Shown one piece after another: positions 1 to 64,000 of a stretch of DNA of 64,000 bases. Every line of letters begins with the position of its first letter. Positions within the stretch are counted from its first letter, which is position 1. Source of the DNA: Hydrogenobacter sp. T-8 (lineage in GTDB: Bacteria > Aquificota > Aquificia > Aquificales > Aquificaceae); NCBI RefSeq assembly GCF_011006175.1, contig NZ_CP048795.1:248001-312000 (forward strand), read 5' to 3'. Both the position numbers and the translations under genes were made by a program. The notes beneath the pieces were generated by a model. It had not been told where the DNA came from. It made no database searches and saw only the letters and a list, made by a program, of their open reading frames with translations.

Positions 1-404
1 ATCATGGCAGTGGAAAAGGCAGAAAGCCATCCAAGAACAAAGGTAAGGATACCCAAAGAGTGCTGTATAAAGGGGTTTGCATTAAAGTAATAGGCAAGCC
101 CATAAAGAAAAAGGACAAAACCATAGACTCCACTAAAGACCGCCTCACGGGAAAGCCAAGAGGTGTGGAAACGCTTTATAGCCTTCCAGGCTCTCATTTT
201 GTGTCCAAGGTGAAAGCTCGCACCAATTGCACCAAGTCCTATGAGGATGAGGGAGATAACCAGTGAAATAATAACTGCCTGTCTTGGCATTGCGGTGTTT
301 TTACCAAAGAGTATGAGAAACTCCATAAAGTAGGTAAAGGTGAAAAGCCCTATGGAAACACCTGCGGTTAAGAAAAACCATATCAAAGAGATGGGTGGAT
401 GCAT
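1..404 (-). CDS. soeC: SoeC/DmsC-like membrane anchor subunit (3' end outside window)
   Basis: Partial gene. The ATG is the complement of 402-404, preceded by an AGGAGGTTAAGGC ribosome-binding site, and the frame stays open to the window edge (about 134 codons seen). The product starts MHPPISLIWFFLTAGVSIG and continues with hydrophobic segments. A stretch reading ASFHLGHKMRAWKA followed by HTSWLSREAVF is the signature seen in DmsC-type anchors of DMSO-reductase-family complexes. The anchor carries electrons from the iron-sulfur subunit to the quinone pool. It starts 3 bp after soeB and is the last visible gene of the operon. Family assignment is firm; the sulfite-specific name is inferred from the neighbouring subunits. 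Confidence 0.75.
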   Translation of the reverse strand, partial: MHPPISLIWFFLTAGVSIGLFTFTYFMEFLILFGKNTAMPRQAVIISLVISLILIGLGAIGASFHLGHKMRAWKAIKRFHTSWLSREAVFSGVYGFVLFLYGLAYYFNANPFIQHSLGILTFVLGWLSAFSTAM

Positions 405-407
405 GCC

Positions 408-1106
408 TTAACCTCCTACATGATGTCTTCTTAAAACCTCTAAGAAGAGAGGATTATCGTGCTTTAGAAGGTGCTCGTCCACATGGACTTTTGTCTCCGT
501 TCTTGGCAAGTAGTGATTACCTGGGTTTGTGCCTGCGTCAGAGAATAGCACAAAGCCATTACGCTCCTTTATGACCCTGTACACTTCGCTGTTTGGGTCT
601 TCTATATCTCCAAAGAACCTTGCCTTTGCAGGGCATGTAAGGACACAGGCAGGTTTTCTGTGCTCTGGTGGAAGGGACTCGTCGTATATTCTGTCTATAC
701 AAAGGGTGCATTTTTTCATCACCTTGTCCGCTTCGTCAAATTCTCTACAACCATAGGGACAAGACCAAGAGCAGAGCTTACAACCAATGCAGTCATCATA
801 ATTTACAAGCACTATGCCATCCTGCTCTCTCTTGTAGCTTGCACCTGTGGGACAAACTGGGACGCAGGGTGCGTCTTGACAGTGCAGGCAAGACTTAGGA
901 AGGTGAAAGACCTGCGTATTTGGAAACTCGCCCATTTCGTAGGTCATTATTCTGTTATACCAAACACCCTGAGGCTCCTTACCATAAGGGTCAAAGTCAG
1001 AAAGAGGTCCAAAGGCTGCCTGTGTGTTCCACTCTTTGCAGTTTGTAGCACAGGCATGACAGCCAACACAGGTGTTAAGGTCTATCACAAGTGCAAACTG
1101 TGCCAT
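408..1106 (-). CDS. soeB: SoeB-like four-[4Fe-4S] electron-transfer subunit
   Basis: 232 aa, the usual length for this family. It begins MAQFALVIDLNTCVGCHAC and shows four cysteine motifs: CVGCHACATNCK, CLHCQDAPCVPVCP, CIGCKLCSWSCP and a later set with KKCTLCIDR and ACVLTCP. These bind four cubane clusters and relay electrons between the molybdenum subunit and the membrane anchor. There is no Tat or Sec signal, which fits a cytoplasm-facing complex. RBS AGGAGG lies 7 bp before the ATG. It starts 2 bp after the third Uma2 gene and is followed by the anchor gene. DmsB, PsrB and TtrB are alternatives in the same family; the cytoplasmic location and the form of SoeA favour SoeB. Confidence 0.8.
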   Translation of the reverse strand: MAQFALVIDLNTCVGCHACATNCKEWNTQAAFGPLSDFDPYGKEPQGVWYNRIMTYEMGEFPNTQVFHLPKSCLHCQDAPCVPVCPTGASYKREQDGIVLVNYDDCIGCKLCSWSCPYGCREFDEADKVMKKCTLCIDRIYDESLPPEHRKPACVLTCPAKARFFGDIEDPNSEVYRVIKERNGFVLFSDAGTNPGNHYLPRTETKVHVDEHLLKHDNPLFLEVLRRHHVGG

Positions 1107-1108
1107 CT

Positions 1109-1654
1109 TTATACCTCCTTAAAAACTTCTTCAAGGTCTAAGTCTACATCTAAAACTTTAGAAAATACCTTACCCTTTTCCACAGCCCTTGAAGTTAGCT
1201 TAAAACCTTCTTCTGAGTTTGTGTATATTTCAAGGCTTCTTTCCATAGGGTCAACTATCCAATACTCTCTCACTCCTGCCCTTTCGTAAACCTTTTTCTT
1301 GACCCTTAGGTCGTAGTATGCAGTGGAAGGCGAGAGTATCTCTACCACCACATCAGGCGGTCCATACACACCCTTGCTAGTTATCCTTGCCTTTGAGCCT
1401 TTTAAAACCACCATTATATCTGGCTGGTAGGCGTTTTCTTCGTCAAGATATAAGTCCACTGGAGCGTAGATGACCTCACCTTTGCCTGCATCTTCGATGA
1501 GCCTATATAATCTCACAAAGACCCTCTTTGAGCTTCTAAAGTGCTCAAACCCTGGTGCTGGGCTCATAATAAGCTCTCCTTCAACAAGCTGGTATGGACT
1601 ACCTTCTGGCAATGCCTCGTAGTCTGCTACAGTCTTCTTTTCAAGGGTCTTCAT
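1109..1654 (-). CDS. Uma2-family (DUF820) putative nuclease, third copy
   Basis: 181 aa Uma2-family protein with a PD-(D/E)xK-type fold. Visible family features are the N-terminal LVEGELIMSPAPG, YQPDIMVVL with the metal-binding Asp, PPDVVVEILSPST with the acidic residue, a downstream KKKVYERAG lysine and GVREYWIVDP. It is the most divergent of three tandem copies; its last 60 residues differ clearly from the other two. The start overlaps the preceding Uma2 stop by 4 bp (ATGA), so it is translationally coupled. Physiological role is unknown; such genes are common in cyanobacteria and Aquificales. Its place between subunits of one respiratory enzyme is unusual. Confidence 0.85.
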   Translation of the reverse strand: MKTLEKKTVADYEALPEGSPYQLVEGELIMSPAPGFEHFRSSKRVFVRLYRLIEDAGKGEVIYAPVDLYLDEENAYQPDIMVVLKGSKARITSKGVYGPPDVVVEILSPSTAYYDLRVKKKVYERAGVREYWIVDPMERSLEIYTNSEEGFKLTSRAVEKGKVFSKVLDVDLDLEEVFKEV

Positions 1655-2202
1655 GGCTCTATACCCTCAAAAACCTCTTCAAGCTCAAGCTCCAAAGAAA
1701 GCACCTCAGACCTCACCACACCCTTACCCTTTGCCTTGCTTATAAGTTTAAAACCCTCTTCTGTATTGAGATATACCTCAAAAGTTCTCCTAAGAGGGTC
1801 CACTATCCAATACTCTCTCACTCCAGACCTCTCATAAACATCCTTTTTTTGCGTCAAGTCATAGTATGCAGTGGAAGGTGAAAGTATCTCCACCACCACA
1901 TCAGGCGGTCCATAAACGCCTTTTCTGGTTATCTTTGCCTTTGAGCCTTTGAGAATTACCACTATGTCAGGTTGGTAGACGTTCTCTTCATCAATATACA
2001 CGTCAAGGGGTGCGTATAGCACTCTTCCAATAGCCTTTTGCTTGAGGAAACTATAAAGCCTGTGGCTTATGTTTATAGAAGTCTGCTGGTGCTCAAACCC
2101 CGGTGCTGGGCTCATAACAAGCTCTCCTTCAATGAGTTGGTATGGGCTACCTTCTGGCAATACCTCATAATCTGTTACGGTCTTCTTCTCAAGGATCTTC
2201 AT
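1651..2202 (-). CDS. Uma2-family (DUF820) putative nuclease, second copy
   Basis: 183 aa, same architecture as its neighbours: LIEGELVMSPAPG, YQPDIVVIL, PPDVVVEILSPST, KKDVYERSG, GVREYWIVDP. From about residue 80 to the stop it is almost identical, in protein and DNA, to the upstream copy at 2199-2750. Residues about 38-62 (QQTSINISHRLYSFL and on) are unrelated in detail. That pattern points to gene conversion of the 3' half with a preserved variable segment. Both ends overlap neighbours by 4 bp ATGA junctions. The catalytic Asp, Glu and Lys appear intact. Function unknown beyond the nuclease-like fold. Confidence 0.85.
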   Translation of the reverse strand: MKILEKKTVTDYEVLPEGSPYQLIEGELVMSPAPGFEHQQTSINISHRLYSFLKQKAIGRVLYAPLDVYIDEENVYQPDIVVILKGSKAKITRKGVYGPPDVVVEILSPSTAYYDLTQKKDVYERSGVREYWIVDPLRRTFEVYLNTEEGFKLISKAKGKGVVRSEVLSLELELEEVFEGIEP

Positions 2203-2750
2203 GGCTCTATACCCTCAAAAACCTCTTCAAGCTCAAGCTCCAAAGAAAGCACCTCAGACCTCACCACACCCTTACCCTTTGCCTTGCTTATGAGTTTAAA
2301 ACCCTCCTCTGTATTGAGATATACCTCAAAGGTTCTCCTAAGAGGGTCTACAAGCCAATACTCTCTCACTCCAGACCTCTCATAAACATCCTTCTTCTGC
2401 GTCAAGTCATAATAAGCGGTAGAGGGTGAGAGTATTTCCACCACCACATCAGGCGGTCCATAAACGCCTTTTCTGGTTATCTTTGCCTTTGAACCCCTGA
2501 GAATCACCATTATATCTGGCTGGTAGACGTTCTCTTCGTCAAGATATAGGTCTACTGGGGCGTAAATGACCCTTCCTCTGCCAGCACGATAAACAGCATC
2601 CGCAAGCCTTAGTACAAGGTTAAAGGAGCTCCCAAAATGTTCAAACCCTGGTGCTGGGCTCATAATAAGCTCTCCCTCAACAAGCTGGTAGGGACTACCT
2701 TCTGGCAATGCTTCATAGTCCGCTAAAGTCTTCTTCTCAAGGGTCTTCAT
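2199..2750 (-). CDS. Uma2-family (DUF820) putative nuclease, first copy
   Basis: 183 aa, the first of three tandem Uma2 genes. Its ATG overlaps the soeA stop (ATGA). Residues 1-37 and 80-183 are near-identical to one or both of the other copies, while residues about 38-62 (FGSSFNLVLRLADAV and on) are copy-specific. The QPD Asp, VVEIL Glu and KKDVYE Lys of the PD-(D/E)xK core are present. Nothing suggests decay, so all three copies are probably expressed with the sulfite dehydrogenase. No specific target or partner can be read from the sequence. Confidence 0.85.
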   Translation of the reverse strand: MKTLEKKTLADYEALPEGSPYQLVEGELIMSPAPGFEHFGSSFNLVLRLADAVYRAGRGRVIYAPVDLYLDEENVYQPDIMVILRGSKAKITRKGVYGPPDVVVEILSPSTAYYDLTQKKDVYERSGVREYWLVDPLRRTFEVYLNTEEGFKLISKAKGKGVVRSEVLSLELELEEVFEGIEP

Positions 2751-5590
2751 GGCTTATACCTCAGCACTGGCACCCATCTTTCTTTAATGTAGTCAAGTGG
2801 CTCTACTTCAAACTGCGGGTAGGTTTCTGGTGTTTGGTCTTCCGCTTTGTAGACCTTTACCTTTGTATCAAACCAAGCAAGGTGTCCTGTTATTGGGTCT
2901 CCATAGTAGACTTCCCTTCCTCCTATGCGTATGCTGTGGGGTATAACATGGTTGAGGAGAAAGCCTTCACGCCCTTCGTCAGCTTCTGGCTTTAGACCCC
3001 ATGCTCCTTTCATTTTGCCTATGGCGTTCCAAGTCCAAACAGAGTTGGGTTCTGTAGTATTGGTGAGAAACACTTGGCATTTTACCTTTCCTATTCTGGA
3101 CTCAACCCATACCCAGTCAAGGTGCTTTATACCAAGCTTCTCTGCGGTCTTGGGGTTCATATACAGGTAGTTCCTTGTGGATATCTGTCTTAGCCATGCA
3201 TTTTGAGAGTCCCAAGAGTGATACATCCACTGGGGTCTCTGTGTAAAGGCATAGAGAGGATAGTCTTTATTGGAGACCTCTTCCTCAAAGGGCGGATACC
3301 AGAAGGGTAGAGGGTCAAAGTATTTAACAAGTCTTTCTCTGAGTATGGGGTCGTTGGGTGGCTGGTTTTTGCCTTCCCACAATCCTTGACCTGCAAGCCT
3401 AAAGGTTTGTAGCGTTTCAAGGTAGAAGTTAAAGACTATCGGAGCTACCTTCTTTATAAAGCCTACGCTTACCGCCCACTCTTGGTAGTCCTTGTTTACA
3501 TGCCTGTAGAACCTCATATTTTCTGGCAGTTTGTAGTAGAAAAAGCCCTTGTTCTTTATATACATTTCAAGCTGGTTAGGGTTTGGTTCCCCCACAAAGT
3601 GTTTGTCTCCGTTTTTGCCTCTCCATCCTGCAAGAGCACCCACACCAGGTCTTATCTGCCAGTTTATAAGAAAGTCCTTAAAGTCCTTATATTTCCTTGA
3701 GCCATCTGGATTTACAAAGCCAGGGAGCTTTAACCTTGAGCCAAGCTCCACCATCACATCACCCCAACCTCTCACATCATAGCCGTTTGCCAGAGGGTCT
3801 ACTATGGGATGTCTTAGAGCATCCACAGGACCATCTACCGCAGAAGGTGGTCTATCAAGCAAAGACAGAGCAAACCATTGCTCAAGGTAAGTGGCATCTG
3901 GAAGAACTAAGTCCGAGTATGCAACCTGCTCGCTATAGAAGGCATCTATGGTTATAACCTTAGGGATTATGTAATTACCCGCAGGGTCTGTAGCAGTTAG
4001 GGCTTGGATTATGTAGGGTATATTCTGAGAGGAGTTCCATGCCATGTTTGCCATGTAAATCATAAGCACCTCAATGTGGTAAGGATTGCCCTCGTATGCT
4101 GCAGGTATAACGTTTTGTATAAGACCGTGAGCGGTTAGAGGAAACCACCAACTGTAGGCATGGTCTATCCTTACAGGGTTGCCCTTTTCGTCCACAAGAA
4201 GGTCATCGGGGTTTTGAGGATAACCAAGATGTGGTCCGGGATACACCTCTCCATACTTTATCTCATCAGGTCTGGTAATCTTGTAAGGCTTTGGAAGGTC
4301 TTCTATGTGTTTGGGATAGGGTGGCTTATTAAGAAAACCTCCGGGCACATCCACCACACCCAGCATCATCATAAGCAAGAACACAGCCCTTGCACTTTGA
4401 AAACCGTTGCTATGAGATGCCACACCTCTCATCATATGGAAGGAAACAGGTCTACCTATAACCTTCTTGTGCTTTCTTCCCCATACATCCGTCCATTCTA
4501 TGGGTAGTTCTATTGGATGATACAGGGCTATAGTTCCCATTTCCTTGGCTATTCTTTCTATATCCTTTGCAGGTATGCCCGTTATCTTTTCCACCTTTTC
4601 TGGGCTATAGTCCTTTACGAGCCTCTCTGCGAATATATCAAAAGCAGGTCTCACCTTATAGCCTTCTGGCGTGGTGAACTCTCCTATAAAGGCAGGGTCA
4701 AGGTTATCTGGCACTATCCTGTCCGCAGGCTTAAAGGACTGAGACTTTTTATCATAAACCATAGGCTTGCCTTCTGCATTTCTGTAGAAGAGACCGTCCT
4801 TTGAGGTGCCCGGTGCTTGAATTACAAGCCAGCTTGCATTGGTGTATTCTTTTAGAAACTCCCAGTTGACAAGGTTGTATTTAAAAAGCACATGCATTAT
4901 ACCCATAAAGAAAGCACCGTCAGTGCCTGGCTTTATAGGCACCCACTCGTCCGCTATTGCACCATAGCCCCATCTCACTGGGTTTACCACCACAAACTTT
5001 CCACCTTTGCGTTTCATTTCTTGAATACCCAGCTTGAAGGGATTAGAAGAGTGGTCTTCTGCCACGCCTATAAGCATAAAGTATTTTGTATTTTCAAAGT
5101 CCGCCTCTCCAAACTCCCAGAAAGAGCCACCAATGGAATACAGACCAGAGGCAGCAATATTTACAGAACAAAAACCTCCGTGCGCTGCCCAGTTGACCGT
5201 CCCAAGCTGGCTGGCAAACCAGCTGTTTATCTGCTGCATCTGGTCTCTTCCTGTAAAGAAGGCAATCTTATAGGGTCCCTTCTTTCTTGCCTCTTCCAGC
5301 CACTGGGTAGCTATCTCAAGTGCTTCTTCCCACTCTATTTCCTTGAACTGCCCAGAGCCTCTTGGACCCACTCTCAGCAGAGGTTTCCTGAGCCTTGCAG
5401 GGCTGTATTCTTTCATTATCCCAGATGAACCCTTGGCACAGAGAACACCCTTATTGGTTGGATGAGCGTCATTGCCCTTTATGTATGTCACCTTGTTATT
5501 TCTCACATAGACCTCTATGCCACACCTGCAGGCACACATATAGCAAGTGCTGTAGGCTTTCCTGTCGTAAAAGCTACCGCCTATCTCCAT
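2747..5590 (-). CDS. soeA: SoeA-like molybdopterin catalytic subunit, sulfite dehydrogenase type
   Basis: 947 aa molybdopterin oxidoreductase of the DMSO-reductase superfamily. The N-terminus carries the [4Fe-4S] motif C16-x2-C19-x3-C23-x27-C51, followed by a GVLCAKG segment and a long bis-MGD-binding body, with a molydopterin-dinucleotide-binding domain at the C-terminus. There is no twin-arginine signal, unlike PsrA, PhsA or DmsA. Length and cytoplasmic form match SoeA, which oxidises sulfite to sulfate and passes electrons through SoeB and SoeC to quinone. An AGGAGG sits 6 bp before the ATG. It heads the operon, but three Uma2 genes separate it from soeB. Substrate is inferred; another sulfur-oxyanion or polysulfide activity cannot be excluded. 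Confidence 0.75.
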   Translation of the reverse strand: MEIGGSFYDRKAYSTCYMCACRCGIEVYVRNNKVTYIKGNDAHPTNKGVLCAKGSSGIMKEYSPARLRKPLLRVGPRGSGQFKEIEWEEALEIATQWLEEARKKGPYKIAFFTGRDQMQQINSWFASQLGTVNWAAHGGFCSVNIAASGLYSIGGSFWEFGEADFENTKYFMLIGVAEDHSSNPFKLGIQEMKRKGGKFVVVNPVRWGYGAIADEWVPIKPGTDGAFFMGIMHVLFKYNLVNWEFLKEYTNASWLVIQAPGTSKDGLFYRNAEGKPMVYDKKSQSFKPADRIVPDNLDPAFIGEFTTPEGYKVRPAFDIFAERLVKDYSPEKVEKITGIPAKDIERIAKEMGTIALYHPIELPIEWTDVWGRKHKKVIGRPVSFHMMRGVASHSNGFQSARAVFLLMMMLGVVDVPGGFLNKPPYPKHIEDLPKPYKITRPDEIKYGEVYPGPHLGYPQNPDDLLVDEKGNPVRIDHAYSWWFPLTAHGLIQNVIPAAYEGNPYHIEVLMIYMANMAWNSSQNIPYIIQALTATDPAGNYIIPKVITIDAFYSEQVAYSDLVLPDATYLEQWFALSLLDRPPSAVDGPVDALRHPIVDPLANGYDVRGWGDVMVELGSRLKLPGFVNPDGSRKYKDFKDFLINWQIRPGVGALAGWRGKNGDKHFVGEPNPNQLEMYIKNKGFFYYKLPENMRFYRHVNKDYQEWAVSVGFIKKVAPIVFNFYLETLQTFRLAGQGLWEGKNQPPNDPILRERLVKYFDPLPFWYPPFEEEVSNKDYPLYAFTQRPQWMYHSWDSQNAWLRQISTRNYLYMNPKTAEKLGIKHLDWVWVESRIGKVKCQVFLTNTTEPNSVWTWNAIGKMKGAWGLKPEADEGREGFLLNHVIPHSIRIGGREVYYGDPITGHLAWFDTKVKVYKAEDQTPETYPQFEVEPLDYIKERWVPVLRYKP

Positions 5591-5656
5591 GATAGACCTC
5601 CTTTAGTAAAAAGATATACGCACGGCAGCTTTAATACCTTTCAGAGTTTTTATATC

Positions 5657-5685
5657 ATTATAAGCCTCACTTATTAACTCTATAA
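5657..5685 (-). promoter_or_regulatory. Candidate sigma70 promoter of the soe operon
   Basis: On the minus strand a perfect TATAAT (complement of 5657-5662) lies 17 bp from a weak -35, TTATAG (complement of 5680-5685). The predicted start falls about 60 bp before the soeA ATG. An imperfect inverted repeat, TATAAAGC and GCTTATA, overlaps the -35 (5681-5697) and could bind a regulator. Only the -10 is strong. Confidence 0.4.
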
Positions 5686-5709
5686 AGCTGGCTTATAGTG
5701 AATAGCCTT

Positions 5710-6678
5710 TTATATCTTCACTTCCTTTACCCACTCCCAGTTCTCTAAAGTCCACTCCACGGTTCTTCTTATTCCCTCCTCAAGGTCTACCTGTGGCTTC
5801 CAGCCAAGAAGGCTTTGAGCCTTTTGTATGTCCGCCCATGTGGCTTTCATGTCCGCCTTGTGAAAGTCTTTCAGCTCAAGCACAGCCCTTTTGCCAGTGT
5901 ATTTCTCTATTAGAGATATTACCTCTGTAAGCGTGTGGGGTTTGTTATTCCCAAGGTTTATAACCTCATAGCCAAGAGGCTTTGTAGCCAAAATAGTCCC
6001 CTCTGCGATATCGTCTATGTAGGTAAAGTCCCTGCTTTGAGAACCATCACCAAAGACTTCAAGAGGCTTGCCCTCAAGCACCCATTTTATAAACCTAAAA
6101 ATACTCATATCTGGTCTGCCTGCAGGACCGTAAACGGTAAAGTAGCGAACAACTGACACATCTATGCCATAAAGGTAGTGGTAAGTGTAACAAAGAACCT
6201 CTGCGGACTTTTTTGAAGCAGCGTAGGGAGATATAGGTGTGTTAACAGGCAGGTCTTCTCTAAAGGGCATCTTTTGTCCTGCATAGAGAGAGGATGTAGA
6301 AGCCAATACGAACTTATTAATACCAAAGTCTTTGCATAGCTCAAGCAGGTTCAAAGTGCCTATGGTGTTCGTGGTAAAGTAAACATAAGGGTTTTCTATG
6401 GAATAACGCACTCCAGCCCTCGCTGCCTCGTTTATTACGCAGTCAAAGGAGTGTTTTTTGAAAACCTCTTTTAGAGACTCCTTGTCTTCTATATCCACGG
6501 GGTAGAAGGTGAAATTCTCATACCTTTTGAGAAGTGATAGCCTATACTCCTTTAGCCTTGTGTCATAGTAGTCGTTCATGTTGTCCAGACCTACCACGAT
6601 GTAGCCTTTTTGTAATAGTTTTTCCGCAGTTTTCCAACCTATAAAGCCTGCACACCCAGTTATTAAAAAGTTCGTCAT
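5710..6678 (-). CDS. NAD-dependent nucleotide-sugar epimerase (UDP-glucuronate 4-epimerase type)
   Basis: 322 aa extended short-chain dehydrogenase/reductase. The Rossmann motif GCAGFIG is at residues 8-14, DNMNDYYD binds the cofactor ribose, and the catalytic SPYAASKKSAE holds Tyr-x3-Lys. The early DNMNDYYDxRLKEYRL segment is typical of UDP-glucuronate/UDP-galacturonate 4-epimerases used in capsule or LPS sugar synthesis. It stands alone, with no glycosyltransferases nearby. Its ATG has no ribosome-binding site and lies 8 bp from a TAAAAT box, so the mRNA may be leaderless. A related nucleotide-sugar specificity is possible. Confidence 0.8.
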   Translation of the reverse strand: MTNFLITGCAGFIGWKTAEKLLQKGYIVVGLDNMNDYYDTRLKEYRLSLLKRYENFTFYPVDIEDKESLKEVFKKHSFDCVINEAARAGVRYSIENPYVYFTTNTIGTLNLLELCKDFGINKFVLASTSSLYAGQKMPFREDLPVNTPISPYAASKKSAEVLCYTYHYLYGIDVSVVRYFTVYGPAGRPDMSIFRFIKWVLEGKPLEVFGDGSQSRDFTYIDDIAEGTILATKPLGYEVINLGNNKPHTLTEVISLIEKYTGKRAVLELKDFHKADMKATWADIQKAQSLLGWKPQVDLEEGIRRTVEWTLENWEWVKEVKI

Positions 6679-6682
6679 AGCT

Positions 6683-6692
6683 TAGAATTTTA
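6683..6692. promoter_or_regulatory. Overlapping divergent -10 boxes in a 16-bp intergenic gap
   Basis: TAGAATTTTA contains TAGAAT on the plus strand (6683-6688), ending 6 bp before the helicase ATG. It also contains TAAAAT on the minus strand (complement of 6687-6692), ending 8 bp before the epimerase ATG. Neither gene has a Shine-Dalgarno sequence, so both transcripts would start at or next to the ATG. The -35 elements would lie inside the opposite gene and are weak. Confidence 0.4.
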
Positions 6693-6694
6693 GC

Positions 6695-8599
6695 ATGGCT
6701 CTTGAAGTGTATGAATTTCTTCTTAAGAAGGGTCTTGAGAGAAGAAGGGCTCAAGAGAAGTTTTTCAATATAGTCCTGTCCGCCATAGAAGAAGGGAATA
6801 ACTGTGTAAAGATAATACAAGCACCTACAGGGACCGGAAAAACTTATGGCTACCTTATACCTCTCATGGAAAAAGGACAGAAGGCAATAGTTTCCACCGG
6901 GACAAAGCTACTTCAGGAACAACTAAGGAGAGATATTGAAAATCTTAGGTCTTATTACTCGTATATATATGGAGAGGATATTAGCTACGTTATTTTGAAG
7001 GGCAAAAGCAACTATCTGTGCTTGGATAGGTTCTATGACCTATCATTGGAAAGAAGACCTGCGGAGATTGAATCTCTGTTGGAGAGCGGTTGGGATGGTG
7101 ATTTTGAGTTTGTAAGTCTTGAGCCAGAGCTTAGGGATACGCTCTGCGTGGATGATGACTATTGCACCTTTCATTACAGACAAACCTGCAAGTATAGGCA
7201 TGATTGCTTCTACTGGGGAAGGCTAAAAAGGCTTGAAAGGCAGGCGGACATAATTGTGGTAAACCACGCCCTTCTGACCTTAAAGGATTTTGAAAACCCA
7301 GAGGAAAGGGTGCTTGTCCTTGATGAAGCCCATGAGCTTGACAAGTGTATAACCAGCAGTCTCACATGGGGGGTGTCTCTTTATACCCTTAGAGTTGATA
7401 TAATGGGAAAGATTCTTGACTTTCTCAAAGACGCAAGGCTTGAATTAGAGGACTCTTTCATAAAACACTTTGAAGGACTTTTCAAAGAGCAAAAGGAAGA
7501 GCTTGCCCTTGAAAGTCTAAAGCCCTATGCGGAAGATTTTGAAACCCATATCCTTAGACCACTTCTCTATTTTCACAAAACCATAAGAGAAAACCTCATA
7601 TCACAGCTAACAGATTTCATTACAAGGAAAATGTTTGTAAGCATGACCTTAAAAGAGTATATGCTTAAAAGCAATATTCTTGATTGGGAAAGCTATTTGG
7701 AATTAAAGGCAAACTATGAGGCACCCAGTGAGGAAGAGGAAAAATGGATAAAGAAAATAAGAAACTACGAGCTTTTAACAAGGAGACTAAACAGGGTCAG
7801 AGATTTCTACAAAATTATGAAGGAAGACCCACCTGGAATGGGGTATCTCGTGGGTAGACGCTTCAGCAGAAGGCTTCAGACTTTTAACTATTGGCTTGAG
7901 GCTTTCCCCGTTTTTCCTGCAGGTCATGTGGACTGGGCAGGTTACAAGGCTATCATAATTACCTCAGCGACCGTTGACCCAGAAGACCTAAGGCAAACTT
8001 TAGGAATAAAGGGTGAATACTACGACCTTGAGCATTCCTTTCCTTACGAGAAGGTTAACTTCCTTGTATACTCCGCAGACCCAAGAAAAAGAGAAGAGTG
8101 GGAGCGGTGCCTAAAGAATGCCTATAAATATCTGAGAAGCCTATACGATAAACTTCTGGTGCTTTTAACTAACAAGGAACATGTAAGGCTTTTTGAAAAG
8201 GAAAGGGATATAGCCTTTCAGGGAGATGAGCCTTTGTCTGGACTTCTTGAAAAGCTAAGGTCTGGAAGGATAAAGGCTCTTGTGGGGCTCGATAGCCTCT
8301 GGTTTGGCGTTGATGTAAAAGGAGAGAAGGGTATACTTATGGCAAAGCTACCCTTTGAAAGCCCAGACGAGCCTATTACCTTTCACAGAATAAGGTTTCT
8401 AAAGTCTATGGGACTTGACCCTTTTGAGTATCAAAAAAGAAAGGCTCTCATAAAGTTTAGACAGGGAATAGGTAGGCTAATGAGAAGTAAAGAGGATGGT
8501 GGAACTATAGTTTTATGCGATAAGAGAATATACAAGTTTAGAGAATTTTTGGAGGCTGTGGAGGAGCTTGGTATAAGGGTTAAAAATATAAGAACATAA
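6695..8599 (+). CDS. DinG/XPD-like ATP-dependent DNA helicase with Fe-S domain
   Basis: 634 aa superfamily 2 helicase. Walker A APTGTGKT is at residues 43-50 behind a Q-type RRRAQEKF motif, and the DEAH box (VLDEAHEL) is near residue 209. Between them lie four spaced cysteines (YLCLDRF, DTLCVDD, YCTFHYRQTCKYRHDC), the [4Fe-4S] pattern of XPD/DinG/Rad3 helicases. The C-terminal half shows GLDSLWFGVD and RQGIGRLMRS, the latter being motif VI. Such enzymes unwind 5'-3' at forks, R-loops or damage. The start is fixed by the Q motif and has no RBS (possible leaderless mRNA). Confidence 0.85.
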   Translation: MALEVYEFLLKKGLERRRAQEKFFNIVLSAIEEGNNCVKIIQAPTGTGKTYGYLIPLMEKGQKAIVSTGTKLLQEQLRRDIENLRSYYSYIYGEDISYVILKGKSNYLCLDRFYDLSLERRPAEIESLLESGWDGDFEFVSLEPELRDTLCVDDDYCTFHYRQTCKYRHDCFYWGRLKRLERQADIIVVNHALLTLKDFENPEERVLVLDEAHELDKCITSSLTWGVSLYTLRVDIMGKILDFLKDARLELEDSFIKHFEGLFKEQKEELALESLKPYAEDFETHILRPLLYFHKTIRENLISQLTDFITRKMFVSMTLKEYMLKSNILDWESYLELKANYEAPSEEEEKWIKKIRNYELLTRRLNRVRDFYKIMKEDPPGMGYLVGRRFSRRLQTFNYWLEAFPVFPAGHVDWAGYKAIIITSATVDPEDLRQTLGIKGEYYDLEHSFPYEKVNFLVYSADPRKREEWERCLKNAYKYLRSLYDKLLVLLTNKEHVRLFEKERDIAFQGDEPLSGLLEKLRSGRIKALVGLDSLWFGVDVKGEKGILMAKLPFESPDEPITFHRIRFLKSMGLDPFEYQKRKALIKFRQGIGRLMRSKEDGGTIVLCDKRIYKFREFLEAVEELGIRVKNIRT

Positions 8600-8682
8600 A
8601 AATACCTTATGGTTCCGACAAAAAAGTTTTATAGCTTTCTTTGTTATATAGATTATATCTCCTTGCATAAGGAGGTGTTTAT

Positions 8683-9192
8683 ATGGACAGAAGAGGTTTT
8701 TTTAAGTGGATTTCTTTGTTTACTTCTGTGCCTTTGATAAACAAATTTGCACAAGCATCGCCACAGAAACTTGATATGTCACAGGTCAAAAAAGATGCGG
8801 AGATAGGTGTTGTTTATCACTGTGATTTTCCTCAGGAGGATAGGTTTAGAACCATGCTTAGAAATATAGGGAATCATCTTTCTGTTTACGACTTCAATCC
8901 TATGAAAATAAAGATTGTGGTAGTAGCCCACGGACCCGGAGTAAAGTTTTTCATGAAGGACCTCTCAGGCACTCCTTGGGAAAAGGAATCTATAAAACTT
9001 CAAGAACTTTACGAGGAGGAGAAATCCCTTTCCACATATGGAGTTGAATATCTTATTTGTAATATAACCCTCCAAAGGTTGAGGCTTGATGCTAATAAAC
9101 TGCACGAATTCACAAAGATAGTTCCCTCTGGCGTTGGGATGATAGGGCATCTTCAGGCAGTTGAGCGGTTTGCCTACATAAAGGTTCAGTAG
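8683..9192 (+). CDS. Tat-exported DsrE-family protein
   Basis: 169 aa. It begins MDRRGFFKWISLFTS, where RRGFFK fits the twin-arginine motif, followed by a hydrophobic stretch and a likely cleavage near AQAS (residues 23-26). The mature part is DsrE/F-like, with VVYHCDFPQEDRF and the strand KIVVVAHGPGVKFF; one Cys lies in EYLICNITLQRL. The family is linked to sulfur transfer or sulfur sensing in sulfur oxidisers. A strong AAGGAGGTG lies upstream and the gene is alone, converging on nfu with a 1-bp gap. Export fits a periplasmic sulfur-related role, but no partner is adjacent. Confidence 0.75.
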   Translation: MDRRGFFKWISLFTSVPLINKFAQASPQKLDMSQVKKDAEIGVVYHCDFPQEDRFRTMLRNIGNHLSVYDFNPMKIKIVVVAHGPGVKFFMKDLSGTPWEKESIKLQELYEEEKSLSTYGVEYLICNITLQRLRLDANKLHEFTKIVPSGVGMIGHLQAVERFAYIKVQ

Positions 9193-9193
9193 T

Positions 9194-9457
9194 TCAGAAT
9201 CCAAAGGTCATAGGAATATCCATGTTCACATCCTTGACCTCTTTTATTTCTGGGAACTTGTTTTTGAGGGCTCTCTCTATGCCTGCCTTTAGTGTAAGCA
9301 CAGACATACCACAGCCTGAGCAAGCTCCCACCATTCTCACAAGCACAGTGCCATCTTCTTTTATGTCTACAAGTTCAACATCTCCACCATCAAACCTAAG
9401 AGCTGGTCTTATTTCATCAAGAACAGCCTCTACCTCTTCCCAAGTTGGCATTGCCAT
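9194..9457 (-). CDS. NifU C-terminal-domain Fe-S scaffold (Nfu)
   Basis: 87 aa single-domain Nfu protein. It starts MAMPTWEEVEAVLDEIRPALRF and has the cluster-binding CxxC as ACSGCGMS around residues 45-48. Such proteins carry a labile [4Fe-4S] cluster between two subunits and deliver it to targets. RBS AGGAGG precedes the start. It stands alone between dsrE and rimM. Length and motif are typical. Confidence 0.9.
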   Translation of the reverse strand: MAMPTWEEVEAVLDEIRPALRFDGGDVELVDIKEDGTVLVRMVGACSGCGMSVLTLKAGIERALKNKFPEIKEVKDVNMDIPMTFGF

Positions 9458-9494
9458 CTTCTTCCTCCTTTAAAAAGTATGTAGACTATAAAGT

Positions 9495-10022
9495 ATGCAG
9501 AGAGAAGAACCCATCAATGAGAAAAATCAATATGTAGTAATAGGTAAGGTGCTTGACACATACGGGCTTAGAGGCGAGCTAAAGGTGCAGACATATTTAG
9601 ACAAGAAGCATTGGTCAAAGATAAAAAGGGTTTTTCTAAAGCGTAAGGGTGGGGAGTATGTGCCTTTTGTTGTGGAATACTCAAAACCACATGGAAAGGA
9701 CTATTTAATATTGAGGTTTGAGGGTTTTAAAAGGCTTGAAGAAGTAGAGCCCTTTAGTGGAGCGAAGATTTTTCTGCCTAAGGGTGAGCTTCCAAAGAGG
9801 AAAAGGGGAGAATACTACTACTTTGAGCTTGAGGGCTTGGAGGTTTTTACGGAAAGTGGAAGGCATATGGGAAGGGTTTCAGGGGTTGTGGAACAAAAGC
9901 CCTATGACCTTTTGGAGATAGACGAAGGGAGGCTCTACATACCCTTTGTGTCCGCACTGGTCAAGGATATAAAGTTGGAGGAAGGAAAGCTAATAGTGAG
10001 CGATATCTTGGCAGAACTCTAA
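9495..10022 (+). CDS. rimM: 16S rRNA processing protein RimM
   Basis: 175 aa, normal for RimM. The N-terminal domain has VIGKVLDTYGLRGELKVQ and the C-terminal PRC-barrel has VVEQKPYDLLEIDEGR and IPFVSALVKDIKL. RimM assists maturation of the 30S head by binding S19. In many bacteria it neighbours trmD and rpsP; here trmD lies about 29 kb away. It overlaps the convergent lpd gene by 4 bp. Confidence 0.95.
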   Translation: MQREEPINEKNQYVVIGKVLDTYGLRGELKVQTYLDKKHWSKIKRVFLKRKGGEYVPFVVEYSKPHGKDYLILRFEGFKRLEEVEPFSGAKIFLPKGELPKRKRGEYYYFELEGLEVFTESGRHMGRVSGVVEQKPYDLLEIDEGRLYIPFVSALVKDIKLEEGKLIVSDILAEL

Positions 10023-11410
10023 TGCCTTTTTGCCCAGGTTATGGGTCCAAAGTGCACTTCCATGCCTGCTTGAACTATGGACTCTGAGAGAGAGGGATGA
10101 GAATACATGGCTTTTGAAAGAAAGTCCACTCCAAGGTCTGCCTTCATGAGGTGCAATACTTGGTGGAGAAGCTCTCCCGCATGTGGACCAAGTATATGAC
10201 AACCCAATATCTTTCCATCTTCGCTTGCCACAAGCCTTACAAAGCCTTCGTTTTCTCCGTCATCCATAGCCTTCGGATTGGGAACAAAGGATACCACGCC
10301 TACCCTTACCTCATAGCCTTCTTCTTCCGCTTGGTCTTCTGTAAGACCCACACTGGCGATTTCATAGGCGGAGTAAATTATCTTAGGAACTAGCCCTTCG
10401 TTTCTAACCATGTCTCTGTCTCCGAGCATGTGGCTTATGGCAACCTTCGCCTCATACATGGACTTGTGAGCGAGCATCAAAGGAGAAGTTATATCTCCAC
10501 AGGCGTATATGTTGGGGATGTTTGTTTGACAAAACTGGTTTACCTTTACAAAGCCTCTGGAGTCTTTTTCAATACCTAACTGTTCAAGACCTATGCCTTC
10601 CGTGTTGGGCTTTCTTCCTACACCAAGCAGGATAAGGTCTGCTTGAACTTCAGAGTCATCGGAAAGAAAAGCCTTCACCTGCGAGCCTGATACCCCCCAG
10701 CCTTTGAGCGTGGTTTTGAGCCTTATATCTACACCTATCTTCCTTAGCTTTCTGGCAAGATAGCGAGAGGACTCTTCTGGTATGTCTGGAGTAGGTAAAA
10801 GTCTGTCTTTTAGCTCCACCAAGACCACCTCAGAGCCATACATCCTAAATATGTAGGCAAACTCCACGCCCACCGCACCACCACCTAATATAAGGATTCT
10901 CCTTGGGAAGTCCTCCAAAGACCATATTTGGTCTGTGTCAAAGATATATCTTCCGTCGGGCACTAGGTTGCCAACAGAGGTTGTAGATGACCCAGTAGCC
11001 AAAAGTATATACTTTGCCTTAAGCTCAACCCCTTCGGGCTCAACCACTACAATATTAGCGTCTTTGAGGATGCCTTTGCCATAGAATATGGGAATCTTTA
11101 GATGCTCCGCAAACTTTTTAAAGTTTTCTCTTATAGTGAGCACCACCCTGTCCCTTCCCTTTTTGAGTGCTTGCATGTTTAGGTCATAGCCCTTGAGAGA
11201 TATTCCATACTCTGGAAGCCTTTGAAATTTATCCAACATATAAGCACCATGCCTCATATACTTGGAGGGTATGCACCCTCTGTTTAGACAGTTTCCTCCC
11301 ACCGTTTCTGGACTTAGCTCCACAAGGGCAACCTTCATACCTCTTCTGTGTGCGTATAGTGCACCCTCATAGCCACCACTACCTGCACCCACAATGACAA
11401 GGTCATACAT
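10019..11410 (-). CDS. lpdA: Dihydrolipoamide dehydrogenase-family flavoprotein
   Basis: 463 aa class I pyridine nucleotide-disulfide oxidoreductase. It shows the FAD motif VGAGSGGYEGA, the redox disulfide GGNCLNRGCIPSK, the NAD motif LILGGGAVGVEFA, a second FAD motif YACGDITSP and the C-terminal His-Glu pair in SHPSLSES. The His-Glu pair and the lack of extra metal cysteines favour dihydrolipoamide dehydrogenase over mercuric reductase. In sulfur-oxidising Aquificales it could serve a glycine-cleavage or 2-oxoacid complex, or the lipoate-binding proteins of the sHdr pathway; none is encoded here. It overlaps a small upstream ORF by 8 bp. Confidence 0.85.
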   Translation of the reverse strand: MYDLVIVGAGSGGYEGALYAHRRGMKVALVELSPETVGGNCLNRGCIPSKYMRHGAYMLDKFQRLPEYGISLKGYDLNMQALKKGRDRVVLTIRENFKKFAEHLKIPIFYGKGILKDANIVVVEPEGVELKAKYILLATGSSTTSVGNLVPDGRYIFDTDQIWSLEDFPRRILILGGGAVGVEFAYIFRMYGSEVVLVELKDRLLPTPDIPEESSRYLARKLRKIGVDIRLKTTLKGWGVSGSQVKAFLSDDSEVQADLILLGVGRKPNTEGIGLEQLGIEKDSRGFVKVNQFCQTNIPNIYACGDITSPLMLAHKSMYEAKVAISHMLGDRDMVRNEGLVPKIIYSAYEIASVGLTEDQAEEEGYEVRVGVVSFVPNPKAMDDGENEGFVRLVASEDGKILGCHILGPHAGELLHQVLHLMKADLGVDFLSKAMYSHPSLSESIVQAGMEVHFGPITWAKRH

Positions 11411-11705
11411 CTCTTTTTTTCCTCCTTTCTTTGTAAACCGTCTGTCTGCATTGCCTTATTATGGCTTTGTATTTGTAGTATACGGAGGGGACTTTTATAG
11501 GAAGTCCGTAATACCTCTCAAGCAAGAGCATTATGTCCTCTGTGGTGGTGTATTTGTGGTTTCTTATTATGCTTTTTATGTATTTTACTATGCGCGTTTC
11601 CTTCATGTGCTTGAGATATTTTAACAGGCATAGCCTTAAGACTGGATGAGCTTTGTCATTGTATGTAGAGGGGTTCAGAAATAAAGTCTCATGGATATGA
11701 CTCAA
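11403..11705 (-). CDS. Hypothetical small basic protein
   Basis: 100 aa ORF with a TTG start, lysine- and tyrosine-rich, containing HMKETRIVKYIKSIIRN and LLLERYYGLPIKVPS. I recognise no family. It overlaps lpd by 8 bp in the usual coupled manner of this genome. Its 5' end overlaps the divergent membrane-protein gene by 15 bp, so one of the two starts may lie further in. Composition looks like real coding sequence: few rare codons, helical pattern, no low-complexity repeats. Confidence 0.5.
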   Translation of the reverse strand: MSHIHETLFLNPSTYNDKAHPVLRLCLLKYLKHMKETRIVKYIKSIIRNHKYTTTEDIMLLLERYYGLPIKVPSVYYKYKAIIRQCRQTVYKERRKKRDV

Positions 11706-12251
11706 GAGCAGTGGGATTTTGTTAACCTGCTTGTAATAGTGGCGAGGTTTGTTCAGGTTTTTGGCTTCTTCTTTGCCATACTTATGCTTATAAAAGAGTT
11801 CCCTCTTGGGTACACCTTTCTCGTTTTTGCCATAAACCTTGTAGGCTTCTTTGTTATACTGACGGGCATTCTTATAAAGATTTTCTCACTGCCAGAAGTG
11901 CTCATAGCGGACATAATTATCATCGCCCTAAGCATTGCCATATTTTTGAAAGCCTACAAGGTAAAAAAACTAAAAGAGAAGTTTCCTCCACCTCCTAAGC
12001 CCTTCACTCGTTGTCCAGTATGCGGTAGCTTTATAGACCCAAAAGGGAACTATTGCGTGCTTATGGATAGCAAAAGCCTTCTCTACTTTGACATAAGAGA
12101 GCATATGGAATCTTTTATAAAAAACCCACAGCTTTATAAAATATCAAAGGAAATAAACTACGACGGTGTAAAGAAGGTTTGTATAAACAAGGAAGAAGGA
12201 TGGATAGTATGGGGGCAAAGCCCCCGCGAGGTTATTTCACAAAATCCTTGA
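11691..12251 (+). CDS. Small membrane protein with zinc-ribbon-like CPVC motif
   Basis: 186 aa. Three hydrophobic segments lie roughly at residues 10-32, 35-62 and 65-90. A cytosolic tail follows, with KPFTRCPVCGSFIDPKGNYC, a possible zinc site made of C-x2-C plus a later Cys. Function unknown. The start is uncertain: ATG at 11691 or ATG at 11697, neither with a clear RBS. The 3' end overlaps the convergent superoxide dismutase gene by 20 bp and encodes a very stable hairpin. Confidence 0.7.
   Translation: MDMTQEQWDFVNLLVIVARFVQVFGFFFAILMLIKEFPLGYTFLVFAINLVGFFVILTGILIKIFSLPEVLIADIIIIALSIAIFLKAYKVKKLKEKFPPPPKPFTRCPVCGSFIDPKGNYCVLMDSKSLLYFDIREHMESFIKNPQLYKISKEINYDGVKKVCINKEEGWIVWGQSPREVISQNP
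12211..12225. terminator. GC-rich hairpin at convergent gene ends
   Basis: GGGGGC, a 3-base AAA loop and GCCCCC form a perfect 6-bp stem. It lies inside the last codons of the membrane-protein gene and just past the stop of the convergent sod gene. No T-tract follows on either strand, so Rho-independent termination is uncertain; it may only protect 3' ends. Confidence 0.4.
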
Positions 12252-12867
12252 GGGCTTCATAAGCCTTCATAGCCTTTTCAAACCTTTCGTTTATAACTTC
12301 CCAGTTTAGGTTCTGGAGGAAGGCGTCAATGTAAGGAGGTCTCTTGTTCTTTTGGTCCACATAGTAGGCGTGTTCATAGGTGTCAAGAACTATGATAGGG
12401 ATAAGCCCTGTATAGTTGTAAACATTGTGAGCATCAAGACCGTTTACCACAAGCCTGCCAGAGAATATATCAAGTCCGAGGATAGCCCAACCTCTGAAGG
12501 CTATACCTGTTGCCTTTATCTCCTGAATACAGGCATCCCATGAGCCAAAGTCTTCTTCTACCTTCTTTTTGAGGGCTTCTGAAGGCTGTCCCTTTGCACC
12601 AAGATGACCAAAATAAAGCTCGTGAAGGACAACGCCCATGTAGTTGAAGGTTTCCTCCACCTTTAGCTCTCTGAACTCGGAATAGTTCTGGTTTGCTTTG
12701 CTTCTGTCAGAGAAGTTAAGGTCTGCGAGCTTTTCTTGGATCTCATTGTATTTAGTCACATAGCCCTTATAGTGGGCTTCAAAGTGGGGTTCAATCTGCT
12801 CGTTGGAAATGCCATTTAGGTTTGAAGGCTTAAGATGGTTCTTTGGTTCTACCTTATGCACAGGCAT
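12232..12867 (-). CDS. sodA: Fe/Mn superoxide dismutase
   Basis: 211 aa, normal length. The metal site is visible as HFEAHYKGYV (first His ligand), the helix with MGVVLHELYFGHLG (second His) and the C-terminal DTYEHAYYVD (Asp and His ligands). Converts superoxide to hydrogen peroxide and oxygen, cytoplasmic (no signal peptide). RBS GGAGGTGAAC lies before the ATG, and a perfect TATAAT is found about 35 bp upstream on the minus strand. Metal (Fe, Mn or cambialistic) cannot be assigned by eye. Confidence 0.92.
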   Translation of the reverse strand: MPVHKVEPKNHLKPSNLNGISNEQIEPHFEAHYKGYVTKYNEIQEKLADLNFSDRSKANQNYSEFRELKVEETFNYMGVVLHELYFGHLGAKGQPSEALKKKVEEDFGSWDACIQEIKATGIAFRGWAILGLDIFSGRLVVNGLDAHNVYNYTGLIPIIVLDTYEHAYYVDQKNKRPPYIDAFLQNLNWEVINERFEKAMKAYEALKDFVK

Positions 12868-12934
12868 AGTTCACCTCCTTAGTGAGTTTTAACCAATTAT
12901 AATTCTCTCAGGAGCTCCTTTTCTATGAGAAAGC

Positions 12935-13369
12935 TCAATGTCCATGTTTATGCATGTGCCCACCCATGCCCTTTCTTACAGGCGCTTGGACTTTGACCTC
13001 TCCAGACTTTTCAAACTTGAGGGTAAGCTCAACTGTATCGCCTTCTTTGAGAGGCTTCTTGAGGTTTATAAGCATTACGTGAAGACCACCGGGCTTTAGT
13101 TCTACTTTCCCACCTGCGGGAATCTCTATAGCTTTCACCCTTCTCATCTTGCCTTCCACGGTTTCATGAAGTTCTGTTATCTCAGAAACATTGTTAGACG
13201 CATCCACGAGCTTGTCCGCTTCTTTCCCCTTGTTCTCTATAACCATGTAGGCAGCGGACATCTTAGAGGTAGGAGGAACTTCTCGCACCCATGCGTCCTT
13301 TACTTCAATCTTGGGTTGGGCAAGGCTAAGTCCTACCAAGAAAAGGCTTCCAAAAAGAACTTTTCTCAT
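12935..13369 (-). CDS. Periplasmic copper chaperone PCu(A)C family
   Basis: 144 aa with a Sec signal (MRKVLFGSLFLVGLSLAQ). The mature domain has VKDAWVREVPPTSKMSAAYM, then the copper ligands in ELHETVEGKMRRV and GGLHVMLINLKKPL (His and Met residues), and a His/Met-rich tail GGHMHKHGH that can bind extra copper. PCuAC proteins deliver Cu(I) to the CuA site of cytochrome oxidase. No oxidase or Sco gene is in the window. Good RBS (GGAGGTAAAGCC). Confidence 0.9.
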   Translation of the reverse strand: MRKVLFGSLFLVGLSLAQPKIEVKDAWVREVPPTSKMSAAYMVIENKGKEADKLVDASNNVSEITELHETVEGKMRRVKAIEIPAGGKVELKPGGLHVMLINLKKPLKEGDTVELTLKFEKSGEVKVQAPVRKGMGGHMHKHGH

Positions 13370-13434
13370 GGCTTTACCTCCTAAGTGAATTTAAAGACAA
13401 TTTTAAGGTGGTTTTCATGAAAAGTCAATGAAAG

Positions 13435-13508
13435 CCAGCCCGGCGGGAGTCGAACCCGCAACCTTGGGATCCGTAGTCCCACGCTCTATCCAGTTGAGCT
13501 ACGGGCCG
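13435..13508 (-). tRNA. tRNA-Arg (anticodon ACG)
   Basis: 74 nt folds as a full cloverleaf on the minus strand. The acceptor is CGGCCCG with CGGGCTG (one G-U), the D arm is GCTC with GAGC, the anticodon stem TGGGA with TCCCA encloses CTACGGA (anticodon ACG, read ICG), and the T arm GCGGG with CCCGC encloses TTCGACT. The discriminator is G and CCA is not encoded. It lies between the PCuAC and decarboxylase genes. Confidence 0.95.
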
Positions 13509-13531
13509 TTTGGTATATATTATATGCCATA

Positions 13532-14704
13532 ATGCTAAAAGAAACCATAGACCCCTTGTCTTTGCAATACGAAAATACCCGCAGGTATTTTACGGAGTTC
13601 ATCTCCCAAAGAGAGCATCTGCTTCCTTACCTAAAGCCACAGAAAACCCCTCTGCTACTTATGGACCTTCAGGGTATAAAAAGCAGATATATAGAGGTAA
13701 AGTATCACTTTTCTCAGTTTAAGGTTTACTATGCGGTAAAGGCTAACGACCATGTGGACATTCTTAAGACCCTTGCGGAGCTTGGCTCTGGTTTTGAGGT
13801 GGCTTCTTCAGAGGAGCTAAAAAAAGTCTTAGAGCTTGGAGTAAAGCCAGAAAGGATAATCTCCAGCAATCCTGTAAAGCCTATGGACTTTATAGCCTAT
13901 GCCTACGAGAAGGGGATAAACAGGTTCGTAGTGGACTCTTTCACAGAGGTAGAGAAGCTGACAAAGACAGCTCCAAGGTCAAGGGTATACGCAAGGCTTG
14001 TGGTTCCCAACGAGGGGAGCGACTGGCCTCTTTCAAAGAAGTTTGGTGTGGATGTGGATACAGCCCTTGACATATTGGAATATGCCCAGAGCAAAGGTCT
14101 TATTCCTTACGGTATCACCTTCCATGTGGGGTCTCAGTGCAACAACTTTAGAAACTGGCTCATAGGTATAAAGAAAGCCAGCGAGCTTTGGCAGAAGGCA
14201 AAACTCAGAGGTCTGAGACTTCAGATGCTAAACATGGGTGGTGGTTTGCCAGTGAGGTATACCTACGAAGCCCTTAGGATAGAAGATATAGCTTACTATG
14301 TAAAGGGGCTACTTCAGAAGTTTATGCCTTCACTTCCCCATGAGCTTCAAATAGAGCCGGGCAGGGGTATAGTGGGAGACCAAGGCATTATGGTTTGTAG
14401 GGTTATAGGAAAGGCTAAGAGGGGCGAGGAAAACTGGCTTTACATAGACACGGGAGTCTTCAACGGTCTTGCGGAAGCCCTCGGAGGTATAAGGTATCCC
14501 TTCTACCTTGAAAGAGATGGAGAGCTAAAGGAGTGGACAATAGGTGGTGTTTCTTGCGATAGCATGGATGTGGTTGCACGCATGGTGCCACTGCCTGAGC
14601 CAGAAGTGGGTGATTATCTTTACATTCTCTCTGCAGGAGCTTACACCACCGTATACGCTGCGGAGTTTAACGGCTTTCCTGAGCCTGAGGTTCTGTGTCT
14701 TTGA
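13532..14704 (+). CDS. Fold-III PLP decarboxylase (ornithine/lysine/diaminopimelate type)
   Basis: 390 aa. The PLP lysine is in FKVYYAVKANDH (K70), followed by GSGFEVASSEEL, the GITFHVGSQ segment, MGGGLPV, IEPGRGIVGD and the C-terminal active-site loop GVSCDSMDVV with the catalytic Cys. The alanine-racemase-like barrel and the C-terminal beta domain are complete. Length and CDSxD favour an ornithine/lysine decarboxylase for polyamine synthesis over LysA, but carboxynorspermidine decarboxylase is also possible. Thermophilic Aquificales make long and branched polyamines. The gene stands alone, 23 bp past the divergent tRNA, and its 3' end overlaps the next gene by 38 bp. Confidence 0.8.
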   Translation: MLKETIDPLSLQYENTRRYFTEFISQREHLLPYLKPQKTPLLLMDLQGIKSRYIEVKYHFSQFKVYYAVKANDHVDILKTLAELGSGFEVASSEELKKVLELGVKPERIISSNPVKPMDFIAYAYEKGINRFVVDSFTEVEKLTKTAPRSRVYARLVVPNEGSDWPLSKKFGVDVDTALDILEYAQSKGLIPYGITFHVGSQCNNFRNWLIGIKKASELWQKAKLRGLRLQMLNMGGGLPVRYTYEALRIEDIAYYVKGLLQKFMPSLPHELQIEPGRGIVGDQGIMVCRVIGKAKRGEENWLYIDTGVFNGLAEALGGIRYPFYLERDGELKEWTIGGVSCDSMDVVARMVPLPEPEVGDYLYILSAGAYTTVYAAEFNGFPEPEVLCL

Positions 14705-15509
14705 AGCTCAAAGATACAGTCCCATCTGTATTACTGCTCACATACACCCATGCTCTGATTAAAGGCTTGAAAAATTCAGTAAAGACCTTGTCAAGGGCAG
14801 GTGCATTAAGCAAGAGGAGGGCATCTTCAGCAAGCCTAAGTAGGTATTCCGCTTCCTTGGCTGGTATTACCTCTCTGTAACCCATAAAGATTATATGAGG
14901 GTTCATATAGAAGGCATCTCTCAAACCCTCCTCAAAGGTATCCACATCAACACCTACCTCCCTCTGAACCACTAGGGATTGCCCGTGTCTAAGTAAGAAG
15001 GTCAGAGGAGCTTCCAGGATAAAAATAACTTTGCTGTAGTTATCACATACATTCTGCAGAAGGGAGTATATGAAGGTGTTTACGAGGATATGTTTTTTCC
15101 CCTGAAAGAGAAGGACACCAGAGCTGTATAGCCTTATTATCTCCTCCAGCTTGCTAACTGCGTTTCTATCTGGGCAGAGTTTGCTAAGGGGTGGTATGTG
15201 GTAAGGAGTTTTTAATATATAGACCACATAGCTACCCCTTTGGGTTATATACTTTACCCTGAACCTACCCACATTTTGAAGACCAAAGGAGAACATGCCC
15301 TCTTTTCCAAGTGGTCCAAGTGCAAAGGGTGTGTGGCTTCTAAGGGCTACCAGTGTATCCCTTATATCCTCAGGGGTGAGAAGGGTATCTGAAACTTTTA
15401 GAAGTTTCTGCCCCCTCTTCTCTGTTATAAAGGCTTTTGGCACAAGGTATACCTCCCTTATGTCTTCGCTGGCACTCAAATAGTTGATTATATGCGGTGC
15501 GTAATTCAT
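14667..15509 (-). CDS. Degenerate PilT-like ATPase paralogue
   Basis: 280 aa. The N-terminal part (LLTPEDIRDTLVAL, GMFSFGLQNVGRFRVKYITQRG) matches the PilT PAS-like domain. REVGVDVDTFEEGLRDAFYMNPHIIFMG matches the region of PilT/PilU ATPases around the Asp box and Walker B. The P-loop position reads SSGVLLFQGKKHILVN and has no GxxxxGK[ST], and the Walker B Asp and Glu are not evident. It is also shorter than PilT (about 350-370 aa). A regulatory or structural role in pilus machinery, without ATP hydrolysis, is an inference. No other pilus gene lies here. Confidence 0.65.
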   Translation of the reverse strand: MNYAPHIINYLSASEDIREVYLVPKAFITEKRGQKLLKVSDTLLTPEDIRDTLVALRSHTPFALGPLGKEGMFSFGLQNVGRFRVKYITQRGSYVVYILKTPYHIPPLSKLCPDRNAVSKLEEIIRLYSSGVLLFQGKKHILVNTFIYSLLQNVCDNYSKVIFILEAPLTFLLRHGQSLVVQREVGVDVDTFEEGLRDAFYMNPHIIFMGYREVIPAKEAEYLLRLAEDALLLLNAPALDKVFTEFFKPLIRAWVYVSSNTDGTVSLSFKDTEPQAQESR

Positions 15510-15591
15510 TGTAAAATCTCCTTGTTGACAATTCTCATAACCACTCCTTCACTAAGAGAATTATATTATGTCTAAAAGCCAGGAGGAAAAA

Positions 15592-16626
15592 ATGGCGGTA
15601 AAGGATATTATGGAAGCCCTCAGAGATGAGATGGTTAACAATTCAAGACTATCTGAGTTAGTTAAAGATATAAAGCTCATAGGAAGGACACTTGAGATAG
15701 TATACAGGCTACCTCAAAGGGGGCTTGAAGAGGATATCGTTGAAAAGACCAGAAATGCCCTTGAGAGGGTGCCAGATGTGGAAGATATAAAGGTTAGGTT
15801 TGTGGAGGACATTCCCGCACAGCCTGTTATGGGTGCGCCTGCCTTTACTCGCAGGAGGGTTCCTGGCATAAAGCACCTCATAGCGGTGGGAAGCGGAAAA
15901 GGTGGCGTGGGTAAGTCTACTGTTTCTGCAAACCTTGCCCTTGCTCTTTCAAAGCTCGGATACAGGGTTGGTCTTTTGGATGCGGACATATATGGACCCA
16001 GCATACCCACCATAATGGGCGTCAAGGGCGAGAGGGTGCATGTGGACGAAAACAATAGGATAATACCCATAGAAAAGTATGGAATAAAACTGCTTTCTAT
16101 AGGTTTTTTGCTCCCCTCCGAGGACACGCCCGTAATATGGCGGGGTCCAATGCTTATGAAAGCCCTTACGCAGTTTCTTTTTGATGTAAACTGGGGTGAA
16201 CTTGACTACCTTATACTTGACCTACCACCCGGAACAGGAGATGTTCAGCTGACACTTGCACAGAACGTGCATATGGGAGGTGCGGTGGTGGTCACCACCC
16301 CTCAGGATGTGGCTCTGGCAGATGTGAAAAAGGCGGTCGCCATGTTCAAAGAGGTTCAGATACCCGTTCTGGGTGTTATAGAAAATATGGCTTACTTTGT
16401 ATGTCCCGATAGTGGCAAGAAATATTACATCTTTGGAAAGGGTAGGGTGGCAGAGTTTGCCACCGCCTACGGGCTTAAGATACTCGGTTCAATACCCATT
16501 GACCCAGAGCTTGCGGAGACCTCTGACCTGGGAGTGCCGGTGGTGGAAAGCCACCCAGACTCAGACACTGCCAGAGCCTTTGTAAGCATAGCAAAGCTCA
16601 TAAGTGATATAACAGAAAGGAGGTAA
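15592..16626 (+). CDS. mrp: Mrp/ApbC-type P-loop Fe-S carrier ATPase
   Basis: About 344 aa. I chose the ATG at 15592 because AGGAGG lies 5 bp before it; an in-frame ATG at 15568 has no RBS. An N-terminal MIP18/DUF59 domain (residues 1-90) precedes the deviant Walker A GSGKGGVGKS near residue 100, DADIYGPSIP, and the DLPPGTGDVQLTLAQ switch. The usual C-terminal CxxC that bridges a [4Fe-4S] cluster between two subunits reads FVCPDSGKK, so only one Cys remains. It starts the operon with the NifS-like and QueH genes (3-bp gap). Fe-S transfer is the family role, but cluster binding here needs proof. Confidence 0.88.
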   Translation: MAVKDIMEALRDEMVNNSRLSELVKDIKLIGRTLEIVYRLPQRGLEEDIVEKTRNALERVPDVEDIKVRFVEDIPAQPVMGAPAFTRRRVPGIKHLIAVGSGKGGVGKSTVSANLALALSKLGYRVGLLDADIYGPSIPTIMGVKGERVHVDENNRIIPIEKYGIKLLSIGFLLPSEDTPVIWRGPMLMKALTQFLFDVNWGELDYLILDLPPGTGDVQLTLAQNVHMGGAVVVTTPQDVALADVKKAVAMFKEVQIPVLGVIENMAYFVCPDSGKKYYIFGKGRVAEFATAYGLKILGSIPIDPELAETSDLGVPVVESHPDSDTARAFVSIAKLISDITERR

Positions 16627-16629
16627 GAA

Positions 16630-17850
16630 ATGTTTGTAAAAAAGGCAGGCAAAAGGGTGGTTTATTTGGACCATATAGCCACAACGCCAGTGGCAGAGGA
16701 AGTGCTCGAGGCAATGCTCCCATACTTCAGGGAACATTTTGGAAACCCCACATCTCTGCACAGCTTTGGGCAGATCGCAAAGAAAGCCATAAACTCAGCC
16801 CGTGAAAAGCTGGCAAGCCTTACTAACGCCAACAGCCCTGAGGAGTTTATCTTCACCTCTGGAGGTATAGAAGCTAACAACTTAGCCATAAAGGGTATAG
16901 CGGAAGCTTATGAGAAGAAGGGAAGACATATAATTACCACAGAGATAGAGCACCACTCTATACTGCATCCTCTAAAAAGCCTTGAGAAGAAGGGCTGGGA
17001 GGTAACCTACCTAAAGCCAGACAAATACGGACTTATAGACCCACAGCAACTGGCGGATGCGGTCAGACCAGATACGGTTCTTGTGAGCATAGGGCATTCT
17101 AACAGAGAGATAGGGACTATACAAAACATAAAGGAGCTTGTAAAATCTGTAAAGGAAAAAAACCCAAAGGTTATCTTCCACACGGACGCATGCCCAACTC
17201 TGGGACACTATCCTGTAGACCTAAAGGATTGGGGTGTAGATGCCGCCTCCTTTACCGCACACCTTATGTATGGACCTAAGGGTGTGGGTGCCTTGTGGAC
17301 AAGAAAGGGTGTAAAGATAAGACCACTAATAGAGGGTGGAACTCAAGAAAGGGGTGTAAGGGCTGGAACGGAAAACGTGCCGGGTATAGTGGGCTTTGGT
17401 GCTGCCTGCGAGCTTGCCATGAGAGAACTGCCAGAGAGAATGGAAAGGCTTTCCTCTTACAGAGATAGGGTAAGAAAAGGGCTTGAAGAAAGACTTGAGC
17501 TGATAGAGTTTACTGGACATCCCACGCAAAGGCTACCACACCATCTTTCTCTGATAGTCCACCTGATAGAAGGAGAAGCTATGCTCCTTAGGCTTGACCT
17601 TATGGGTATAGAGACAGCCTCTGGTTCTGCCTGCGTGTCTTTGGCTCTAAAGCAGTCTCATGTGCTTTTTGCAATAGGTGTTCCCAAAGAAGTAGCCAAC
17701 GGCTCTATAGTCTTTAGCTTTGGAAGGGATAACACGGATGAGGATGTGGACTATGTGATAGAGGAGTTTCCAAAGACGGTAAAACTTCTCAGAGAGCTAT
17801 CACCCTTTAACCCAGAAAACTGGGAGCAGTATGTGAAAGGTAAGAAATGA
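16630..17850 (+). CDS. NifS/IscS-like protein lacking the PLP lysine (probable pseudoenzyme)
   Basis: 406 aa, collinear with cysteine desulfurases from FGNPTSLHSFG to FSFGRDNTDEDVDYV. Kept positions: the His of EHHSILHP, Asn of GHSNREIG, Asp of HTDACP, Arg-rich ERGVRAGTENVPGIVG, and the catalytic loop Cys in ASGSACVS. Lost positions: the Schiff-base Lys (normally SGHKxYGPKG) reads FTAHLMYGPKG with codon CTT for Leu, the DATQ Gln is Pro, and the SGATE Thr is Ile. PLP-dependent desulfuration is therefore unlikely. It starts 3 bp after mrp and overlaps queH by 4 bp, so it is expressed with Fe-S and tRNA-modification proteins. A scaffold or sulfur-transfer role through the retained Cys is possible. 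Confidence 0.85.
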   Translation: MFVKKAGKRVVYLDHIATTPVAEEVLEAMLPYFREHFGNPTSLHSFGQIAKKAINSAREKLASLTNANSPEEFIFTSGGIEANNLAIKGIAEAYEKKGRHIITTEIEHHSILHPLKSLEKKGWEVTYLKPDKYGLIDPQQLADAVRPDTVLVSIGHSNREIGTIQNIKELVKSVKEKNPKVIFHTDACPTLGHYPVDLKDWGVDAASFTAHLMYGPKGVGALWTRKGVKIRPLIEGGTQERGVRAGTENVPGIVGFGAACELAMRELPERMERLSSYRDRVRKGLEERLELIEFTGHPTQRLPHHLSLIVHLIEGEAMLLRLDLMGIETASGSACVSLALKQSHVLFAIGVPKEVANGSIVFSFGRDNTDEDVDYVIEEFPKTVKLLRELSPFNPENWEQYVKGKK

Positions 17851-19091
17851 AGATTTTAGTCCATATATGCTGTGCACCTGATGCGGTTTACTTTCTAAAA
17901 AGGCTGAGAGAGGATTATCCACAGTCTGAGATAGTGGGCTTTTTCTACGACCCGAATATCCACCCCTATGAAGAGTATAGGCTCAGGCTTTTGGAAACAG
18001 AAAGGATATGCAAGGAGCTGGGCATTGAGCTGTATGAGGGCGAATACGACCTGGAGAGTTGGCTTTCTGCGGTAAAAGGCTATGAGGATGAGCCAGAGAG
18101 AGGTAAAAGGTGTGCCATATGTTTTGACTACAGGCTCCTCAGAAGTCTCCAGTTTGCCAAAGAGGTGGGTGCCACGCATCTGACCACCACCTTGCTTATG
18201 AGCCCCAAGAAGGAGTTTCTTATGCTAAAAGAGAGCGGGCAAAAGGTATCTGAAGGCTCAGGCATTGAGTTTTTGGCTTTGGACTATCGCAAGGGTGGTG
18301 GCACTCAGGAGATGTTCAGGCTTTCAAGGGAGTTAGAGCTATACCATCAGGACTACTGCGGATGCATATATGGACTTTTTAAGCAGAAGAAGGGTCCAGT
18401 GCAGTGGGATTTGGTCTCCTTTGGCGGCAGAAGACCGGGAAGCAAGGAGGAGCTGAGCTTTATAAAAGGAGCAAGGCTCTTTGCGGAACAGGAGCTTGGA
18501 CTTTCTTGCAAGGAGTGGGAATTTGGCTTTCTCAATTGGAAGGTTTTGCAAGGAAAACTTGAGGTCAAGGGCCAGACAATCCCATCCTTTGTAAGACCCT
18601 ACTCTCCCTCTATAAGAGGTCTTCTCAAAGCGGACCCAGTGGAAAAGGTAGGAAGGGTCATATACTACAACAAGGGTGGGCTAAGGGTAATTTTGACAGA
18701 AGGCTTGAGAGATGAACCTCTTGAGTTTTTTGATAATCTTTGCAGTCCTACCTTTCTTGTTCCAAAGGAATATGAGGAAAGTCTCTTAAGAAACAGAGTC
18801 TCTGCGGAGCTTCAGGCAGAGATAAACCCAGATAAGTCTCTTATTTTGCTTATAGGCAGTTTGGATGCAGAGGACATAGCTTACCTACCTGCGGACACCC
18901 TGCAGGATGGCAGAGGCATAAGCATGGAGTGGCTAAGGGAGTTTTTAACAAAGGAGCAAAGGGGAATAGCCCTCGGAAGAAAGGCTTACCTCTTGGCTGG
19001 TGCTAGTAGTCTTGGAAAGCCTGGCGCAAGATACTTTGAGGAAAGGACGGGCAGGAAGGTCAGCCCTCTTCTGTGTAGTCAAACTTCTTAG
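17847..19091 (+). CDS. queH: QueH epoxyqueuosine reductase with C-terminal extension
   Basis: 414 aa, about twice the usual QueH. Residues 1-185 are QueH: LVHICCAPDA with the vicinal cysteines, GFFYDPNIHPYEEY, RCAICFDYRL and YHQDYCGCIYG. These ligate the [4Fe-4S] cluster that reduces epoxyqueuosine to queuosine in tRNA. Residues 190-414 form an extra domain I do not recognise; it has few cysteines and no clear motif. It is coupled to the NifS-like gene (ATGA) and its 3' end overlaps convergent mazG by 32 bp. The extension could be a tRNA-binding or separate catalytic domain. Confidence 0.85.
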   Translation: MKILVHICCAPDAVYFLKRLREDYPQSEIVGFFYDPNIHPYEEYRLRLLETERICKELGIELYEGEYDLESWLSAVKGYEDEPERGKRCAICFDYRLLRSLQFAKEVGATHLTTTLLMSPKKEFLMLKESGQKVSEGSGIEFLALDYRKGGGTQEMFRLSRELELYHQDYCGCIYGLFKQKKGPVQWDLVSFGGRRPGSKEELSFIKGARLFAEQELGLSCKEWEFGFLNWKVLQGKLEVKGQTIPSFVRPYSPSIRGLLKADPVEKVGRVIYYNKGGLRVILTEGLRDEPLEFFDNLCSPTFLVPKEYEESLLRNRVSAELQAEINPDKSLILLIGSLDAEDIAYLPADTLQDGRGISMEWLREFLTKEQRGIALGRKAYLLAGASSLGKPGARYFEERTGRKVSPLLCSQTS

Positions 19092-19818
19092 CCTCAAGCC
19101 ATAAGGCATCCATTTCCTCAAGGGTCATCTGTCTTAGGTCTTTACCCATCTCTTTTGCCCTCTTCTCCATATATCTAAACCTCTTTTCAAACCTGTCGTT
19201 TGCCTTTTGAAGGCATAGCTCCGCATCAAGTTTGAGAAGTCTTCCAAGCTCCACCACAGCAGTAAGAAGGTCTCCCAGCTCATGCTCAAGCTCTCCTTTA
19301 TCTCCAGAGGTCATGGCTTCCCTTAGTTCTTGAAGCTCTTCCATTATCTTTTCTATAACCTGCTCTGGTCTTTCAAAGTCAAAGCCCACAAGGCTTGCCC
19401 TATCTTGAAGTTTCTGAGACCTCATAAGTGCAGGAAGGCTCTTAGGAACACCGTCAAGGATGCTTTCTCTATCTTTTAGCTTTCTCTCCTCCCAGTTTTT
19501 GAGCACCTCCTCTGGAGTTTCACAGCCAAAGACATGGGGATGACGCTCTATGAGCTTTTTATTAAGCCTTTGGATTACCTCCTCTATGTCAAAAGCAGAC
19601 CTCTCCTTTGCTATCTGAGAGTGGAAAACCACCTGAAGCAAGAGGTCTCCAAGCTCTTCCTTTAGTTTTTCATCATCTCCAGAATCAATAGCATCAAGAA
19701 GCTCATAAGCCTCCTCTATAAGATACTTTTTGAGGCTTTGGTGGGTCTGAGACCTATCCCAGGGACATTTGGAGCGAAGCTCCTCCATAACCTTAAGAAG
19801 TCTATCAAAGGTAGACAT
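19060..19818 (-). CDS. mazG: Nucleoside triphosphate pyrophosphohydrolase MazG
   Basis: 252 aa with two MazG repeats. The first has CPWDRSQTHQSLKKYLIEEAYELLDAI and EELGDLLLQVVFHSQIA, the second ELQELREAM and ELGDLLTAVVEL. The Mg-binding ExxE and ExxD residues are intact in both. Hydrolyses non-canonical NTPs. The ATG has no RBS and is 7 bp from a TATAAT box, suggesting a leaderless message. Confidence 0.92.
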   Translation of the reverse strand: MSTFDRLLKVMEELRSKCPWDRSQTHQSLKKYLIEEAYELLDAIDSGDDEKLKEELGDLLLQVVFHSQIAKERSAFDIEEVIQRLNKKLIERHPHVFGCETPEEVLKNWEERKLKDRESILDGVPKSLPALMRSQKLQDRASLVGFDFERPEQVIEKIMEELQELREAMTSGDKGELEHELGDLLTAVVELGRLLKLDAELCLQKANDRFEKRFRYMEKRAKEMGKDLRQMTLEEMDALWLEAKKFDYTEEG

Positions 19819-19824
19819 GGGCTA

Positions 19825-19831
19825 TATTATA
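19825..19831. promoter_or_regulatory. Shared divergent -10 region, mazG and coiled-coil gene
   Basis: The two ATGs are 17 bp apart. TATAAT on the minus strand (complement of 19826-19831) ends 7 bp before mazG. On the plus strand TATTAT (19825-19830) or TATATT (19823-19828) lies 5-7 bp before the other ATG. Neither gene has an RBS. Confidence 0.35.
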
Positions 19832-19835
19832 CTCA

Positions 19836-21041
19836 ATGGTAAGGGACGCCCTTAAACTGCTCTTTCTCATCGTGTCTTACAACTTTATCCTGCACTATGT
19901 GTCTAATTTTTTACCTCTTCACATCTTCCCGCATCAGCCAGAGGGTATTCTTATGGTGGCATCCTTTATGTCAGCCCTTTACCTTGCATGGCTTTTTGGA
20001 TACAGGGAAAGGACGGTTATATGGCTCGCTTATGTTTACCTCTTTCAGGTTATAGGGCTTTCAGTCCTAAGAAAGGACTATGAGGTAATAACCCAGTTTC
20101 TTCCTTCCCTCTTGCTTACTGTGTCCCTTATCTGGCTATTTGAGTCTCCCGTGGAAAAAAGGACAAAGAAGCTGGAGGAGGAAAGAAGAAGGCTGGAAGA
20201 GGAGCTAAGCAGGAACCAGACAGAGCTAACAAGGCTCTTTGAGCAGATAAACCTCTCAAAAGACCTAACGGAAAGGCTTTCCAAGGAGAAAGAGCTTATA
20301 GAGAGAGAGCTTGTAAAACTCAGGGAGGAAGAGCTTGCGGAAAAGGAGGAACTGGAAAGGGAAAGGCAAGTTCTGTTGAAAAAGCTACAGGAAAACCAAA
20401 AAAAGCTCATGGAGTACACAGAAAGGCTTGAAAGACTTACAAGAATAAACAGGGAGCTTTTCCAGATGCTTGAAGCCATGCAGGACACAGAACCAAAGGG
20501 AGGCAAGGAGGAATTATCAAGGTTAAGGCAAGAAAGAAAAAGGTTATCCAAAGAGCTCATATCCTTACAGGAGCTTCTGGAAGAGCTTTCAAGGGAAAAC
20601 ATGGAGATAAGCCAAAAGTATGAAGGGCTTCTACAAAAGTTTGAGACAGAAAAAAGGGAAAGAGAAAAACTGCAGCTACAGGTGGAAGACCTCCTCAAGC
20701 AGGTGGAGAGCAAAAGACAAATATACGAAGACCTACTTTCAACTCTCTTTGAAAACATAGAGTTTGAAGACAGAGCCATAAGGGAGTTTTTAGAGCTTGA
20801 CAGGGAAACAAAGAGGGAGTTTCTTAGGGAGCTTATGCTTCTCAACATGAAGGACAGGGAAGAAAGGTTTGAGGTAATGAAGGGCTACAAAAACGTGTTT
20901 AAACTCAAGCCCATAGGTGGAAGGATATACTTTACCTTTGGCGAAACAAAAAGATGGAAGGTTCTTGGTATGCTTTGGGGTGAGGATGATAAAAGCAAGG
21001 ACAGATATGCCAGGGAGCTTCTGATAAAATATAGAGATTAA
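19836..21041 (+). CDS. Membrane-anchored coiled-coil protein with RelE-like C-terminal domain
   Basis: 401 aa. Residues 1-110 hold about four membrane segments. Residues 112-300 are an almost unbroken Glu/Lys/Arg/Leu coiled coil. The last 95 residues change character: AIREFLELDRETKREFLREL helices, then KGYKNVFKLKP, GRIYFTFGE and KRWKVLGMLWGEDDKSKDRYARELL. This order (two helices, an L-G-Y turn, the RIYF strand and a VLG strand before a basic D-K-S-K turn) resembles the RelE/HigB ribosome-dependent RNase fold. The RelE call is a pattern inference. It is the first gene of an operon with a baeRF-like protein, a NYN nuclease and ribF. Confidence 0.6.
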   Translation: MVRDALKLLFLIVSYNFILHYVSNFLPLHIFPHQPEGILMVASFMSALYLAWLFGYRERTVIWLAYVYLFQVIGLSVLRKDYEVITQFLPSLLLTVSLIWLFESPVEKRTKKLEEERRRLEEELSRNQTELTRLFEQINLSKDLTERLSKEKELIERELVKLREEELAEKEELERERQVLLKKLQENQKKLMEYTERLERLTRINRELFQMLEAMQDTEPKGGKEELSRLRQERKRLSKELISLQELLEELSRENMEISQKYEGLLQKFETEKREREKLQLQVEDLLKQVESKRQIYEDLLSTLFENIEFEDRAIREFLELDRETKREFLRELMLLNMKDREERFEVMKGYKNVFKLKPIGGRIYFTFGETKRWKVLGMLWGEDDKSKDRYARELLIKYRD

Positions 21042-21066
21042 AGGTAATCGAGAAAGGAGGTGATTG

Positions 21067-22284
21067 ATGAACAGTTTGAAAGAGGTCATTGAAAGGCTTT
21101 TGAGCTTCAAACCAAACAACTACATGGTTGCCAACCTATACCTTAAGCTCGGCGTGGAAGAAAGGACAGACAGAAAGTATCTAAGGACCTTTAAGGATTT
21201 GGTTAAAGCTCAGAAGGAACTTCTAAAGGAGCGAGAATTAGAGAATGATGTTCTTAAGTCTTTGGAAGAGGACTTTAGGAGAATGGAAGACTTTCTTTCA
21301 GAGCCAGAAAACCTCAAGGGATGCAGAGGAATAGCTATCTTCTCCTCTTCCCTTAGAGGGCTTTTTGAAGTTGTTAAGCTACCATACACCTACAAAAACA
21401 GGCTCATGATTGACCAGGATCCTCTGATAAGAGAAATAGCGGTGATTGACGAGGAGCTTGGCAGAGTAGGTGTGCTCCTTATAGACAGAAAGCATGTAAG
21501 GTTCTTTCTTATGGACCTTGAGGGAACGGTAGAGGTATTGGACTTCATGGAGCCTCTTGCTACAAGGGCACACAGGTTTCACTCTGGAGGTAGTATGCTC
21601 AAGGGGGCGGAAGGGACTATGAGGTTTTCCATGCCCTCCAGAATAGGTGGTCCAAACATGGTCCAGCACTCTTTTGGTGAATACAGGTTTAACATGAGGA
21701 TAAAGGAAGAAAAGCATAGGCTCTTCAAGATTGCGAGCGATGCTCTTATGGAGGCTTGGAAAGAGAACAAGTTTGACAAACTGATCATAGGTTCCGACAG
21801 AGAGGATATAAGGCAGATAGAAAACCACCTGCACCCATACCTTTTGGAGAGGCTCGTAGGATATATAAATATGAACCCATCCTACGTGGAGGATGTGGAA
21901 CTTAGGGAAAAGGTCTACCAGCTCCTTATGAGCAAAAGTAGGGAAGAAGAGAAGAGCCTGATAGAGGAACTGCAGGAGTTAGAAGGTAGGGGTCTTGCGG
22001 TCAACGGCACTTCAAAGGTTTTGGAGCAGTTATACAACGGAAACGTAAGACTTCTGCTACTTCCTGATGATTTCCAAAAACCGGGATATGTGTGCGAAAA
22101 GTCCCACCTGCCTCTTCTTACACCAGAATGTCCCTTGGAGGATAGGGTCTATCCTGTCCCAGATGTGGTGGATGAGGTCATTGAATTTGCCCTTGAGGAG
22201 AGGGCAAGGATAAAGGTTGTATCTTCAGAAGAGCTCAAGAGAAGGATAGACGGGCTTGCCTGCTTTATGCGGTTTGCTCTATGA
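21067..22284 (+). CDS. Vms1/eRF1-like (bacterial baeRF-type) protein
   Basis: 405 aa. Start ATG 21067 lies 6 bp after AGGAGG; a TTG three bases upstream is too close to the RBS. Residues 1-75 are helical. A VLLIDRKHVRFFLMDLEG strand-turn and SRIGGPNMVQHSFGEYRFNMRIKEEKHRLFKIA (about residues 190-220, shown here only as a landmark) resemble eRF1 domain 2, where a GGQ loop precedes a basic helix. DKLIIGSDREDIRQIENHL fits domain 3 of the same fold. Such baeRF proteins are predicted peptidyl-tRNA hydrolases or release factors in ribosome rescue. GG is followed by PNMVQ rather than Q directly, so hydrolase activity is uncertain. It overlaps the NYN gene by 4 bp. Confidence 0.55.
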   Translation: MNSLKEVIERLLSFKPNNYMVANLYLKLGVEERTDRKYLRTFKDLVKAQKELLKERELENDVLKSLEEDFRRMEDFLSEPENLKGCRGIAIFSSSLRGLFEVVKLPYTYKNRLMIDQDPLIREIAVIDEELGRVGVLLIDRKHVRFFLMDLEGTVEVLDFMEPLATRAHRFHSGGSMLKGAEGTMRFSMPSRIGGPNMVQHSFGEYRFNMRIKEEKHRLFKIASDALMEAWKENKFDKLIIGSDREDIRQIENHLHPYLLERLVGYINMNPSYVEDVELREKVYQLLMSKSREEEKSLIEELQELEGRGLAVNGTSKVLEQLYNGNVRLLLLPDDFQKPGYVCEKSHLPLLTPECPLEDRVYPVPDVVDEVIEFALEERARIKVVSSEELKRRIDGLACFMRFAL

Positions 22285-22877
22285 ACTATGAAAGGGTGGT
22301 AATATTCATAGATGGCTCTAACCTTTTTCATGCCATAAGGTATATGAACATAAAGATAGACTATCAGAAGTTAGTGGACTTTCTAAAGGAAGACAGAAAA
22401 CTTATAAGAGCATACTTTTATGGGGCTATTCCTCAGGAGAAGGACATAAAGAAGAACAGTCCAGAGTGGGAAAGCTATCTCAGGCAAAGGAGGTTTCTTG
22501 AGGAGCTGTCTCTACAAGGCATAAAGGTAAAGCTGGCAAAGTTAAGAAGGCTTCCCTCGGGTGAATACATAGAGAAGGAAGTGGATATAATGCTTGCAAC
22601 GGACATGCTCAGCATGGCTCACATGAACACCTACGACACCGCAGTGCTGGTAAGTGGAGACAGCGACTTTTCCTACACGGTGGAGGAGGTGCAAAGAATT
22701 GGCAAAAGGGTTGAGAACGCCACCTTCAAGAGGACAAGCTCTTATCATCTTAGAAAGGTATGCGATAGGTTTTTGCTTTTGGATGAATATATGGACAGGT
22801 TTGTAGTGGAGGAGAAACTGGAGATAACTCAGGAGGAGAGTTTCTGGGAGCGTATAAAAAAGCTATGGAAAAGGTAG
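22281..22877 (+). CDS. NYN-domain (LabA/DUF88) putative ribonuclease
   Basis: 198 aa. The PIN-like NYN core is clear: VVIFIDGSNLFHAIR with D11, KEVDIMLATDMLSMA near residue 101, and AVLVSGDSDFSYTVEEV near 126, giving four acidic residues for metal-dependent RNA cleavage. A 40-residue basic helical tail follows. It overlaps the baeRF-like gene by 4 bp and ribF by 13 bp, so it is translated with them. Target RNA unknown. Confidence 0.85.
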   Translation: MNYERVVIFIDGSNLFHAIRYMNIKIDYQKLVDFLKEDRKLIRAYFYGAIPQEKDIKKNSPEWESYLRQRRFLEELSLQGIKVKLAKLRRLPSGEYIEKEVDIMLATDMLSMAHMNTYDTAVLVSGDSDFSYTVEEVQRIGKRVENATFKRTSSYHLRKVCDRFLLLDEYMDRFVVEEKLEITQEESFWERIKKLWKR

Positions 22878-23806
22878 TTTGTCTGAAAACAACTCAGAGC
22901 GGATGCCTGAAGGGTTTAAGGTGCCTTCAGGAGCTTACAGAGCCCTCTGTGGTCACCGTTGGCAACTTTGACGGTGTTCACAGGGGACATAGACACCTTC
23001 TGGAGAGGGTAGCCCTAAGGGCTAAGGATAAGGGGCTAAGGAGCGTAGTGCTTTCCTTCTACCCCCATCCCTTGAAAATCCTAAGCCCAGCACAGGCACC
23101 CTGCGAGCTCACCAGCATACAGGAGAGGGCAAGCCTAATTCTTGAGCAGGGTGTGGAACAGATAGTCTTCATAAGGTTTGATAGAAGATTTTCTAAGCTT
23201 TCTGCGGAGGAGTTTATAAGGGAAATTCTATGGAGTAGGTTAAAGTGCAGGCATCTCGTGGTTGGCTACGATTGGAGGTTTGGATACAAGCGTGAGGGAG
23301 AGATAGAGCTTGCCAAGGAAATGGGGAAAGAGATGGGTTTTGAGGTGGAGGAGATTGAACCTTTCAGGATAAACGGGCATGTGGTAAGTAGCACCCTTAT
23401 AAGGAGACTACTTCACATGGGAAGGCTTGAGGAGGCTTCCCTTTATCTTGGTAGAAATTACGTCATAAGAAGGAAGGTGGTCAGTGGAGACAGGAGGGGC
23501 TCCTCCCTTGGCTTTCCCACCGCTAACCTACAAAACACAGAAAACCTCTGCCTTAAAGAGGGTGTATATGCGGTAAGGGTTGAAGGCAGTTTTATGGGAG
23601 TTGCCAACTATGGAGTAAGACCTACTTTTGGAGGCAGTAAAAGGGTCTTGGAGGTTCATATACTTGACTTTGAGGGAAATTTGAGAGGTAAGGAAATAAG
23701 TGTGGAGTTTCTCAAGTTCCTTAGAGAAGAGAAAAAGTTCTCCAATCCAGAGGAGCTTAAAAGGCAGATAGAGGAAGATATATCAAGAGCCAGAGGACTC
23801 TTCTAA
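22865..23806 (+). CDS. ribF: Bifunctional riboflavin kinase/FMN adenylyltransferase RibF
   Basis: 313 aa, typical length. The N-terminal adenylyltransferase domain has TVGNFDGVHRGHRHLL and STLIRRLLHMG. The C-terminal kinase domain has VVSGDRRGSSLGFPTANL, GVYAVRV and EVHILDFEGNLRGKEISVEFLKFLR. Makes FMN and FAD from riboflavin and ATP. It is the last gene of the operon and overlaps the convergent hypothetical gene by 24 bp. Confidence 0.95.
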   Translation: MEKVVCLKTTQSGCLKGLRCLQELTEPSVVTVGNFDGVHRGHRHLLERVALRAKDKGLRSVVLSFYPHPLKILSPAQAPCELTSIQERASLILEQGVEQIVFIRFDRRFSKLSAEEFIREILWSRLKCRHLVVGYDWRFGYKREGEIELAKEMGKEMGFEVEEIEPFRINGHVVSSTLIRRLLHMGRLEEASLYLGRNYVIRRKVVSGDRRGSSLGFPTANLQNTENLCLKEGVYAVRVEGSFMGVANYGVRPTFGGSKRVLEVHILDFEGNLRGKEISVEFLKFLREEKKFSNPEELKRQIEEDISRARGLF

Positions 23807-24064
23807 ATATCCTACGTATATGATATTGCCATCCTCAGTTAGACCAAAGGCTTTTTCCATCTTGTCTCTAAGACCCTTTTTGTTTTCCAAAAAGTCCTTG
23901 AGGGTTTTTGGCTCTCCATGGGCTCTGAGCATGTATTCCTTTACCTCGCCATTTTCAAAGTGAATCCTCACCGGCAGGCAGTAAAACTTGGAATTCTCCC
24001 CGTCATGGCACCTATCTATTTCACCTACCACCTCTATGCTTACGCTTTTTGCCACCACCTTCAT
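23783..24064 (-). CDS. Conserved-looking hypothetical protein
   Basis: 93 aa, mixed alpha/beta: KVVAKSVSIEVVGEIDRC, then YCLPVRIHFENGEVKEYMLRAHGEP and a helical end, GLRDKMEKAFGLTEDGNIIYVG. I recognise no family. It follows the sigma54 activator by 9 bp in the same direction and is probably the last gene of that operon. The 3' end overlaps ribF. Confidence 0.6.
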   Translation of the reverse strand: MKVVAKSVSIEVVGEIDRCHDGENSKFYCLPVRIHFENGEVKEYMLRAHGEPKTLKDFLENKKGLRDKMEKAFGLTEDGNIIYVGYLEESSGS

Positions 24065-24073
24065 GAGAATATT

Positions 24074-25645
24074 TTACCCTATGCCCAGCTCCCTTAGCTT
24101 CCTCCAGAGGGTGGTTCTATGCATACCCAACATCCTCGCCGCAAGGCTTCTGTTTCCCCCTACCTGCTCAAGAACCCTCTTTATCCTTTCCTTTTCTTCC
24201 TCCCGGTCTCTCTGAAGGGTTTCCGCTTCTATCTGGATATCTTCCACATTTATCAGACTTCCTCTGCAGGTAATAACCGCATGTTCCACTATGTTCTCAA
24301 GCTCCCGCACATTGCCAGGAAAGTGATAGGATAAAAGAAGTCTCATGGCTTCGGCGGAAAAGCCCTTAAGCCTCCTTGCGTATTTCCTTGTGTATTTTTC
24401 CAAAAGGTGCTTGATAAGAATAGGTATGTCCTCTTTCCTTTCCCTGAGAGGTGGAAGGTGCAGTTTTACCACGCTCAGCCTGTAGTAGAGGTCTTCTCTG
24501 AATTCACCGCGCTTTATAAGCTCCTTCAGGTTTTTGTTAGTGGAGGCTATTATGCGAAGGTTCGCTCTTCTTGTCCTTGTATCTCCAAGCCTTTCAAACT
24601 CTTTTTCCTGCACCAAGTGAAGAATTTTTGCCTGCAAAGGCAGTGGCATGTCACCTATCTCATCCAAAAAGAGAGTGCCACCTTCCGCCAGCTCCACCTT
24701 GCCAGGCTTGTCCTTCACAGCTCCAGTAAAAGCACCTTTTACATAACCAAAAAGTTCAGCTTCGAGCAGGCTTTCAGGGATAGCAGCACAATTTACCTTT
24801 ACAAAGGGACCGTTTCTTCTAGGAGAAAGGTAATGTATGTATTTAGCAAGTAGGCTTTTACCTGTTCCCGTTTCTCCCTCAATAAGGACGTTCACATCGT
24901 AATCCGCTATGGTTTTTACCGTGTCCAGCACCTTCTGAAAGACCGGGCTTTTTGTTATTATTGTCTCCTCTTCTCCCAGCTCACACACAGATACATCGTT
25001 TAACACATACAAGGAGACCACATAACCAAAGCCAGAGGACATGGGAGAAACAAGAAGAGATGCCTTCTGTCTTCCGCAGGGAGTTTCCACGAATATATCA
25101 GACCTTTCACCTTCTGGAGGTAGCTCTTCAAGGGATAGGTTTATAAGCTCCTTTATGTTCTTGCCCAATAGTATATCCTCCTCTTCCCTACAAAGCATTT
25201 TACTGGCGACCTTGTTGTGTTCTATTACATTACCCTCTGAGTCAAGCACCAGTATGGCTTCCACTATGGAGTTAAGTATGGTCTCCTTGTATGTCCTCTG
25301 ACGCTCCGCCTCCACTATGCAGTGAACCACATTGCTAACATCTCTGAAGACTTCAAGGGCGCCCACAAACCTTCCCTCTTTATACAAGGGCGACATGCTC
25401 CAACAAGCATGCTTTGAATTTATGGTCTCCACATCGTAAACCTGAACCCCTTCCCCCTCCTCTCTCACATACCCAAAGGGGCAGGAATTACATATGGAGA
25501 ACAGTCCCCTGCAGTTTCTACCCTCTATATCCTCACGCTGTAAAAGAACCTTAGCTGACCTGTTGGCGTAAACTACCTTGAAATTTTCATCTATCACAAG
25601 AACCGCATCAAAAAGATTATCAAAGAGGGAAAAATCCATAGGCAA
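24074..25645 (-). CDS. Sigma54-dependent enhancer-binding regulator with two PAS domains
   Basis: 523 aa. PAS 1 (about residues 1-115) carries a cysteine cluster, GRNCRGLFSICNSCPFG plus HACWSMSP, which may sense redox state or a ligand. PAS 2 is about 120-225. The AAA+ domain has Walker A GETGTGKS, the sigma54-contacting GAFTGA loop, GGTLFLDEIGDMP (Walker B) and the second-region RLSVVKLHLPPLRERKEDI. The C-terminal Fis-type HTH reads GGNRSLAARMLGMHRTTLWRK. It lies in the same operon as the cytochrome and DUF2173 genes, whose promoter is of sigma54 type, so it most likely controls its own operon. Confidence 0.92.
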   Translation of the reverse strand: MPMDFSLFDNLFDAVLVIDENFKVVYANRSAKVLLQREDIEGRNCRGLFSICNSCPFGYVREEGEGVQVYDVETINSKHACWSMSPLYKEGRFVGALEVFRDVSNVVHCIVEAERQRTYKETILNSIVEAILVLDSEGNVIEHNKVASKMLCREEEDILLGKNIKELINLSLEELPPEGERSDIFVETPCGRQKASLLVSPMSSGFGYVVSLYVLNDVSVCELGEEETIITKSPVFQKVLDTVKTIADYDVNVLIEGETGTGKSLLAKYIHYLSPRRNGPFVKVNCAAIPESLLEAELFGYVKGAFTGAVKDKPGKVELAEGGTLFLDEIGDMPLPLQAKILHLVQEKEFERLGDTRTRRANLRIIASTNKNLKELIKRGEFREDLYYRLSVVKLHLPPLRERKEDIPILIKHLLEKYTRKYARRLKGFSAEAMRLLLSYHFPGNVRELENIVEHAVITCRGSLINVEDIQIEAETLQRDREEEKERIKRVLEQVGGNRSLAARMLGMHRTTLWRKLRELGIG

Positions 25646-25647
25646 AA

Positions 25648-26034
25648 TTATAAATCCCAGCTGGTTGGTATCCTTGACATCATCCTTAGACTCTCTTCGA
25701 ATGCGGACATATACTTCATGGCGGTTATCATAGAGCCCTTAAACTTAAGTCTCTTTGTTAGCATTGCGGAACGAGGCCCCATGTCTCCTGTTGCTAACTT
25801 TTTCCAATTTTCTATGCTTGCCCATAGCTCAAAGTCGTATTTGTGAGCGTTAGCCTTTCCAGCGGACTTTGCAGTTCCATTTTCCACTACAAGCTCCACC
25901 GCCTCTCCTTCCTTGCCCTCTATGTAATACTTTATGCTCGCAGAGAAATCTCTCAGGTCAGACTTTAGCTTCTCGTTCTTGTTCCATTCCTCCATGTAGG
26001 CTTTTATCCACTCCTCTGACAAAAACTTATACAT
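25648..26034 (-). CDS. SCP2-like sterol/lipid-carrier fold protein
   Basis: 128 aa from the ATG at 26034, which has AGGAGG 6 bp upstream; a longer frame from 26052 lacks an RBS. Begins MYKFLSEEWIKAYMEEWN, then a beta region, FELWASIENWKKLATGDMGPRSAMLTKRLKFKG, typical of SCP-2 proteins (W-x2-L-x-G and a KGS end before a C-terminal helix). Such folds bind a hydrophobic ligand. Sits between cytochrome c and the sigma54 regulator. Ligand and role unknown. Confidence 0.75.
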   Translation of the reverse strand: MYKFLSEEWIKAYMEEWNKNEKLKSDLRDFSASIKYYIEGKEGEAVELVVENGTAKSAGKANAHKYDFELWASIENWKKLATGDMGPRSAMLTKRLKFKGSMITAMKYMSAFEESLRMMSRIPTSWDL

Positions 26035-26044
26035 CTCAGACCTC

Positions 26045-26338
26045 CTATTCAAGAGAGAGTATCCATTGGACTATCTGTCTGGCTTCTGCTTCTGGTATCT
26101 TTTGAGGTGGCATGGGAATACTACCCCAAACACCCGCACCACCCTTGAGGGTTTTTTCTGTAAGATAGTCCACCGCATCCCCTCTACCCTTGTATTTCTT
26201 AGCTATATCTGTATAGCTTGGTCCTACCTTTTTTGCCTTTATGTCATGGCATGCCATACAACCCCTCTGCCTTGCTAACTGTTCATTGGCTAAGGCAATG
26301 TTTAAAAGCAAACCCACAGCAAAAATAAGCTTCCACAT
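26045..26338 (-). CDS. Periplasmic class I cytochrome c
   Basis: 97 aa with Sec signal MWKLIFAVGLLLNIALA. The haem motif CMACH is at residues 27-31, KVGPSYTDIAKKY follows, and the Met ligand lies in SIPMPPQKI before the C-terminal helix. The mature form, about 80 aa, matches cytochrome c552/c551 electron carriers. Third gene of the sigma54-controlled operon; it could supply or remove electrons for the neighbouring unknown proteins. Confidence 0.9.
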   Translation of the reverse strand: MWKLIFAVGLLLNIALANEQLARQRGCMACHDIKAKKVGPSYTDIAKKYKGRGDAVDYLTEKTLKGGAGVWGSIPMPPQKIPEAEARQIVQWILSLE

Positions 26339-26392
26339 CCTGTCCTCCAGAAATAAAAAGGAGGGAAGGCAGGAGACCTTCCCAGGTGGCGG

Positions 26393-26728
26393 TCATTTGC
26401 CCGCTACTTCTCTGAGTGCCTTGAAGACCTCGTTAAAGGACACCTCGTCGTTGTTGACGAATACCCCCACATTACCCATTACACATACAGAATACTTTGG
26501 ACCAGTAAGAGCCCAACCTATAAGAGGCGTCCATTCTTGACCAGAAAGTGCAGTGTATCCGTCGCACTGCATCTTAGCCATTGCATTGTTAGCCGCACAC
26601 ATCTCCGCAGCCATAGCTGCGTGCTCTTCTGAAAGGTTTCCCTTGTAAGCCACGAGCTTACCATCATCGGTAAACTCACCTGCTGCCCAAACACCTTTGA
26701 TTTTCATAAGCCTGTCAAGGTTTGCCAT
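26393..26728 (-). CDS. DUF2173-family protein, second copy
   Basis: 111 aa. Starts MANLDRLMKIKGVWAAGEF with AGGAGG upstream. It shares with the next copy the order AAGEF, LVAYKGN, AAEMCAANNAMAKMQ, and CVMGNVGVF. Two cysteines, in MCAAN and CVMGN, are shared by both copies. The fold is probably roadblock/profilin-like. DUF2173 proteins occur in sulfur- and iron-oxidising chemolithotrophs; function unknown. Confidence 0.8.
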   Translation of the reverse strand: MANLDRLMKIKGVWAAGEFTDDGKLVAYKGNLSEEHAAMAAEMCAANNAMAKMQCDGYTALSGQEWTPLIGWALTGPKYSVCVMGNVGVFVNNDEVSFNEVFKALREVAGK

Positions 26729-26744
26729 GGTTTACACCTCCTTT

Positions 26745-27086
26745 TTAGATGTACTTGGAAAGGGTTTCAAAGGTCTTGTCAAAATCTGCCTTATCAAGCT
26801 CCAAAAACACACCCACATTGCCCATTATGCAGGCGGCGTATTTGCCTCCAGCAACTGCAAAGCCATAGACGGGGTAAAAACCACCCTGCCCAGTGTAGGC
26901 ACTCCAACCCTTTGCCTGCATATTGCCCATGAGCTTGTTTGCAGCGCACATCATAGCGGCGATCTCTGCGGACTTCTCATCAATGTTGCCGTAGTAGGCA
27001 AGAAGCCTACCATCATCTGAAAACTCCCCTGCTGCCACTGCACCAGGCAGTGACATGAGCTCTTTGAGCTTGCTAAGTGTTGCCAT
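26745..27086 (-). CDS. DUF2173-family protein, first gene of sigma54 operon
   Basis: 113 aa from ATG 27086, chosen because AGGAGG lies 7 bp before it; the longer frame starting at 27140 would span the sigma54 promoter. Paralogue of the following gene: AAGEFSDDGRLLAYYGN, AAMMCAANKLMGNMQ, YAACIMGNVGVF. It shares the two Cys positions but has a GQGGFYPVYG middle in place of GQEWTPLIG. Small, soluble, no signal. Its pairing with a cytochrome and an SCP2-like protein suggests a shared pathway. Confidence 0.8.
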   Translation of the reverse strand: MATLSKLKELMSLPGAVAAGEFSDDGRLLAYYGNIDEKSAEIAAMMCAANKLMGNMQAKGWSAYTGQGGFYPVYGFAVAGGKYAACIMGNVGVFLELDKADFDKTFETLSKYI

Positions 27087-27123
27087 GGTTCTACCTCCTT
27101 TAAAGGTTTTCGTTTTTATGCTA

Positions 27124-27140
27124 CGCAAATAGTTTGCCAA
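27124..27140 (-). promoter_or_regulatory. Sigma54 (-24/-12) promoter
   Basis: Minus-strand TTTGGCAAACTATTTGCGT has the diagnostic GG (complement of 27137-27138) and GC (complement of 27125-27126) separated by exactly 10 bp, within TTGGCA and TTGCG contexts. The predicted start is near 27113, 13 bp ahead of the RBS and about 27 bp ahead of the DUF2173 ATG. The activator for such a promoter is encoded four genes downstream. Confidence 0.8.
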
Positions 27141-27201
27141 AAACCATAAGCATAAGATTTAGAATTATCAATGCTTTTATGAATTAGTGCTTTATATCAT
27201 A

Positions 27202-27240
27202 TGTTGCATGTTGCAACACTGTTGCAACGCCGTGCAAGAC
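27202..27240. promoter_or_regulatory. Palindromic TGTTGCAACA repeats, likely activator-binding site
   Basis: A perfect palindrome TGTTGCAACA (27209-27218) is followed 11 bp on by TGTTGCAACG (27220-27229). Partial copies flank them: TGTTGCA at 27202 and GTGCAAG at 27232. One helical turn separates the centres. They lie about 100 bp upstream of the sigma54 start, the usual place for an enhancer-binding protein, and 50 bp before the divergent def gene. Confidence 0.65.
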
Positions 27241-27277
27241 TTGAAACCATGCAAAAAAGGCATAAACTTTTATCCCT

Positions 27278-27787
27278 ATGGTAAGGGAGATAGTTAGGTT
27301 TCCTCACCCTGTATTGAAGACACCCACCCAGAAGGTAGATGTTATAGATAAGGAAATAAAAGAGCTTGTTAAAGACATGTTTGAGACCATGTATCATGCT
27401 GAAGGTGTAGGTCTTGCAGCAAACCAAATAGGTGTAAGCCTAAGGGTTATGGTTATAGACACCACGCCAAAGAAGGAAAGCCCGCCTCTTAAGCTGGTTT
27501 TAATAAACCCCGAGGTTATCTCTGCGGAAGGAAGCATAAAATACAAAGAGGGTTGCCTTTCTTTTCCCGGTCTTATGGTAGAAGTAGAAAGACACAATAA
27601 AGTAAAGGTAAGGGCATTGGACTTGAATGGCGAAGAAAAAGAATACGAGCTTGAAGGCTTTCCAGCCATAGTTTTTCAGCACGAAATGGACCACCTTATG
27701 GGAATAACCTTTATAGACAGAGTAAACGGACTAAAGAGAAGGTTGGCGTTAGACAAGTATTCAAAACTTCAAAAGCAAAAGGCATGA
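27278..27787 (+). CDS. def: Peptide deformylase
   Basis: 169 aa. All three deformylase motifs are present: GVGLAANQIG, EGCLSFPG with the Cys ligand, and QHEMDHLMG with the two His ligands and catalytic Glu. Removes the formyl group from nascent N-termini. No strong RBS before ATG 27278. The next gene overlaps it by 4 bp. Confidence 0.95.
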   Translation: MVREIVRFPHPVLKTPTQKVDVIDKEIKELVKDMFETMYHAEGVGLAANQIGVSLRVMVIDTTPKKESPPLKLVLINPEVISAEGSIKYKEGCLSFPGLMVEVERHNKVKVRALDLNGEEKEYELEGFPAIVFQHEMDHLMGITFIDRVNGLKRRLALDKYSKLQKQKA

Positions 27788-28053
27788 ATGTAGAACTTGT
27801 AGACTTTTACCCCTTTGAAGTCTCCACAAGAAGACCACGACTTCTCGCCTATGCGGATGTAAGAATTGACGGGAAGATTCTCATAAGAGGAATAAGGCTC
27901 TACGAGTCAAAAAACGGAGGCTATTTTATCTCTATGCCAGAATACAACCCAGAAAGGAAAAGAGCCATAGTGGAGCTTGAAGATAAAGAGCTTTTTGAGA
28001 AGGTGAGAAGGGTAGTGGTGGACTATTATAAACTGTTTGCTTCGACTTCATAA
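27784..28053 (+). CDS. SpoVG-like protein
   Basis: 89 aa. The pattern LLAYADVRIDGKILIRGIRLYESKNGGYFISMPEY, spread over residues 20-54, follows the SpoVG fold (AxVxxDxxFVIxxIKVxxGxxGxFVxMPS). SpoVG proteins bind nucleic acid and act as small global regulators. Coupled to def by a 4-bp overlap. Family similarity is good, function inferred. Confidence 0.7.
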   Translation: MNVELVDFYPFEVSTRRPRLLAYADVRIDGKILIRGIRLYESKNGGYFISMPEYNPERKRAIVELEDKELFEKVRRVVVDYYKLFASTS

Positions 28054-28072
28054 AAATTTAACACTCTATGTC

Positions 28073-28078
28073 TATAAT
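28073..28078 (+). promoter_or_regulatory. -10 box of the metal-efflux operon
   Basis: A perfect TATAAT ends 8 bp before the tolC ATG. There is no RBS and no recognisable -35 at 16-19 bp. This fits a leaderless transcript from an activator-dependent promoter; a response regulator is encoded in the island. Confidence 0.45.
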
Positions 28079-28086
28079 AGTACTCC

Positions 28087-29289
28087 ATGCTTTTGGTTGT
28101 ATTGTTTGCTATTGTGGGTATTTGTTTTGCAGATGGGAACATAAGTTTTAAAAAAGCTATAGAAATTATAAAAGAGAAAAACTATGATGTAAAAATATCA
28201 AAACTTGAAATAAAAAAAGCAGAGGGCTCACTAATACAAGCAAGTCTTTTACAAAATCCAAGCCTATATTTAAACTATACAGGACTGACTTTTGGCAAAA
28301 ATATAATTTATGATACTAACAATACCCTGCTATCTATAGGTATAAGTCAACCTATAGAACTCGGTGGAAAAAGAAAATATAGAACACTCTCCGCAAAGTA
28401 TACCATGGAATCAACACAATACCAATGGAAGGAATCTATACGGTCAGTAATAAGAGACTTTGCATCTTTATACTTCCAAAGTTTGGCAGATAGAGCCTAT
28501 GTTGACTACTTAGAACAAGATCTAAAAGATTTTGACCAAATTCTTCTAATTCAATCCAAAAGGCGGGAACTGGGCTTTTTGAGCCTTATTGACCTGCTAA
28601 AGCTAAAACTATACAAGGGGGAACTTGAAGATGCCATAAAAGTGGCAAGAGCAACATATCAAAAGGACTTAAAGGATATTTCCTTTTACTTGGGTGGTGT
28701 ATATGAGCCTGAGGAAGTTCAAGAGAATATGTTAGAGGTCAATATAAATGAGCTATTGGAACATTCCATAAAAAAGCGTGAAAGCATAAAAGCAATAGAA
28801 AAACAAATAGACTCTATAAATTATCAAATAAAACTCTTGAAAAGTTATTCCATACCAGATATAACTGTAAATGTTGAATACGATGCCTTTGGAGTCCAAT
28901 ACAAACCTGGCATAGGATTTGGTCTATCTATAAATCTCCCTGTATTTGACAAAAGGCAAGGCGACCTTCTTACTGCTGTAGCAACAAAAGAGCAGCTTAT
29001 GATATCTCTCGATAGAACTATTGCATCGGTAAAGACGGAAGTATTAAAAGCCTATGAAGACTATGAAACAAATCTAAGGATATATAAGGCTATGCTAGAG
29101 AGAAAAAGAGTAATGGAAGATATATTAGAAAGAACAAAAAAGGCTTATTCTATTGGAGGTATATCAACCTTGGATTTCTTAGATACCTTAAGAACATACC
29201 GCTCTTTTATGCAATCCTTTATTCAGTCTAAGTATAATACCTTAAAAAGTCTTTACTACCTACTAATAACAGCAGGGAGTGAACTATGA
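28087..29289 (+). CDS. TolC/CzcC-like outer-membrane efflux protein
   Basis: 400 aa. Starts with a short signal (MLLVVLFAIVGICFADG) and consists of two long-helix repeats with NPSLYLNYTG, SIGISQPIELGGKRKYR and, in the second half, GFGLSINLPVFDKRQGD. The repeated GxSINLPxFD and GGISTLDFLDTLR features are typical of CzcC/CusC family channels. It exports substrate from the periplasm with the next two genes. Codon use is clearly AT-richer than upstream genes. Overlaps the next gene by 4 bp. Confidence 0.88.
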   Translation: MLLVVLFAIVGICFADGNISFKKAIEIIKEKNYDVKISKLEIKKAEGSLIQASLLQNPSLYLNYTGLTFGKNIIYDTNNTLLSIGISQPIELGGKRKYRTLSAKYTMESTQYQWKESIRSVIRDFASLYFQSLADRAYVDYLEQDLKDFDQILLIQSKRRELGFLSLIDLLKLKLYKGELEDAIKVARATYQKDLKDISFYLGGVYEPEEVQENMLEVNINELLEHSIKKRESIKAIEKQIDSINYQIKLLKSYSIPDITVNVEYDAFGVQYKPGIGFGLSINLPVFDKRQGDLLTAVATKEQLMISLDRTIASVKTEVLKAYEDYETNLRIYKAMLERKRVMEDILERTKKAYSIGGISTLDFLDTLRTYRSFMQSFIQSKYNTLKSLYYLLITAGSEL

Positions 29290-30314
29290 ATAGGATAGCT
29301 CTATTACTTTTGGCTTTAGCGCTTGTACAATCCTGCCATACTTCCCAAGAAGAAAAGGAACAAAAGCAAGTCCTTCAGAACCCTAAAACAGTTGAAGTTA
29401 AATATGAAGATATACCTTCTCTTATAGAAGTTACTGGTTTCGTAGAGCCAGACAAGGACGGTATAGTAAAAATAAGTCCAAGGGTTCAAGGTGTAATCCA
29501 AAGTATAAATGTAAATGTGGGAGATAGGGTAGGTGTTGGTGAAGTTTTAGCGGTGGTAAAGGCACCGGATATTACGGATATATACGCGCAAAAGATATCT
29601 TTAACCGCTCAACTTGCAAATGCAGAGAGGTTATACAAACTCAAAGAAGAGCTCTATAGCATAGGAGCAATACCTAAGAGTGAAGTTATGGATGCAGAGA
29701 CCAATTACAAAGTGCTAAAAGCACAACTGCAGGGATTGGAGGAGAAGTTAAAACTCTTGGGTGGTAAAGGTGGTATTTCAGAAGTTAGGTCTCCTGTAAG
29801 CGGGATAGTCTACCAGATAAAAGCCCATGTAGGTGATAGTGTAGACACATCCACAGAAATTCTAAGTATAGCAAGACCATCAAGAGTTCTTATATCTGCT
29901 TTAGTGCAAGATAAAGACGCCAGCAAAATAAGGGTGGGTGATCGTGTGGAATTTTCCATAAGTACCTTTCCAGGCAAGAAATACACGGGGAAGGTTAAAT
30001 ATGTAAGCGATGTGGTGGACCCAGAAACAAGGACAGTAAAGGTTTACATAGCTCCTGATAATGTAGAAGACTTTAGAATAAACATGTTTTTTAACGTAAG
30101 GATATACATGGGCAAGGCTAAATATGCGGTAATACCAGAAAGTGCAATCCTATACAAGGACGGAAAGTTTTATGTGTATGTTTTAGAAAATAACAAACCA
30201 ATCTTAAAAGAAGTGAGTTTCATAAAGAAGCTCGAAGGTAAACGCGTTGCAGTTATCGGTTTAGAAGAAGGTCAAAGGGTGATCACCGCTCCTATGCTTG
30301 AGGAAAAGCCATGA
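29286..30314 (+). CDS. RND periplasmic adaptor (membrane-fusion) lipoprotein
   Basis: 342 aa. Signal ending in LALVQSC gives a lipobox Cys at residue 17. The lipoyl/barrel-hybrid parts read VEVTGFVEPD-like, SPRVQGVIQSINVNVGDRVGVGEVLAVV, and SPVSGIVYQIKAHVGDSVD. A helical hairpin lies between, and a beta-barrel with DPETRTVKVYIA follows. Member of the CzcB/CusB family. No His/Met-rich metal-binding tail is seen. 4-bp overlaps on both sides. Confidence 0.9.
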   Translation: MNRIALLLLALALVQSCHTSQEEKEQKQVLQNPKTVEVKYEDIPSLIEVTGFVEPDKDGIVKISPRVQGVIQSINVNVGDRVGVGEVLAVVKAPDITDIYAQKISLTAQLANAERLYKLKEELYSIGAIPKSEVMDAETNYKVLKAQLQGLEEKLKLLGGKGGISEVRSPVSGIVYQIKAHVGDSVDTSTEILSIARPSRVLISALVQDKDASKIRVGDRVEFSISTFPGKKYTGKVKYVSDVVDPETRTVKVYIAPDNVEDFRINMFFNVRIYMGKAKYAVIPESAILYKDGKFYVYVLENNKPILKEVSFIKKLEGKRVAVIGLEEGQRVITAPMLEEKP

Positions 30315-31963
30315 GAAGATGGGTAAACTTTGTATTGGATAACTCTATTCTCTTCATACTTGTGAGTATAATGGTGGGATTGGTTTCCCTTGTTTTTATA
30401 AGAAATCTAAACATAGAAGCCTTTCCAGACCCATCCCCTCCCATAATAGAAATAGTTAGCATATATCCTGGAAGGTCTGCAGAGGAGGTAGAAAGACAGA
30501 TAACCATACCCCTTGAGACTGCGCTTGCAGGCATGAGAGGTTTAGAAAGGATTAATTCCGTATCCCTATATGGCTTATCTGATATAAAATGTAAGTTTTC
30601 CTATAATGTAAGCTACCGCGAAGCGAGACAGGAGGTTATAAATAGACTTTCAACTGTTAACCTCCCCGATGGAGTATCACCGCAGATAATACCTAATCCC
30701 CTAGGCGAAGTGATGCGTTATGTTGTTGTTGGAGACAAAAACCTAATGGAACTTCGTACTTTACAGGATTGGGTTATAGCCAGATATTTAAAAACTGCAG
30801 AAGGCGTGGAAGATGTGGCAAGCTATGGTGGATTCATAAAGGCTTATGTGGTGGAAGTTCATCCAGAGGACTTGGTAAAGTATAAGATATCTCTTTCTGA
30901 CATAGTTAACGCCCTTTCAAGGTCAAACGTAAACACAGGAGGTAGGCCCATAGATTTTGGCTCTCAATCTCTACTAATACGCGGTGTAGGTCTTATAAAA
31001 GACATAAAAGATATAGAAAATACTGTTGTAGCATATAGAAAAAACACACCTATACTTATCAAGGACATAGCTACGGTTAGGTTAGGTAACATTCCTAGGA
31101 CAGGGATAGTTGGTCTAAACAAACAGGATGATGTGGTTATGGGTGTTGTGATTTTGCGTAGAGACGCCCAAAGCATTCCTTCCATAAGATCTATAAATCA
31201 GAAAATTCAGGATCTCAACTCTCATATACTACCAGAGGGTGTTAAGGTGGTACCCTTTTACGAAAGAGGTAGACTTATTGATACTGTTGTGCACAAAGTT
31301 AGTGAGATAGCGATAGTGGGAATACTTCTTGTGGCTTTTTCCATATTTATATTCATAGGGAACTTTTTAGTAGCCATAATTGTAGCTTCCATTGTGCCTT
31401 TATCTTTGATTATCGCCCTTGGCATTTTAGCAATTTCTGGAAAATCTGCCAACTTTTTGTCTATAGCTGCTATAGACTTTGGCATAATAGCGGACATACC
31501 AATTCTTTTTGTGGAAAACTACTTCAGGCTTCTAAAAAATGAAGAGCCCGGTAGGAGAGTGCTTATACACTCTACACAAGAAGTAGGAAGACCGTTAATA
31601 CTATCCATAGTGCTTATCGCTATAGCTTTTATACCAGTCTTTCTTATGGAAGGTGCAGAAAAAAGAATATTCGCTCCTATGGTAGAAACATACCTTTATG
31701 CCATAGCTGCATCAATCGTATTAACCTTTACTCTTCTAATAGCTTTATTGGGATTCTTAAAGAAGGTTTCACATAAGGAAACTCCCTTGGTAAGGTTGTT
31801 TGATGACCTATATATGCGCCTTATTGGTTTTATCGTATATCTCAAAGGTAGAGTGCTTTTTGTTGTGTTTTCTATTATTACAGTTACAACTCTGCTATTA
31901 ATCAAAAGTTTAGGTCTTGAGTTTATACCCAAATGGACGAGGGAAATATATATATGCGTATAA
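30311..31963 (+). CDS. RND efflux pump CzcA/CusA-like, N-terminal part (split by frameshift)
   Basis: 550 codons covering the first half of a heavy-metal RND transporter: TM1, the porter loop with IYPGRSAEEVERQITIPLE, then TM2-TM7 with IAAIDFGIIADIPILFVENYFR. The normal text LGLEFIPK runs into WTREIYICV and stops; one base is missing near 31931-31933, where cccaaatgg would need a fourth A. The remaining half is open in the -1 frame, starting exactly at the conserved MDEGN. It could be a mutation, a sequence error, or two cooperating polypeptides. Confidence 0.85.
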   Translation: MRRWVNFVLDNSILFILVSIMVGLVSLVFIRNLNIEAFPDPSPPIIEIVSIYPGRSAEEVERQITIPLETALAGMRGLERINSVSLYGLSDIKCKFSYNVSYREARQEVINRLSTVNLPDGVSPQIIPNPLGEVMRYVVVGDKNLMELRTLQDWVIARYLKTAEGVEDVASYGGFIKAYVVEVHPEDLVKYKISLSDIVNALSRSNVNTGGRPIDFGSQSLLIRGVGLIKDIKDIENTVVAYRKNTPILIKDIATVRLGNIPRTGIVGLNKQDDVVMGVVILRRDAQSIPSIRSINQKIQDLNSHILPEGVKVVPFYERGRLIDTVVHKVSEIAIVGILLVAFSIFIFIGNFLVAIIVASIVPLSLIIALGILAISGKSANFLSIAAIDFGIIADIPILFVENYFRLLKNEEPGRRVLIHSTQEVGRPLILSIVLIAIAFIPVFLMEGAEKRIFAPMVETYLYAIAASIVLTFTLLIALLGFLKKVSHKETPLVRLFDDLYMRLIGFIVYLKGRVLFVVFSIITVTTLLLIKSLGLEFIPKWTREIYICV

Positions 31964-33342
31964 TATTCCCCTATTCTATATCATTAAACCAAACTTATGA
32001 AAATGCAAAAAGGGTAAGAGACGCACTTTTAGAATTTCCTGAGATAAAAACTGTGGAATTTCAGGTAGGTAGACCAGAAGATGGAACAGACCCTACAGGT
32101 CCTTTTAACTCAGAGTACTTTATTGACCTGAAACCTTATTCTGAGTGGAAATCTTTCAAAACAAAGGAGGACTTAGAGGAGGCTATTAGAAACAAAGTAA
32201 AAGCTCTATTCCCCAAAGCAGATATAAATATTTCCCAATATATACAAGATAACCTTGAAGAGGTTACAACAGGTGTGAAGGGAGAGAATGCAGTAAAAAT
32301 ATTTGGTGATGATTTAGAAAAGTTAGATAAACTTGCAAAAGAAGTAGCAGAGAGGCTAAGGAAAGTGCAAGGCATAGAAGACGTGGGAATTTTTAGAGAA
32401 ATAGGACAACCAAACTTAGTAATAAGAGCTGATAGAAGTCGTCTGTCCGCTTATGGGCTCACAGTTCAAGATATTATGGATGTAGTGTCTGCCAGTCTTG
32501 GAGACAAGGAAGCTACTCAAGTAATAGAGGGTGAAAAGAGGTTTTCTCTCATCGTTTCTTTCCCAGATAAGTACAGAGAAGATCCATCAAAAATAGCAAA
32601 CATACCCATTGTATTACCCGATGGTAGTTTTATACCGCTTTCTGCAGTAGCGGACATATCCTTCGGAACTGGTGCATCCTTCATATATAGAGAACAATAC
32701 AAAAGATATATACCTATAAAGTTCAGTATTACATCCAAAGATATGGCAGGCACTATTTTAAAGGCTCAGGATGCTGTAAAGGATATAAAATTGCCAGAAG
32801 GCTACTATATGGACTGGGCTGGGCAATTCAAAAGCTTGGTTGAGGCACTTAGGAGATTTATTCTATCTGGAAGTTTAGCAATAATGTCTCTTTTAGTCTT
32901 CCTTTACGTTATTACAAAATCTGTTAGAAATACTCTTATAGCAAGCTCAGGGGTGCTTTTTGCCCTTTTCGGCGGTTCAATAAGCCTGTTTATAACTAGA
33001 CATCCCATAAGCCTATCGGCAATAGTAGGCTTTGTTTCTATACTTGGTATATCTATACTTAACATACTACTCTTAATGAAGAGCTATGCTTACCATTATA
33101 GAAATGGCATGGAAAAAATAGAAGCTATTAAACAAGCCTCTATGGAAAAACTGAGAGCTGTACTGATAAGCACTTTTACTGCATCCCTTGGACTACTACC
33201 TACTGCAATTTCCAAGGGTGTGGGAAGTCAGATACAAAAGCCTCTTGCTATAGTAGTTGTAGGTGGTATGATAATATCGGGACTTCTTATAATTATACTA
33301 ATACCTCCACTTTTGAGGTATATGCATGTGGAAGAGGTTTAG
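31933..33342 (+). CDS. RND efflux pump CzcA/CusA-like, C-terminal part
   Basis: 469 aa from the ATG of MDEGNIYMRIIFPYS, a motif normally in the middle of CzcA/CusA. Contains the second porter loop (QYIQDNLEEVTTGVKGENAVKIFGDD) and TM8-TM12, ending in IIILIPPLLRYMHVEE. Together with the first part it gives about 1010 aa, a normal full pump. No RBS precedes the ATG, so translation would need reinitiation or frameshifting at the upstream overlap (31933-31963). No other lesion is seen in either half. Confidence 0.85.
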   Translation: MDEGNIYMRIIFPYSISLNQTYENAKRVRDALLEFPEIKTVEFQVGRPEDGTDPTGPFNSEYFIDLKPYSEWKSFKTKEDLEEAIRNKVKALFPKADINISQYIQDNLEEVTTGVKGENAVKIFGDDLEKLDKLAKEVAERLRKVQGIEDVGIFREIGQPNLVIRADRSRLSAYGLTVQDIMDVVSASLGDKEATQVIEGEKRFSLIVSFPDKYREDPSKIANIPIVLPDGSFIPLSAVADISFGTGASFIYREQYKRYIPIKFSITSKDMAGTILKAQDAVKDIKLPEGYYMDWAGQFKSLVEALRRFILSGSLAIMSLLVFLYVITKSVRNTLIASSGVLFALFGGSISLFITRHPISLSAIVGFVSILGISILNILLLMKSYAYHYRNGMEKIEAIKQASMEKLRAVLISTFTASLGLLPTAISKGVGSQIQKPLAIVVVGGMIISGLLIIILIPPLLRYMHVEEV

Positions 33343-33562
33343 TGCTTATGTATTTGCCCTTTTGGTTTTTTCCTTGACCTTTGAAGAGGACTACATTCCG
33401 AAGAATATGTTAACAGACTTTAAACTTAGCTACGGTCTTGACAAGTTTACAGAGATAAACTTCGGTGTAAGAACCTATGATGAACTTGAGTATATGCTAA
33501 ACAGGAGGAGAAATAATAACTACTTAGATAAGTTTGTGATATGGCTAACAATAAACTTTTAG
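33326..33562 (+). CDS. Small exported protein, unknown
   Basis: 78 aa with signal MWKRFSAYVFALLVFSLTF. The mature 60 residues are Tyr/Asp/Arg rich and end KFVIWLTINF; an alternating hydrophobic end with a final Phe resembles outer-membrane strands. GAGG lies 6 bp upstream. Overlaps the pump gene by 17 bp. No family recognised; a periplasmic or outer-membrane accessory of the efflux system is a guess. Confidence 0.55.
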   Translation: MWKRFSAYVFALLVFSLTFEEDYIPKNMLTDFKLSYGLDKFTEINFGVRTYDELEYMLNRRRNNNYLDKFVIWLTINF

Positions 33563-33586
33563 AACTTTATAAAAAATTTATAAGGG

Positions 33587-34045
33587 TTGGCTAAACTTGT
33601 AGGTATGAACGCTGTGGAGGTAAATGCACCTAATCTCTTTGAAAGGTTAAAGGAACTTGAGCTAAAAACATGGAAAGGCTTTAGTGAGATAAAGAGTATA
33701 GAAATCCTCAAGGATAAAAAGGCGTACATATTCTACGAGAATGATGAAGAAGCTGGCTACCTTATATTCCGCATACGAAGAAGGGGAGAGGTTTACGTAG
33801 AAGACCTTGTTATAAGCAACCCAAAGTATTTTGTAGGTATTATGCTTATGATTGTAAAGCTACTTGCTCCGAATACGCTTGTGGCTTTAGTAGAACCGCA
33901 TTTTGAATGGTTTTTTTCAGATAAGTTCATAAAGGTAATTAAAAGAGTGGGATATACAATAAAGGTAAAGAGACGCTTTTGTATAGATAGGGAAATTATG
34001 TTTTATGTGAGGCTTGTCCATGAAGGTGCTGTTAGTGGAAGATGA
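33587..34045 (+). CDS. Unknown protein, possible GNAT-like fold
   Basis: 152 aa from TTG 33587, or 146 aa from ATG 33605; neither has a good RBS. Strand-rich middle: AYIFYENDEEAGYLIFRIRRRGEVYVEDLVISNP, then a helix MLMIVKLLAPNTLVALVEP. The order resembles the beta4-alpha3 part of acetyltransferases, without a clear acetyl-CoA loop (NPKYFVGIML in place of RGxGxG). The end overlaps the response-regulator gene. Function unknown. Confidence 0.5.
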   Translation: MAKLVGMNAVEVNAPNLFERLKELELKTWKGFSEIKSIEILKDKKAYIFYENDEEAGYLIFRIRRRGEVYVEDLVISNPKYFVGIMLMIVKLLAPNTLVALVEPHFEWFFSDKFIKVIKRVGYTIKVKRRFCIDREIMFYVRLVHEGAVSGR

Positions 34046-34691
34046 AATTGATATGGCTATTTCAATAAGCAAATTTTTAGGGAATAGGAATTGGCAAGTT
34101 TCTATAGCAAGGGGTATTTATGATACCATACAACTCATAGAAAACGAGGCTTTTGATATATGCCTTCTGGATTTACTTTTAGATGATGGACATGGTGAAG
34201 AATTGTTGAAGCATCTAAACACAAAAAAAATACCGGTGATTGTGCTAACAGTTATAGAAGATGTGGGGCAAAAGGTAAAATGTTTGAAATCTGGAGCAGA
34301 TGATTACATAACAAAACCTTTCAATCCGGAGGAGCTTATAGCTAGAATAGAAGCAGTATTAAGAAGATACAAAAACTTTGAAAACGAAGACATATTGATT
34401 TATAAAGGTATTTATATAGATCTTTTCAATATGAGTGCAAAAATAAATGATGTTTACATTCAAATACCAAGAAAGCAACTTATGTTACTTATAAAACTTG
34501 TAGAACATGCAGAGAAAGTAGTCACTTACAATACATTGCTTTCTTATGCATGGGGATCATATGAAGATGCATGTATGGAATCTTTAAGAACTCATATGCA
34601 TAAATTGAGAAAGCTACTTAGAGCTTATAATTATGACATACTTAGCTATCCTGGTATAGGTTATATGTTAAAGTATATTAATGAGCCTTAA
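34020..34691 (+). CDS. OmpR/PhoB-type response regulator
   Basis: About 223 aa. ATG 34020 has GTGAGG 7 bp upstream, preferred over TTG 34014. The receiver domain shows VEDEIDMA, the phospho-acceptor in ICLLDLLLDDGHG, VLT and the Lys of ITKPFNPEEL. The C-terminal winged helix has RKQLMLLIKLVEH and ESLRTHMHKLRKLL ending in GIGYMLKY. Overlaps the histidine kinase gene by 11 bp. Likely controls the upstream efflux operon, as in CusR/CzcR systems. Confidence 0.88.
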   Translation: MKVLLVEDEIDMAISISKFLGNRNWQVSIARGIYDTIQLIENEAFDICLLDLLLDDGHGEELLKHLNTKKIPVIVLTVIEDVGQKVKCLKSGADDYITKPFNPEELIARIEAVLRRYKNFENEDILIYKGIYIDLFNMSAKINDVYIQIPRKQLMLLIKLVEHAEKVVTYNTLLSYAWGSYEDACMESLRTHMHKLRKLLRAYNYDILSYPGIGYMLKYINEP

Positions 34692-35808
34692 GGTTTACAG
34701 GCTGTATTTAATAGGATTTTTAAAGTTTTTTATTCCAATAAGTGTTTTCTTTGTCCTTACATTTTTTAGATTCAGTAGCTACCTCATAGAGCTTGAGTCA
34801 GATCATCTACTTGCTGTAGGTAGGCAAATGGTCTATTTGCTTAATGAGGACGGAAATATAAATGATAATCAGTATATAACCAGCGACTACATAATACTTA
34901 TTCTAGATAACCATAATAAAGTAATAAGTTCAAATAAAAGTATTTCAGACTTGGAGGAGCTATTAAAGCAGACAAACACGGAAGATAAAGTTCTAAATAC
35001 AGGCAAATATCTTGTTTATGGAGAAAATTTTCACTGTGGATCATCTATATGCAAATTATTGGTTGCAATGCCGATGATGCGTATAAACAAGAAACTAAAC
35101 CTGCTTTTGTTGTCATCACTGTTTTCTGCTTTTGTAGTTAGCATGCTTATAACTGCTATGACAGTGCTTGATGTAAGAAAGTATGTTAAGGAGCATAAAA
35201 ACTATGTTCGGAGATTAAGAGAAGTTGCACTTTACTTATCTCATGAAATAAAGACGCCCCTCGGGGTAATATTAACAAACCTTTATACTATAAACGTAGA
35301 GGAGGAAACAAAAAGGCTTATTGAACGCTCTATAAAACGTATTATAAAACTGATGAGAAATCTTAAGATACTTTCTGAGATGGAGCTAAAAATTGAAAAT
35401 CCTATACATATAAATGTAGTAGCACTTATAAGAGATATAGTTGAGTTCTATAAGGGCGGGGTATATAACAGAGATATAATTATGTTAGTTGATGATATAA
35501 AAAATGCAGAAATAGTATCCGATTATGAGCTTCTTTTTACTCTTTTTTTGAACCTTGTGGATAATGCAGTTAAATACTCAAAAGACGGCTCAGAAATCCT
35601 TATAAGAGGGGAAATAAGGGATAACAAGGTTGTTATTTACATAATTAACAGTATGGTAAATACAGGATGGGAACAAAACAAAGACACATCTTATGGTATG
35701 GGGCTAATGATAGTTAGACAGATAGCTTCTATTCTCGGTGCCAACGTAGTTATGAAGAAGGAGGGGGATAAATTTATGGCTGTGGTAGAGCTATGTTGTC
35801 CTTCTTAA
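34681..35808 (+). CDS. Membrane sensor histidine kinase
   Basis: 375 aa. Two membrane segments (about residues 8-28 and 138-158) bracket a 110-residue periplasmic sensor with CGSSIC cysteines. The H box is LYLSHEIKTPLGVIL, the N box LFLNLVDNAVKYSKDG, and the G box SYGMGLMIVRQIA. HAMP is not obvious. Pairs with the preceding regulator. Codon use matches the AT-rich island. Confidence 0.88.
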   Translation: MSLKVYRLYLIGFLKFFIPISVFFVLTFFRFSSYLIELESDHLLAVGRQMVYLLNEDGNINDNQYITSDYIILILDNHNKVISSNKSISDLEELLKQTNTEDKVLNTGKYLVYGENFHCGSSICKLLVAMPMMRINKKLNLLLLSSLFSAFVVSMLITAMTVLDVRKYVKEHKNYVRRLREVALYLSHEIKTPLGVILTNLYTINVEEETKRLIERSIKRIIKLMRNLKILSEMELKIENPIHINVVALIRDIVEFYKGGVYNRDIIMLVDDIKNAEIVSDYELLFTLFLNLVDNAVKYSKDGSEILIRGEIRDNKVVIYIINSMVNTGWEQNKDTSYGMGLMIVRQIASILGANVVMKKEGDKFMAVVELCCPS

Positions 35809-36875
35809 TTTACATTTTAGTTGAGTTTTTTGATACTATATTTGCATCGTATATAGCATATTTGAAAATGCCTGCAGAGGGTTATGAAATCTTCAAGACA
35901 AACGAATATGGATACATATTTACTTTAGCAAATTTATTAGGTTTAGTAGTTCTCTGGTTAAACTTTTATATGAAGTTTTCTATCACCTATAGAATATATT
36001 TTAATAGAATATATTTTATCATGCTCATAATACTATCTATAATGCTTGTTTTTATAAATAGTGGAGTGTATGCAATTTTTATTATGTTTACCTTTGTTGT
36101 ATTTCACACAATCTTTACTTTTTACTATGAAATAATGGCTTTAAAGTTTGAAAAATTTGAAACTGTGATAGGACTATCCTATGCTGGTGGGTTTGTAGCT
36201 CTTGGATTACTACTGCTGCTTTCCAAATTTAACTTAGTCTGGCTTGCTTTTGCGTATTCTCTATCTCTCATAGCTCTTATGAAACTTATAAGAATAGACA
36301 AAGACATAGAAATAAAACCCGTAATATTAAGGGATATATTTGAGCCTAAATTCCTAGCTGAAGTTTTGGTTATGTACTTGCTTGGAGAGTATGTGGAAGT
36401 TCTAACCGCAATGGGTTACTATATACTTAGGGATACATGGCATAGTAATGTGGAGATTGAAAGGGCTATAGGAATAGCGTTAATAAGTGCTTTTATCACA
36501 GCACTTCTGTCAGGTTATATGTTAGAGTTTTTGAGTCTAAAACTTTATGGCATACTTACAACGCTAACTTTGTTATTCTTACCTATCCTGCTATTTGTAG
36601 GAATTGCAATTGAAGTGGTTGCGATTTTTGTAGGTATGTCTATAGCCTTTTACTGGGTATATTTTAGAACCTACCTATACTATAGGTATCCGAAGGAAGA
36701 ATATGTCTACAGATTTCTTCTTTTCTACCTATCCTCTAACATAGGCGGTGTCCTATTGTATGCCCTTCTTTTTGAAGCTTTTCGGGATCATAGGATAAGC
36801 CTTTTTATACTTTCACTTCTTTTGATTCCAGTAATCTTTATTCAATTTAAGCAGAAGGGACAAAAGCTAACTTAG
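35793..36875 (+). CDS. Polytopic membrane protein, MFS-like
   Basis: 360 aa, nearly all hydrophobic, with about 10-11 membrane segments. It starts MLSFLIYILVEFFDTIFASYIAYLKMP. Segment spacing suits a major-facilitator-like transporter, but no MFS loop motif is present and it is short for the family. Overlaps the kinase gene by 16 bp, so it belongs to the metal island. Substrate unknown. Confidence 0.6.
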   Translation: MLSFLIYILVEFFDTIFASYIAYLKMPAEGYEIFKTNEYGYIFTLANLLGLVVLWLNFYMKFSITYRIYFNRIYFIMLIILSIMLVFINSGVYAIFIMFTFVVFHTIFTFYYEIMALKFEKFETVIGLSYAGGFVALGLLLLLSKFNLVWLAFAYSLSLIALMKLIRIDKDIEIKPVILRDIFEPKFLAEVLVMYLLGEYVEVLTAMGYYILRDTWHSNVEIERAIGIALISAFITALLSGYMLEFLSLKLYGILTTLTLLFLPILLFVGIAIEVVAIFVGMSIAFYWVYFRTYLYYRYPKEEYVYRFLLFYLSSNIGGVLLYALLFEAFRDHRISLFILSLLLIPVIFIQFKQKGQKLT

Positions 36876-37000
36876 AAAGTAGCAGAAAACCTACTCTGTT
36901 TAGAAAAGTTCCGTGGATGCTAAGAGAAAACTTTTATGCCACATACAGTACGCACTCTTGCTGTTGTCTTCAAGTGGAAGCTTCCCAAGGCTGTGTGAGT

Positions 37001-37028
37001 TGTTAATATAATGGCAATTATATTAACA
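37001..37028. other. dif-like recombination site
   Basis: A 28-bp near-perfect palindrome: arm TGTTAATATAAT (37001-37012), GGCA, arm ATTATATTAACA (37017-37028). Read as 11+6+11 it has the layout of bacterial dif sites. The right arm TTATATTAACA resembles the XerD half-site of E. coli dif (TTATGTTAAAT). A tyrosine recombinase gene starts about 740 bp downstream, as with difH/xerH in Campylobacterota. It lies in one of the longest gene-free gaps of the window (243 bp). Strongly suggestive but unproven. Confidence 0.65.
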
Positions 37029-37052
37029 GCCCCAAGCACCCTCTTTCTTATC

Positions 37053-37098
37053 TGACATATATTGACATCTGACATCAAAAAGCATAAAATGCTGTCAT
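37053..37098 (+). promoter_or_regulatory. Consensus sigma70 promoter with TGACAT operator repeats
   Basis: TTGACA (37062-37067), 17 bp, TAAAAT (37085-37090) make a near-perfect promoter for the next gene. Three direct TGACAT copies (37053, 37063, 37070) cover the -35 and its flanks, and TGTCA lies in inverse orientation at 37093. A small hairpin AGCAT-AAA-ATGCT (37081-37093) overlaps the -10. The layout suggests repression, perhaps by the HTH protein encoded just downstream. Confidence 0.7.
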
Positions 37099-37118
37099 AT
37101 AACTGAAAGGAGGCTGTC

Positions 37119-37751
37119 ATGGTAGATGACAAAGATATTGTCAAGATAAAAGCGTCAGAATATGCACTTTTAACAGACCTTTCGCTTAACACGGTAAAGA
37201 ACCGCATAAGGGCTGGTGTTTTGAGGGGTGGCAAAGAAGAGGATGGTATTTGGTATGTTTACCTTACGCAAGATGAGTTAGAACACATAAGGAGTTTTAA
37301 GGAAAGACAGGAAGAGAAAAACAAAAGTCTTCAGTCTAACCTTGAGGGTTTAAAGTCAAGCCTTGAAGGTAGCCTTATAGCCACCTATATGTCCGCCCTT
37401 ATGCAAAAAGAACAACAAAAGGAACAGCTTCTTCATGAACTTTCAAGCCTATATACGCTCCTTGCCATAAGGGAAAAGGAGATGGAGTTTCTCACAAGGG
37501 AACTGGAAAGAGTTAAAGAAAAATGCGTGGAAAAGGAGGCTGAAAACCAAAGGTTAAGGGAGATAATCCAAGAGAAGGACAATACGATAAAAAAACTTCA
37601 AGAGGAACTCAGAGAAAAGGAACACCTTCTGAGCCAGAAGGAGCTGGAAATCCAAAGGGTTGTGCTGGACAAGGACAGGGAGATATTAAACAAAGAGATG
37701 GAGCTGTCCACTCTTCGCATGGAACTGGAGAAGAAAAAGAAGAAGGAATAA
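37119..37751 (+). CDS. HTH plus coiled-coil DNA-binding protein
   Basis: 210 aa. The N-terminal 60 residues form a MerR/excisionase-like helix-turn-helix (IKASEYALLTDLSLNTVKNRIRAGVLRGGKE). The remaining 150 are a Glu/Lys/Leu-rich coiled coil with a poly-Lys end. Strong RBS AGGAGG 5 bp before the ATG. It lies between the dif-like site and the recombinase gene, 13 bp ahead of it. Likely binds the repeats upstream of itself; it might also help the recombinase or organise the terminus region. Function inferred. Confidence 0.75.
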   Translation: MVDDKDIVKIKASEYALLTDLSLNTVKNRIRAGVLRGGKEEDGIWYVYLTQDELEHIRSFKERQEEKNKSLQSNLEGLKSSLEGSLIATYMSALMQKEQQKEQLLHELSSLYTLLAIREKEMEFLTRELERVKEKCVEKEAENQRLREIIQEKDNTIKKLQEELREKEHLLSQKELEIQRVVLDKDREILNKEMELSTLRMELEKKKKKE

Positions 37752-37764
37752 AATTAATAGAACT

Positions 37765-38628
37765 ATGGATAGGCTTTTGGACCTATGGGTTAAAAGCCTT
37801 AGCAGGACAAAGAGCCAAAGGACTGTAACTACATACAGCATGTGTCTTGGGTCTCTTCAAAAGCACTTAGGTGAGAAGGCAAGTCTTCTTGAGATTGAAC
37901 CCAAAGAGCTGTTTTCTTATGTTGACTCCTCTAACCTCTCTACTTCCTCTCTCCTCACTCACCTGTCCGCTATAAAGCACTTTTATAAGTTTGCCTTTAG
38001 AAGAGGATGGATAAGCGAGGAACACTACTCAGAATTAGAAGCGGTTTTGGAAGAGATAAGAGATGACCTTTCTAGCTCAAAGCCTCAAAAAAGCCCGAAG
38101 GCTCTAAGCAGGGAGGAGCTTGATAGGATTTTCCAGACGGTAAGAGATACAAAATACGAGCGTGTTTATAGCCTTCTCCTCTATAGTGGTGTTAGGCTTT
38201 CTGAGTACGTCCAGCTTAGGAAGGAATTTTTCTATAGAGACAAAAGTGGCATATATTGGCTAAGACTTCCTGCGGAGATAACAAAGAGAGGGAAAGAAAG
38301 GCTTGTTCCTATAATTGGTCCTTCTAAAGAGGAAACGGTGAAGATGAGCGAAAAGCTTGATAGATGGCTTGAGGACTACGATGCCTATATAAGGGTAAAG
38401 GCGGGATCTTTGCAGGTCTACACCAATAGGCTTTCTCAAAGACTTGGGATTCCCTTCTCCGTGCATAGCTTCAGGCATACCTATATAACAAACCTTGTAA
38501 ACTCTGGCTTTCCTGCAGAGGTGGTAAAAGAGTTTGCGGGACATTCCAACGTGAAGACCACCATAGACATATACTACCGATTTAGTCAAGAGAGGGCAAG
38601 GAGCTTGGTGGAGAACTTTCTTAGATGA
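37765..38628 (+). CDS. Xer-type tyrosine recombinase
   Basis: 287 aa with an N-terminal SAM-like core-binding domain and a catalytic domain. Visible residues: Arg in YSGVRLSEYVQL, Lys in ITKRGKERLVPI, HSFRHTYIT (His-x-x-Arg), GHSNVKTT and the nucleophile Tyr in IYYRFSQERA. All six catalytic positions are present. Length and motifs fit XerD/XerH/XerA rather than phage integrases, and a dif-like site is nearby. Overlaps trmD by 4 bp, so it is built into a housekeeping operon. Confidence 0.85.
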   Translation: MDRLLDLWVKSLSRTKSQRTVTTYSMCLGSLQKHLGEKASLLEIEPKELFSYVDSSNLSTSSLLTHLSAIKHFYKFAFRRGWISEEHYSELEAVLEEIRDDLSSSKPQKSPKALSREELDRIFQTVRDTKYERVYSLLLYSGVRLSEYVQLRKEFFYRDKSGIYWLRLPAEITKRGKERLVPIIGPSKEETVKMSEKLDRWLEDYDAYIRVKAGSLQVYTNRLSQRLGIPFSVHSFRHTYITNLVNSGFPAEVVKEFAGHSNVKTTIDIYYRFSQERARSLVENFLR

Positions 38629-39479
38629 GGTTTTTTGTCTTTACTATTTTCCCTCAGGCAATTCAGTGCTGTGCGGAGTATGGCATAGTAAGACAGGCTA
38701 TAAAAAAGGGTGTGCTTGAGCTCCATACTGTAGACATAAGAAACTTCGCTCACAAAAGACAGGTGGACGATACCGCCTATGGTGGGCATCCAGGTATGGT
38801 CATAAAGCCTGAGCCTGTCTTTAGTGCTTACGAGTATGTGGTAGAAAATTTTGGAAAGCCTTATACCATTATCCCACAGCCGTGGGGCAGAAGGCTCACT
38901 CAAGAAGACCTTGATAGGTTGTCTGGTTTCGATAGCTTGGCGGTTATATGTGGCAGATACGAGGGCATGGACGAAAGGGTTAGCACTCTGGCGGACGAGG
39001 AGCTCTCCCTTGGAGACTTTGTTTTGGCAGGCGGAGAGCTCTTTGCCCTCGTGCTTTTAGAAGGTATCGCGAGGCTTTTGCCAGGGGTTTTGAGCGAGCC
39101 TGAAAGTCTAAAAAGAGATTCCTTTAGAAGATGGCTTGGTGCTCCAGTTTATACGAGACCGGCGGAATTTAGGGGTATGAAAGTCCCAGAGGTGCTCCTC
39201 TCTGGCAATCATGAGCTTATAAGACTTTGGGAGCTTTGGCATTCTATAGAGAGAACTCTAAGGCTTAGACCAGACCTTGTCCCTAAAAGCCTTCATCCTC
39301 TGGAAGAGTCTATACTCTCTGCTATAATAAAGGGTAAAAACTTTGAAAAGTGGCTGGAGGAGGTGGGCTATGAAAGAGCTGTTAAAAGCCTTCAGAGCAT
39401 GCAACTACTTGGCGGTGGGGATGATATACCTCAAGGAAAATCCTCTCCTAAGGGAACCTCTGAGGAGGGAGCATCTTAA
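38625..39479 (+). CDS. trmD: tRNA (guanine-N1-)-methyltransferase TrmD, extended C-terminus
   Basis: 284 aa SPOUT methyltransferase making m1G37. Contains AYGGHPGMVIKPEP, CGRYEGMDERV, the knot segment LSLGDFVLAGGELFAL and YTRPAEFRGMKVPEVLLSGNH. The usual end falls near FEKWLEEVGY; about 38 further residues (QSMQLLGGGDDIPQGKSS and on) are read through the out-of-frame start of the phosphoketolase pseudogene. The tail is Gly/Ser/Lys-rich and lacks family similarity, so the original stop may have been lost. Confidence 0.93.
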   Translation: MRFFVFTIFPQAIQCCAEYGIVRQAIKKGVLELHTVDIRNFAHKRQVDDTAYGGHPGMVIKPEPVFSAYEYVVENFGKPYTIIPQPWGRRLTQEDLDRLSGFDSLAVICGRYEGMDERVSTLADEELSLGDFVLAGGELFALVLLEGIARLLPGVLSEPESLKRDSFRRWLGAPVYTRPAEFRGMKVPEVLLSGNHELIRLWELWHSIERTLRLRPDLVPKSLHPLEESILSAIIKGKNFEKWLEEVGYERAVKSLQSMQLLGGGDDIPQGKSSPKGTSEEGAS

Positions 39480-41757
39480 GAAGAGGTTTTTGGGTCATTG
39501 GGGGGCAAGTCCAAACATTAGCTTTGTTTACCTGTTTACAAGCTATATGCTCCGTAAATATCCAGTTAACGCTTTGCTTGTGGTGGGTCCTGTGGGCATG
39601 GTGCACCGGGCTACATAGCACCCTTATACCTTGAGGGAACTCTTAGCAAGTTCTATCCTGAGTTTTCTCAAGACAAGGAAGGCATGAAAAGGCTCTTTAG
39701 GGCTTTTTCCTTTCCGGGAGGGCTTGGAAGCCATTGCACTCCAGAACTTCCCGGCTCTATACAGGAGGATGGCGAGCTTGGGTATAGTCTCTCTCATGCC
39801 TTTGGTGCGGTCTTTGACAATCCTGACCTTGTGGGCGGTTGCCATAGTGGGCGATGGTGAGGCGGAAACTGGACCTTTGGCTACTGCGTGGCACTCCAAC
39901 AAGTTTTTAAACCCCAAAAGGGATGGTCTTGTTCTCCCTGTGCTTTCTCTCAATGGCTACAAGATAAACAACCCTACACTGTTTGCGAGAATTCCAAAGG
40001 AGGAGCTCATTAGTCTTTTGAGGGGCTATGGCTATGAGCCACTGTGGGTAGAGGGAGAAGAGCCAGAAGAGGTGGCTGGTCAGATGAAGGAGGTCGTGGA
40101 GTCTGCCTTTGAAAGGCTTATGGACCTGCGTGGAAAGGAGAAAAGACCTGTGCTTCCTGACATAGTGCTAAAAACACCTAAGGGTTGGACAGCACCAAAG
40201 AAGTTTAGAGGAAAATACATAGAGGGTTATTGGAGGTCTCACCAAGTTCCTCTTTCTGACGTTCATGAAAATCCAGATAGCTTAAAGCTCCTTGAGGAGT
40301 GGCTACAGAGCTTAGACCAGAGGAGCTCTTTGACCAAGAAGGTAGACCTCTTATAAAACTTTGCGAGTTTTTTCCAGAAGAGGGCAGAAGGCTTGGAGAT
40401 ACTCCCTTTGCCAACGGTGGGCTTTTGAGAAAGCCTCTTGACCTACCAAAGGCAGAAGACTATAGCGTGGAGAGGTTTACTCTCCATAACAACACCTTGC
40501 CTCTTGGATACTACCTTAGAGAAGTTTTAAAGAAAAATCCCAACAACTTTAGAGTTTTTGGACCAGACGAGACCGCCTCAAACAGACTACACCCCACCTT
40601 TGAAGCTGGCAAGGTATGGATGTTAGATAGACTATCTGTGGACGAGGACGAAGGCTATCTGAGCCCTACAGGCAAGGTTATGGAGATGCTTTCTGAGCAC
40701 ACGGTAGAAGGCTGGCTTGAGGGTTATCTCCTTACGGGAAGGTATGGCATTTTAAGCACCTATGAAGGCTTTGTTCCCATAATAACCTCAATGGTAAACC
40801 AGTTTGGAAAGTGGTTGGATATATCTCAAGATGTGCCTTGGAGAGCACCTATAAGTTCCCTTAACCTTCTACTTACCTCTGTGGTCTGGAGACAAGACCA
40901 CAACGGCTTTACCCACCAAGACCCTGGCTTTATAAACAGCATAGTGGATAAGTGGCCCAATGCGGTAAGGCTTTATTTCCCTTGCGATGCCGACACCCTT
41001 TTGGCAACGGTGGAGCTATGCCTTAAGTCTACAAACAGGGTAAACATCATCGTGGTTGACAAGCAGGCACACCCTCAGTATTTGGATTATCAAACCGCTT
41101 ACTCACATGTGATAAAGGGTATAGGCATCTTTGACTTTGCAAGCACCCACACAGATAGAGAGCCCGATGTGATCCTTGCAAGCTGTGGTGATATACCCAC
41201 AAAGGAAGCCATAGGTGCGTCACTGCTTCTGAGAGAGTTCTTTCCAGACTTAGCCATAAGGTTTGTGAACGTGGTAAACCTCTTTAGACTTACTCCAGAC
41301 GGCGAGCATCCTGACGGTCTTTCAGACAGGGATTTTGACGCCTATTTTACCACAGACCACAGACAAGCCCATAATCTTTAACTTCCACGGCTATCCGTGG
41401 CTTATCCACAGGCTCACCTACAGAAGAAGAAACCACAAGAACCTGCATGTGAGAGGCTACAGAGAAAACAGGAAGATAGGCATAGATGCCACACAAATTC
41501 AACCCTTCCTTAAAGGAAGAGGTGGCATTACCACTCCTCTCCAGCTTGCCATACTAAACCAAATAGACCGCTTTAGCATTGCCATAGACGTTATCCAAAG
41601 AACGCCAGCATTGCAGTCGGTGGGAGGCAGATACATAGACCTTTTAAAGAATATGCAGATAAGAGCCCTAGGGCATGCCTATGAAGAAGGCGTAGACGCA
41701 CCGGAGTTTTCCGATGAGAACTTTCTTGTGCCTAAACTACGGAAGCTCCTCTCTTAA
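39370..41757 (+). pseudogene. xfp: Xylulose-5-phosphate/fructose-6-phosphate phosphoketolase, four frameshifts
   Basis: ATG 39370 has GGAGG upstream. Conserved segments cover the whole enzyme: [26 protein letters not shown], the TPP motif [49 protein letters not shown]-type region (SLNLLLTSVVW), and NFHGYPWL. The frame breaks four times: a 2-base gt insertion at about 39592, one extra g at about 39834, one lost base at about 40314, and a 7-bp tandem duplication (cacagac) at 41351-41364. Protein similarity stays high between breaks, so decay is recent. It overlaps trmD by 110 bp and ackA by 44 bp. Confidence 0.9.
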
Positions 41758-42792
41758 GTATGCCCTCTTTGAGGGTCAGAGGCTAATCCTAAAGCACAAG
41801 AGGGTCTTCAGAGGGGAAGGCTTATCCCAAGCACTAAGGGAGCTTGCAAAGGAACTTCCAATTAGCCCAGAGGTAGTCCTGCACAGGGTGGTGCACGGTA
41901 TGGAACACAAAAGCCCTATGCCTATAGAAGGTCAAAGTCTTGAGATACTGCGAGAGCTTGCACGCATAAATCCTCTCCATAACTCCATAGCCTTGGAAGG
42001 TATAGAGCAGAGCCTTGAGCTTTTTAGTAAAAGCAAACACTACGCTATTTTTGATACGGACTTCCATTCAAGCATACCAGAGAGTGCAAGAATATATGGA
42101 CTGGACTACGAGCTTTATCAAAGGGGTATAAAGAGGTATGGCTTTCATGGCATTTCCTACTCCTACCTTTTAGACGGTCTAAGCAGGTTCTTGAGAAAAC
42201 AAAGCCAAACCTCATAATGATGCACTTGGGACAAGGCTGTAGTGTATGTGCGGTAAAGGAGGGGGTTTCTGTGGATACTTCCATGGGCTTTACGCCTCTT
42301 GAGGGTCTCCTTATGGTGGCAAGACCTGGCGATGTGGACGCTGGGGTTATACTCCATATGCTAAGGTCTGGCTTGTCTGTGGAGGAGTTGGAAAGAAGGC
42401 TATACAGAGAGAGCGGTATAAGGGCTATAGCGGAGGTCTCTGACTTTGAGGGGCTTCTCACTTTGAAAAGGAACGGCAACAGGAGGACAATCCTTGCCTT
42501 TGAGTCTTTCCTGCGTAGGCTTTTGAAGTATGTGGGTGCCTATTGGTTTATCTTAGAGGGAAAGGTGGACGCCCTTGTTTTTTCTGGTGGTATAGGGGAA
42601 AACAGTCCAGAGGTAAGAAAAGAGCTTTGCAAAAGGCTTGCCTTTCTTGGAGTTGAGCTTGACCAAGAGGCAAACAGAAAAAACCAAGAGGTCATAAGTT
42701 CAAAGGGTAGTAGTGTAAAGGTCTTGGTGATACAAACGCAAGAAGAGTTGGAAATGGTTAACATATTCGTGGAAAGTAATAAAATCATATAG
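41714..42792 (+). pseudogene. ackA: Acetate kinase, one frameshift
   Basis: First part 41714-42217: LCLNYGSSSLKYALF, HRVVHGMEHK, GIKRYGFHGISYSYL. Second part: IMMHLGQGCSVCAVKEGVSVDTSMGFTPLEG and FSGGIGENSPEV. One base is missing near 42193 (ttcttgagaaaac; ttg plus gag expected), which sends the frame to a stop at 42217. The rest is intact to 42792. It would convert the acetyl-phosphate made by phosphoketolase to acetate and ATP. Both enzymes of the pathway are broken here. Confidence 0.85.
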
Positions 42793-42806
42793 CAGGAGGT
42801 AAAAAG

Positions 42807-43724
42807 ATGAGATATATGAAGCTCCTTTTTGTGCTTGTTTTTCTTGCCTACGCCATGGCACCCGAGATGAAGCTAAGGAGGGTGCAAGAGGACATTTATA
42901 TGGTTAGGGGCGTGGATGCACTGCCCTCTGTGGAAAATAGAGGCTTTATGTCCAATGCCTTTGGGGTGCTAACAGAGGAAGGTTGGGTTGTGATAGATGC
43001 CCTGTCCACTCCAGAGCTTTCAAAGGAATTTGTGGACAACCTTATGAGAGTAAGGAAAGCCCCCATAAAATACGCCATAATCACCCACTACCACCCTGAC
43101 CATTGGTATGGAGCAAAAACTTACAAGGAGCTTGGAGCAAAGATAGTAGCCCACAAAAGGCTTATGGACTTATACCAGTCAGGAGAGGCACAGCTTGCCC
43201 TTGAGAACGCAAAGCAGAGGTTTGGCGACCTTTTCAAAAGCGTAGCCCTTGTCCCACCAGATATATTGGTAGAAGACAGATACACTCTCAAGGTGGGTGG
43301 AAAGACCTTTGAAGTCATATACATGGGGCCAGCCCATACAGACAACGACCTTGTGGTATACATGCCCTCAGAAAAGGTGCTCTTTACTGGAGACCTTGTC
43401 CTCTATAACCGCATACCCTTTATGGGAGACAGGGGAGCGAGTTCAAGGGGTCTTTTGGAAGCCCTGAATAAGATAAAGAAAATGGATGCAAAGGTGCTCC
43501 TTGGTGGACACAATGAGCCTATGGACATGTCCGCCGTGGACTTTACTCTCGCATATGTGCAGTTTCTGAGAGAGAACATAAAGAAGGCCAAAGAGCAAGG
43601 CAAAAGCATAGACGAGATAAGGCAAGCCTTAGGGGACAGCCCTTACAGAAAATATGTCATGTATGACGCCTTTCATAACGCCAATGTTTTTAAGGTGGAC
43701 TCTGAGCTTGATATGGAGGAGTAA
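42807..43724 (+). CDS. Exported metallo-beta-lactamase-fold hydrolase (SoxH-like)
   Basis: 305 aa, with signal MRYMKLLFVLVFLAYAMA. The metal motif is THYHPDHWYG (HxHxDH), further ligands are in GPAHTDNDLVVY, LFTGDLVLY and LGGHNEPMD, and a C-terminal helical tail follows. Similar to periplasmic MBL proteins found near sox or quinoprotein genes. Good RBS AGGAGG 8 bp before the ATG. Its stop overlaps the rimO start by one base. Substrate unknown. Confidence 0.82.
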   Translation: MRYMKLLFVLVFLAYAMAPEMKLRRVQEDIYMVRGVDALPSVENRGFMSNAFGVLTEEGWVVIDALSTPELSKEFVDNLMRVRKAPIKYAIITHYHPDHWYGAKTYKELGAKIVAHKRLMDLYQSGEAQLALENAKQRFGDLFKSVALVPPDILVEDRYTLKVGGKTFEVIYMGPAHTDNDLVVYMPSEKVLFTGDLVLYNRIPFMGDRGASSRGLLEALNKIKKMDAKVLLGGHNEPMDMSAVDFTLAYVQFLRENIKKAKEQGKSIDEIRQALGDSPYRKYVMYDAFHNANVFKVDSELDMEE

Positions 43725-44992
43725 TGAAGGTAGGTGTGATAAGTTTGGGATGTGCTAAAAACCTTGTGGATACGGAGGTGCTTCTTGGAAAGCTAAAGGA
43801 AGGTGGTGCAAAGCTACTCAGCGACCCCAAAAAGGCGGATGTGATAGTTATAAACACCTGCGGTTTTATTGAGCCTGCAAAGAGAGAAGCCATAGAAACC
43901 ATCTTAGAGTTTGTGGAAGACAAAAAGGTTATAGTGATGGGATGCCTCGTGCAAAGGTATAAGGAAGAGCTTCAAAAGGAAATTCCAGAGGTGCTTGCCT
44001 ACTTTGGGACAGAAAGCTGGGACAGTGTGGTGGAGTTTCTGGGATTGGAGAAGAAGGAGAAAACTCAGAGGGTGCTCACCACTCCCAAGTCTTACGCATA
44101 CCTAAAGATTGCAGAAGGGTGCAATAGGCTTTGCTCCTTTTGTGCCATACCCTTGATAAGAGGAAAGCACCGCTCCAGACCTATTGAGGAAATATTAGAG
44201 GAAGCCAGATACCTTGCAAGTCAAGGCGTAAAAGAGCTTTGCATAGTCTCACAAGACACCACCTACTACGGAAGAGACCTATACGGAAGAGGCTATCTTA
44301 TAAGGCTACTCAACGAGCTTGAAAGGGTGGAAGGCATTAGGTGGATAAGACTTCTATATCTCTATCCCACAGAGATAGAGGATGACCTGCTTGACTATAT
44401 GCAAAGTTCAGAAAAGGTCCTACCTTACTTTGATATGCCACTGCAACATATAAGCTCTAAGGTTTTAAGGAGCATGAGAAGGGGCTATGAGGAGGGCTTT
44501 GTAAGAGGTCTTATAGAAAAGGTTCGCACAAAACTGCCACAGGCTGTCCTGAGGACAACCTTTATAGTGGGCTATCCCACAGAGGAAGAAGAGGACTTTC
44601 AAAGGCTCTTGGACTTTGTTTCGGAGGGGCACTTCCACTGGGTTGGCGTCTTTACCTACTACCAAGAGGAAGGCACTCACGCCTTTTCTTTGGGAGACCC
44701 ACTGTCAGAGAAAGAGAAGGAAAGAAGGAGGGAGGAGCTCCTAAGGGTTCAAGAAGGAATAACCCTTAAGAAAAACCAAGAGTTTATTGGGAAAGAGTTG
44801 GAACTGTTGATAGATGGTTATGACGAGGAGTTTGGCTATGTGCCAGTGGGTAGAATCTACGCACAAGCTCCAGAAGTGGATGGGATAACCTACGTGGAGT
44901 CTGAGAGGGAGTTAAAGCCAGGAGATATGATAAGGGTGAAGATAACTCAAGCGGGAGGGTATGACCTTGGGGCTGTGGAGCTTGAAAGCTGA
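43724..44992 (+). CDS. rimO: Ribosomal protein S12 methylthiotransferase RimO
   Basis: 422 aa. The N-terminal UPF0004 domain has SLGCAKNLVDTEV and two more Cys (NTCGFI, MGCLVQR). The radical-SAM motif reads CNRLCSFCAIP and a TRAM domain is at the C-terminus (IDGYDEEFGYVPVGRIYAQAPEVDG, residues about 365-390). Adds a methylthio group to Asp of S12. Starts on the last base of the preceding gene. Confidence 0.94.
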   Translation: MKVGVISLGCAKNLVDTEVLLGKLKEGGAKLLSDPKKADVIVINTCGFIEPAKREAIETILEFVEDKKVIVMGCLVQRYKEELQKEIPEVLAYFGTESWDSVVEFLGLEKKEKTQRVLTTPKSYAYLKIAEGCNRLCSFCAIPLIRGKHRSRPIEEILEEARYLASQGVKELCIVSQDTTYYGRDLYGRGYLIRLLNELERVEGIRWIRLLYLYPTEIEDDLLDYMQSSEKVLPYFDMPLQHISSKVLRSMRRGYEEGFVRGLIEKVRTKLPQAVLRTTFIVGYPTEEEEDFQRLLDFVSEGHFHWVGVFTYYQEEGTHAFSLGDPLSEKEKERRREELLRVQEGITLKKNQEFIGKELELLIDGYDEEFGYVPVGRIYAQAPEVDGITYVESERELKPGDMIRVKITQAGGYDLGAVELES

Positions 44993-46088
44993 AGTTTTAC
45001 TGCCTGTTATCTTAGTTCTTGTTGTCCTTTTGTGGTATTTAGGCTATAGCAGGCACAGGCGTGAGCTTTTTGACTTTTATAGCTCTCTTGGTGCAAGGCA
45101 TGCGGGTAATAGATGGCTCATATTTCCTCTTGCTGAGCTTGAATTGGGTAGGGTGAGGGTAAAAATTTACACGGAGGGAGGACAGGGACTTTATACACTA
45201 AAGGCAAGCGTTGAGTTAGACGTTGTTGGCTACTTAAAACTCTGGCGTGGTAATATCTTGGACAGGACACTTTTGAGAAAACAATATTCGGATAACATCT
45301 TTGTGGAATATGAAGATAAGGAGTGGGCGGAGCAAATACTAAACAGAGAAGATTTTAAGAATTGGGTCATAGGGCTTTTTAGCCTGCCAGCTGTTAACTT
45401 TCTTGAGATAAAGAATAAAACCCTTACGCTTGCTTGGCATTTAGGTGGAATGAGTAGGTTCAAAAAAGTTGTGAAAAAAGAAGAAGTCCTCAATGTTCTT
45501 AAGATATTGGTGGGCATAAGCCAAAGGATAAACTCAATGCCCTCTGCAAAAGTCTATAAAGAAAGCCTAAGAAGCTGGCTTACGCTAAAGCTCCCTGTCT
45601 TGACTACCCTTTTACTTATCGCAATAGGTCTCGCAGGAGGATTTTATAGATACAAACCCCTTTGCGACCATGAGATACTGCTTGTAGGTTTTAAGGTCTT
45701 GACGCCTATAATCATTCTCTACACTGCTCTTGTGTTGTTTCTTGTGGGTGCTTCCACTCTTGGTCAAAGGGTAATCCTCAAGACCCTATTTGTATGCCTT
45801 ATTTGCACTCCCTTTATAAGCCTTTTCTTCCTCATGTGGCTAAATGGACGCTTTGACAGCTCTAAGCCAGAAACCATAAGGGATACAATAACAAGGAAGT
45901 ATTACCTAATAAGGGGCGGGCATAGGATATTGCTTGCAGAGCTTCACAAAAACCGATGGTGTGACAGTTTAAGGGTCTCTGAAGGTTTTTATATGAAGGC
46001 TAAAGTCGGGGACAAGGTGGAGTATGCGGTCAAGAAAGGCTTTCTTGGTGTCCCGTGGCTGTATAGGGGGTTAACGCTCGTAGAATGA
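44961..46088 (+). CDS. Membrane protein of unknown function
   Basis: 375 aa with one N-terminal TM (about residues 10-28), a 170-residue soluble part with a DELAELELGRVRVKIY-like beta pattern, then TM pairs about 205-225 and 240-300, and a soluble end. No family recognised. ATG 44961 overlaps rimO by 32 bp; an in-frame TTG at 44982 is another possible start. It precedes the complex I operon but a separate promoter lies between. Confidence 0.65.
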   Translation: MTLGLWSLKAEVLLPVILVLVVLLWYLGYSRHRRELFDFYSSLGARHAGNRWLIFPLAELELGRVRVKIYTEGGQGLYTLKASVELDVVGYLKLWRGNILDRTLLRKQYSDNIFVEYEDKEWAEQILNREDFKNWVIGLFSLPAVNFLEIKNKTLTLAWHLGGMSRFKKVVKKEEVLNVLKILVGISQRINSMPSAKVYKESLRSWLTLKLPVLTTLLLIAIGLAGGFYRYKPLCDHEILLVGFKVLTPIIILYTALVLFLVGASTLGQRVILKTLFVCLICTPFISLFFLMWLNGRFDSSKPETIRDTITRKYYLIRGGHRILLAELHKNRWCDSLRVSEGFYMKAKVGDKVEYAVKKGFLGVPWLYRGLTLVE

Positions 46089-46104
46089 AATAGGTCATAA
46101 ACTT

Positions 46105-46133
46105 TTGCAAGAAAGCCTTACTTGGCTTAAAAT
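46105..46133 (+). promoter_or_regulatory. Sigma70 promoter of the complex I operon
   Basis: TTGCAA (46105-46110), 17 bp, TAAAAT (46128-46133), ending 11 bp before the nuoI ATG. There is no RBS, so the mRNA has a leader of only about 5 nt. This is the only good promoter found ahead of the 17-kb run of nuo genes. Confidence 0.6.
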
Positions 46134-46144
46134 AGTAGCCCACT

Positions 46145-46750
46145 ATGGGTATAAAGAAAGTAGACAGGAAGGCTTTTCTTAACCTGTTAGAAACTGTGTT
46201 CTTTGTAGATTTCATAAAGGGTCTTTCCGTGACCCTCACAAACCTTTTCAGAAGACCTATAACCACCAACTACCCTATAGAAAAACTCACACCACCTAAG
46301 CGATACAGAGGAGCTCACGGGCACTTCGTGTGGGACGGCACAGAGCCAGACTCTCTGAAGGCTATAGAGAAATTTATGAGCTACGAAAAGGGTAAGAGCA
46401 GGTGTGTTGCCTGTTATATGTGTCAGACCGCCTGTCCTATGCCAACCCTCTTTAGGATAGAGGCGGTGCAGATGCCTGACGGCTCAAAAAAGGTGGTGCG
46501 TTTTGATATGAACCTGCTTAACTGTCTCTTTTGTGGTCTTTGTGTGGACGCCTGTCCTGTGGGCTGTCTTACCATGACGGACCTCTATGAACTGGCAGGA
46601 TACACAAGGAGGTCTGCAGTCCTTAAGATGGACAGGCTTGAGGAAAACGCCATAGACTGGAAAAAGAGAAGAGGCTCTGAGCCAGACCGTATCTGGATAG
46701 ATGACCAGCAAAGAGAAAAGCTCTGGGGGAAGATAGAATGGAGTGGTTGA
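46145..46750 (+). CDS. nuoI: NADH-quinone oxidoreductase subunit I (copy 1)
   Basis: 201 aa with two [4Fe-4S] motifs, CVACYMCQTACPMP and CLFCGLCVDACPV, binding clusters N6a and N6b. The N-terminal amphipathic helix FFVDFIKGLSVTLTNLFRR contacts the membrane arm. The C-terminal RRGSEPDRIWIDDQQR is shared with copy 2. First gene of the operon; overlaps nuoJ by 13 bp. Confidence 0.93.
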   Translation: MGIKKVDRKAFLNLLETVFFVDFIKGLSVTLTNLFRRPITTNYPIEKLTPPKRYRGAHGHFVWDGTEPDSLKAIEKFMSYEKGKSRCVACYMCQTACPMPTLFRIEAVQMPDGSKKVVRFDMNLLNCLFCGLCVDACPVGCLTMTDLYELAGYTRRSAVLKMDRLEENAIDWKKRRGSEPDRIWIDDQQREKLWGKIEWSG

Positions 46751-47226
46751 TATTTGCCTTACTTGCCTCTTGGGCGGTGGTTTCTGCCATGGGTGTGCTT
46801 TTTCTTAAAAACCCGGTTCATGCCATACTATCCTTTATAAGCCTTATACTTGCGGTGGCAGGCATGTTTTTGCACATGAGAGCAGAGCTACTGGCAGGCT
46901 TGCAGTTAATTATCTATGCGGTTGCCATAGTGGTCTTCTATGTGCTTGTGATAACCACCATACCCTGGGAGAAGGTAAAGAGGTTTGAGGGCTTCTACAA
47001 AAGGGAATTTCTCTTAGGCTTTCCTGTGCTACTTGTGAGCTTTATTTTGTTTGCTTATGCCATAATGAAGGGGAGCTTTGCCAACCTTGGCTCTCAGGCA
47101 AGGGACAATGTGAAAGAGGTGGGCAAAAGTCTTTTCACCACTTACCTCTTTCCTCTTGAAGTGGCTTCTGTTATACTATTGACCGCCATGATAGGAGCCA
47201 TACTTCTTGGGAGGAAAGAGGAGTGA
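46738..47226 (+). CDS. nuoJ: NADH-quinone oxidoreductase subunit J (copy 1)
   Basis: 162 aa with five membrane segments. ELLAGLQLIIYAVAIVVFYVLVI is the typical TM3 with the Gly/Tyr pi-bulge region of NuoJ. Final part TAMIGAILLGRKEE. Links the quinone module to the antiporter-like subunits. Overlaps nuoK by 4 bp. Confidence 0.92.
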   Translation: MEWLIFALLASWAVVSAMGVLFLKNPVHAILSFISLILAVAGMFLHMRAELLAGLQLIIYAVAIVVFYVLVITTIPWEKVKRFEGFYKREFLLGFPVLLVSFILFAYAIMKGSFANLGSQARDNVKEVGKSLFTTYLFPLEVASVILLTAMIGAILLGRKEE

Positions 47227-47525
47227 CCATAGAAAAGGCTTATCTTCTCATAAGCATCTTTTTATTCCTTTCTGGCGTGCTTGGTGTTATCATAAGGAAG
47301 AACCTTATAACACTGCTTATAAGCACAGAGCTCATGCTAAACGGGGTGAACCTTGCTCTTGTAAGCGTGGACAGGATAGTAGGCGGTATAGAGGGGCAGG
47401 TCTTTGCCCTCTTTATACTGGCGGTGGCTGCCTCTGAGGTGGCAGTAGGTCTTGGTCTTATAGTTGCCCTCTTTAGGCTCAGAGGCTACGAAGGCTCTTC
47501 TGAGATAACGCATTTGAGGGACTAA
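47223..47525 (+). CDS. nuoK: NADH-quinone oxidoreductase subunit K (copy 1)
   Basis: 100 aa, three TMs, GTG start overlapping the nuoJ stop (GTGA). The two membrane Glu residues used in proton transfer are in LISTELMLNGVNL and AAASEVAVGLG. Normal length. Confidence 0.93.
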   Translation: MTIEKAYLLISIFLFLSGVLGVIIRKNLITLLISTELMLNGVNLALVSVDRIVGGIEGQVFALFILAVAASEVAVGLGLIVALFRLRGYEGSSEITHLRD

Positions 47526-47526
47526 G

Positions 47527-49440
47527 ATGGAAGGGCTGGCGGTTCTACTTTCACCTCTTATAGCCTTTTTGATAATAGGCCTCTTTGGCTCAAGAATGGG
47601 CGATATGGCAAGTGCCTTGCTCTGCATCCTGGGCGGTGCTTTCTCCTTCCTCTTCTCCCTGTGGGCTACCTTCAAAGCCCTCAACGAGCCCTTTACTGTC
47701 AAGCTATACAACTTTTTGCCTCTGGGTGATTATACCCTCTCTCTGGGTCTTTACTTTGACCCTCTGTCTTCTGTTACTGCCTCTGTGGTCACTCTTGTGG
47801 CTACTCTTATTTTTATCTACTCTGTGGGCTATATGTCTAATCTCTTCGGTCAGTGGACTTTTAAGTTCTATGCCTATCTCTCTCTTTTCCTCTTTGCCAT
47901 GCTCCTTATTGTGCTTTCGGACAACCTTCTTGGGCTTTTCTTTGGCTGGGAAGGTGTGGGTCTTGCCTCTTATCTGCTTATTGGATACTTCCACACTCAG
48001 AAAAAGGCTGCTAATGCCTCCCTTGAGGCTTTTACTCTAAATCGTATCGGAGACTGGTTTTTCCTCTTTGGTATCATTGCCACCTTTTACCTTTTTGGTT
48101 CTTTGTCTATTCTTGACATTTTTGGCAAGGTCTCTGAGGTGGACAAGGCACTTCTTGGTCTTGCTTGCCTTTTGCTTTTTGGTGGTGCGGTAGGGAAGTC
48201 TGGTCAACTGCCTCTGCATACTTGGCTTCCTAATGCTATGGCTGGTCCTACTCCTGTTTCTGCCCTTTTGCACGCTGCTACCATGGTGGCAGCGGGTGTT
48301 TATATGGTTGCAAGGCTCTATCCCATGTTTGAAAACGCACCACAGAGTTTGAAGGTTGTTGCCCTTGTGGGAGGTATAACCGCCCTCTTTGCAGGACTTT
48401 CCGCCACCTCTCACACAGACATAAAGAAGATTATCGCCTTTTCCACCATGAGCCAGCTGGGACTTATGTTTTTGGCTTTGGGTCTTGGGGACAGGATGTC
48501 CGCCATGTTTCACCTTACCACTCATGCCTTTTTCAAAGCTCTACTTTTCCTCTCTGCAGGTTCAATAATCCACGCCTTTCACCATCATGTGCATGACATA
48601 TACGAGACTGGAGGTTTGAAAAGATACATGCCCATAACCTATGGAAGTTTTCTCGTGGGAGCATTGGCATTGGCGGGAATATTTCCACTATCAGGTTTTT
48701 GGAGCAAGGACCTTATAGTGGCAACTGCGTATGAAGTGAGCTTTTTCTGGGGTGTGCTTGTGTCTGTGGTGAGTTTTTTGACTGCCTATTACATATTCAG
48801 GGAGGGCTTTGTAATGTTTCATGGCAAGGAACACTTCAGGTACGAGCATGAAAAGGAGCCACATGAGAGTCCTGGCGTGATGGCGATACCCATGCTTATG
48901 TTGGCTGTGATGGCGGTGTCCGCAGGGTTTTTTGAGGGGTGGTATGGGGGTGTGATGGGAGTGAAGAAAGAACTTCATTTGAATATTGCCCTACTCTCTA
49001 TGGGTGTAGCATTGGCGGGCATAGGTGTGGCATATCTTGTGTATGTGAGAGGACTGATAGACCCACAGAAGGCATATGAGGCTCTCAAGCCTTTGCATAC
49101 TACCTTCAAAGAGCAGTTCTTTACTGAGAGGCTTTACCACAGGGGTATAGCAAGGGGGTATATGGGTCTCTCAAGGGCTCTCTTTTTGGCAGGCGACAGG
49201 GTGCTAATAGATGGCTTTATAAACCTTCTTAACTTCCTCTACCTTAGAGTGGTCAAGTTCCTCTGGATGAAGCTGGACATAATGCTTGTAGACCTTTTTG
49301 TCAACGGCGTGGCAAAGGTTTCCTACTGGACGGGCAAAAGGGTAAGGAACATACAGACGGGACTTCTTAACAACTATGTGAGCTTTCTGCTACTGGGTGT
49401 GGTCTTTATACTGGGCGTAATTCTATACAGCATGAGGTGA
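47527..49440 (+). CDS. nuoL: NADH-quinone oxidoreductase subunit L (copy 1)
   Basis: 637 aa, antiporter-like, with 14 core TMs and the long lateral helix at the C-terminus. Key stretches are GWEGVGLASYLLIGYF, GKSGQLPLHTWLPNAMAGPTPVSALLHAATMVAAG and HTDIKKIIAFSTMSQLG. Residues 1-540 are almost the same as copy 2; the last 95 differ completely (RGIARGYMGLSRALF and on). Protons are pumped through its Glu/Lys/His chain. Gap to nuoM 4 bp. Confidence 0.94.
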   Translation: MEGLAVLLSPLIAFLIIGLFGSRMGDMASALLCILGGAFSFLFSLWATFKALNEPFTVKLYNFLPLGDYTLSLGLYFDPLSSVTASVVTLVATLIFIYSVGYMSNLFGQWTFKFYAYLSLFLFAMLLIVLSDNLLGLFFGWEGVGLASYLLIGYFHTQKKAANASLEAFTLNRIGDWFFLFGIIATFYLFGSLSILDIFGKVSEVDKALLGLACLLLFGGAVGKSGQLPLHTWLPNAMAGPTPVSALLHAATMVAAGVYMVARLYPMFENAPQSLKVVALVGGITALFAGLSATSHTDIKKIIAFSTMSQLGLMFLALGLGDRMSAMFHLTTHAFFKALLFLSAGSIIHAFHHHVHDIYETGGLKRYMPITYGSFLVGALALAGIFPLSGFWSKDLIVATAYEVSFFWGVLVSVVSFLTAYYIFREGFVMFHGKEHFRYEHEKEPHESPGVMAIPMLMLAVMAVSAGFFEGWYGGVMGVKKELHLNIALLSMGVALAGIGVAYLVYVRGLIDPQKAYEALKPLHTTFKEQFFTERLYHRGIARGYMGLSRALFLAGDRVLIDGFINLLNFLYLRVVKFLWMKLDIMLVDLFVNGVAKVSYWTGKRVRNIQTGLLNNYVSFLLLGVVFILGVILYSMR

Positions 49441-49444
49441 AGGG

Positions 49445-50944
49445 ATGGAAGGCTTTCCTTTGGCTTCTGTGAGCATGCTTTTGCCCCTCGTGGGCAGTGT
49501 ATTGATAGTCTTTGCAAGGGAGGAGTTTTCCAAGTGGATAGCGGTCCTTTTCAGCGGTCTTGTCTTTGTGCTTTCTCTTCTCTCCCTGTTTTTCTTTGAC
49601 TTTTCAAAAGCGGACCGCTTTCAGTTTGTAGAGAAATACCCCCTTATTCCCGAGCTAAACCTAAGCCTACATCTGGGCTTTGACGGGCTTTCTTATCTTA
49701 TGTATATACTAACCACCCTTGTATCCCTCGTGGCACTCCTCTGGTCCACCAGAGACCATCAGATAAGCCACCGCCTCAAAGAGTATTACATATGGTTTCT
49801 GCTAACGGAAACCTTCCTTGTGGGCGTCTTTGCAAGCCTTGACCTTATGGTCTTCTATGTATTTTATGAACTTACCCTTGTTCCTATGTTCTTTGTCATA
49901 GGTATATGGGGCTACAAGCTCAGGCTTTATTCTGCGTATAAGTTCTTCATATACATCTTTGTTTCCTCTTTGTTACTTCTGCTTGGTATTGTGAGCCTTG
50001 CGGTTCAACATTATAGACAGTTTAGCAAGTTCTCCTTTAACTATCTTGACCTTATAAACAATCAGTATGACCTTACCTTTGAGGTCTTTATGTTCCTTCT
50101 CTTTCTAATAGCCTTTGCGGTCAAAACGCCCATCGTGCCCTTCCATACATGGCTTCCGGACGCTCACGGAGAGGCACCAACCGCAGGCTCTGTGGTGCTG
50201 GCAGCAGTTCTTCTCAAGATGGGCACCTATGCCCTTCTTAGGTTCAACATAGGTCTCTTCCCAGAAGCCTCTGTGTTCCTCATGCCCATAATGGTGTTGT
50301 GGGGCATATTCTCCATAGTCTTCGCCTCGTGGTTTACCATAAGCCAGAGCAATGTAAAGAGGTTCGTAGCCTACTCTTCTGTGAGCCATATGGGCTTTGT
50401 GGTAACGGGTATGTTTCTCCTCAACGCAGAGGGTCTTAGAGCCAGCATAACGGAGATGTTTGCCCACGGGCTTACCTCCTCCGCTCTCTTTATGATGGCG
50501 GGCTTTATCTACAACAGACTTCATAGCTTTAACATGCAAGCCCTAAGGGGAAGTATAAAGTTTATGCCCCTCTTTGCGGTTCTTGTGGCAATAACAGGCT
50601 TTTCCTCCATGGGGCTTCCCGGCGGGTCTTCCTTCTGGGGCAAGTTTCTTACCATAGTGGGTGCCAGAGAATACACCCTGCTCCTTGCCTTCCTTGTGAT
50701 AGTGGGTGCCTTTTTCAGTGCGGTATACGTGCTTTATCTCCTAAAGACCTTATACCTTGACACAAAGGAAGAAAGCAGGCTAGTCCACTTTACAGACCTT
50801 AGGGGCTTCAAGCTCACCGCCTTCTTGTTGGTGGTCTTTCCCATGTTTATAGTGGGCTTTTTGCCCTTCTTGTTCTTTGCCTTTTACGACCCATATATAG
50901 ACAGCCTGCTTAAATATCTTCTTTCAAGGGTGGCTGGAGGCTAA
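49445..50944 (+). CDS. nuoM: NADH-quinone oxidoreductase subunit M (copy 1)
   Basis: 499 aa, 14 TMs. FYVFYELTLVPMFFVIGIWG holds the key Glu, FAVKTPIVPFHTWLPDAHGEAPTAGSVVLAAVLLKMG the Lys in TM7-TM8, and NVKRFVAYSSVSHMGFV the broken TM12 area. Antiporter-like proton pump. Only 1 bp before nuoN. Confidence 0.94.
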   Translation: MEGFPLASVSMLLPLVGSVLIVFAREEFSKWIAVLFSGLVFVLSLLSLFFFDFSKADRFQFVEKYPLIPELNLSLHLGFDGLSYLMYILTTLVSLVALLWSTRDHQISHRLKEYYIWFLLTETFLVGVFASLDLMVFYVFYELTLVPMFFVIGIWGYKLRLYSAYKFFIYIFVSSLLLLLGIVSLAVQHYRQFSKFSFNYLDLINNQYDLTFEVFMFLLFLIAFAVKTPIVPFHTWLPDAHGEAPTAGSVVLAAVLLKMGTYALLRFNIGLFPEASVFLMPIMVLWGIFSIVFASWFTISQSNVKRFVAYSSVSHMGFVVTGMFLLNAEGLRASITEMFAHGLTSSALFMMAGFIYNRLHSFNMQALRGSIKFMPLFAVLVAITGFSSMGLPGGSSFWGKFLTIVGAREYTLLLAFLVIVGAFFSAVYVLYLLKTLYLDTKEESRLVHFTDLRGFKLTAFLLVVFPMFIVGFLPFLFFAFYDPYIDSLLKYLLSRVAGG

Positions 50945-50945
50945 G

Positions 50946-52400
50946 ATGGAACAACTCATAAGGATAGAGATACCTAACCTGTGGCTCCTGCTTCCAGAGC
51001 TTGTGGTTCTTATTACTGGCTTTGCCCTTTTCAGTCTTGAGCTTCTCTACAAGAGGCTCAACCACGCCCTTGCCATAAGCGTCAGCCTGGTAGGCTATCT
51101 CCTTGCCTTCCTGCTTCTCCTTTTCAACTGGGGCATAGAGGGTGAGACCTTCTACGGGCTCTACAAAAGAGACGAATTTTCCAACCTTATGCAGGCTTTT
51201 ATGCTAATCCTTACCATGGCACTCTTGGGCTTTAATTACCTCTATTATAAACACAGACGCTCTCTCTATGGCGAATTCTACTACATACTGAGCTTTGCCC
51301 TCATAGGGGGTATGTTTTTGGTCTCCTCTTACAACCTTGTAGTTCTGTATGTTGCCCTTGAGGCGGTTTCCATCGCCTTCTACATACTCACCGCTTTGCT
51401 GAGGTCTGACTTTAACTCCAAGGAGGGTGCCTTTAAATACCTTATGCTTGGTGGTCTTTCCATAGCCTTGGCTTCCTACGGTGCGGGCTTTATGTATCTC
51501 TATTCGGGTTCACTTGACCTTCGGTATATCCTCACCCATGTGGGTGAAAACCACTACTTTTTGGTGCTGGGGCTTGTGCTGTTTTTAATAGGCTTTGCCA
51601 TAAAGATCGGTGCGGTGCCCTTCCACTTTTGGCTTCCAGACGCCTACCAGGGTGCGCCCACGCCCATCACCGCCTACATGGCGTCCGTGGGAAAGCTGGC
51701 TTTCTTTGCACCCCTTGTGAGGATTATGCCCTTGGTGCAAGAGCATTTTGCCTATGCATGGATAACCACCGCGAGCATTATCTCTGCCCTTACCATGCTA
51801 TATGGAAACCTCACCGCCCTTGTGCAAAAGGATGTGAAGAGGCTTCTTGCCTATTCTTCCATTGCCCACTCGGGATACATCATGGCAGGCATAGCGGTAG
51901 CGGAAGTTATAGGTCTTAAGGCGGTCATATACTTTCTGATCGCTTACTCTCTTATGGGCTTTGGCAGTTTTATGGTGCTTGCCCTCTTGGAGAGGGCGGA
52001 GGGTTGGGAAAATAGGCTTGAGCAGTTTTCTGGCATGAGGTTCTCAGCACCTTGGCTTGCCTTCTCCTTTATGATAATGCTCCTCGCCCTTCTGGGCGTG
52101 CCACCCACTGTGGGCTTTGTGGGCAAGGCACTTGTTTTCATGTCCCTATCCTTTGAGAGGCTTTGGTGGCTTGCCCTGGTGATGATAATCGCAACAGGCA
52201 TATCCACAGGCTACTATCTGAGGATTACGGTGCTTATGTTTATGAAAGAAGGAGAAGAGGGACAACACCACATAGCGGTCTCCACGCTGGAAAAGTCCCT
52301 TATAGTTATCCTATCCCTAGCCCTTGTCCTTCTTGGAGCCCTGCCTATAATATTATGGAACTTTGTAAGCCCATCTGCAGAGAACCTTTTCATGAGGTGA
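50946..52400 (+). CDS. nuoN: NADH-quinone oxidoreductase subunit N (copy 1)
   Basis: 484 aa, 14 TMs. YVALEAVSIAFYILTAL, KIGAVPFHFWLPDAYQGAPTPITAYMASVGK and QKDVKRLLAYSSIAHSGYIMAG are the NuoN signatures. Completes the first I-J-K-L-M-N block. RBS-like AGAGATGG spacing leads to nuoA 4 bp on. Confidence 0.94.
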   Translation: MEQLIRIEIPNLWLLLPELVVLITGFALFSLELLYKRLNHALAISVSLVGYLLAFLLLLFNWGIEGETFYGLYKRDEFSNLMQAFMLILTMALLGFNYLYYKHRRSLYGEFYYILSFALIGGMFLVSSYNLVVLYVALEAVSIAFYILTALLRSDFNSKEGAFKYLMLGGLSIALASYGAGFMYLYSGSLDLRYILTHVGENHYFLVLGLVLFLIGFAIKIGAVPFHFWLPDAYQGAPTPITAYMASVGKLAFFAPLVRIMPLVQEHFAYAWITTASIISALTMLYGNLTALVQKDVKRLLAYSSIAHSGYIMAGIAVAEVIGLKAVIYFLIAYSLMGFGSFMVLALLERAEGWENRLEQFSGMRFSAPWLAFSFMIMLLALLGVPPTVGFVGKALVFMSLSFERLWWLALVMIIATGISTGYYLRITVLMFMKEGEEGQHHIAVSTLEKSLIVILSLALVLLGALPIILWNFVSPSAENLFMR

Positions 52401-52404
52401 AGAG

Positions 52405-52776
52405 ATGGAATACATGGCACTTCTTATATTCTTTGGTATATTGCTCAGTATTGCGCTGGTCTTTGTCTTCATAAACAAGATACTGGGTCCCAAAAGCTCA
52501 GAGGCAATGCAGGATTATCCCTACGAGTGCGGTGTACCCCTTTACGACAAGTCCGCCCAGTCCACCTTCCATCAGGGATACTACCTGCTTGGTCTTTTGC
52601 TCCTGCTCTTTGACATAGAGGCTGCCTTTCTTTTCCCTTGGACTGTGGTCTATAGGCATTTGGGTATTTTTGGCTTTGTGGAAATGTTTCTTTTTATCCT
52701 TATCCTTACCTACGGGCTCTTGTACGCTTGGAGGAAGGGTGCCCTTGACTGGCAGTTTGAAGAGGAAAGTCTATAA
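52405..52776 (+). CDS. nuoA: NADH-quinone oxidoreductase subunit A
   Basis: 123 aa, three TMs, with the quinone-site loop SEAMQDYPYECGVPLYD (conserved Glu-Cys-Gly) and FDIEAAFLFPW with its buried acidic residues. Single copy in the window. It is followed directly by nuoCD; nuoB, normally between A and C, is missing. Confidence 0.93.
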   Translation: MEYMALLIFFGILLSIALVFVFINKILGPKSSEAMQDYPYECGVPLYDKSAQSTFHQGYYLLGLLLLLFDIEAAFLFPWTVVYRHLGIFGFVEMFLFILILTYGLLYAWRKGALDWQFEEESL

Positions 52777-52787
52777 AGGAGTTGGCT

Positions 52788-54503
52788 ATGCCTTGGGCAA
52801 GAGGAGAAGAGTTCACCCAGCTAAAGGAGAGGTTTGAAGGGCTGGAAATTGAGGAAAAGCCCACTCTTACCGCCCTTCATGTGCCAAAGGCAAGGCTTAT
52901 AGAGCTTCTTAAGGCTCTGAAGGAAGAAAGGGGCTACAAGCTCTTCATTGACCACTCGGTGGTGGACTTTCCTGACAAAAAACCTCGCTTTCAAGCCTTC
53001 TACATCCTCTACAACGTGGATGAGAAAAAGAGGGTAGTGGTAAAAACATGGACGGACGGAGAGCTACCTTCTATAGAAAGGCTTTGGTTTGCGGGCAAGT
53101 GGGCTGAGCGCGAGTGCTACGATATGTTTGGCATAAGGTATGAGGGGCACGAAAACTTAGTGCGTGCCTTTATGTGGGAAACCTACCAGCACTATCCTCT
53201 TAGAAAGGACTTTCCTCTTGAGGGCTATGCCACAGAATACTTGCCTTCCTTGAACGAGGTCCTATGGGGTGAAAACCTCAACGGTCTTATGAACTACGAT
53301 AAGATGCACACGCCCGTGCCAACTCTAGAAGACCTTGAGATAACCGAAAAGAGAAGGCTTCAGAAAAAGGCTCAGATAGTGCTAAACTGGGGACCACTAC
53401 ATCCGGGAACGCACGGAACTATGTGGTTTCTCTTTGACCTTGAGGGGGAAAGGGTCTATCAGTGCGATGTGATACTGGGTCAGCTCCATAGGGGCGTGGA
53501 AAAGTTAGCAGAAAACGAGATGTATAACCAGTTTCTGGTCTACACAGACCGTATGGACTACCTTTCCGCCCTATGCTCCAATCAGGCTTGGGTTGTGGCA
53601 GTGGAGAGACTTCTCGGCATAGAAGACCTTGTTCCAGAAAAGGCAAAGTATATCCGCACTATGATGTCAGAGCTTCAGAGGATAAACTCTCACCTTTTGT
53701 GGCTTGGCACATACGCTCTTGACCTTGGAGCTCTAACCATATTCCTGTATGCCTTTAAGGAGAGAGAAAAACTTATGGACATTATAGAGGGTATAACTGG
53801 TGCAAGGCTCACCATCTCCTACACGAGGATAGGTGGTGTGCGTATGGACTTGCCAGAGGGTGCTCTGGAGGTAATAAAAGCCTTTATAAAGAGGTTTCCA
53901 AGGGAGCTAAAGGAGTGGGAGACCATACTCAGTAGGAACAGGATATGGCTAAGAAGAAACGTGGGAGTGGGAGTTATAAGCAAGGAGGATGTTTACTTCT
54001 ATGGGCTCACAGGTCCAGTAGCCAGAGGCTCTGGCGTGCCTTACGATATAAGAAAGTTTGAACCCTACGATGCCTATCCATGGGTGGAGTTTGACATTCC
54101 CGTGGGAGAAAGTGGAGATGTGTATGATAGGTATCTGGTCAGGCTTGAGGAGATGAGACAGAGCCTTAGGATAATAGAGCAGTGTGTGGCGGTCCTTGAA
54201 AAACTCAAAAATGCACCCTTCTTTGCGGAATCTCCAGACCCTAAAAAGCTCAAGCTACCCCTTGACGGCATAGGTCTAAAGGTTCCAGAGGGAGAGATAT
54301 ACTCCTCAGGAGAAAACCCGAGAGGAGAGCTGGGCTTTTACATATACTCCACTGGTGGTGTCAAGCCCTACAGGGTAAAGATAAGACCAGGCTCCATGTA
54401 TAACCTTTGCGTGTATCCCAAGCTTATGAAAGACCGCGTCATAGCGGATGCGGTTACCATCTTGGCAAGCATAGACCCAGTGGTAGGAGAGATAGACCGA
54501 TGA
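52788..54503 (+). CDS. nuoCD: NADH-quinone oxidoreductase fused subunit CD
   Basis: 571 aa from ATG 52788 (AAAGGAG 6 bp upstream; a TTG six bases earlier is too close). Residues 1-165 are NuoC (ERECYDMFGIRYEGHENL and YPLRKDFPLEGY). Residues 190-571 are NuoD, with the quinone-site LNWGPLHPGTHG, GQLHRGVEKLAE and TDRMDYLSALCSNQAW. The fusion places quinone reduction on one chain. The stop overlaps the Uma2 start (ATGA). Confidence 0.94.
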   Translation: MPWARGEEFTQLKERFEGLEIEEKPTLTALHVPKARLIELLKALKEERGYKLFIDHSVVDFPDKKPRFQAFYILYNVDEKKRVVVKTWTDGELPSIERLWFAGKWAERECYDMFGIRYEGHENLVRAFMWETYQHYPLRKDFPLEGYATEYLPSLNEVLWGENLNGLMNYDKMHTPVPTLEDLEITEKRRLQKKAQIVLNWGPLHPGTHGTMWFLFDLEGERVYQCDVILGQLHRGVEKLAENEMYNQFLVYTDRMDYLSALCSNQAWVVAVERLLGIEDLVPEKAKYIRTMMSELQRINSHLLWLGTYALDLGALTIFLYAFKEREKLMDIIEGITGARLTISYTRIGGVRMDLPEGALEVIKAFIKRFPRELKEWETILSRNRIWLRRNVGVGVISKEDVYFYGLTGPVARGSGVPYDIRKFEPYDAYPWVEFDIPVGESGDVYDRYLVRLEEMRQSLRIIEQCVAVLEKLKNAPFFAESPDPKKLKLPLDGIGLKVPEGEIYSSGENPRGELGFYIYSTGGVKPYRVKIRPGSMYNLCVYPKLMKDRVIADAVTILASIDPVVGEIDR

Positions 54504-55006
54504 AGCTAAGGCATCTGCCACATTACACTTATGAGGACTATACAAAATGGCAAGGAGACTGGGAGCTTATAGAGGGCGTTCCCTATGCTATGGCTTCGCC
54601 CAAATTTCCCCATCAGCGTCTTATGTTTGTGCTGGCAAGGCTTTTGGAAGACATGCTTGAAGAATGCGACTGTTTTGTGGTGGGAAAGCTTGACTGGGTC
54701 ATATCGGAGGATACGGTTGTGAGACCAGACCTTGTAGTTTTGTGTGAAGAACCTCAGGACTACATAAGAAAAAGACCGGAGGTGGTCTTTGAGATAGTTT
54801 CAGAGAACTCAAGGGAGATGGATGAGTTTGTAAAGTTTAAGCTATACGAACAGCAAGCAGTGCCTTATTATGTGCTTTTGTATCCAGAAGGCAAAAGCTG
54901 GAAAGCCTACAGGTGGTCTCCACAGGGTTTTGTGCCTATGGAGAGGCTCTCTTTTAGTGTAAAAGGCTGTGCCTTTGAAATAGATACAGAAAGGCTCTGG
55001 AGGTAG
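54500..55006 (+). CDS. Uma2-family putative nuclease inside the nuo operon, copy 1
   Basis: 168 aa from the ATG overlapping the nuoCD stop. Features: KLRHLPHYTYEDYTKWQGDWELIEGVPY, then VRPDLVVLCEEP with the Asp, VVFEIVSENS with the Glu and a KFKLYEQQAVPYYVLLYPE segment with the Lys. It is a different Uma2 subgroup from the three copies in the soe operon. Only 2 bp separate it from nuoH, so it must be co-translated with complex I. Role unknown. Confidence 0.85.
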   Translation: MKLRHLPHYTYEDYTKWQGDWELIEGVPYAMASPKFPHQRLMFVLARLLEDMLEECDCFVVGKLDWVISEDTVVRPDLVVLCEEPQDYIRKRPEVVFEIVSENSREMDEFVKFKLYEQQAVPYYVLLYPEGKSWKAYRWSPQGFVPMERLSFSVKGCAFEIDTERLWR

Positions 55007-55008
55007 AC

Positions 55009-56058
55009 ATGGAGAGCGTAGTCGCTTGGCTCATAATAACCCTAATAAAGATATTGGTAATATTGGGTATAGTTCTTGGTGTGGGTGCATATCTTACCTT
55101 GGTGGAGAGAAAGGTGGCGGCGCACATACAGAGAAGACCGGGTCCCATGGTGGTGGGTTGGCACGGGCTTTTGCAACCCCTTGCGGACGGTCTTAAGCTC
55201 CTCACAAAGGAAGACCTCTTTCCAAGATACGGAAACAAGTTTCTGTATAACCTTGCCCTTGTGATGGCTTTAGTGCCTGCGGTTTTGGTCTTTGCGGTAG
55301 TTCCCTTTGGTCCCGAGTTTGAGCTTTTTGGATACAAGATAAAGCCTATTCTCACCGATGTAAACATTGGTCTACTGCTTGTCTTTGCCCTTGGCTCTAT
55401 GGCTGTCTTTGCCATAGCCTTGGCGGGGTGGGCTTCCAACTCCAAGTATGCGCTTATAGGCTCTATGAGAAAGGCAGGCATAGTGGTCTCCTACGAGGTG
55501 GTTATAACCTTTGCGGTCATGGGTCCCATCATACTGGCTGGAACCCTTTCCACTTACGACATAGTCCAAAAACAGATAGAGCAAAACCTCTGGTATATGT
55601 GGCTTCAGCCTATGGCTTTTGTGGTTTATATGTTTGCCATGCTTGCGGAAACTGGAAGAGTGCCCTTTGACATACAAGAGGCAGAGGCAGAGCTGGTGAC
55701 AGGCTTTACCGTGGAATACGGTGGCATGAAGTTTGGTCTTTTCCCGCTGGTGGAGTGGTATATTGAGGTACTTTCCCTCTCCGCCATTGCGGTGGTGCTT
55801 TTCATGGGGGGCTGGTCGCCCATAAACATACCCTTCTTGGGCTTTGTTGACCCCCTCTTCTTCCTCGGACCCCTTTCCCCCTTTGTATGGTTCGTGTTAA
55901 AGGTCTCTGCTCTCTTTCTCTTTGTGCTGTGGCTTCACTGGACACTGCCAAGGTATAGGATTGACCAGATAACCGCAACCGCTTGGAAGGTGATGCTTCC
56001 CCTTACCTTTGTAAACCTGGTGCTCACCGCAGTTGTAGCACCCCTTATATGGAGGTAA
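55009..56058 (+). CDS. nuoH: NADH-quinone oxidoreductase subunit H
   Basis: 349 aa with eight TMs. The quinone-channel loops are clear: RPGPMVVGWHGLLQPLADGLKLLTKED and AETGRVPFDIQEAEAELVTGF with its Glu cluster. Single copy, set between two Uma2 genes. Confidence 0.95.
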   Translation: MESVVAWLIITLIKILVILGIVLGVGAYLTLVERKVAAHIQRRPGPMVVGWHGLLQPLADGLKLLTKEDLFPRYGNKFLYNLALVMALVPAVLVFAVVPFGPEFELFGYKIKPILTDVNIGLLLVFALGSMAVFAIALAGWASNSKYALIGSMRKAGIVVSYEVVITFAVMGPIILAGTLSTYDIVQKQIEQNLWYMWLQPMAFVVYMFAMLAETGRVPFDIQEAEAELVTGFTVEYGGMKFGLFPLVEWYIEVLSLSAIAVVLFMGGWSPINIPFLGFVDPLFFLGPLSPFVWFVLKVSALFLFVLWLHWTLPRYRIDQITATAWKVMLPLTFVNLVLTAVVAPLIWR

Positions 56059-56060
56059 GG

Positions 56061-56573
56061 ATGAAACTAAGACACCTGCCCCATTACACCTATGAGGACT
56101 ACGCAAGGTGGCAGGGAGACTGGGAGCTTATAGAAGGCATTCCCTACGCTATGGCTTCGCCCACAGGGATTCACCGTGTAGTGGTCTTTTGGTTGCAAAG
56201 GCTTTTGGCAAAAGAGCCTGAGAAAAACCCCTGCGATTGCGAAGTGGTATCAGAAGTAGACTGGGTAATCTCAGAGGATACGGTCCTAAGACCAGACGTG
56301 GCAATCCTGTGCGAGGAAGGGGAAGAATACATAAGAGAGACGCCCCTGCTTGTGGCAGAGGTGGTTTCAAAAAGCACCAAAAAACACTACGAAGGGCTAA
56401 AGTTTGAAAAATATGAGGAGGCAGGCGTGCCTTACCACCTGCTCCTCTATCCAGAAACCAAGAGTTGGAAGGTCTACAGAAACACACAAGAGGGCTTTGT
56501 AGCCATGGAAGGCTTAGAATTTCAGATAAAGGACTACAGGTTAGAGCTTGACCTAAAGAAGGTGTGGAGGTAA
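56061..56573 (+). CDS. Uma2-family putative nuclease inside the nuo operon, copy 2
   Basis: 170 aa. The first 32 residues are almost identical to the copy before nuoH (MKLRHLPHYTYEDYARWQG), after which the two diverge. Catalytic-type residues: LRPDVAILCEE, LVAEVVSKSTKK and EGLKFEKYEEAGVPYHLLLYPE. Starts 2 bp after nuoH (GGAGG ahead) and ends 3 bp before nuoI2. Intact, so kept under selection or newly arrived. Confidence 0.85.
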   Translation: MKLRHLPHYTYEDYARWQGDWELIEGIPYAMASPTGIHRVVVFWLQRLLAKEPEKNPCDCEVVSEVDWVISEDTVLRPDVAILCEEGEEYIRETPLLVAEVVSKSTKKHYEGLKFEKYEEAGVPYHLLLYPETKSWKVYRNTQEGFVAMEGLEFQIKDYRLELDLKKVWR

Positions 56574-56576
56574 AGC

Positions 56577-57200
56577 ATGGTAAAGAAGGTTTTTGAGAGA
56601 CCCTTGAGCTGGCTTGAACGCATTTTGTTCCTTGACTTTATAAGAGGGCTGTCCATAACTATAAGGCACGCTTTTAGGAGAACCATCACCACCCACTACC
56701 CCTATGAGAAGCTCACACCGCCCAAGCGCTTCAGAGGTTTCTTCGGACACAAGGTGGTGGACGGTAAGGAGCCCCAGCCCGCCTTTGATGAGTGGGTAGA
56801 GAGGTTCAAAATAAAAGTAGAGCCAGGCAAAAGCAGGTGTGTGGTCTGCATGCTCTGCAAAAGGGCTTGTCCTGTGCCACAGCTCTTTGAGATAGAAGGT
56901 GAGAAACTGCCCGACGGCAGGAGGAGGGTCTCTGTCTTTAACATGAATATGATGCTTTGCACCTTTTGCGGTTTTTGTGTGGATGCATGCCCTGTGGACT
57001 GCCTTTTCCAGAGCGATATACACGAGACCGCCAGTTATACAAGAAAGGATGCGGTGCTTGACCTTGAGGTGTTAGAGAGAATTGGCAGAGACTGGCAAAG
57101 GAGAAGAGAAGAAGAACCAGATAGAATATGGATAGATGACTACCAAAGACAAAGGCTTTGGTATGAAAACGACCTTAAACTTCCGGAGGTGAAAAGGTGA
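56577..57200 (+). CDS. nuoI: NADH-quinone oxidoreductase subunit I (copy 2)
   Basis: 207 aa paralogue of the first gene of the operon. Fe-S motifs CVVCMLCKRACPVP and CTFCGFCVDACPVDC. Shares the N-terminal FLDFIRGLSITIRHAFRR and the C-terminal REEEPDRIWIDDYQRQR. The GTGA junction couples it to nuoJ2. Confidence 0.93.
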   Translation: MVKKVFERPLSWLERILFLDFIRGLSITIRHAFRRTITTHYPYEKLTPPKRFRGFFGHKVVDGKEPQPAFDEWVERFKIKVEPGKSRCVVCMLCKRACPVPQLFEIEGEKLPDGRRRVSVFNMNMMLCTFCGFCVDACPVDCLFQSDIHETASYTRKDAVLDLEVLERIGRDWQRRREEEPDRIWIDDYQRQRLWYENDLKLPEVKR

Positions 57201-57730
57201 TACAGTGGCTGGTTTTTCTCCTCTTTTCCACCCTTGCAGTGGTCTCCGCCCTTGGGGTGTTGCTTCTGGCAAACCCCATATATGTGATACTTTCCCTCCT
57301 CTCTGTGCTGGTGGCGGTGGCTGGCGTCTTCTTCGTGGCTGGTGCAGAGCTGGTGGGTGCCTTACAGCTCCTCATATACGCGGTGGCAGTGACTGTCTTT
57401 TATGTCTTTGTGCTTACCGCAGTCCCGTGGGAGAAGGCTCTGAAAAAGGACTCCCACTACAGGGTAGAGGGCGTGCTTTCTTTTCCTTTGGTGCTTCTGC
57501 TATATACGGAGATGCTCTTGGTGTTCCTCATAGGTGCAACCGTGTCCCCAAAGGGACAGTTTAGGGAGTTTGTAAAGCAATTTGGCAATGTGGAGGTGAT
57601 AGGTGGTATACTCTTTAGCAAGTATTTCCTTGCCTTTGAGCTTGTCTCTTTGGTGCTACTTATTGGCATGATAGGAGCGGTGATAATAGGAAGGAAGGAG
57701 GCACAAACCTATGACAACCATACCCCTTGA
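57197..57730 (+). CDS. nuoJ: NADH-quinone oxidoreductase subunit J (copy 2)
   Basis: 177 aa, GTG start with GGAGGT upstream, five TMs. ELVGALQLLIYAVAVTVFYVFVL matches the NuoJ TM3 signature. The extracytoplasmic loop differs from copy 1 (VSPKGQFREFVKQFG). Overlaps nuoK2 by 20 bp. Confidence 0.92.
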   Translation: MIQWLVFLLFSTLAVVSALGVLLLANPIYVILSLLSVLVAVAGVFFVAGAELVGALQLLIYAVAVTVFYVFVLTAVPWEKALKKDSHYRVEGVLSFPLVLLLYTEMLLVFLIGATVSPKGQFREFVKQFGNVEVIGGILFSKYFLAFELVSLVLLIGMIGAVIIGRKEAQTYDNHTP

Positions 57731-58019
57731 GGCATACTTGACCCTTAGCGTAATTCTCTTTGGGCTTGGCGTCTTTGGTATGATAGTGCGTAGAAACATG
57801 GTAACCGTTCTTATGAGCATGGAGCTTGCCCTAAATGCGGTCAATGTGCTCTTTGTGGGTGCGGATGCACACCTAAGCCTTGTGGACGGTCAGGTCTTTG
57901 CCCTTTTTATAATAGCCCTTGCCGCAGCAGAGGCAGCGGTAGGTCTTGGTATAATAATAGCCATATTTAGGCTTAGAAAGGTAGACTCTACCGATGAAAT
58001 AACAGACATGAGAGGGTAA
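57711..58019 (+). CDS. nuoK: NADH-quinone oxidoreductase subunit K (copy 2)
   Basis: 102 aa, three TMs, with both membrane Glu residues (LMSMELALNAVNV and LAAAEAAVGLGI). Moderately diverged from copy 1, unlike the adjoining nuoL pair. Confidence 0.93.
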   Translation: MTTIPLEAYLTLSVILFGLGVFGMIVRRNMVTVLMSMELALNAVNVLFVGADAHLSLVDGQVFALFIIALAAAEAAVGLGIIIAIFRLRKVDSTDEITDMRG

Positions 58020-58020
58020 G

Positions 58021-59847
58021 ATGGAGATACTGGTTCTACTTTCACCTCTTATAGCCTTTTTGATAATAGCCCTCTTTGGCTCAAGAATGGGCGATATGGC
58101 AAGTGCCTTGCTCTGCATCCTGGGCGGTGCTTTCTCCTTCCTCTTCTCCCTGTGGGCTACCTTCAAAGCCCTCAACGAGCCCTTTACTGTCAAGCTATAC
58201 AACTTTTTGCCTCTGGGTGATTATACCCTCTCTTTGGGTCTATACTTTGACCCACTGTCCTCTATAACCGCCTCTGTGGTTACCTTCGTAGCTACTCTTA
58301 TCTTCATATACTCTGTAGGCTATATGTCTGACCTCTTCGGTCAGTGGACTTTTAAGTTCTATGCCTATCTCTCTCTTTTCCTCTTTGCCATGCTCCTTAT
58401 TGTGCTTTCAGACAACCTTCTTGGTCTCTTCTTCGGTTGGGAAGGTGTGGGTCTTGCCTCTTATCTGCTTATTGGATACTTCCACACTCAGAAAAAGGCT
58501 GCTAATGCCTCCCTTGAGGCTTTTACTCTAAATCGTATCGGAGACTGGTTTTTCCTCTTTGGTATCATTGCCACATTCTACCTCTTTGGTTCTTTGTCTA
58601 TTCTTGACATTTTTGGCAAGGTCTCTGAGGTGGACAAGGCACTTCTTGGTCTTGCTTGCCTTTTGCTTTTTGGTGGTGCGGTAGGAAAGTCTGGTCAACT
58701 GCCTCTGCATACTTGGCTTCCTAATGCTATGGCTGGTCCTACTCCTGTTTCTGCCCTTTTGCACGCTGCTACCATGGTGGCAGCGGGTGTGTATATGGTG
58801 GCAAGGCTCTATCCTATGTTTGAGAACGCTCCTCAGAGTTTAAAGGTTGTTGCTCTCGTGGGAGGTCTAACAGCCCTCTTTGCAGGACTTTCTGCCACTT
58901 CTCACACGGACATAAAGAAGATAATAGCCTTTTCTACCATGAGCCAGCTGGGACTTATGTTTTTGGCACTTGGTCTTGGGGATAGGTTCTCTGCCATGTT
59001 TCACCTTACCACTCATGCCTTTTTCAAGGCATTGCTATTTCTTGCTGCTGGCTCTGTTATTCATGCCTTTCACCACCATGTGCATGACATATACGAAACA
59101 GGGGGTCTTAAAAGATACATGCCCATAACCTATGGTAGTTTTCTGGTGGGTGCTTTGGCTTTGGCGGGTGTGTTTCCCCTTTCTGGCTTTTGGAGCAAAG
59201 ACCTTATTGTGTCAACCGCTTATGAGGCGAGCTTTTTCTGGGGTGTGCTTGTGTCTGTGGTGAGTTTTTTGACTGCCTATTACATATTCAGGGAGGGCTT
59301 TGTAATGTTTCATGGCAAGGAACACTTCAGGCACGAGCATGAAAAGGAGCCACATGAGAGTCCTGGCGTGATGGCAATACCCATGCTTTTGTTAGCCCTA
59401 ATGGCGGTGGTAGCAGGGTTTTTTGAGGGCTGGTATGGGGGTGTGATGGGAGTGAAGAAAGAACTTCATTTGAATATTGCCCTACTCTCTATGGGTGTAG
59501 CATTGGCGGGCATAGGTGTGGCATATCTTGTGTATGTGAGAGGACTGATAGACCCACAGAAGGCATATGAGGCTCTTAAGCCTTTGCATACTACCTTCAA
59601 AGAGCAGTTCTTTACTGAGAGGCTTTACCATAGGGTGTTGGCTGGTGGATACCTCTTTTACTCTAAAATACTCTACATGACTTCAGAAAGACAGCTCATA
59701 GACGGGCTTGTGAACGTTACTTATCCAGCAGTGAAAGGTGCAGGCAGTGTCCTTAGACAGCTTCAAGGAGGCAAGCTAAACCTCTATGCCTTCTTTATAG
59801 CCCTTGGCTTTTCCTTGCTTCTTCTTATAACAATCCTATGGAGGTAA
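58021..59847 (+). CDS. nuoL: NADH-quinone oxidoreductase subunit L (copy 2)
   Basis: 608 aa. Same core signatures as copy 1 (GWEGVGLASYLLIG, HTWLPNAMAGPTPVSALLHAA). Several DNA blocks are identical or nearly so to copy 1, offset by 10491 bp: 58032-58231, 58331-58570, 58590-58788, 59236-59330 and 59446-59628. Patches between have many silent changes. After LYHR at about residue 538 the C-terminal helix region is unrelated and shorter. Gene conversion is the likely cause. Confidence 0.94.
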   Translation: MEILVLLSPLIAFLIIALFGSRMGDMASALLCILGGAFSFLFSLWATFKALNEPFTVKLYNFLPLGDYTLSLGLYFDPLSSITASVVTFVATLIFIYSVGYMSDLFGQWTFKFYAYLSLFLFAMLLIVLSDNLLGLFFGWEGVGLASYLLIGYFHTQKKAANASLEAFTLNRIGDWFFLFGIIATFYLFGSLSILDIFGKVSEVDKALLGLACLLLFGGAVGKSGQLPLHTWLPNAMAGPTPVSALLHAATMVAAGVYMVARLYPMFENAPQSLKVVALVGGLTALFAGLSATSHTDIKKIIAFSTMSQLGLMFLALGLGDRFSAMFHLTTHAFFKALLFLAAGSVIHAFHHHVHDIYETGGLKRYMPITYGSFLVGALALAGVFPLSGFWSKDLIVSTAYEASFFWGVLVSVVSFLTAYYIFREGFVMFHGKEHFRHEHEKEPHESPGVMAIPMLLLALMAVVAGFFEGWYGGVMGVKKELHLNIALLSMGVALAGIGVAYLVYVRGLIDPQKAYEALKPLHTTFKEQFFTERLYHRVLAGGYLFYSKILYMTSERQLIDGLVNVTYPAVKGAGSVLRQLQGGKLNLYAFFIALGFSLLLLITILWR

Positions 59848-59850
59848 AAG

Positions 59851-61326
59851 ATGGAAAACCTTCTGAGCCTTGCCATATTCCTGCCCTTATTGGGTTCTTT
59901 ACTGGTTGCCATAGTGAGGAAGGAGAAGTTCTCAAAGTTCCTTTCTCTGGGCATTTCCTCTGTAGTCTTTCTCATAGTGTTATATCTATTTCTCAACTTT
60001 GACTGGTCCGCCCAAGGCTTTCAGTATAGGACAAAGGTGGACTGGATTCCTTCTCTTGGTATCTCCTACCATGTGGGTGTGGATGGCATGGCCATATCCT
60101 TGCTTTTGATGACCTCTTTGGTCTTTGTGGTGGCCTTTCTGTGGTCTTTGAAGGTAGAGGACAGGCCCAACCTCTACTTTGCCCTGTTTCTTGCCCTTGA
60201 GACCGCCTGTTTGGGTGTCTTCTCCGCCTTGGACTTTTTCCTCTTTTACCTCTTCTGGGAGGGTATGCTCATCCCCATGTATTTCATCATAGGTCTGTGG
60301 GGACACGACAGGAAGGTCTACGCCGCAAACAAGTTCTTTGTATATACCTTCTTCGGTAGTATTTTCCTCCTCCTTGGGCTTGCCAGCATAGTGGTCTACG
60401 GCTACATAATGACTGGAAAGCTCTCCTTTGACTATCTGTTCCATCTTAGCTTTTCCTATCCTATGATCTTGCAAACCGCCGCCTTCCTGCTTTTTGGGCT
60501 TGGCTTTGCGGTAAAGATTCCCATGTGGCCCGTGCATACATGGCTTCCGGACGCCCACGTGGAGGCTCCCACTGCTGGCTCTGTGGTGCTAGCAGCAGTT
60601 CTTCTCAAGATGGGTACCTTTGGCTTTGTGCGATACTCCTTGCCCCTCTTCCCCGATGCGAGCAAATACTTCATACCCCTTATCTTCTTCCTGAGCGTGG
60701 TTGCCATTATATACACAGCCATGATGGCCATAGCCCAGACGCATATAAAGAGGCTTATTGCTTACTCTTCCATAAGCCACATGGGGGTGGTAACCCTTGG
60801 CACCTTTGCCATGGACCTAAACGCCCTCAATGGTGCCATATACATGATGGTAGCCCACGGGCTCTCTTCTGCAGCCCTATTTATGTCCGCAGGCTTTATC
60901 TATGACCGGGTGCACTCTTATCATATGGATGACCTTGGAGGGCTTGCCCGCTATGTGCCAAAGCTGGCAGTGCTTTTTATGATCTCTGGGCTTGCGGGCA
61001 TAGGCTTTCCTGGGCTTGCAGGCTTCGTGGCAGAGTTTCTTGTGTTCCTTGGCACTTACAAAAACTTCCCCGTTTGGTCCTTCATAGCGGGTGTGGGCGT
61101 GGTACTATCCGCTGCATATTTCCTCTACATGTATAAGAGGGTCATGTTTGAAGAGGAGACCATATCCGAATACAGGTTGGAAAAGTGGAGACATTTAAAG
61201 GACCTGGAAGCCCACCACATACTATCTTTCATTCTCATAATAGCTTCTGCTTTCCTGCTTGGGCTTTATCCCTATCCCTTCATCAAGGTTATAGAGCAAA
61301 CCTCACGATATGTGCTTGGAGGTTGA
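59851..61326 (+). CDS. nuoM: NADH-quinone oxidoreductase subunit M (copy 2)
   Basis: 491 aa, 14 TMs. FYLFWEGMLIPMYFIIGLWG, FAVKIPMWPVHTWLPDAHVEAPTAGSVVLAAVLLKMG and HIKRLIAYSSISHMGVV are typical. Diverged from copy 1 overall, with a short near-identical DNA patch around 60538-60620. Followed by nuoN2 after 3 bp. Confidence 0.94.
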   Translation: MENLLSLAIFLPLLGSLLVAIVRKEKFSKFLSLGISSVVFLIVLYLFLNFDWSAQGFQYRTKVDWIPSLGISYHVGVDGMAISLLLMTSLVFVVAFLWSLKVEDRPNLYFALFLALETACLGVFSALDFFLFYLFWEGMLIPMYFIIGLWGHDRKVYAANKFFVYTFFGSIFLLLGLASIVVYGYIMTGKLSFDYLFHLSFSYPMILQTAAFLLFGLGFAVKIPMWPVHTWLPDAHVEAPTAGSVVLAAVLLKMGTFGFVRYSLPLFPDASKYFIPLIFFLSVVAIIYTAMMAIAQTHIKRLIAYSSISHMGVVTLGTFAMDLNALNGAIYMMVAHGLSSAALFMSAGFIYDRVHSYHMDDLGGLARYVPKLAVLFMISGLAGIGFPGLAGFVAEFLVFLGTYKNFPVWSFIAGVGVVLSAAYFLYMYKRVMFEEETISEYRLEKWRHLKDLEAHHILSFILIIASAFLLGLYPYPFIKVIEQTSRYVLGG

Positions 61327-61329
61327 GTG

Positions 61330-62712
61330 ATGAATTGGAATGTCCTAATTCCCGAGCTTGTGCTTTCTTTGGGGATACTCCTGGTCTTCGTGCTTGACCT
61401 TTTCTCTGACAAAAAACACTACAGGGCTCTTAGCATCCTCTCCGCCCTCGTGCCTATCGCATCCCTTATAAGCCTTCTCTTTGTGCAGTATCCGGCGAAA
61501 GCCCTCTTTGACCTTTTTGAGGTAAACGCCCTCAACCTGCTTGGAAAGGCTGTCCTTTATATGCTTACAAGCCTTGTGCTTTTTTCCATGCACGACTACT
61601 ACAAGAAAAAGGACTCCGTTTACACAGAGCTTTCATACCTTCCCCTTCTTTCAACCCTTGGGCTTTCCATACTTGTGTCTTCAAAGAACCTCCTTCTGCT
61701 TTTTGTGTCCCTTGAGCTTGCCAGCATAGGCATGTATGTAATGGTCTCCCTCCTGAGGGGTGATGTCCTTTCAAAGGAGGCGGGCTACAAATACCTTATC
61801 ATAGGCTCTGTAGGCACCTCCATGCTTGCCCTTGGCTCTGTCTTCTACTATGCCAGCACGGGAACCCTTTTTTTCAGAGAATATCGGGATGAGAACAGCC
61901 TCTTTATGCTCTCCATGCTCCTCTTGCTGTCCGCCCTTGCCCTAAAGGCTTCTGCAGTGCCTTACCACTTTTGGACACCGGATGCCTACGAGGGTGCACC
62001 TACACCTATAACGGGCTACCTGTCCTCTGTGCCAAAGGTTGCCCTTTACTTTCTCCTTGTTCAGCTCCTTGGCTACTTCTACCATCTCAAGCAGTGGCTT
62101 GTGCTTGTGGCTCTTCTTTCCCTTCTTTCCATGTTCTACGCCAACTTCGTGGCTTACGCCCAGCGATCCGTCAAGAGGCTATTGGCTTACTCCACCATCG
62201 CCCACGCAGGCTATTTTCTTCTTGGTATAAGCACTGTAGACCCTTACCTTCAGAAGGCTCTTCTTTTCTATGTTTCCCTGTATGCCTTCGCAAGCCTTGG
62301 TGCTTTTACCCTCCTGTCTGTGCTTGAGAAGAAGCCCGGCTTTTCCCATCATATGTTAGACTACAGGGGGCTTTTCAAGGAACATCCAGTCCTTGCATCC
62401 CTCCTTGCCCTATTCCTCTTTGCCTTCATCGGTATACCGCCCATGGCTCTCTTTGTAGGAAAACTGGGCCTCTTTATGGGTCTTGTCAACACCTTGCTTT
62501 TACCCCTAGCCCTTGCCTTCGTGGTTGCCAGCATCATATCTGCCGGCTACTACCTGAGGGTTATAGTCTCCATGTTCCTTGAAGAGGGTGAAAAGAGGTT
62601 TCCACCCACAAAGGTATCTGGCGGTGAAGCCCTCACATTACTCCTTTGCTCTCTGTTTGTGGTCTTGCTTGGCATATTCCCACACCTGCTCTATGACCTC
62701 ATAAGGATCTGA
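61330..62712 (+). CDS. nuoN: NADH-quinone oxidoreductase subunit N (copy 2)
   Basis: 460 aa from ATG 61330 (GGAGG 7 bp upstream; a GTG three bases earlier is also in frame). 14 TMs; LFVSLELASIGMYVMVSLL, KASAVPYHFWTPDAYEGAPTPITGYLSSVPK and QRSVKRLLAYSTIAHAGYFLLG. Last subunit of the second block; the stop shares its A with the next ATG. Confidence 0.93.
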   Translation: MNWNVLIPELVLSLGILLVFVLDLFSDKKHYRALSILSALVPIASLISLLFVQYPAKALFDLFEVNALNLLGKAVLYMLTSLVLFSMHDYYKKKDSVYTELSYLPLLSTLGLSILVSSKNLLLLFVSLELASIGMYVMVSLLRGDVLSKEAGYKYLIIGSVGTSMLALGSVFYYASTGTLFFREYRDENSLFMLSMLLLLSALALKASAVPYHFWTPDAYEGAPTPITGYLSSVPKVALYFLLVQLLGYFYHLKQWLVLVALLSLLSMFYANFVAYAQRSVKRLLAYSTIAHAGYFLLGISTVDPYLQKALLFYVSLYAFASLGAFTLLSVLEKKPGFSHHMLDYRGLFKEHPVLASLLALFLFAFIGIPPMALFVGKLGLFMGLVNTLLLPLALAFVVASIISAGYYLRVIVSMFLEEGEKRFPPTKVSGGEALTLLLCSLFVVLLGIFPHLLYDLIRI

Positions 62713-63344
62713 TGATACTGAAGGTCTTGCCAGTAGGAATTCTCTCTGTTAACTGCTCTTTGTTAGTGGACGAGGAGAGTGGTCAAGCCCTTGTAGTAGA
62801 CCCGGGGGCGGACGCTCATAAAATAATCAGAGAATTAGAACATTACCAACTTGTAGGTATAGTAGCAACCCATGGACATATAGACCACGTGGGTCAGGTA
62901 AGGACTCTAAAGGAGAGATTCAACGCACCTTTCTATCTACACCCTATGGACAGATTTCTGATAAACGACCCCATATGGCAGGGCTTTGAAAGACAGATAG
63001 AGGCAAACCTCCCCTGTCCAGAGCCAGACATAGAGCTAAAGGACAAAATGGAGATAAAACTGGGAAACACCACCCTTTGCATAATCCACACCCCCGGACA
63101 CACTCCTGGTCTTTGCTGTCTCTATGAGGAAAAGAGCAAAATCCTCATAGCAGGAGACCTGCTCTTTAGAGGTGGAGTAGGCAGATGGGACTTACCCGGC
63201 GGAGACCTCAACGCACTAAGAAACTCCCTAAGGAGAATCTTTTCAGAGCTTGAGGACGATGTATTGGTAATATGCGGACACTACGAGGAGACTACCATAG
63301 GACAGGAAAGAAAGTTCAACCCATACCTAAGACAGCTGTTATAA
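62712..63344 (+). CDS. Glyoxalase II-like metallo-hydrolase
   Basis: 210 aa MBL-fold protein. Binuclear metal motif ATHGHIDHVGQ, then HTPGHTPGLCCL, IAGDLLFRGGVGRWDLPGG and VICGHYEETTIGQE. Without the C-terminal glutathione-binding domain of true GloB. Translationally coupled to nuoN2 (TGATG). Probable thioester hydrolase; substrate unknown. Confidence 0.85.
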   Translation: MILKVLPVGILSVNCSLLVDEESGQALVVDPGADAHKIIRELEHYQLVGIVATHGHIDHVGQVRTLKERFNAPFYLHPMDRFLINDPIWQGFERQIEANLPCPEPDIELKDKMEIKLGNTTLCIIHTPGHTPGLCCLYEEKSKILIAGDLLFRGGVGRWDLPGGDLNALRNSLRRIFSELEDDVLVICGHYEETTIGQERKFNPYLRQLL

Positions 63345-63362
63345 TATTTTTGAGGCTAACTT

Positions 63363-63379
63363 AGGGGCTAAAAACCCCT
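63363..63379 (+). terminator. Weak hairpin after the nuo operon
   Basis: AGGGG, loop CTAAAAA, CCCCT begins 19 bp past the last stop codon. No T-run follows (TTGACATCTT), so it may be a Rho-type or weak terminator only. The 90-bp gap to the RHH gene has nothing else I can name. Confidence 0.3.
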
Positions 63380-63434
63380 TGACATCTTGGCAACTGAATA
63401 GGGCTTTTGCTTCTTGAAGTTAAGGGGGTAGTAT

Positions 63435-63647
63435 TCATTCAAGAGGTTTGAAAAGTCCCTCCTCGTCCACTTGCATTATGGCGGTCTTTTCTTTGAGTTT
63501 TTCCAGCCCCTCTAACTTTTTGGCTATTAGCTCTCCCATTGAGGTGTTCCTTTTTATGCTCTCTATACGCAGGTTTTCCCAGAGGTCATAAGGTAGAGAT
63601 ATAGTGGTTCTCTTAAACTTTTGCCTTTTCTTTTGCTTACCTCTCAT
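63435..63647 (-). CDS. Ribbon-helix-helix (CopG/Arc-type) DNA-binding protein
   Basis: 70 aa. Basic N-terminus KQKKRQKFKR, then the DNA-contacting strand RTTISLPYDLWENL, helix RIESIKRNTSMGELIAKKLEG. The last 20 residues are acidic. ATG 63647 has no RBS, and TAAAAT ends 7 bp before it (leaderless pattern). Octamer repeats upstream suggest autoregulation. No toxin gene is found beside it, so an antitoxin role is not supported. Lies between the nuo operon and a CRISPR leader. Confidence 0.75.
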   Translation of the reverse strand: MRGKQKKRQKFKRTTISLPYDLWENLRIESIKRNTSMGELIAKKLEGLEKLKEKTAIMQVDEEGLFKPLE

Positions 63648-63664
63648 AGGTTATATTTTAATGC

Positions 63665-63720
63665 CTTTATGCTTTTATGTTTTGGCATAAAGATGCAATG
63701 ATGCTTTGATGTTTTGATGA
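63665..63720. promoter_or_regulatory. Octamer repeats and inverted repeat, probable RHH operator
   Basis: ATGCTTTT-ATGTTTTG (63669-63684) and ATGCTTTG-ATGTTTTG (63701-63716, followed by ATGAT) are four octamers in two tandem pairs with a 32-bp period. CTTTATGC (63665) and GCATAAAG (63685) form a perfect 8-bp inverted repeat. Ribbon-helix-helix proteins often bind such short iterated sites. Confidence 0.5.
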
Positions 63721-63831
63721 TAGGTGCTTAAAAACCTTGTTTCTCAATGGTTTAAATTTGACAATACCGCACTCAACCTTGCAGAACCTGCCACTTTTGG
63801 CAAACCACCTTCACTTGAGAGGGGTATCCCC

Positions 63832-63860
63832 TTGACAAAAGGCTTGATATGTCTTATTAT
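63832..63860 (+). promoter_or_regulatory. CRISPR leader promoter
   Basis: TTGACA (63832-63837), 17 bp, TATTAT (63855-63860): near-perfect sigma70 promoter. Predicted start about 63867, 14 bp before the first repeat. A GGGG-TAT-CCCC hairpin (63821-63831) abuts the -35. The leader from about 63723 to 63880 holds no ORF of note. Confidence 0.75.
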
Positions 63861-63880
63861 TCTTTATGTGGCAAGTTGAG

Positions 63881-63976
63881 GTTGCTAATCCACCGTGTGG
63901 AGTTGAAATTGGGCATTTGGGCAAGAGAATTATGGAAAAACCTTTGGTTGCTAATCCACCGTGTGGAGTTGAAATT
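63881..63976 (+). CRISPR. Start of a CRISPR array (two repeats, one full spacer)
   Basis: Two identical 30-bp units, 63881-63910 and 63947-63976, begin GTTGCTAATC and end GAGTTGAAATT. The spacer between them is 36 bp (63911-63946). The second spacer starts at 63977 and runs out of the window. The GTTGAAAT end is like the 8-nt 5' handle of crRNAs in type I-B/III systems, giving rightward transcription from the leader. No cas gene lies in the window. Confidence 0.88.
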
Positions 63977-64000
63977 AACAGAAACATACCTGCTTATGGC

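Follow-up and report, generated by a model that had tools for sequence, protein, structure and literature searches.

Uma2 genes with a block-switched helix as apparent long-term residents of complex I operons in Hydrogenobacter sp. T-8 and its relatives

Described Uma2 genes and the locus in Hydrogenobacter sp. T-8

Uma2/DUF820 (COG4636; PF05685) is a protein family for which we know of no established function. It is large, accounting for over 2% of the genes of Gloeobacter, and a previous study described the insertion of its members as 'virtually random' and proposed a selfish spread (PMC551604). Two members have been reported inside redox-enzyme operons, the DUF820 gene sll1222 within the hoxEFUYH operon of Synechocystis (PMC4963859) and aq_1194 within the Aquifex PFOR cluster (PMC10052474), each singly and without a comparison of filled and empty sites. 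A likeness of another kind is offered by the free-standing homing endonuclease genes of T4-like phages, in which a single nuclease gene sits at a gene junction between conserved flanking genes and occurs with precise empty and filled alleles and degenerate remnants (PMC2988022). The genes described here share these features, the nuclease being putative and the alleles being compared between species.

The genome of the hot-spring bacterium Hydrogenobacter sp. T-8 (Aquificaceae) carries 17 Uma2 (PF05685) genes in ten or eleven places, with soe, two nuo operons, por (a site thus occupied here as in Aquifex), serA, purH, hemB, argG, a hisN-like gene and moeA as hosts. Five of the 17 lie in two respiratory operons of the window (the whole 64-kb stretch of DNA that was analysed), two at nuoH and three between soeA and soeB (Table 1). 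An earlier note on this DNA had counted the same five and read them as a sign of a preferred target, stop-start junctions of highly expressed operons. The count stands but a preference for respiratory operons was not confirmed, because the genes are spread over all of these places, biosynthetic hosts included. The description of the complex I operon in that note was also borne out: Uma2 genes flank nuoH on both sides, with an ATGA overlap upstream and gaps of 2 bp between Uma2-A and nuoH, 2 bp between nuoH and Uma2-B, and 3 bp between Uma2-B and nuoI. The two proteins start nearly identically and then diverge, with 29 of the first 32 residues matching and the full-length proteins being 58% identical. 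At the nucleotide level the first 104 nt are 88% identical, and apart from this similarity the insertions show no long direct repeat.

Both genes score above the Pfam cut-off for PF05685 (27 bits), and they are predicted to encode small proteins of the PD-(D/E)XK nuclease fold (Uma2/COG4636). The best Foldseek matches of the predicted Uma2-A fold (model pLDDT 79, with residues 1-33 poorly predicted) are PDB entries 6okh, 9y1l, 3ot2, and 1wdj, and D77, E98, and K112 are invariant among seven nuo1 homologues. Common to these genes and the described family are the fold, the PD..E..K residues with the lysine in the following helix, the tandem copies, and the patchy distribution. In contrast to the random insertion reported for the family, the same junctions recur here across the genus and partly across the family Aquificaceae; the clustering by site, the translational entanglement, and the block-switched first helix are further differences.

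Table 1. Features at the two respiratory operons (positions are those of the window)
Feature	Position	Strand	Evidence or remark
nuoCD	52782..54503	+	PF00329, PF00346; stop TGA overlaps Uma2-A start (ATGA 54500-54503)
Uma2-A, 168 aa, putative PD-(D/E)XK nuclease	54500..55006	+	PF05685, 70.8 bits
Uma2-A block-switched segment, codons 38-58	54611..54673	+	Coincides with predicted helix 36-56
ggagg in last codons of Uma2-A (Trp-Arg-stop), nuoH Shine-Dalgarno	54999..55003	+	Sequence; kept in filled g1 relatives
nuoH	55009..56058	+	PF00146, 366.7 bits
ggagg in last codons of nuoH, serving Uma2-B as Shine-Dalgarno (nuoI in genomes lacking Uma2-B)	56051..56055	+	
Uma2-B, 170 aa	56061..56573	+	PF05685, 76.6 bits; same locus clade as Uma2-A
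Uma2-B block-switched segment, codons 38-58	56172..56234	+	Approximate limits
ggagg in last codons of Uma2-B, nuoI Shine-Dalgarno	56566..56570	+	Sequence
nuoI	56577..57200	+	
Three tandem Uma2 genes between soeA and soeB	1109-1654, 1651-2202, 2199-2750	-	

Filled and empty junctions among relatives

Within the genus, the nuoD-nuoH junction of the first complex I operon is empty in G002, G004, G006, and G011, holds one copy in G001, G009, and G012, and holds two in G010. Another relative, G013, carries two copies at this junction plus two between nuoH and nuoI, a junction otherwise filled only in Hydrogenobacter sp. T-8. In genera g6 and g9, the empty junction reads GACAGA/TAGGAGG..ATG-nuoH (G018, G054) and the filled one GACAGA/TGA..uma2..TGG-ATT/TAGGAGG..ATG (G049, G059, G061; also G021, G048, G079); Uma2 lies exactly between the AGA codon of nuoD and TAG, and the host stop codon serves as the Uma2 stop. 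In the genus of T-8, the nuoH Shine-Dalgarno sequence sits inside the last codons of Uma2 and the Uma2 start overlaps the nuoD stop, an arrangement by which Uma2 appears to be translationally tied into the operon. The same position of the second complex I operon is filled in G000, G003, G004, G010, G012, and G013 of this genus and also in G021, G048, G060, G061, and G079. Judged from these comparisons, which were made between species, Uma2 can be present or absent exactly at the nuoD stop codon among close relatives in both paralogous operons.

Precise placement at stop/start junctions, as the earlier note proposed, is thus upheld by the same junction being filled or empty between close relatives, and its remark that no transposase is visible also holds: the neighbors of the nuo copies are nuo genes, with no transposase and no sign of transposon or insertion sequence membership. 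Neither transposon ends, terminal inverted repeats, nor a target-site duplication was found around 54300-56750 or at the insert boundaries. The flanking bases suspected of being a target repeat have another explanation. The ggagg motif is the Shine-Dalgarno sequence of the next gene and is present at empty sites too, and was rejected as a target-site repeat; ATGA is a start-stop overlap, and it is not a Uma2 signature because 9 of the window's 48 remaining co-directional junctions also have a -4 start available, compared with 4 of the 7 Uma2 junctions.

Such coupling raises the question of a host function, in which Uma2 would tune nuo mRNA or aid complex I assembly. The co-directional, translationally coupled placement between genes for complex subunits (nuo1, nuo2, soe, por, and sucC-sucD in G026) and the occurrence of DUF820 in the hox operon of a cyanobacterium (PMC4963859) are in keeping with this idea. 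However, Uma2 is not retained wherever the complex I operon occurs; close relatives have an intact operon and lack Uma2 or keep only a 30-aa minigene. Other Uma2 hosts are unrelated biosynthetic genes, and in Aquifex the enzyme was found without the Uma2 protein of the PFOR cluster (PMC10052474). We regard a function in the operon as very improbable.

In-frame remnants of Uma2 are 30 aa long in G007, 30 aa in G005, and 94 aa in G008. All three retain the ATGA start overlap and end adjoining nuoH, and decay proceeds by internal deletions that spare both coupled ends. Searches for remnants in the nuoH-nuoI gap of G001, G009, and G061, in the soe gap of G006 and G010, and in the nuo2 gap of G036 and G038 gave no convincing match.

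The junctions occupied across the genus comprise nuoD-nuoH in both operons, soeA-soeB, porDelta-porA, serA, purH, hemB, argG, and hisN-like-uspA, and several of them are occupied across the family as well. In a tree of 118 Uma2 proteins, clades form by site and not by genome, with support of 97/90 for nuo2 and 98/76 for the upstream plus downstream copies of nuo1, and with one clade each for soe, por, and serA; the nuo1 and nuo2 genes are deeply separate subfamilies despite their equivalent junction. Because the junctions are orthologous and the sequences cluster by locus, the Uma2 genes appear to have stayed for long at fixed sites and to have multiplied there for the most part, extra copies arising by tandem duplication within a locus. 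These grounds led us to reject a fresh random insertion, and they give no support to a roaming element with the preferred target of the earlier note. That note had named nuoCD-uma2-nuoH synteny in distant phyla as evidence against its proposal; among the best 80 relatives from a scan of 84,980 species, this gene order was found in Aquificaceae only.

Long residence could also reflect a single insertion per site in the Aquificaceae ancestor, followed only by duplication and loss and with no present mobility. Site-specific clades that span genera, the orthology of the sites, and a divergence of Uma2 and rpoB between g6 and g9 that is compatible with vertical descent all point this way, and the nuo1 clade, its rooting being weak, also allows a vertical history that involves many losses. 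Those losses, however, would each have had to restore the exact ancestral TAGGAGG in lineages that branch from among filled relatives (empty G018 and G054 beside filled G049 and G061; empty G002, G006, and G011 inside g1), whereas the decay that is observed leaves scars. We consider a purely vertical history doubtful. In a test for co-conversion of the flanks, their third-position divergence, near minus far, was -0.033 for filled-filled pairs versus +0.014 for filled-empty pairs, a marginal difference with a standard deviation of about 0.05 and pairs that are not independent.

Block switching of helix 1

Among 36 pairs of genes with a flank identity of at least 0.88, core identity is 0.40-0.60 in 17 and at least 0.75 in 19, with none between. 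The weakest 22-codon window begins at codon 37-42 in 34 of 42 same-locus pairs and matches the predicted helix at residues 36-56. From these alignments, helix 1 (codons ~38-58) is replaced as a block, all or none, with the rest of the gene at least 88% identical. Switching occurs among the members of tandem arrays and also, where a site holds a single copy, from one species to another; the members of an array of two to five copies hardly ever have a helix 1 in common. The two upstream copies of G013, for example, are nearly identical apart from this segment. No clear case of a fixed helix set recycled among loci was found, and in a comparison of 117 genes most switched helices matched no other closely. 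In other phyla, one Campylobacterota pair has a flank identity of 0.99 and a core identity of 0.73, and several pairs have about 0.79 and about 0.52; the switch is weak or partial there and may therefore be strongest in Aquificaceae.

We rejected the idea that helix 1 reads the insertion site, since the same site carries different helices (nuo1 of G001 versus G009; hemB of G000 versus G013). Simple homing is thereby weakened, and the genes differ in this respect from free-standing homing endonuclease genes.

Type I restriction specificity subunits exchange their target-recognition domains. They resemble the Uma2 genes in that a variable segment is exchanged as a block while its frame is conserved, but here the segment is a helix of ~20 residues in a solitary putative nuclease with no methylase, and its part in recognition is deduced from the pattern of exchange, which suggests that helix 1 decides what each nuclease recognizes. 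Uma2 proteins might form a defense repertoire, in which nucleases directed at foreign nucleic acid are constitutively co-expressed from strong housekeeping operons and diversified in helix 1 as the changing recognition element. The all-or-none switching in both settings, the scarcity of shared helices within arrays, and purifying selection outside helix 1 (dN/dS of the Uma2 copies, 0.07-0.21) would suit this role. Against it, the neighbors included neither a methyltransferase nor an antitoxin that could act as partner, no recognizable defense island surrounds the genes, Uma2 has been lost in many relatives, and the Aquifex Uma2 protein is barely detected (PMC10052474). Defense seems unlikely on this balance. 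We entertain more readily, if still tentatively, a modular putative nuclease system in which helix 1 of the PD-(D/E)XK core would be a swappable specificity cassette, block-exchanged by recombination in an otherwise nearly constant gene. Insertion at a stop codon and capture of the start signals of the next gene would, in this reading, keep the gene in position.

A proposed explanation: site-bound nuclease genes in an essential operon

The explanation that we favor, with confidence just short of even, is that the nuo Uma2 genes are site-bound and operon-entangled PD-(D/E)XK nuclease genes, probably selfish or semi-domesticated and furnished with a block-exchanged specificity helix, and are not parts of complex I. 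Under this explanation the Uma2 protein would be an active nuclease, and empty alleles would be invaded from filled strains by homing-like cut-and-repair copying through the conserved flanks in nuoD and nuoH. What the enzyme recognizes, be it a substrate, a dimer partner, or an inhibitor, would be set by helix 1, and selection for novelty would favor the exchange of this helix by recombination. The gene would be parked in an operon whose breakage the cell cannot afford.

Translational entanglement suggests a possible route by which a gene with no transposase can persist in an essential operon, and it may also be the reason why decay leaves in-frame, leader-like minigenes. For a cleavage assay, the fixed sites with their exact empty alleles point to a specific candidate substrate, and the residues to exchange in a specificity test follow from the all-or-none helix switch.

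Uma2 genes at the operon junctions of the genome

The window (C1:248001-312000) belongs to a 1.806-Mb single-contig Aquificaceae genome that carries 17 Uma2 genes. The family assignment holds for the proteins of both Uma2-A and Uma2-B, the genes around nuoH in complex I operon 1, and the order nuoCD-Uma2-A-nuoH-Uma2-B-nuoI claimed in the earlier note is correct, with junctions of -4, +2, +2, and +3 bp. Judged by neighboring genes, the genomic sites are soeA/soeB (three genes), the por cluster (three), nuoD/nuoH and nuoH/nuoI of nuo operon 1, nuoD/nuoH of nuo operon 2, downstream of serA (two), purH/moaD, hemB/orf109, upstream of argG (two), a hisN-like gene/uspA, and upstream of a moeA-like gene. 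Designation as soe or moe follows gene order and resemblance; the soeA-like protein scores best against NCBIfam molybdopterin oxidoreductase models, though under their cut-offs. Respiratory operons are therefore a minority of the Uma2 sites in this genome. The proposed placement at junctions stands, but ATGA is no mark of Uma2, as the -4 overlap also occurs at 9 of 48 other window junctions. Where the genes of an operon are tightly packed, only an insertion at a junction can be viable.

Nor is placement random, the possibility that the earlier note had set against its own. In G013, G010, G012, G003, G005, G006, G007, G009, and G021, most Uma2 genes occupy these junctions too, with differing copy number (for example, five at soeA/soeB of G013), and the por site is filled in further genera as well, including Aquifex (aq_1194; PMC10052474).

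Coordinates of Uma2 genes and associated features
Feature	Genome	Position	Strand
Uma2-A, nuoD/nuoH	window	54500-55006	+
Uma2-B, nuoH/nuoI	window	56061-56573	+
nuoL, first of pair	window	47527-49440	+
nuoL, second of pair	window	58021-59847	+
nuoCD/nuoH insertion	G036	L044:2497-3186
nuoCD/nuoH insertion	G038	L045:2503-3499
nuoH/nuoI extra DNA	G009	L026:2551-2712
nuoH/nuoI extra DNA	G001	L028:2551-2896
nuoH/nuoI extra DNA	G061	L151:2551-2979
nuoH in two overlapping frames	G016	L040:1480-2528
Uma2 between sucC and sucD	G026	L146:413-3035
383-bp soe stretch	G006	L056:2020-2402
383-bp soe stretch	G010	L116:1497-1879

Insertion point and history at nuoD/nuoH

In a family-wide survey, the empty nuoD/nuoH junction mostly reads ..GACAG(A/G)|TAG GAGG..ATG, and the filled junction of the Aquificaceae genera g6 and g9 reads ..GACAGA|TGA..uma2..TGG-ATT|TAG GAGG..ATG, with ACT or TCG instead of ATT in other members. 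The insert boundary lies between the last sense codon of nuoD and its stop; in g6 and g9 a new TGA ends nuoD, a host A is supplied to the Uma2 ATG, and the host TAG becomes the Uma2 stop. In g1, the genus of the window's genome, Uma2 ends in TGG AGG TAG/TAA/TGA, and a small deletion fusing the Shine-Dalgarno sequence into the gene would account for the ggagg within its last codons. The left boundary in operon 2 is likewise GACAGA|TGA, and ggagg precedes nuoH in most filled members.

Filled and empty states are interleaved on the rpoB tree: filled G049/G061 stand beside empty G018/G054, and G002/G006/G011 and G004 fall inside the filled genus. Empty junctions are scar-free with the ancestral TAGGAGG, which points to either repeated gain at one and the same base or loss through recombination with an empty allele; both routes would imply allele exchange at this site. 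A role for Uma2 in complex I is unlikely, because relatives manage without it. The earlier note had also raised ancestral nuoCD-uma2-nuoH synteny in distant phyla; among the best 80 relatives from genome_contigs, all nuo-adjacent Uma2 genes are in Aquificaceae, at nuoD/nuoH, and those from Campylobacterota, Hydrogenothermaceae, Pseudomonadota, and Bacteroidota lie elsewhere.

Other features were observed in relatives, many of which are MAGs. Two Hydrogenothermaceae have nuoCD/nuoH insertions of 0.7 to 1.0 kb with no recognizable Uma2, and a third (G026) has Uma2 between sucC and sucD, again subunit genes of one enzyme. Extra DNA of 162 to 429 bp at nuoH/nuoI in three genomes has no Uma2 match, and that of G001 and G009 has a short 3' end in common. 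The split nuoH of G016 is either a frameshift or an assembly error.

In a tree of 118 proteins, with the shallow support of a 170-residue protein, Uma2 grouping follows site: operon 2 copies form one clade (97/90), all operon 1 copies upstream and downstream of nuoH form another (98/76), and soe, serA, and por each form one group. Uma2-A and Uma2-B are thus local duplicates. They are 88% identical across the first 104 nt and diverged beyond, and dS is 0.85 in the first 33 codons versus 1.95 or saturated downstream, which means that this first block was homogenized or is younger, besides being conserved at the protein level. The duplicated nuoLMN sets on either side of this operon share a long conversion tract, their nuoL genes being 82 to 99% identical in DNA for ~520 codons with the last ~70 unrelated. 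Although they sit at the equivalent junction of two paralogous operons (NuoH ~65% identical), the operon 1 and operon 2 Uma2 genes belong to different deep subfamilies. The simplest reading of these sequences is that Uma2 reached nuoD/nuoH twice independently; replacement of Uma2 following operon duplication could also account for the difference. In G006 and G010, an identical 383-bp noncoding stretch comes after the soe Uma2 gene even though the two species are clearly distinct at nuo genes, which suggests that this segment was transferred recently.

Helix 1 block switching and in-frame decay

Unexpectedly, tandem Uma2 copies are 90 to 100% identical on both sides of codons ~38 to 58 (the block) versus 30 to 50% within them. 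In 36 pairs with flanks at least 0.88 identical, core identity is 0.40 to 0.60 in 17 and at least 0.75 in 19, with 0 between 0.60 and 0.75, and the weakest 22-codon window begins at codons 37 to 42 in 34 of 42 same-locus pairs (146 possible starts); pairs in these counts are not independent. Switching is seen at soe, por, serA, argG, purH, and both nuo operons, and single-copy sites show it when species are compared (hemB, 0.83/0.49; operon 1 of G001 versus G009, 0.87/0.52). Two Uma2 genes upstream of nuoH in G013 are ~97% identical outside the block, one block resembling that of G000 (0.96) and the other having no close match (best, 0.57). The block coincides with predicted helix 1 (36-56), which directly follows the conserved His/Asn-Gln and precedes the PD strand, in a structure model resting on the seven-sequence A1 alignment. 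Block import and flank gene conversion around old, distinct blocks would leave the same pattern; either way, the block acts as a unit kept different among neighboring copies. We rejected the block as a reader of the insertion site because site does not determine block.

Decayed copies remain in G008 (94 aa, residues 1-14 joined to ~89 onward), G007 (30 aa, identified from its two ends, tblastn by itself being not significant), and operon 2 of G005 (30 aa), and a second copy at operon 2 of G003 is broken. All three remnants are in frame, start at an ATGA overlap, and end at the nuoH Shine-Dalgarno sequence or start. The chance of three in-frame remnants is ~1 in 27, which makes the kept frame suggestive; taken with the kept ends, it fits a need for continued ribosome delivery to nuoH.

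Nature of the Uma2 genes

Selfish spread of the family (PMC551604) and a solo toxin role (PMC2701414) have been proposed. Our comparison shows the anatomy of the genes, that they are polymorphic between species, that their clades are bound to sites, that they decay in frame, that selection on them is purifying, and that the block is switched; nuclease activity, homing-like spread, and a recognition role for helix 1 are inferred from what is known of the family. Two rival explanations are serious, membership in a defense repertoire and residence by vertical descent only. The reading we prefer is that Uma2 is an operon-entangled, semi-selfish nuclease gene.
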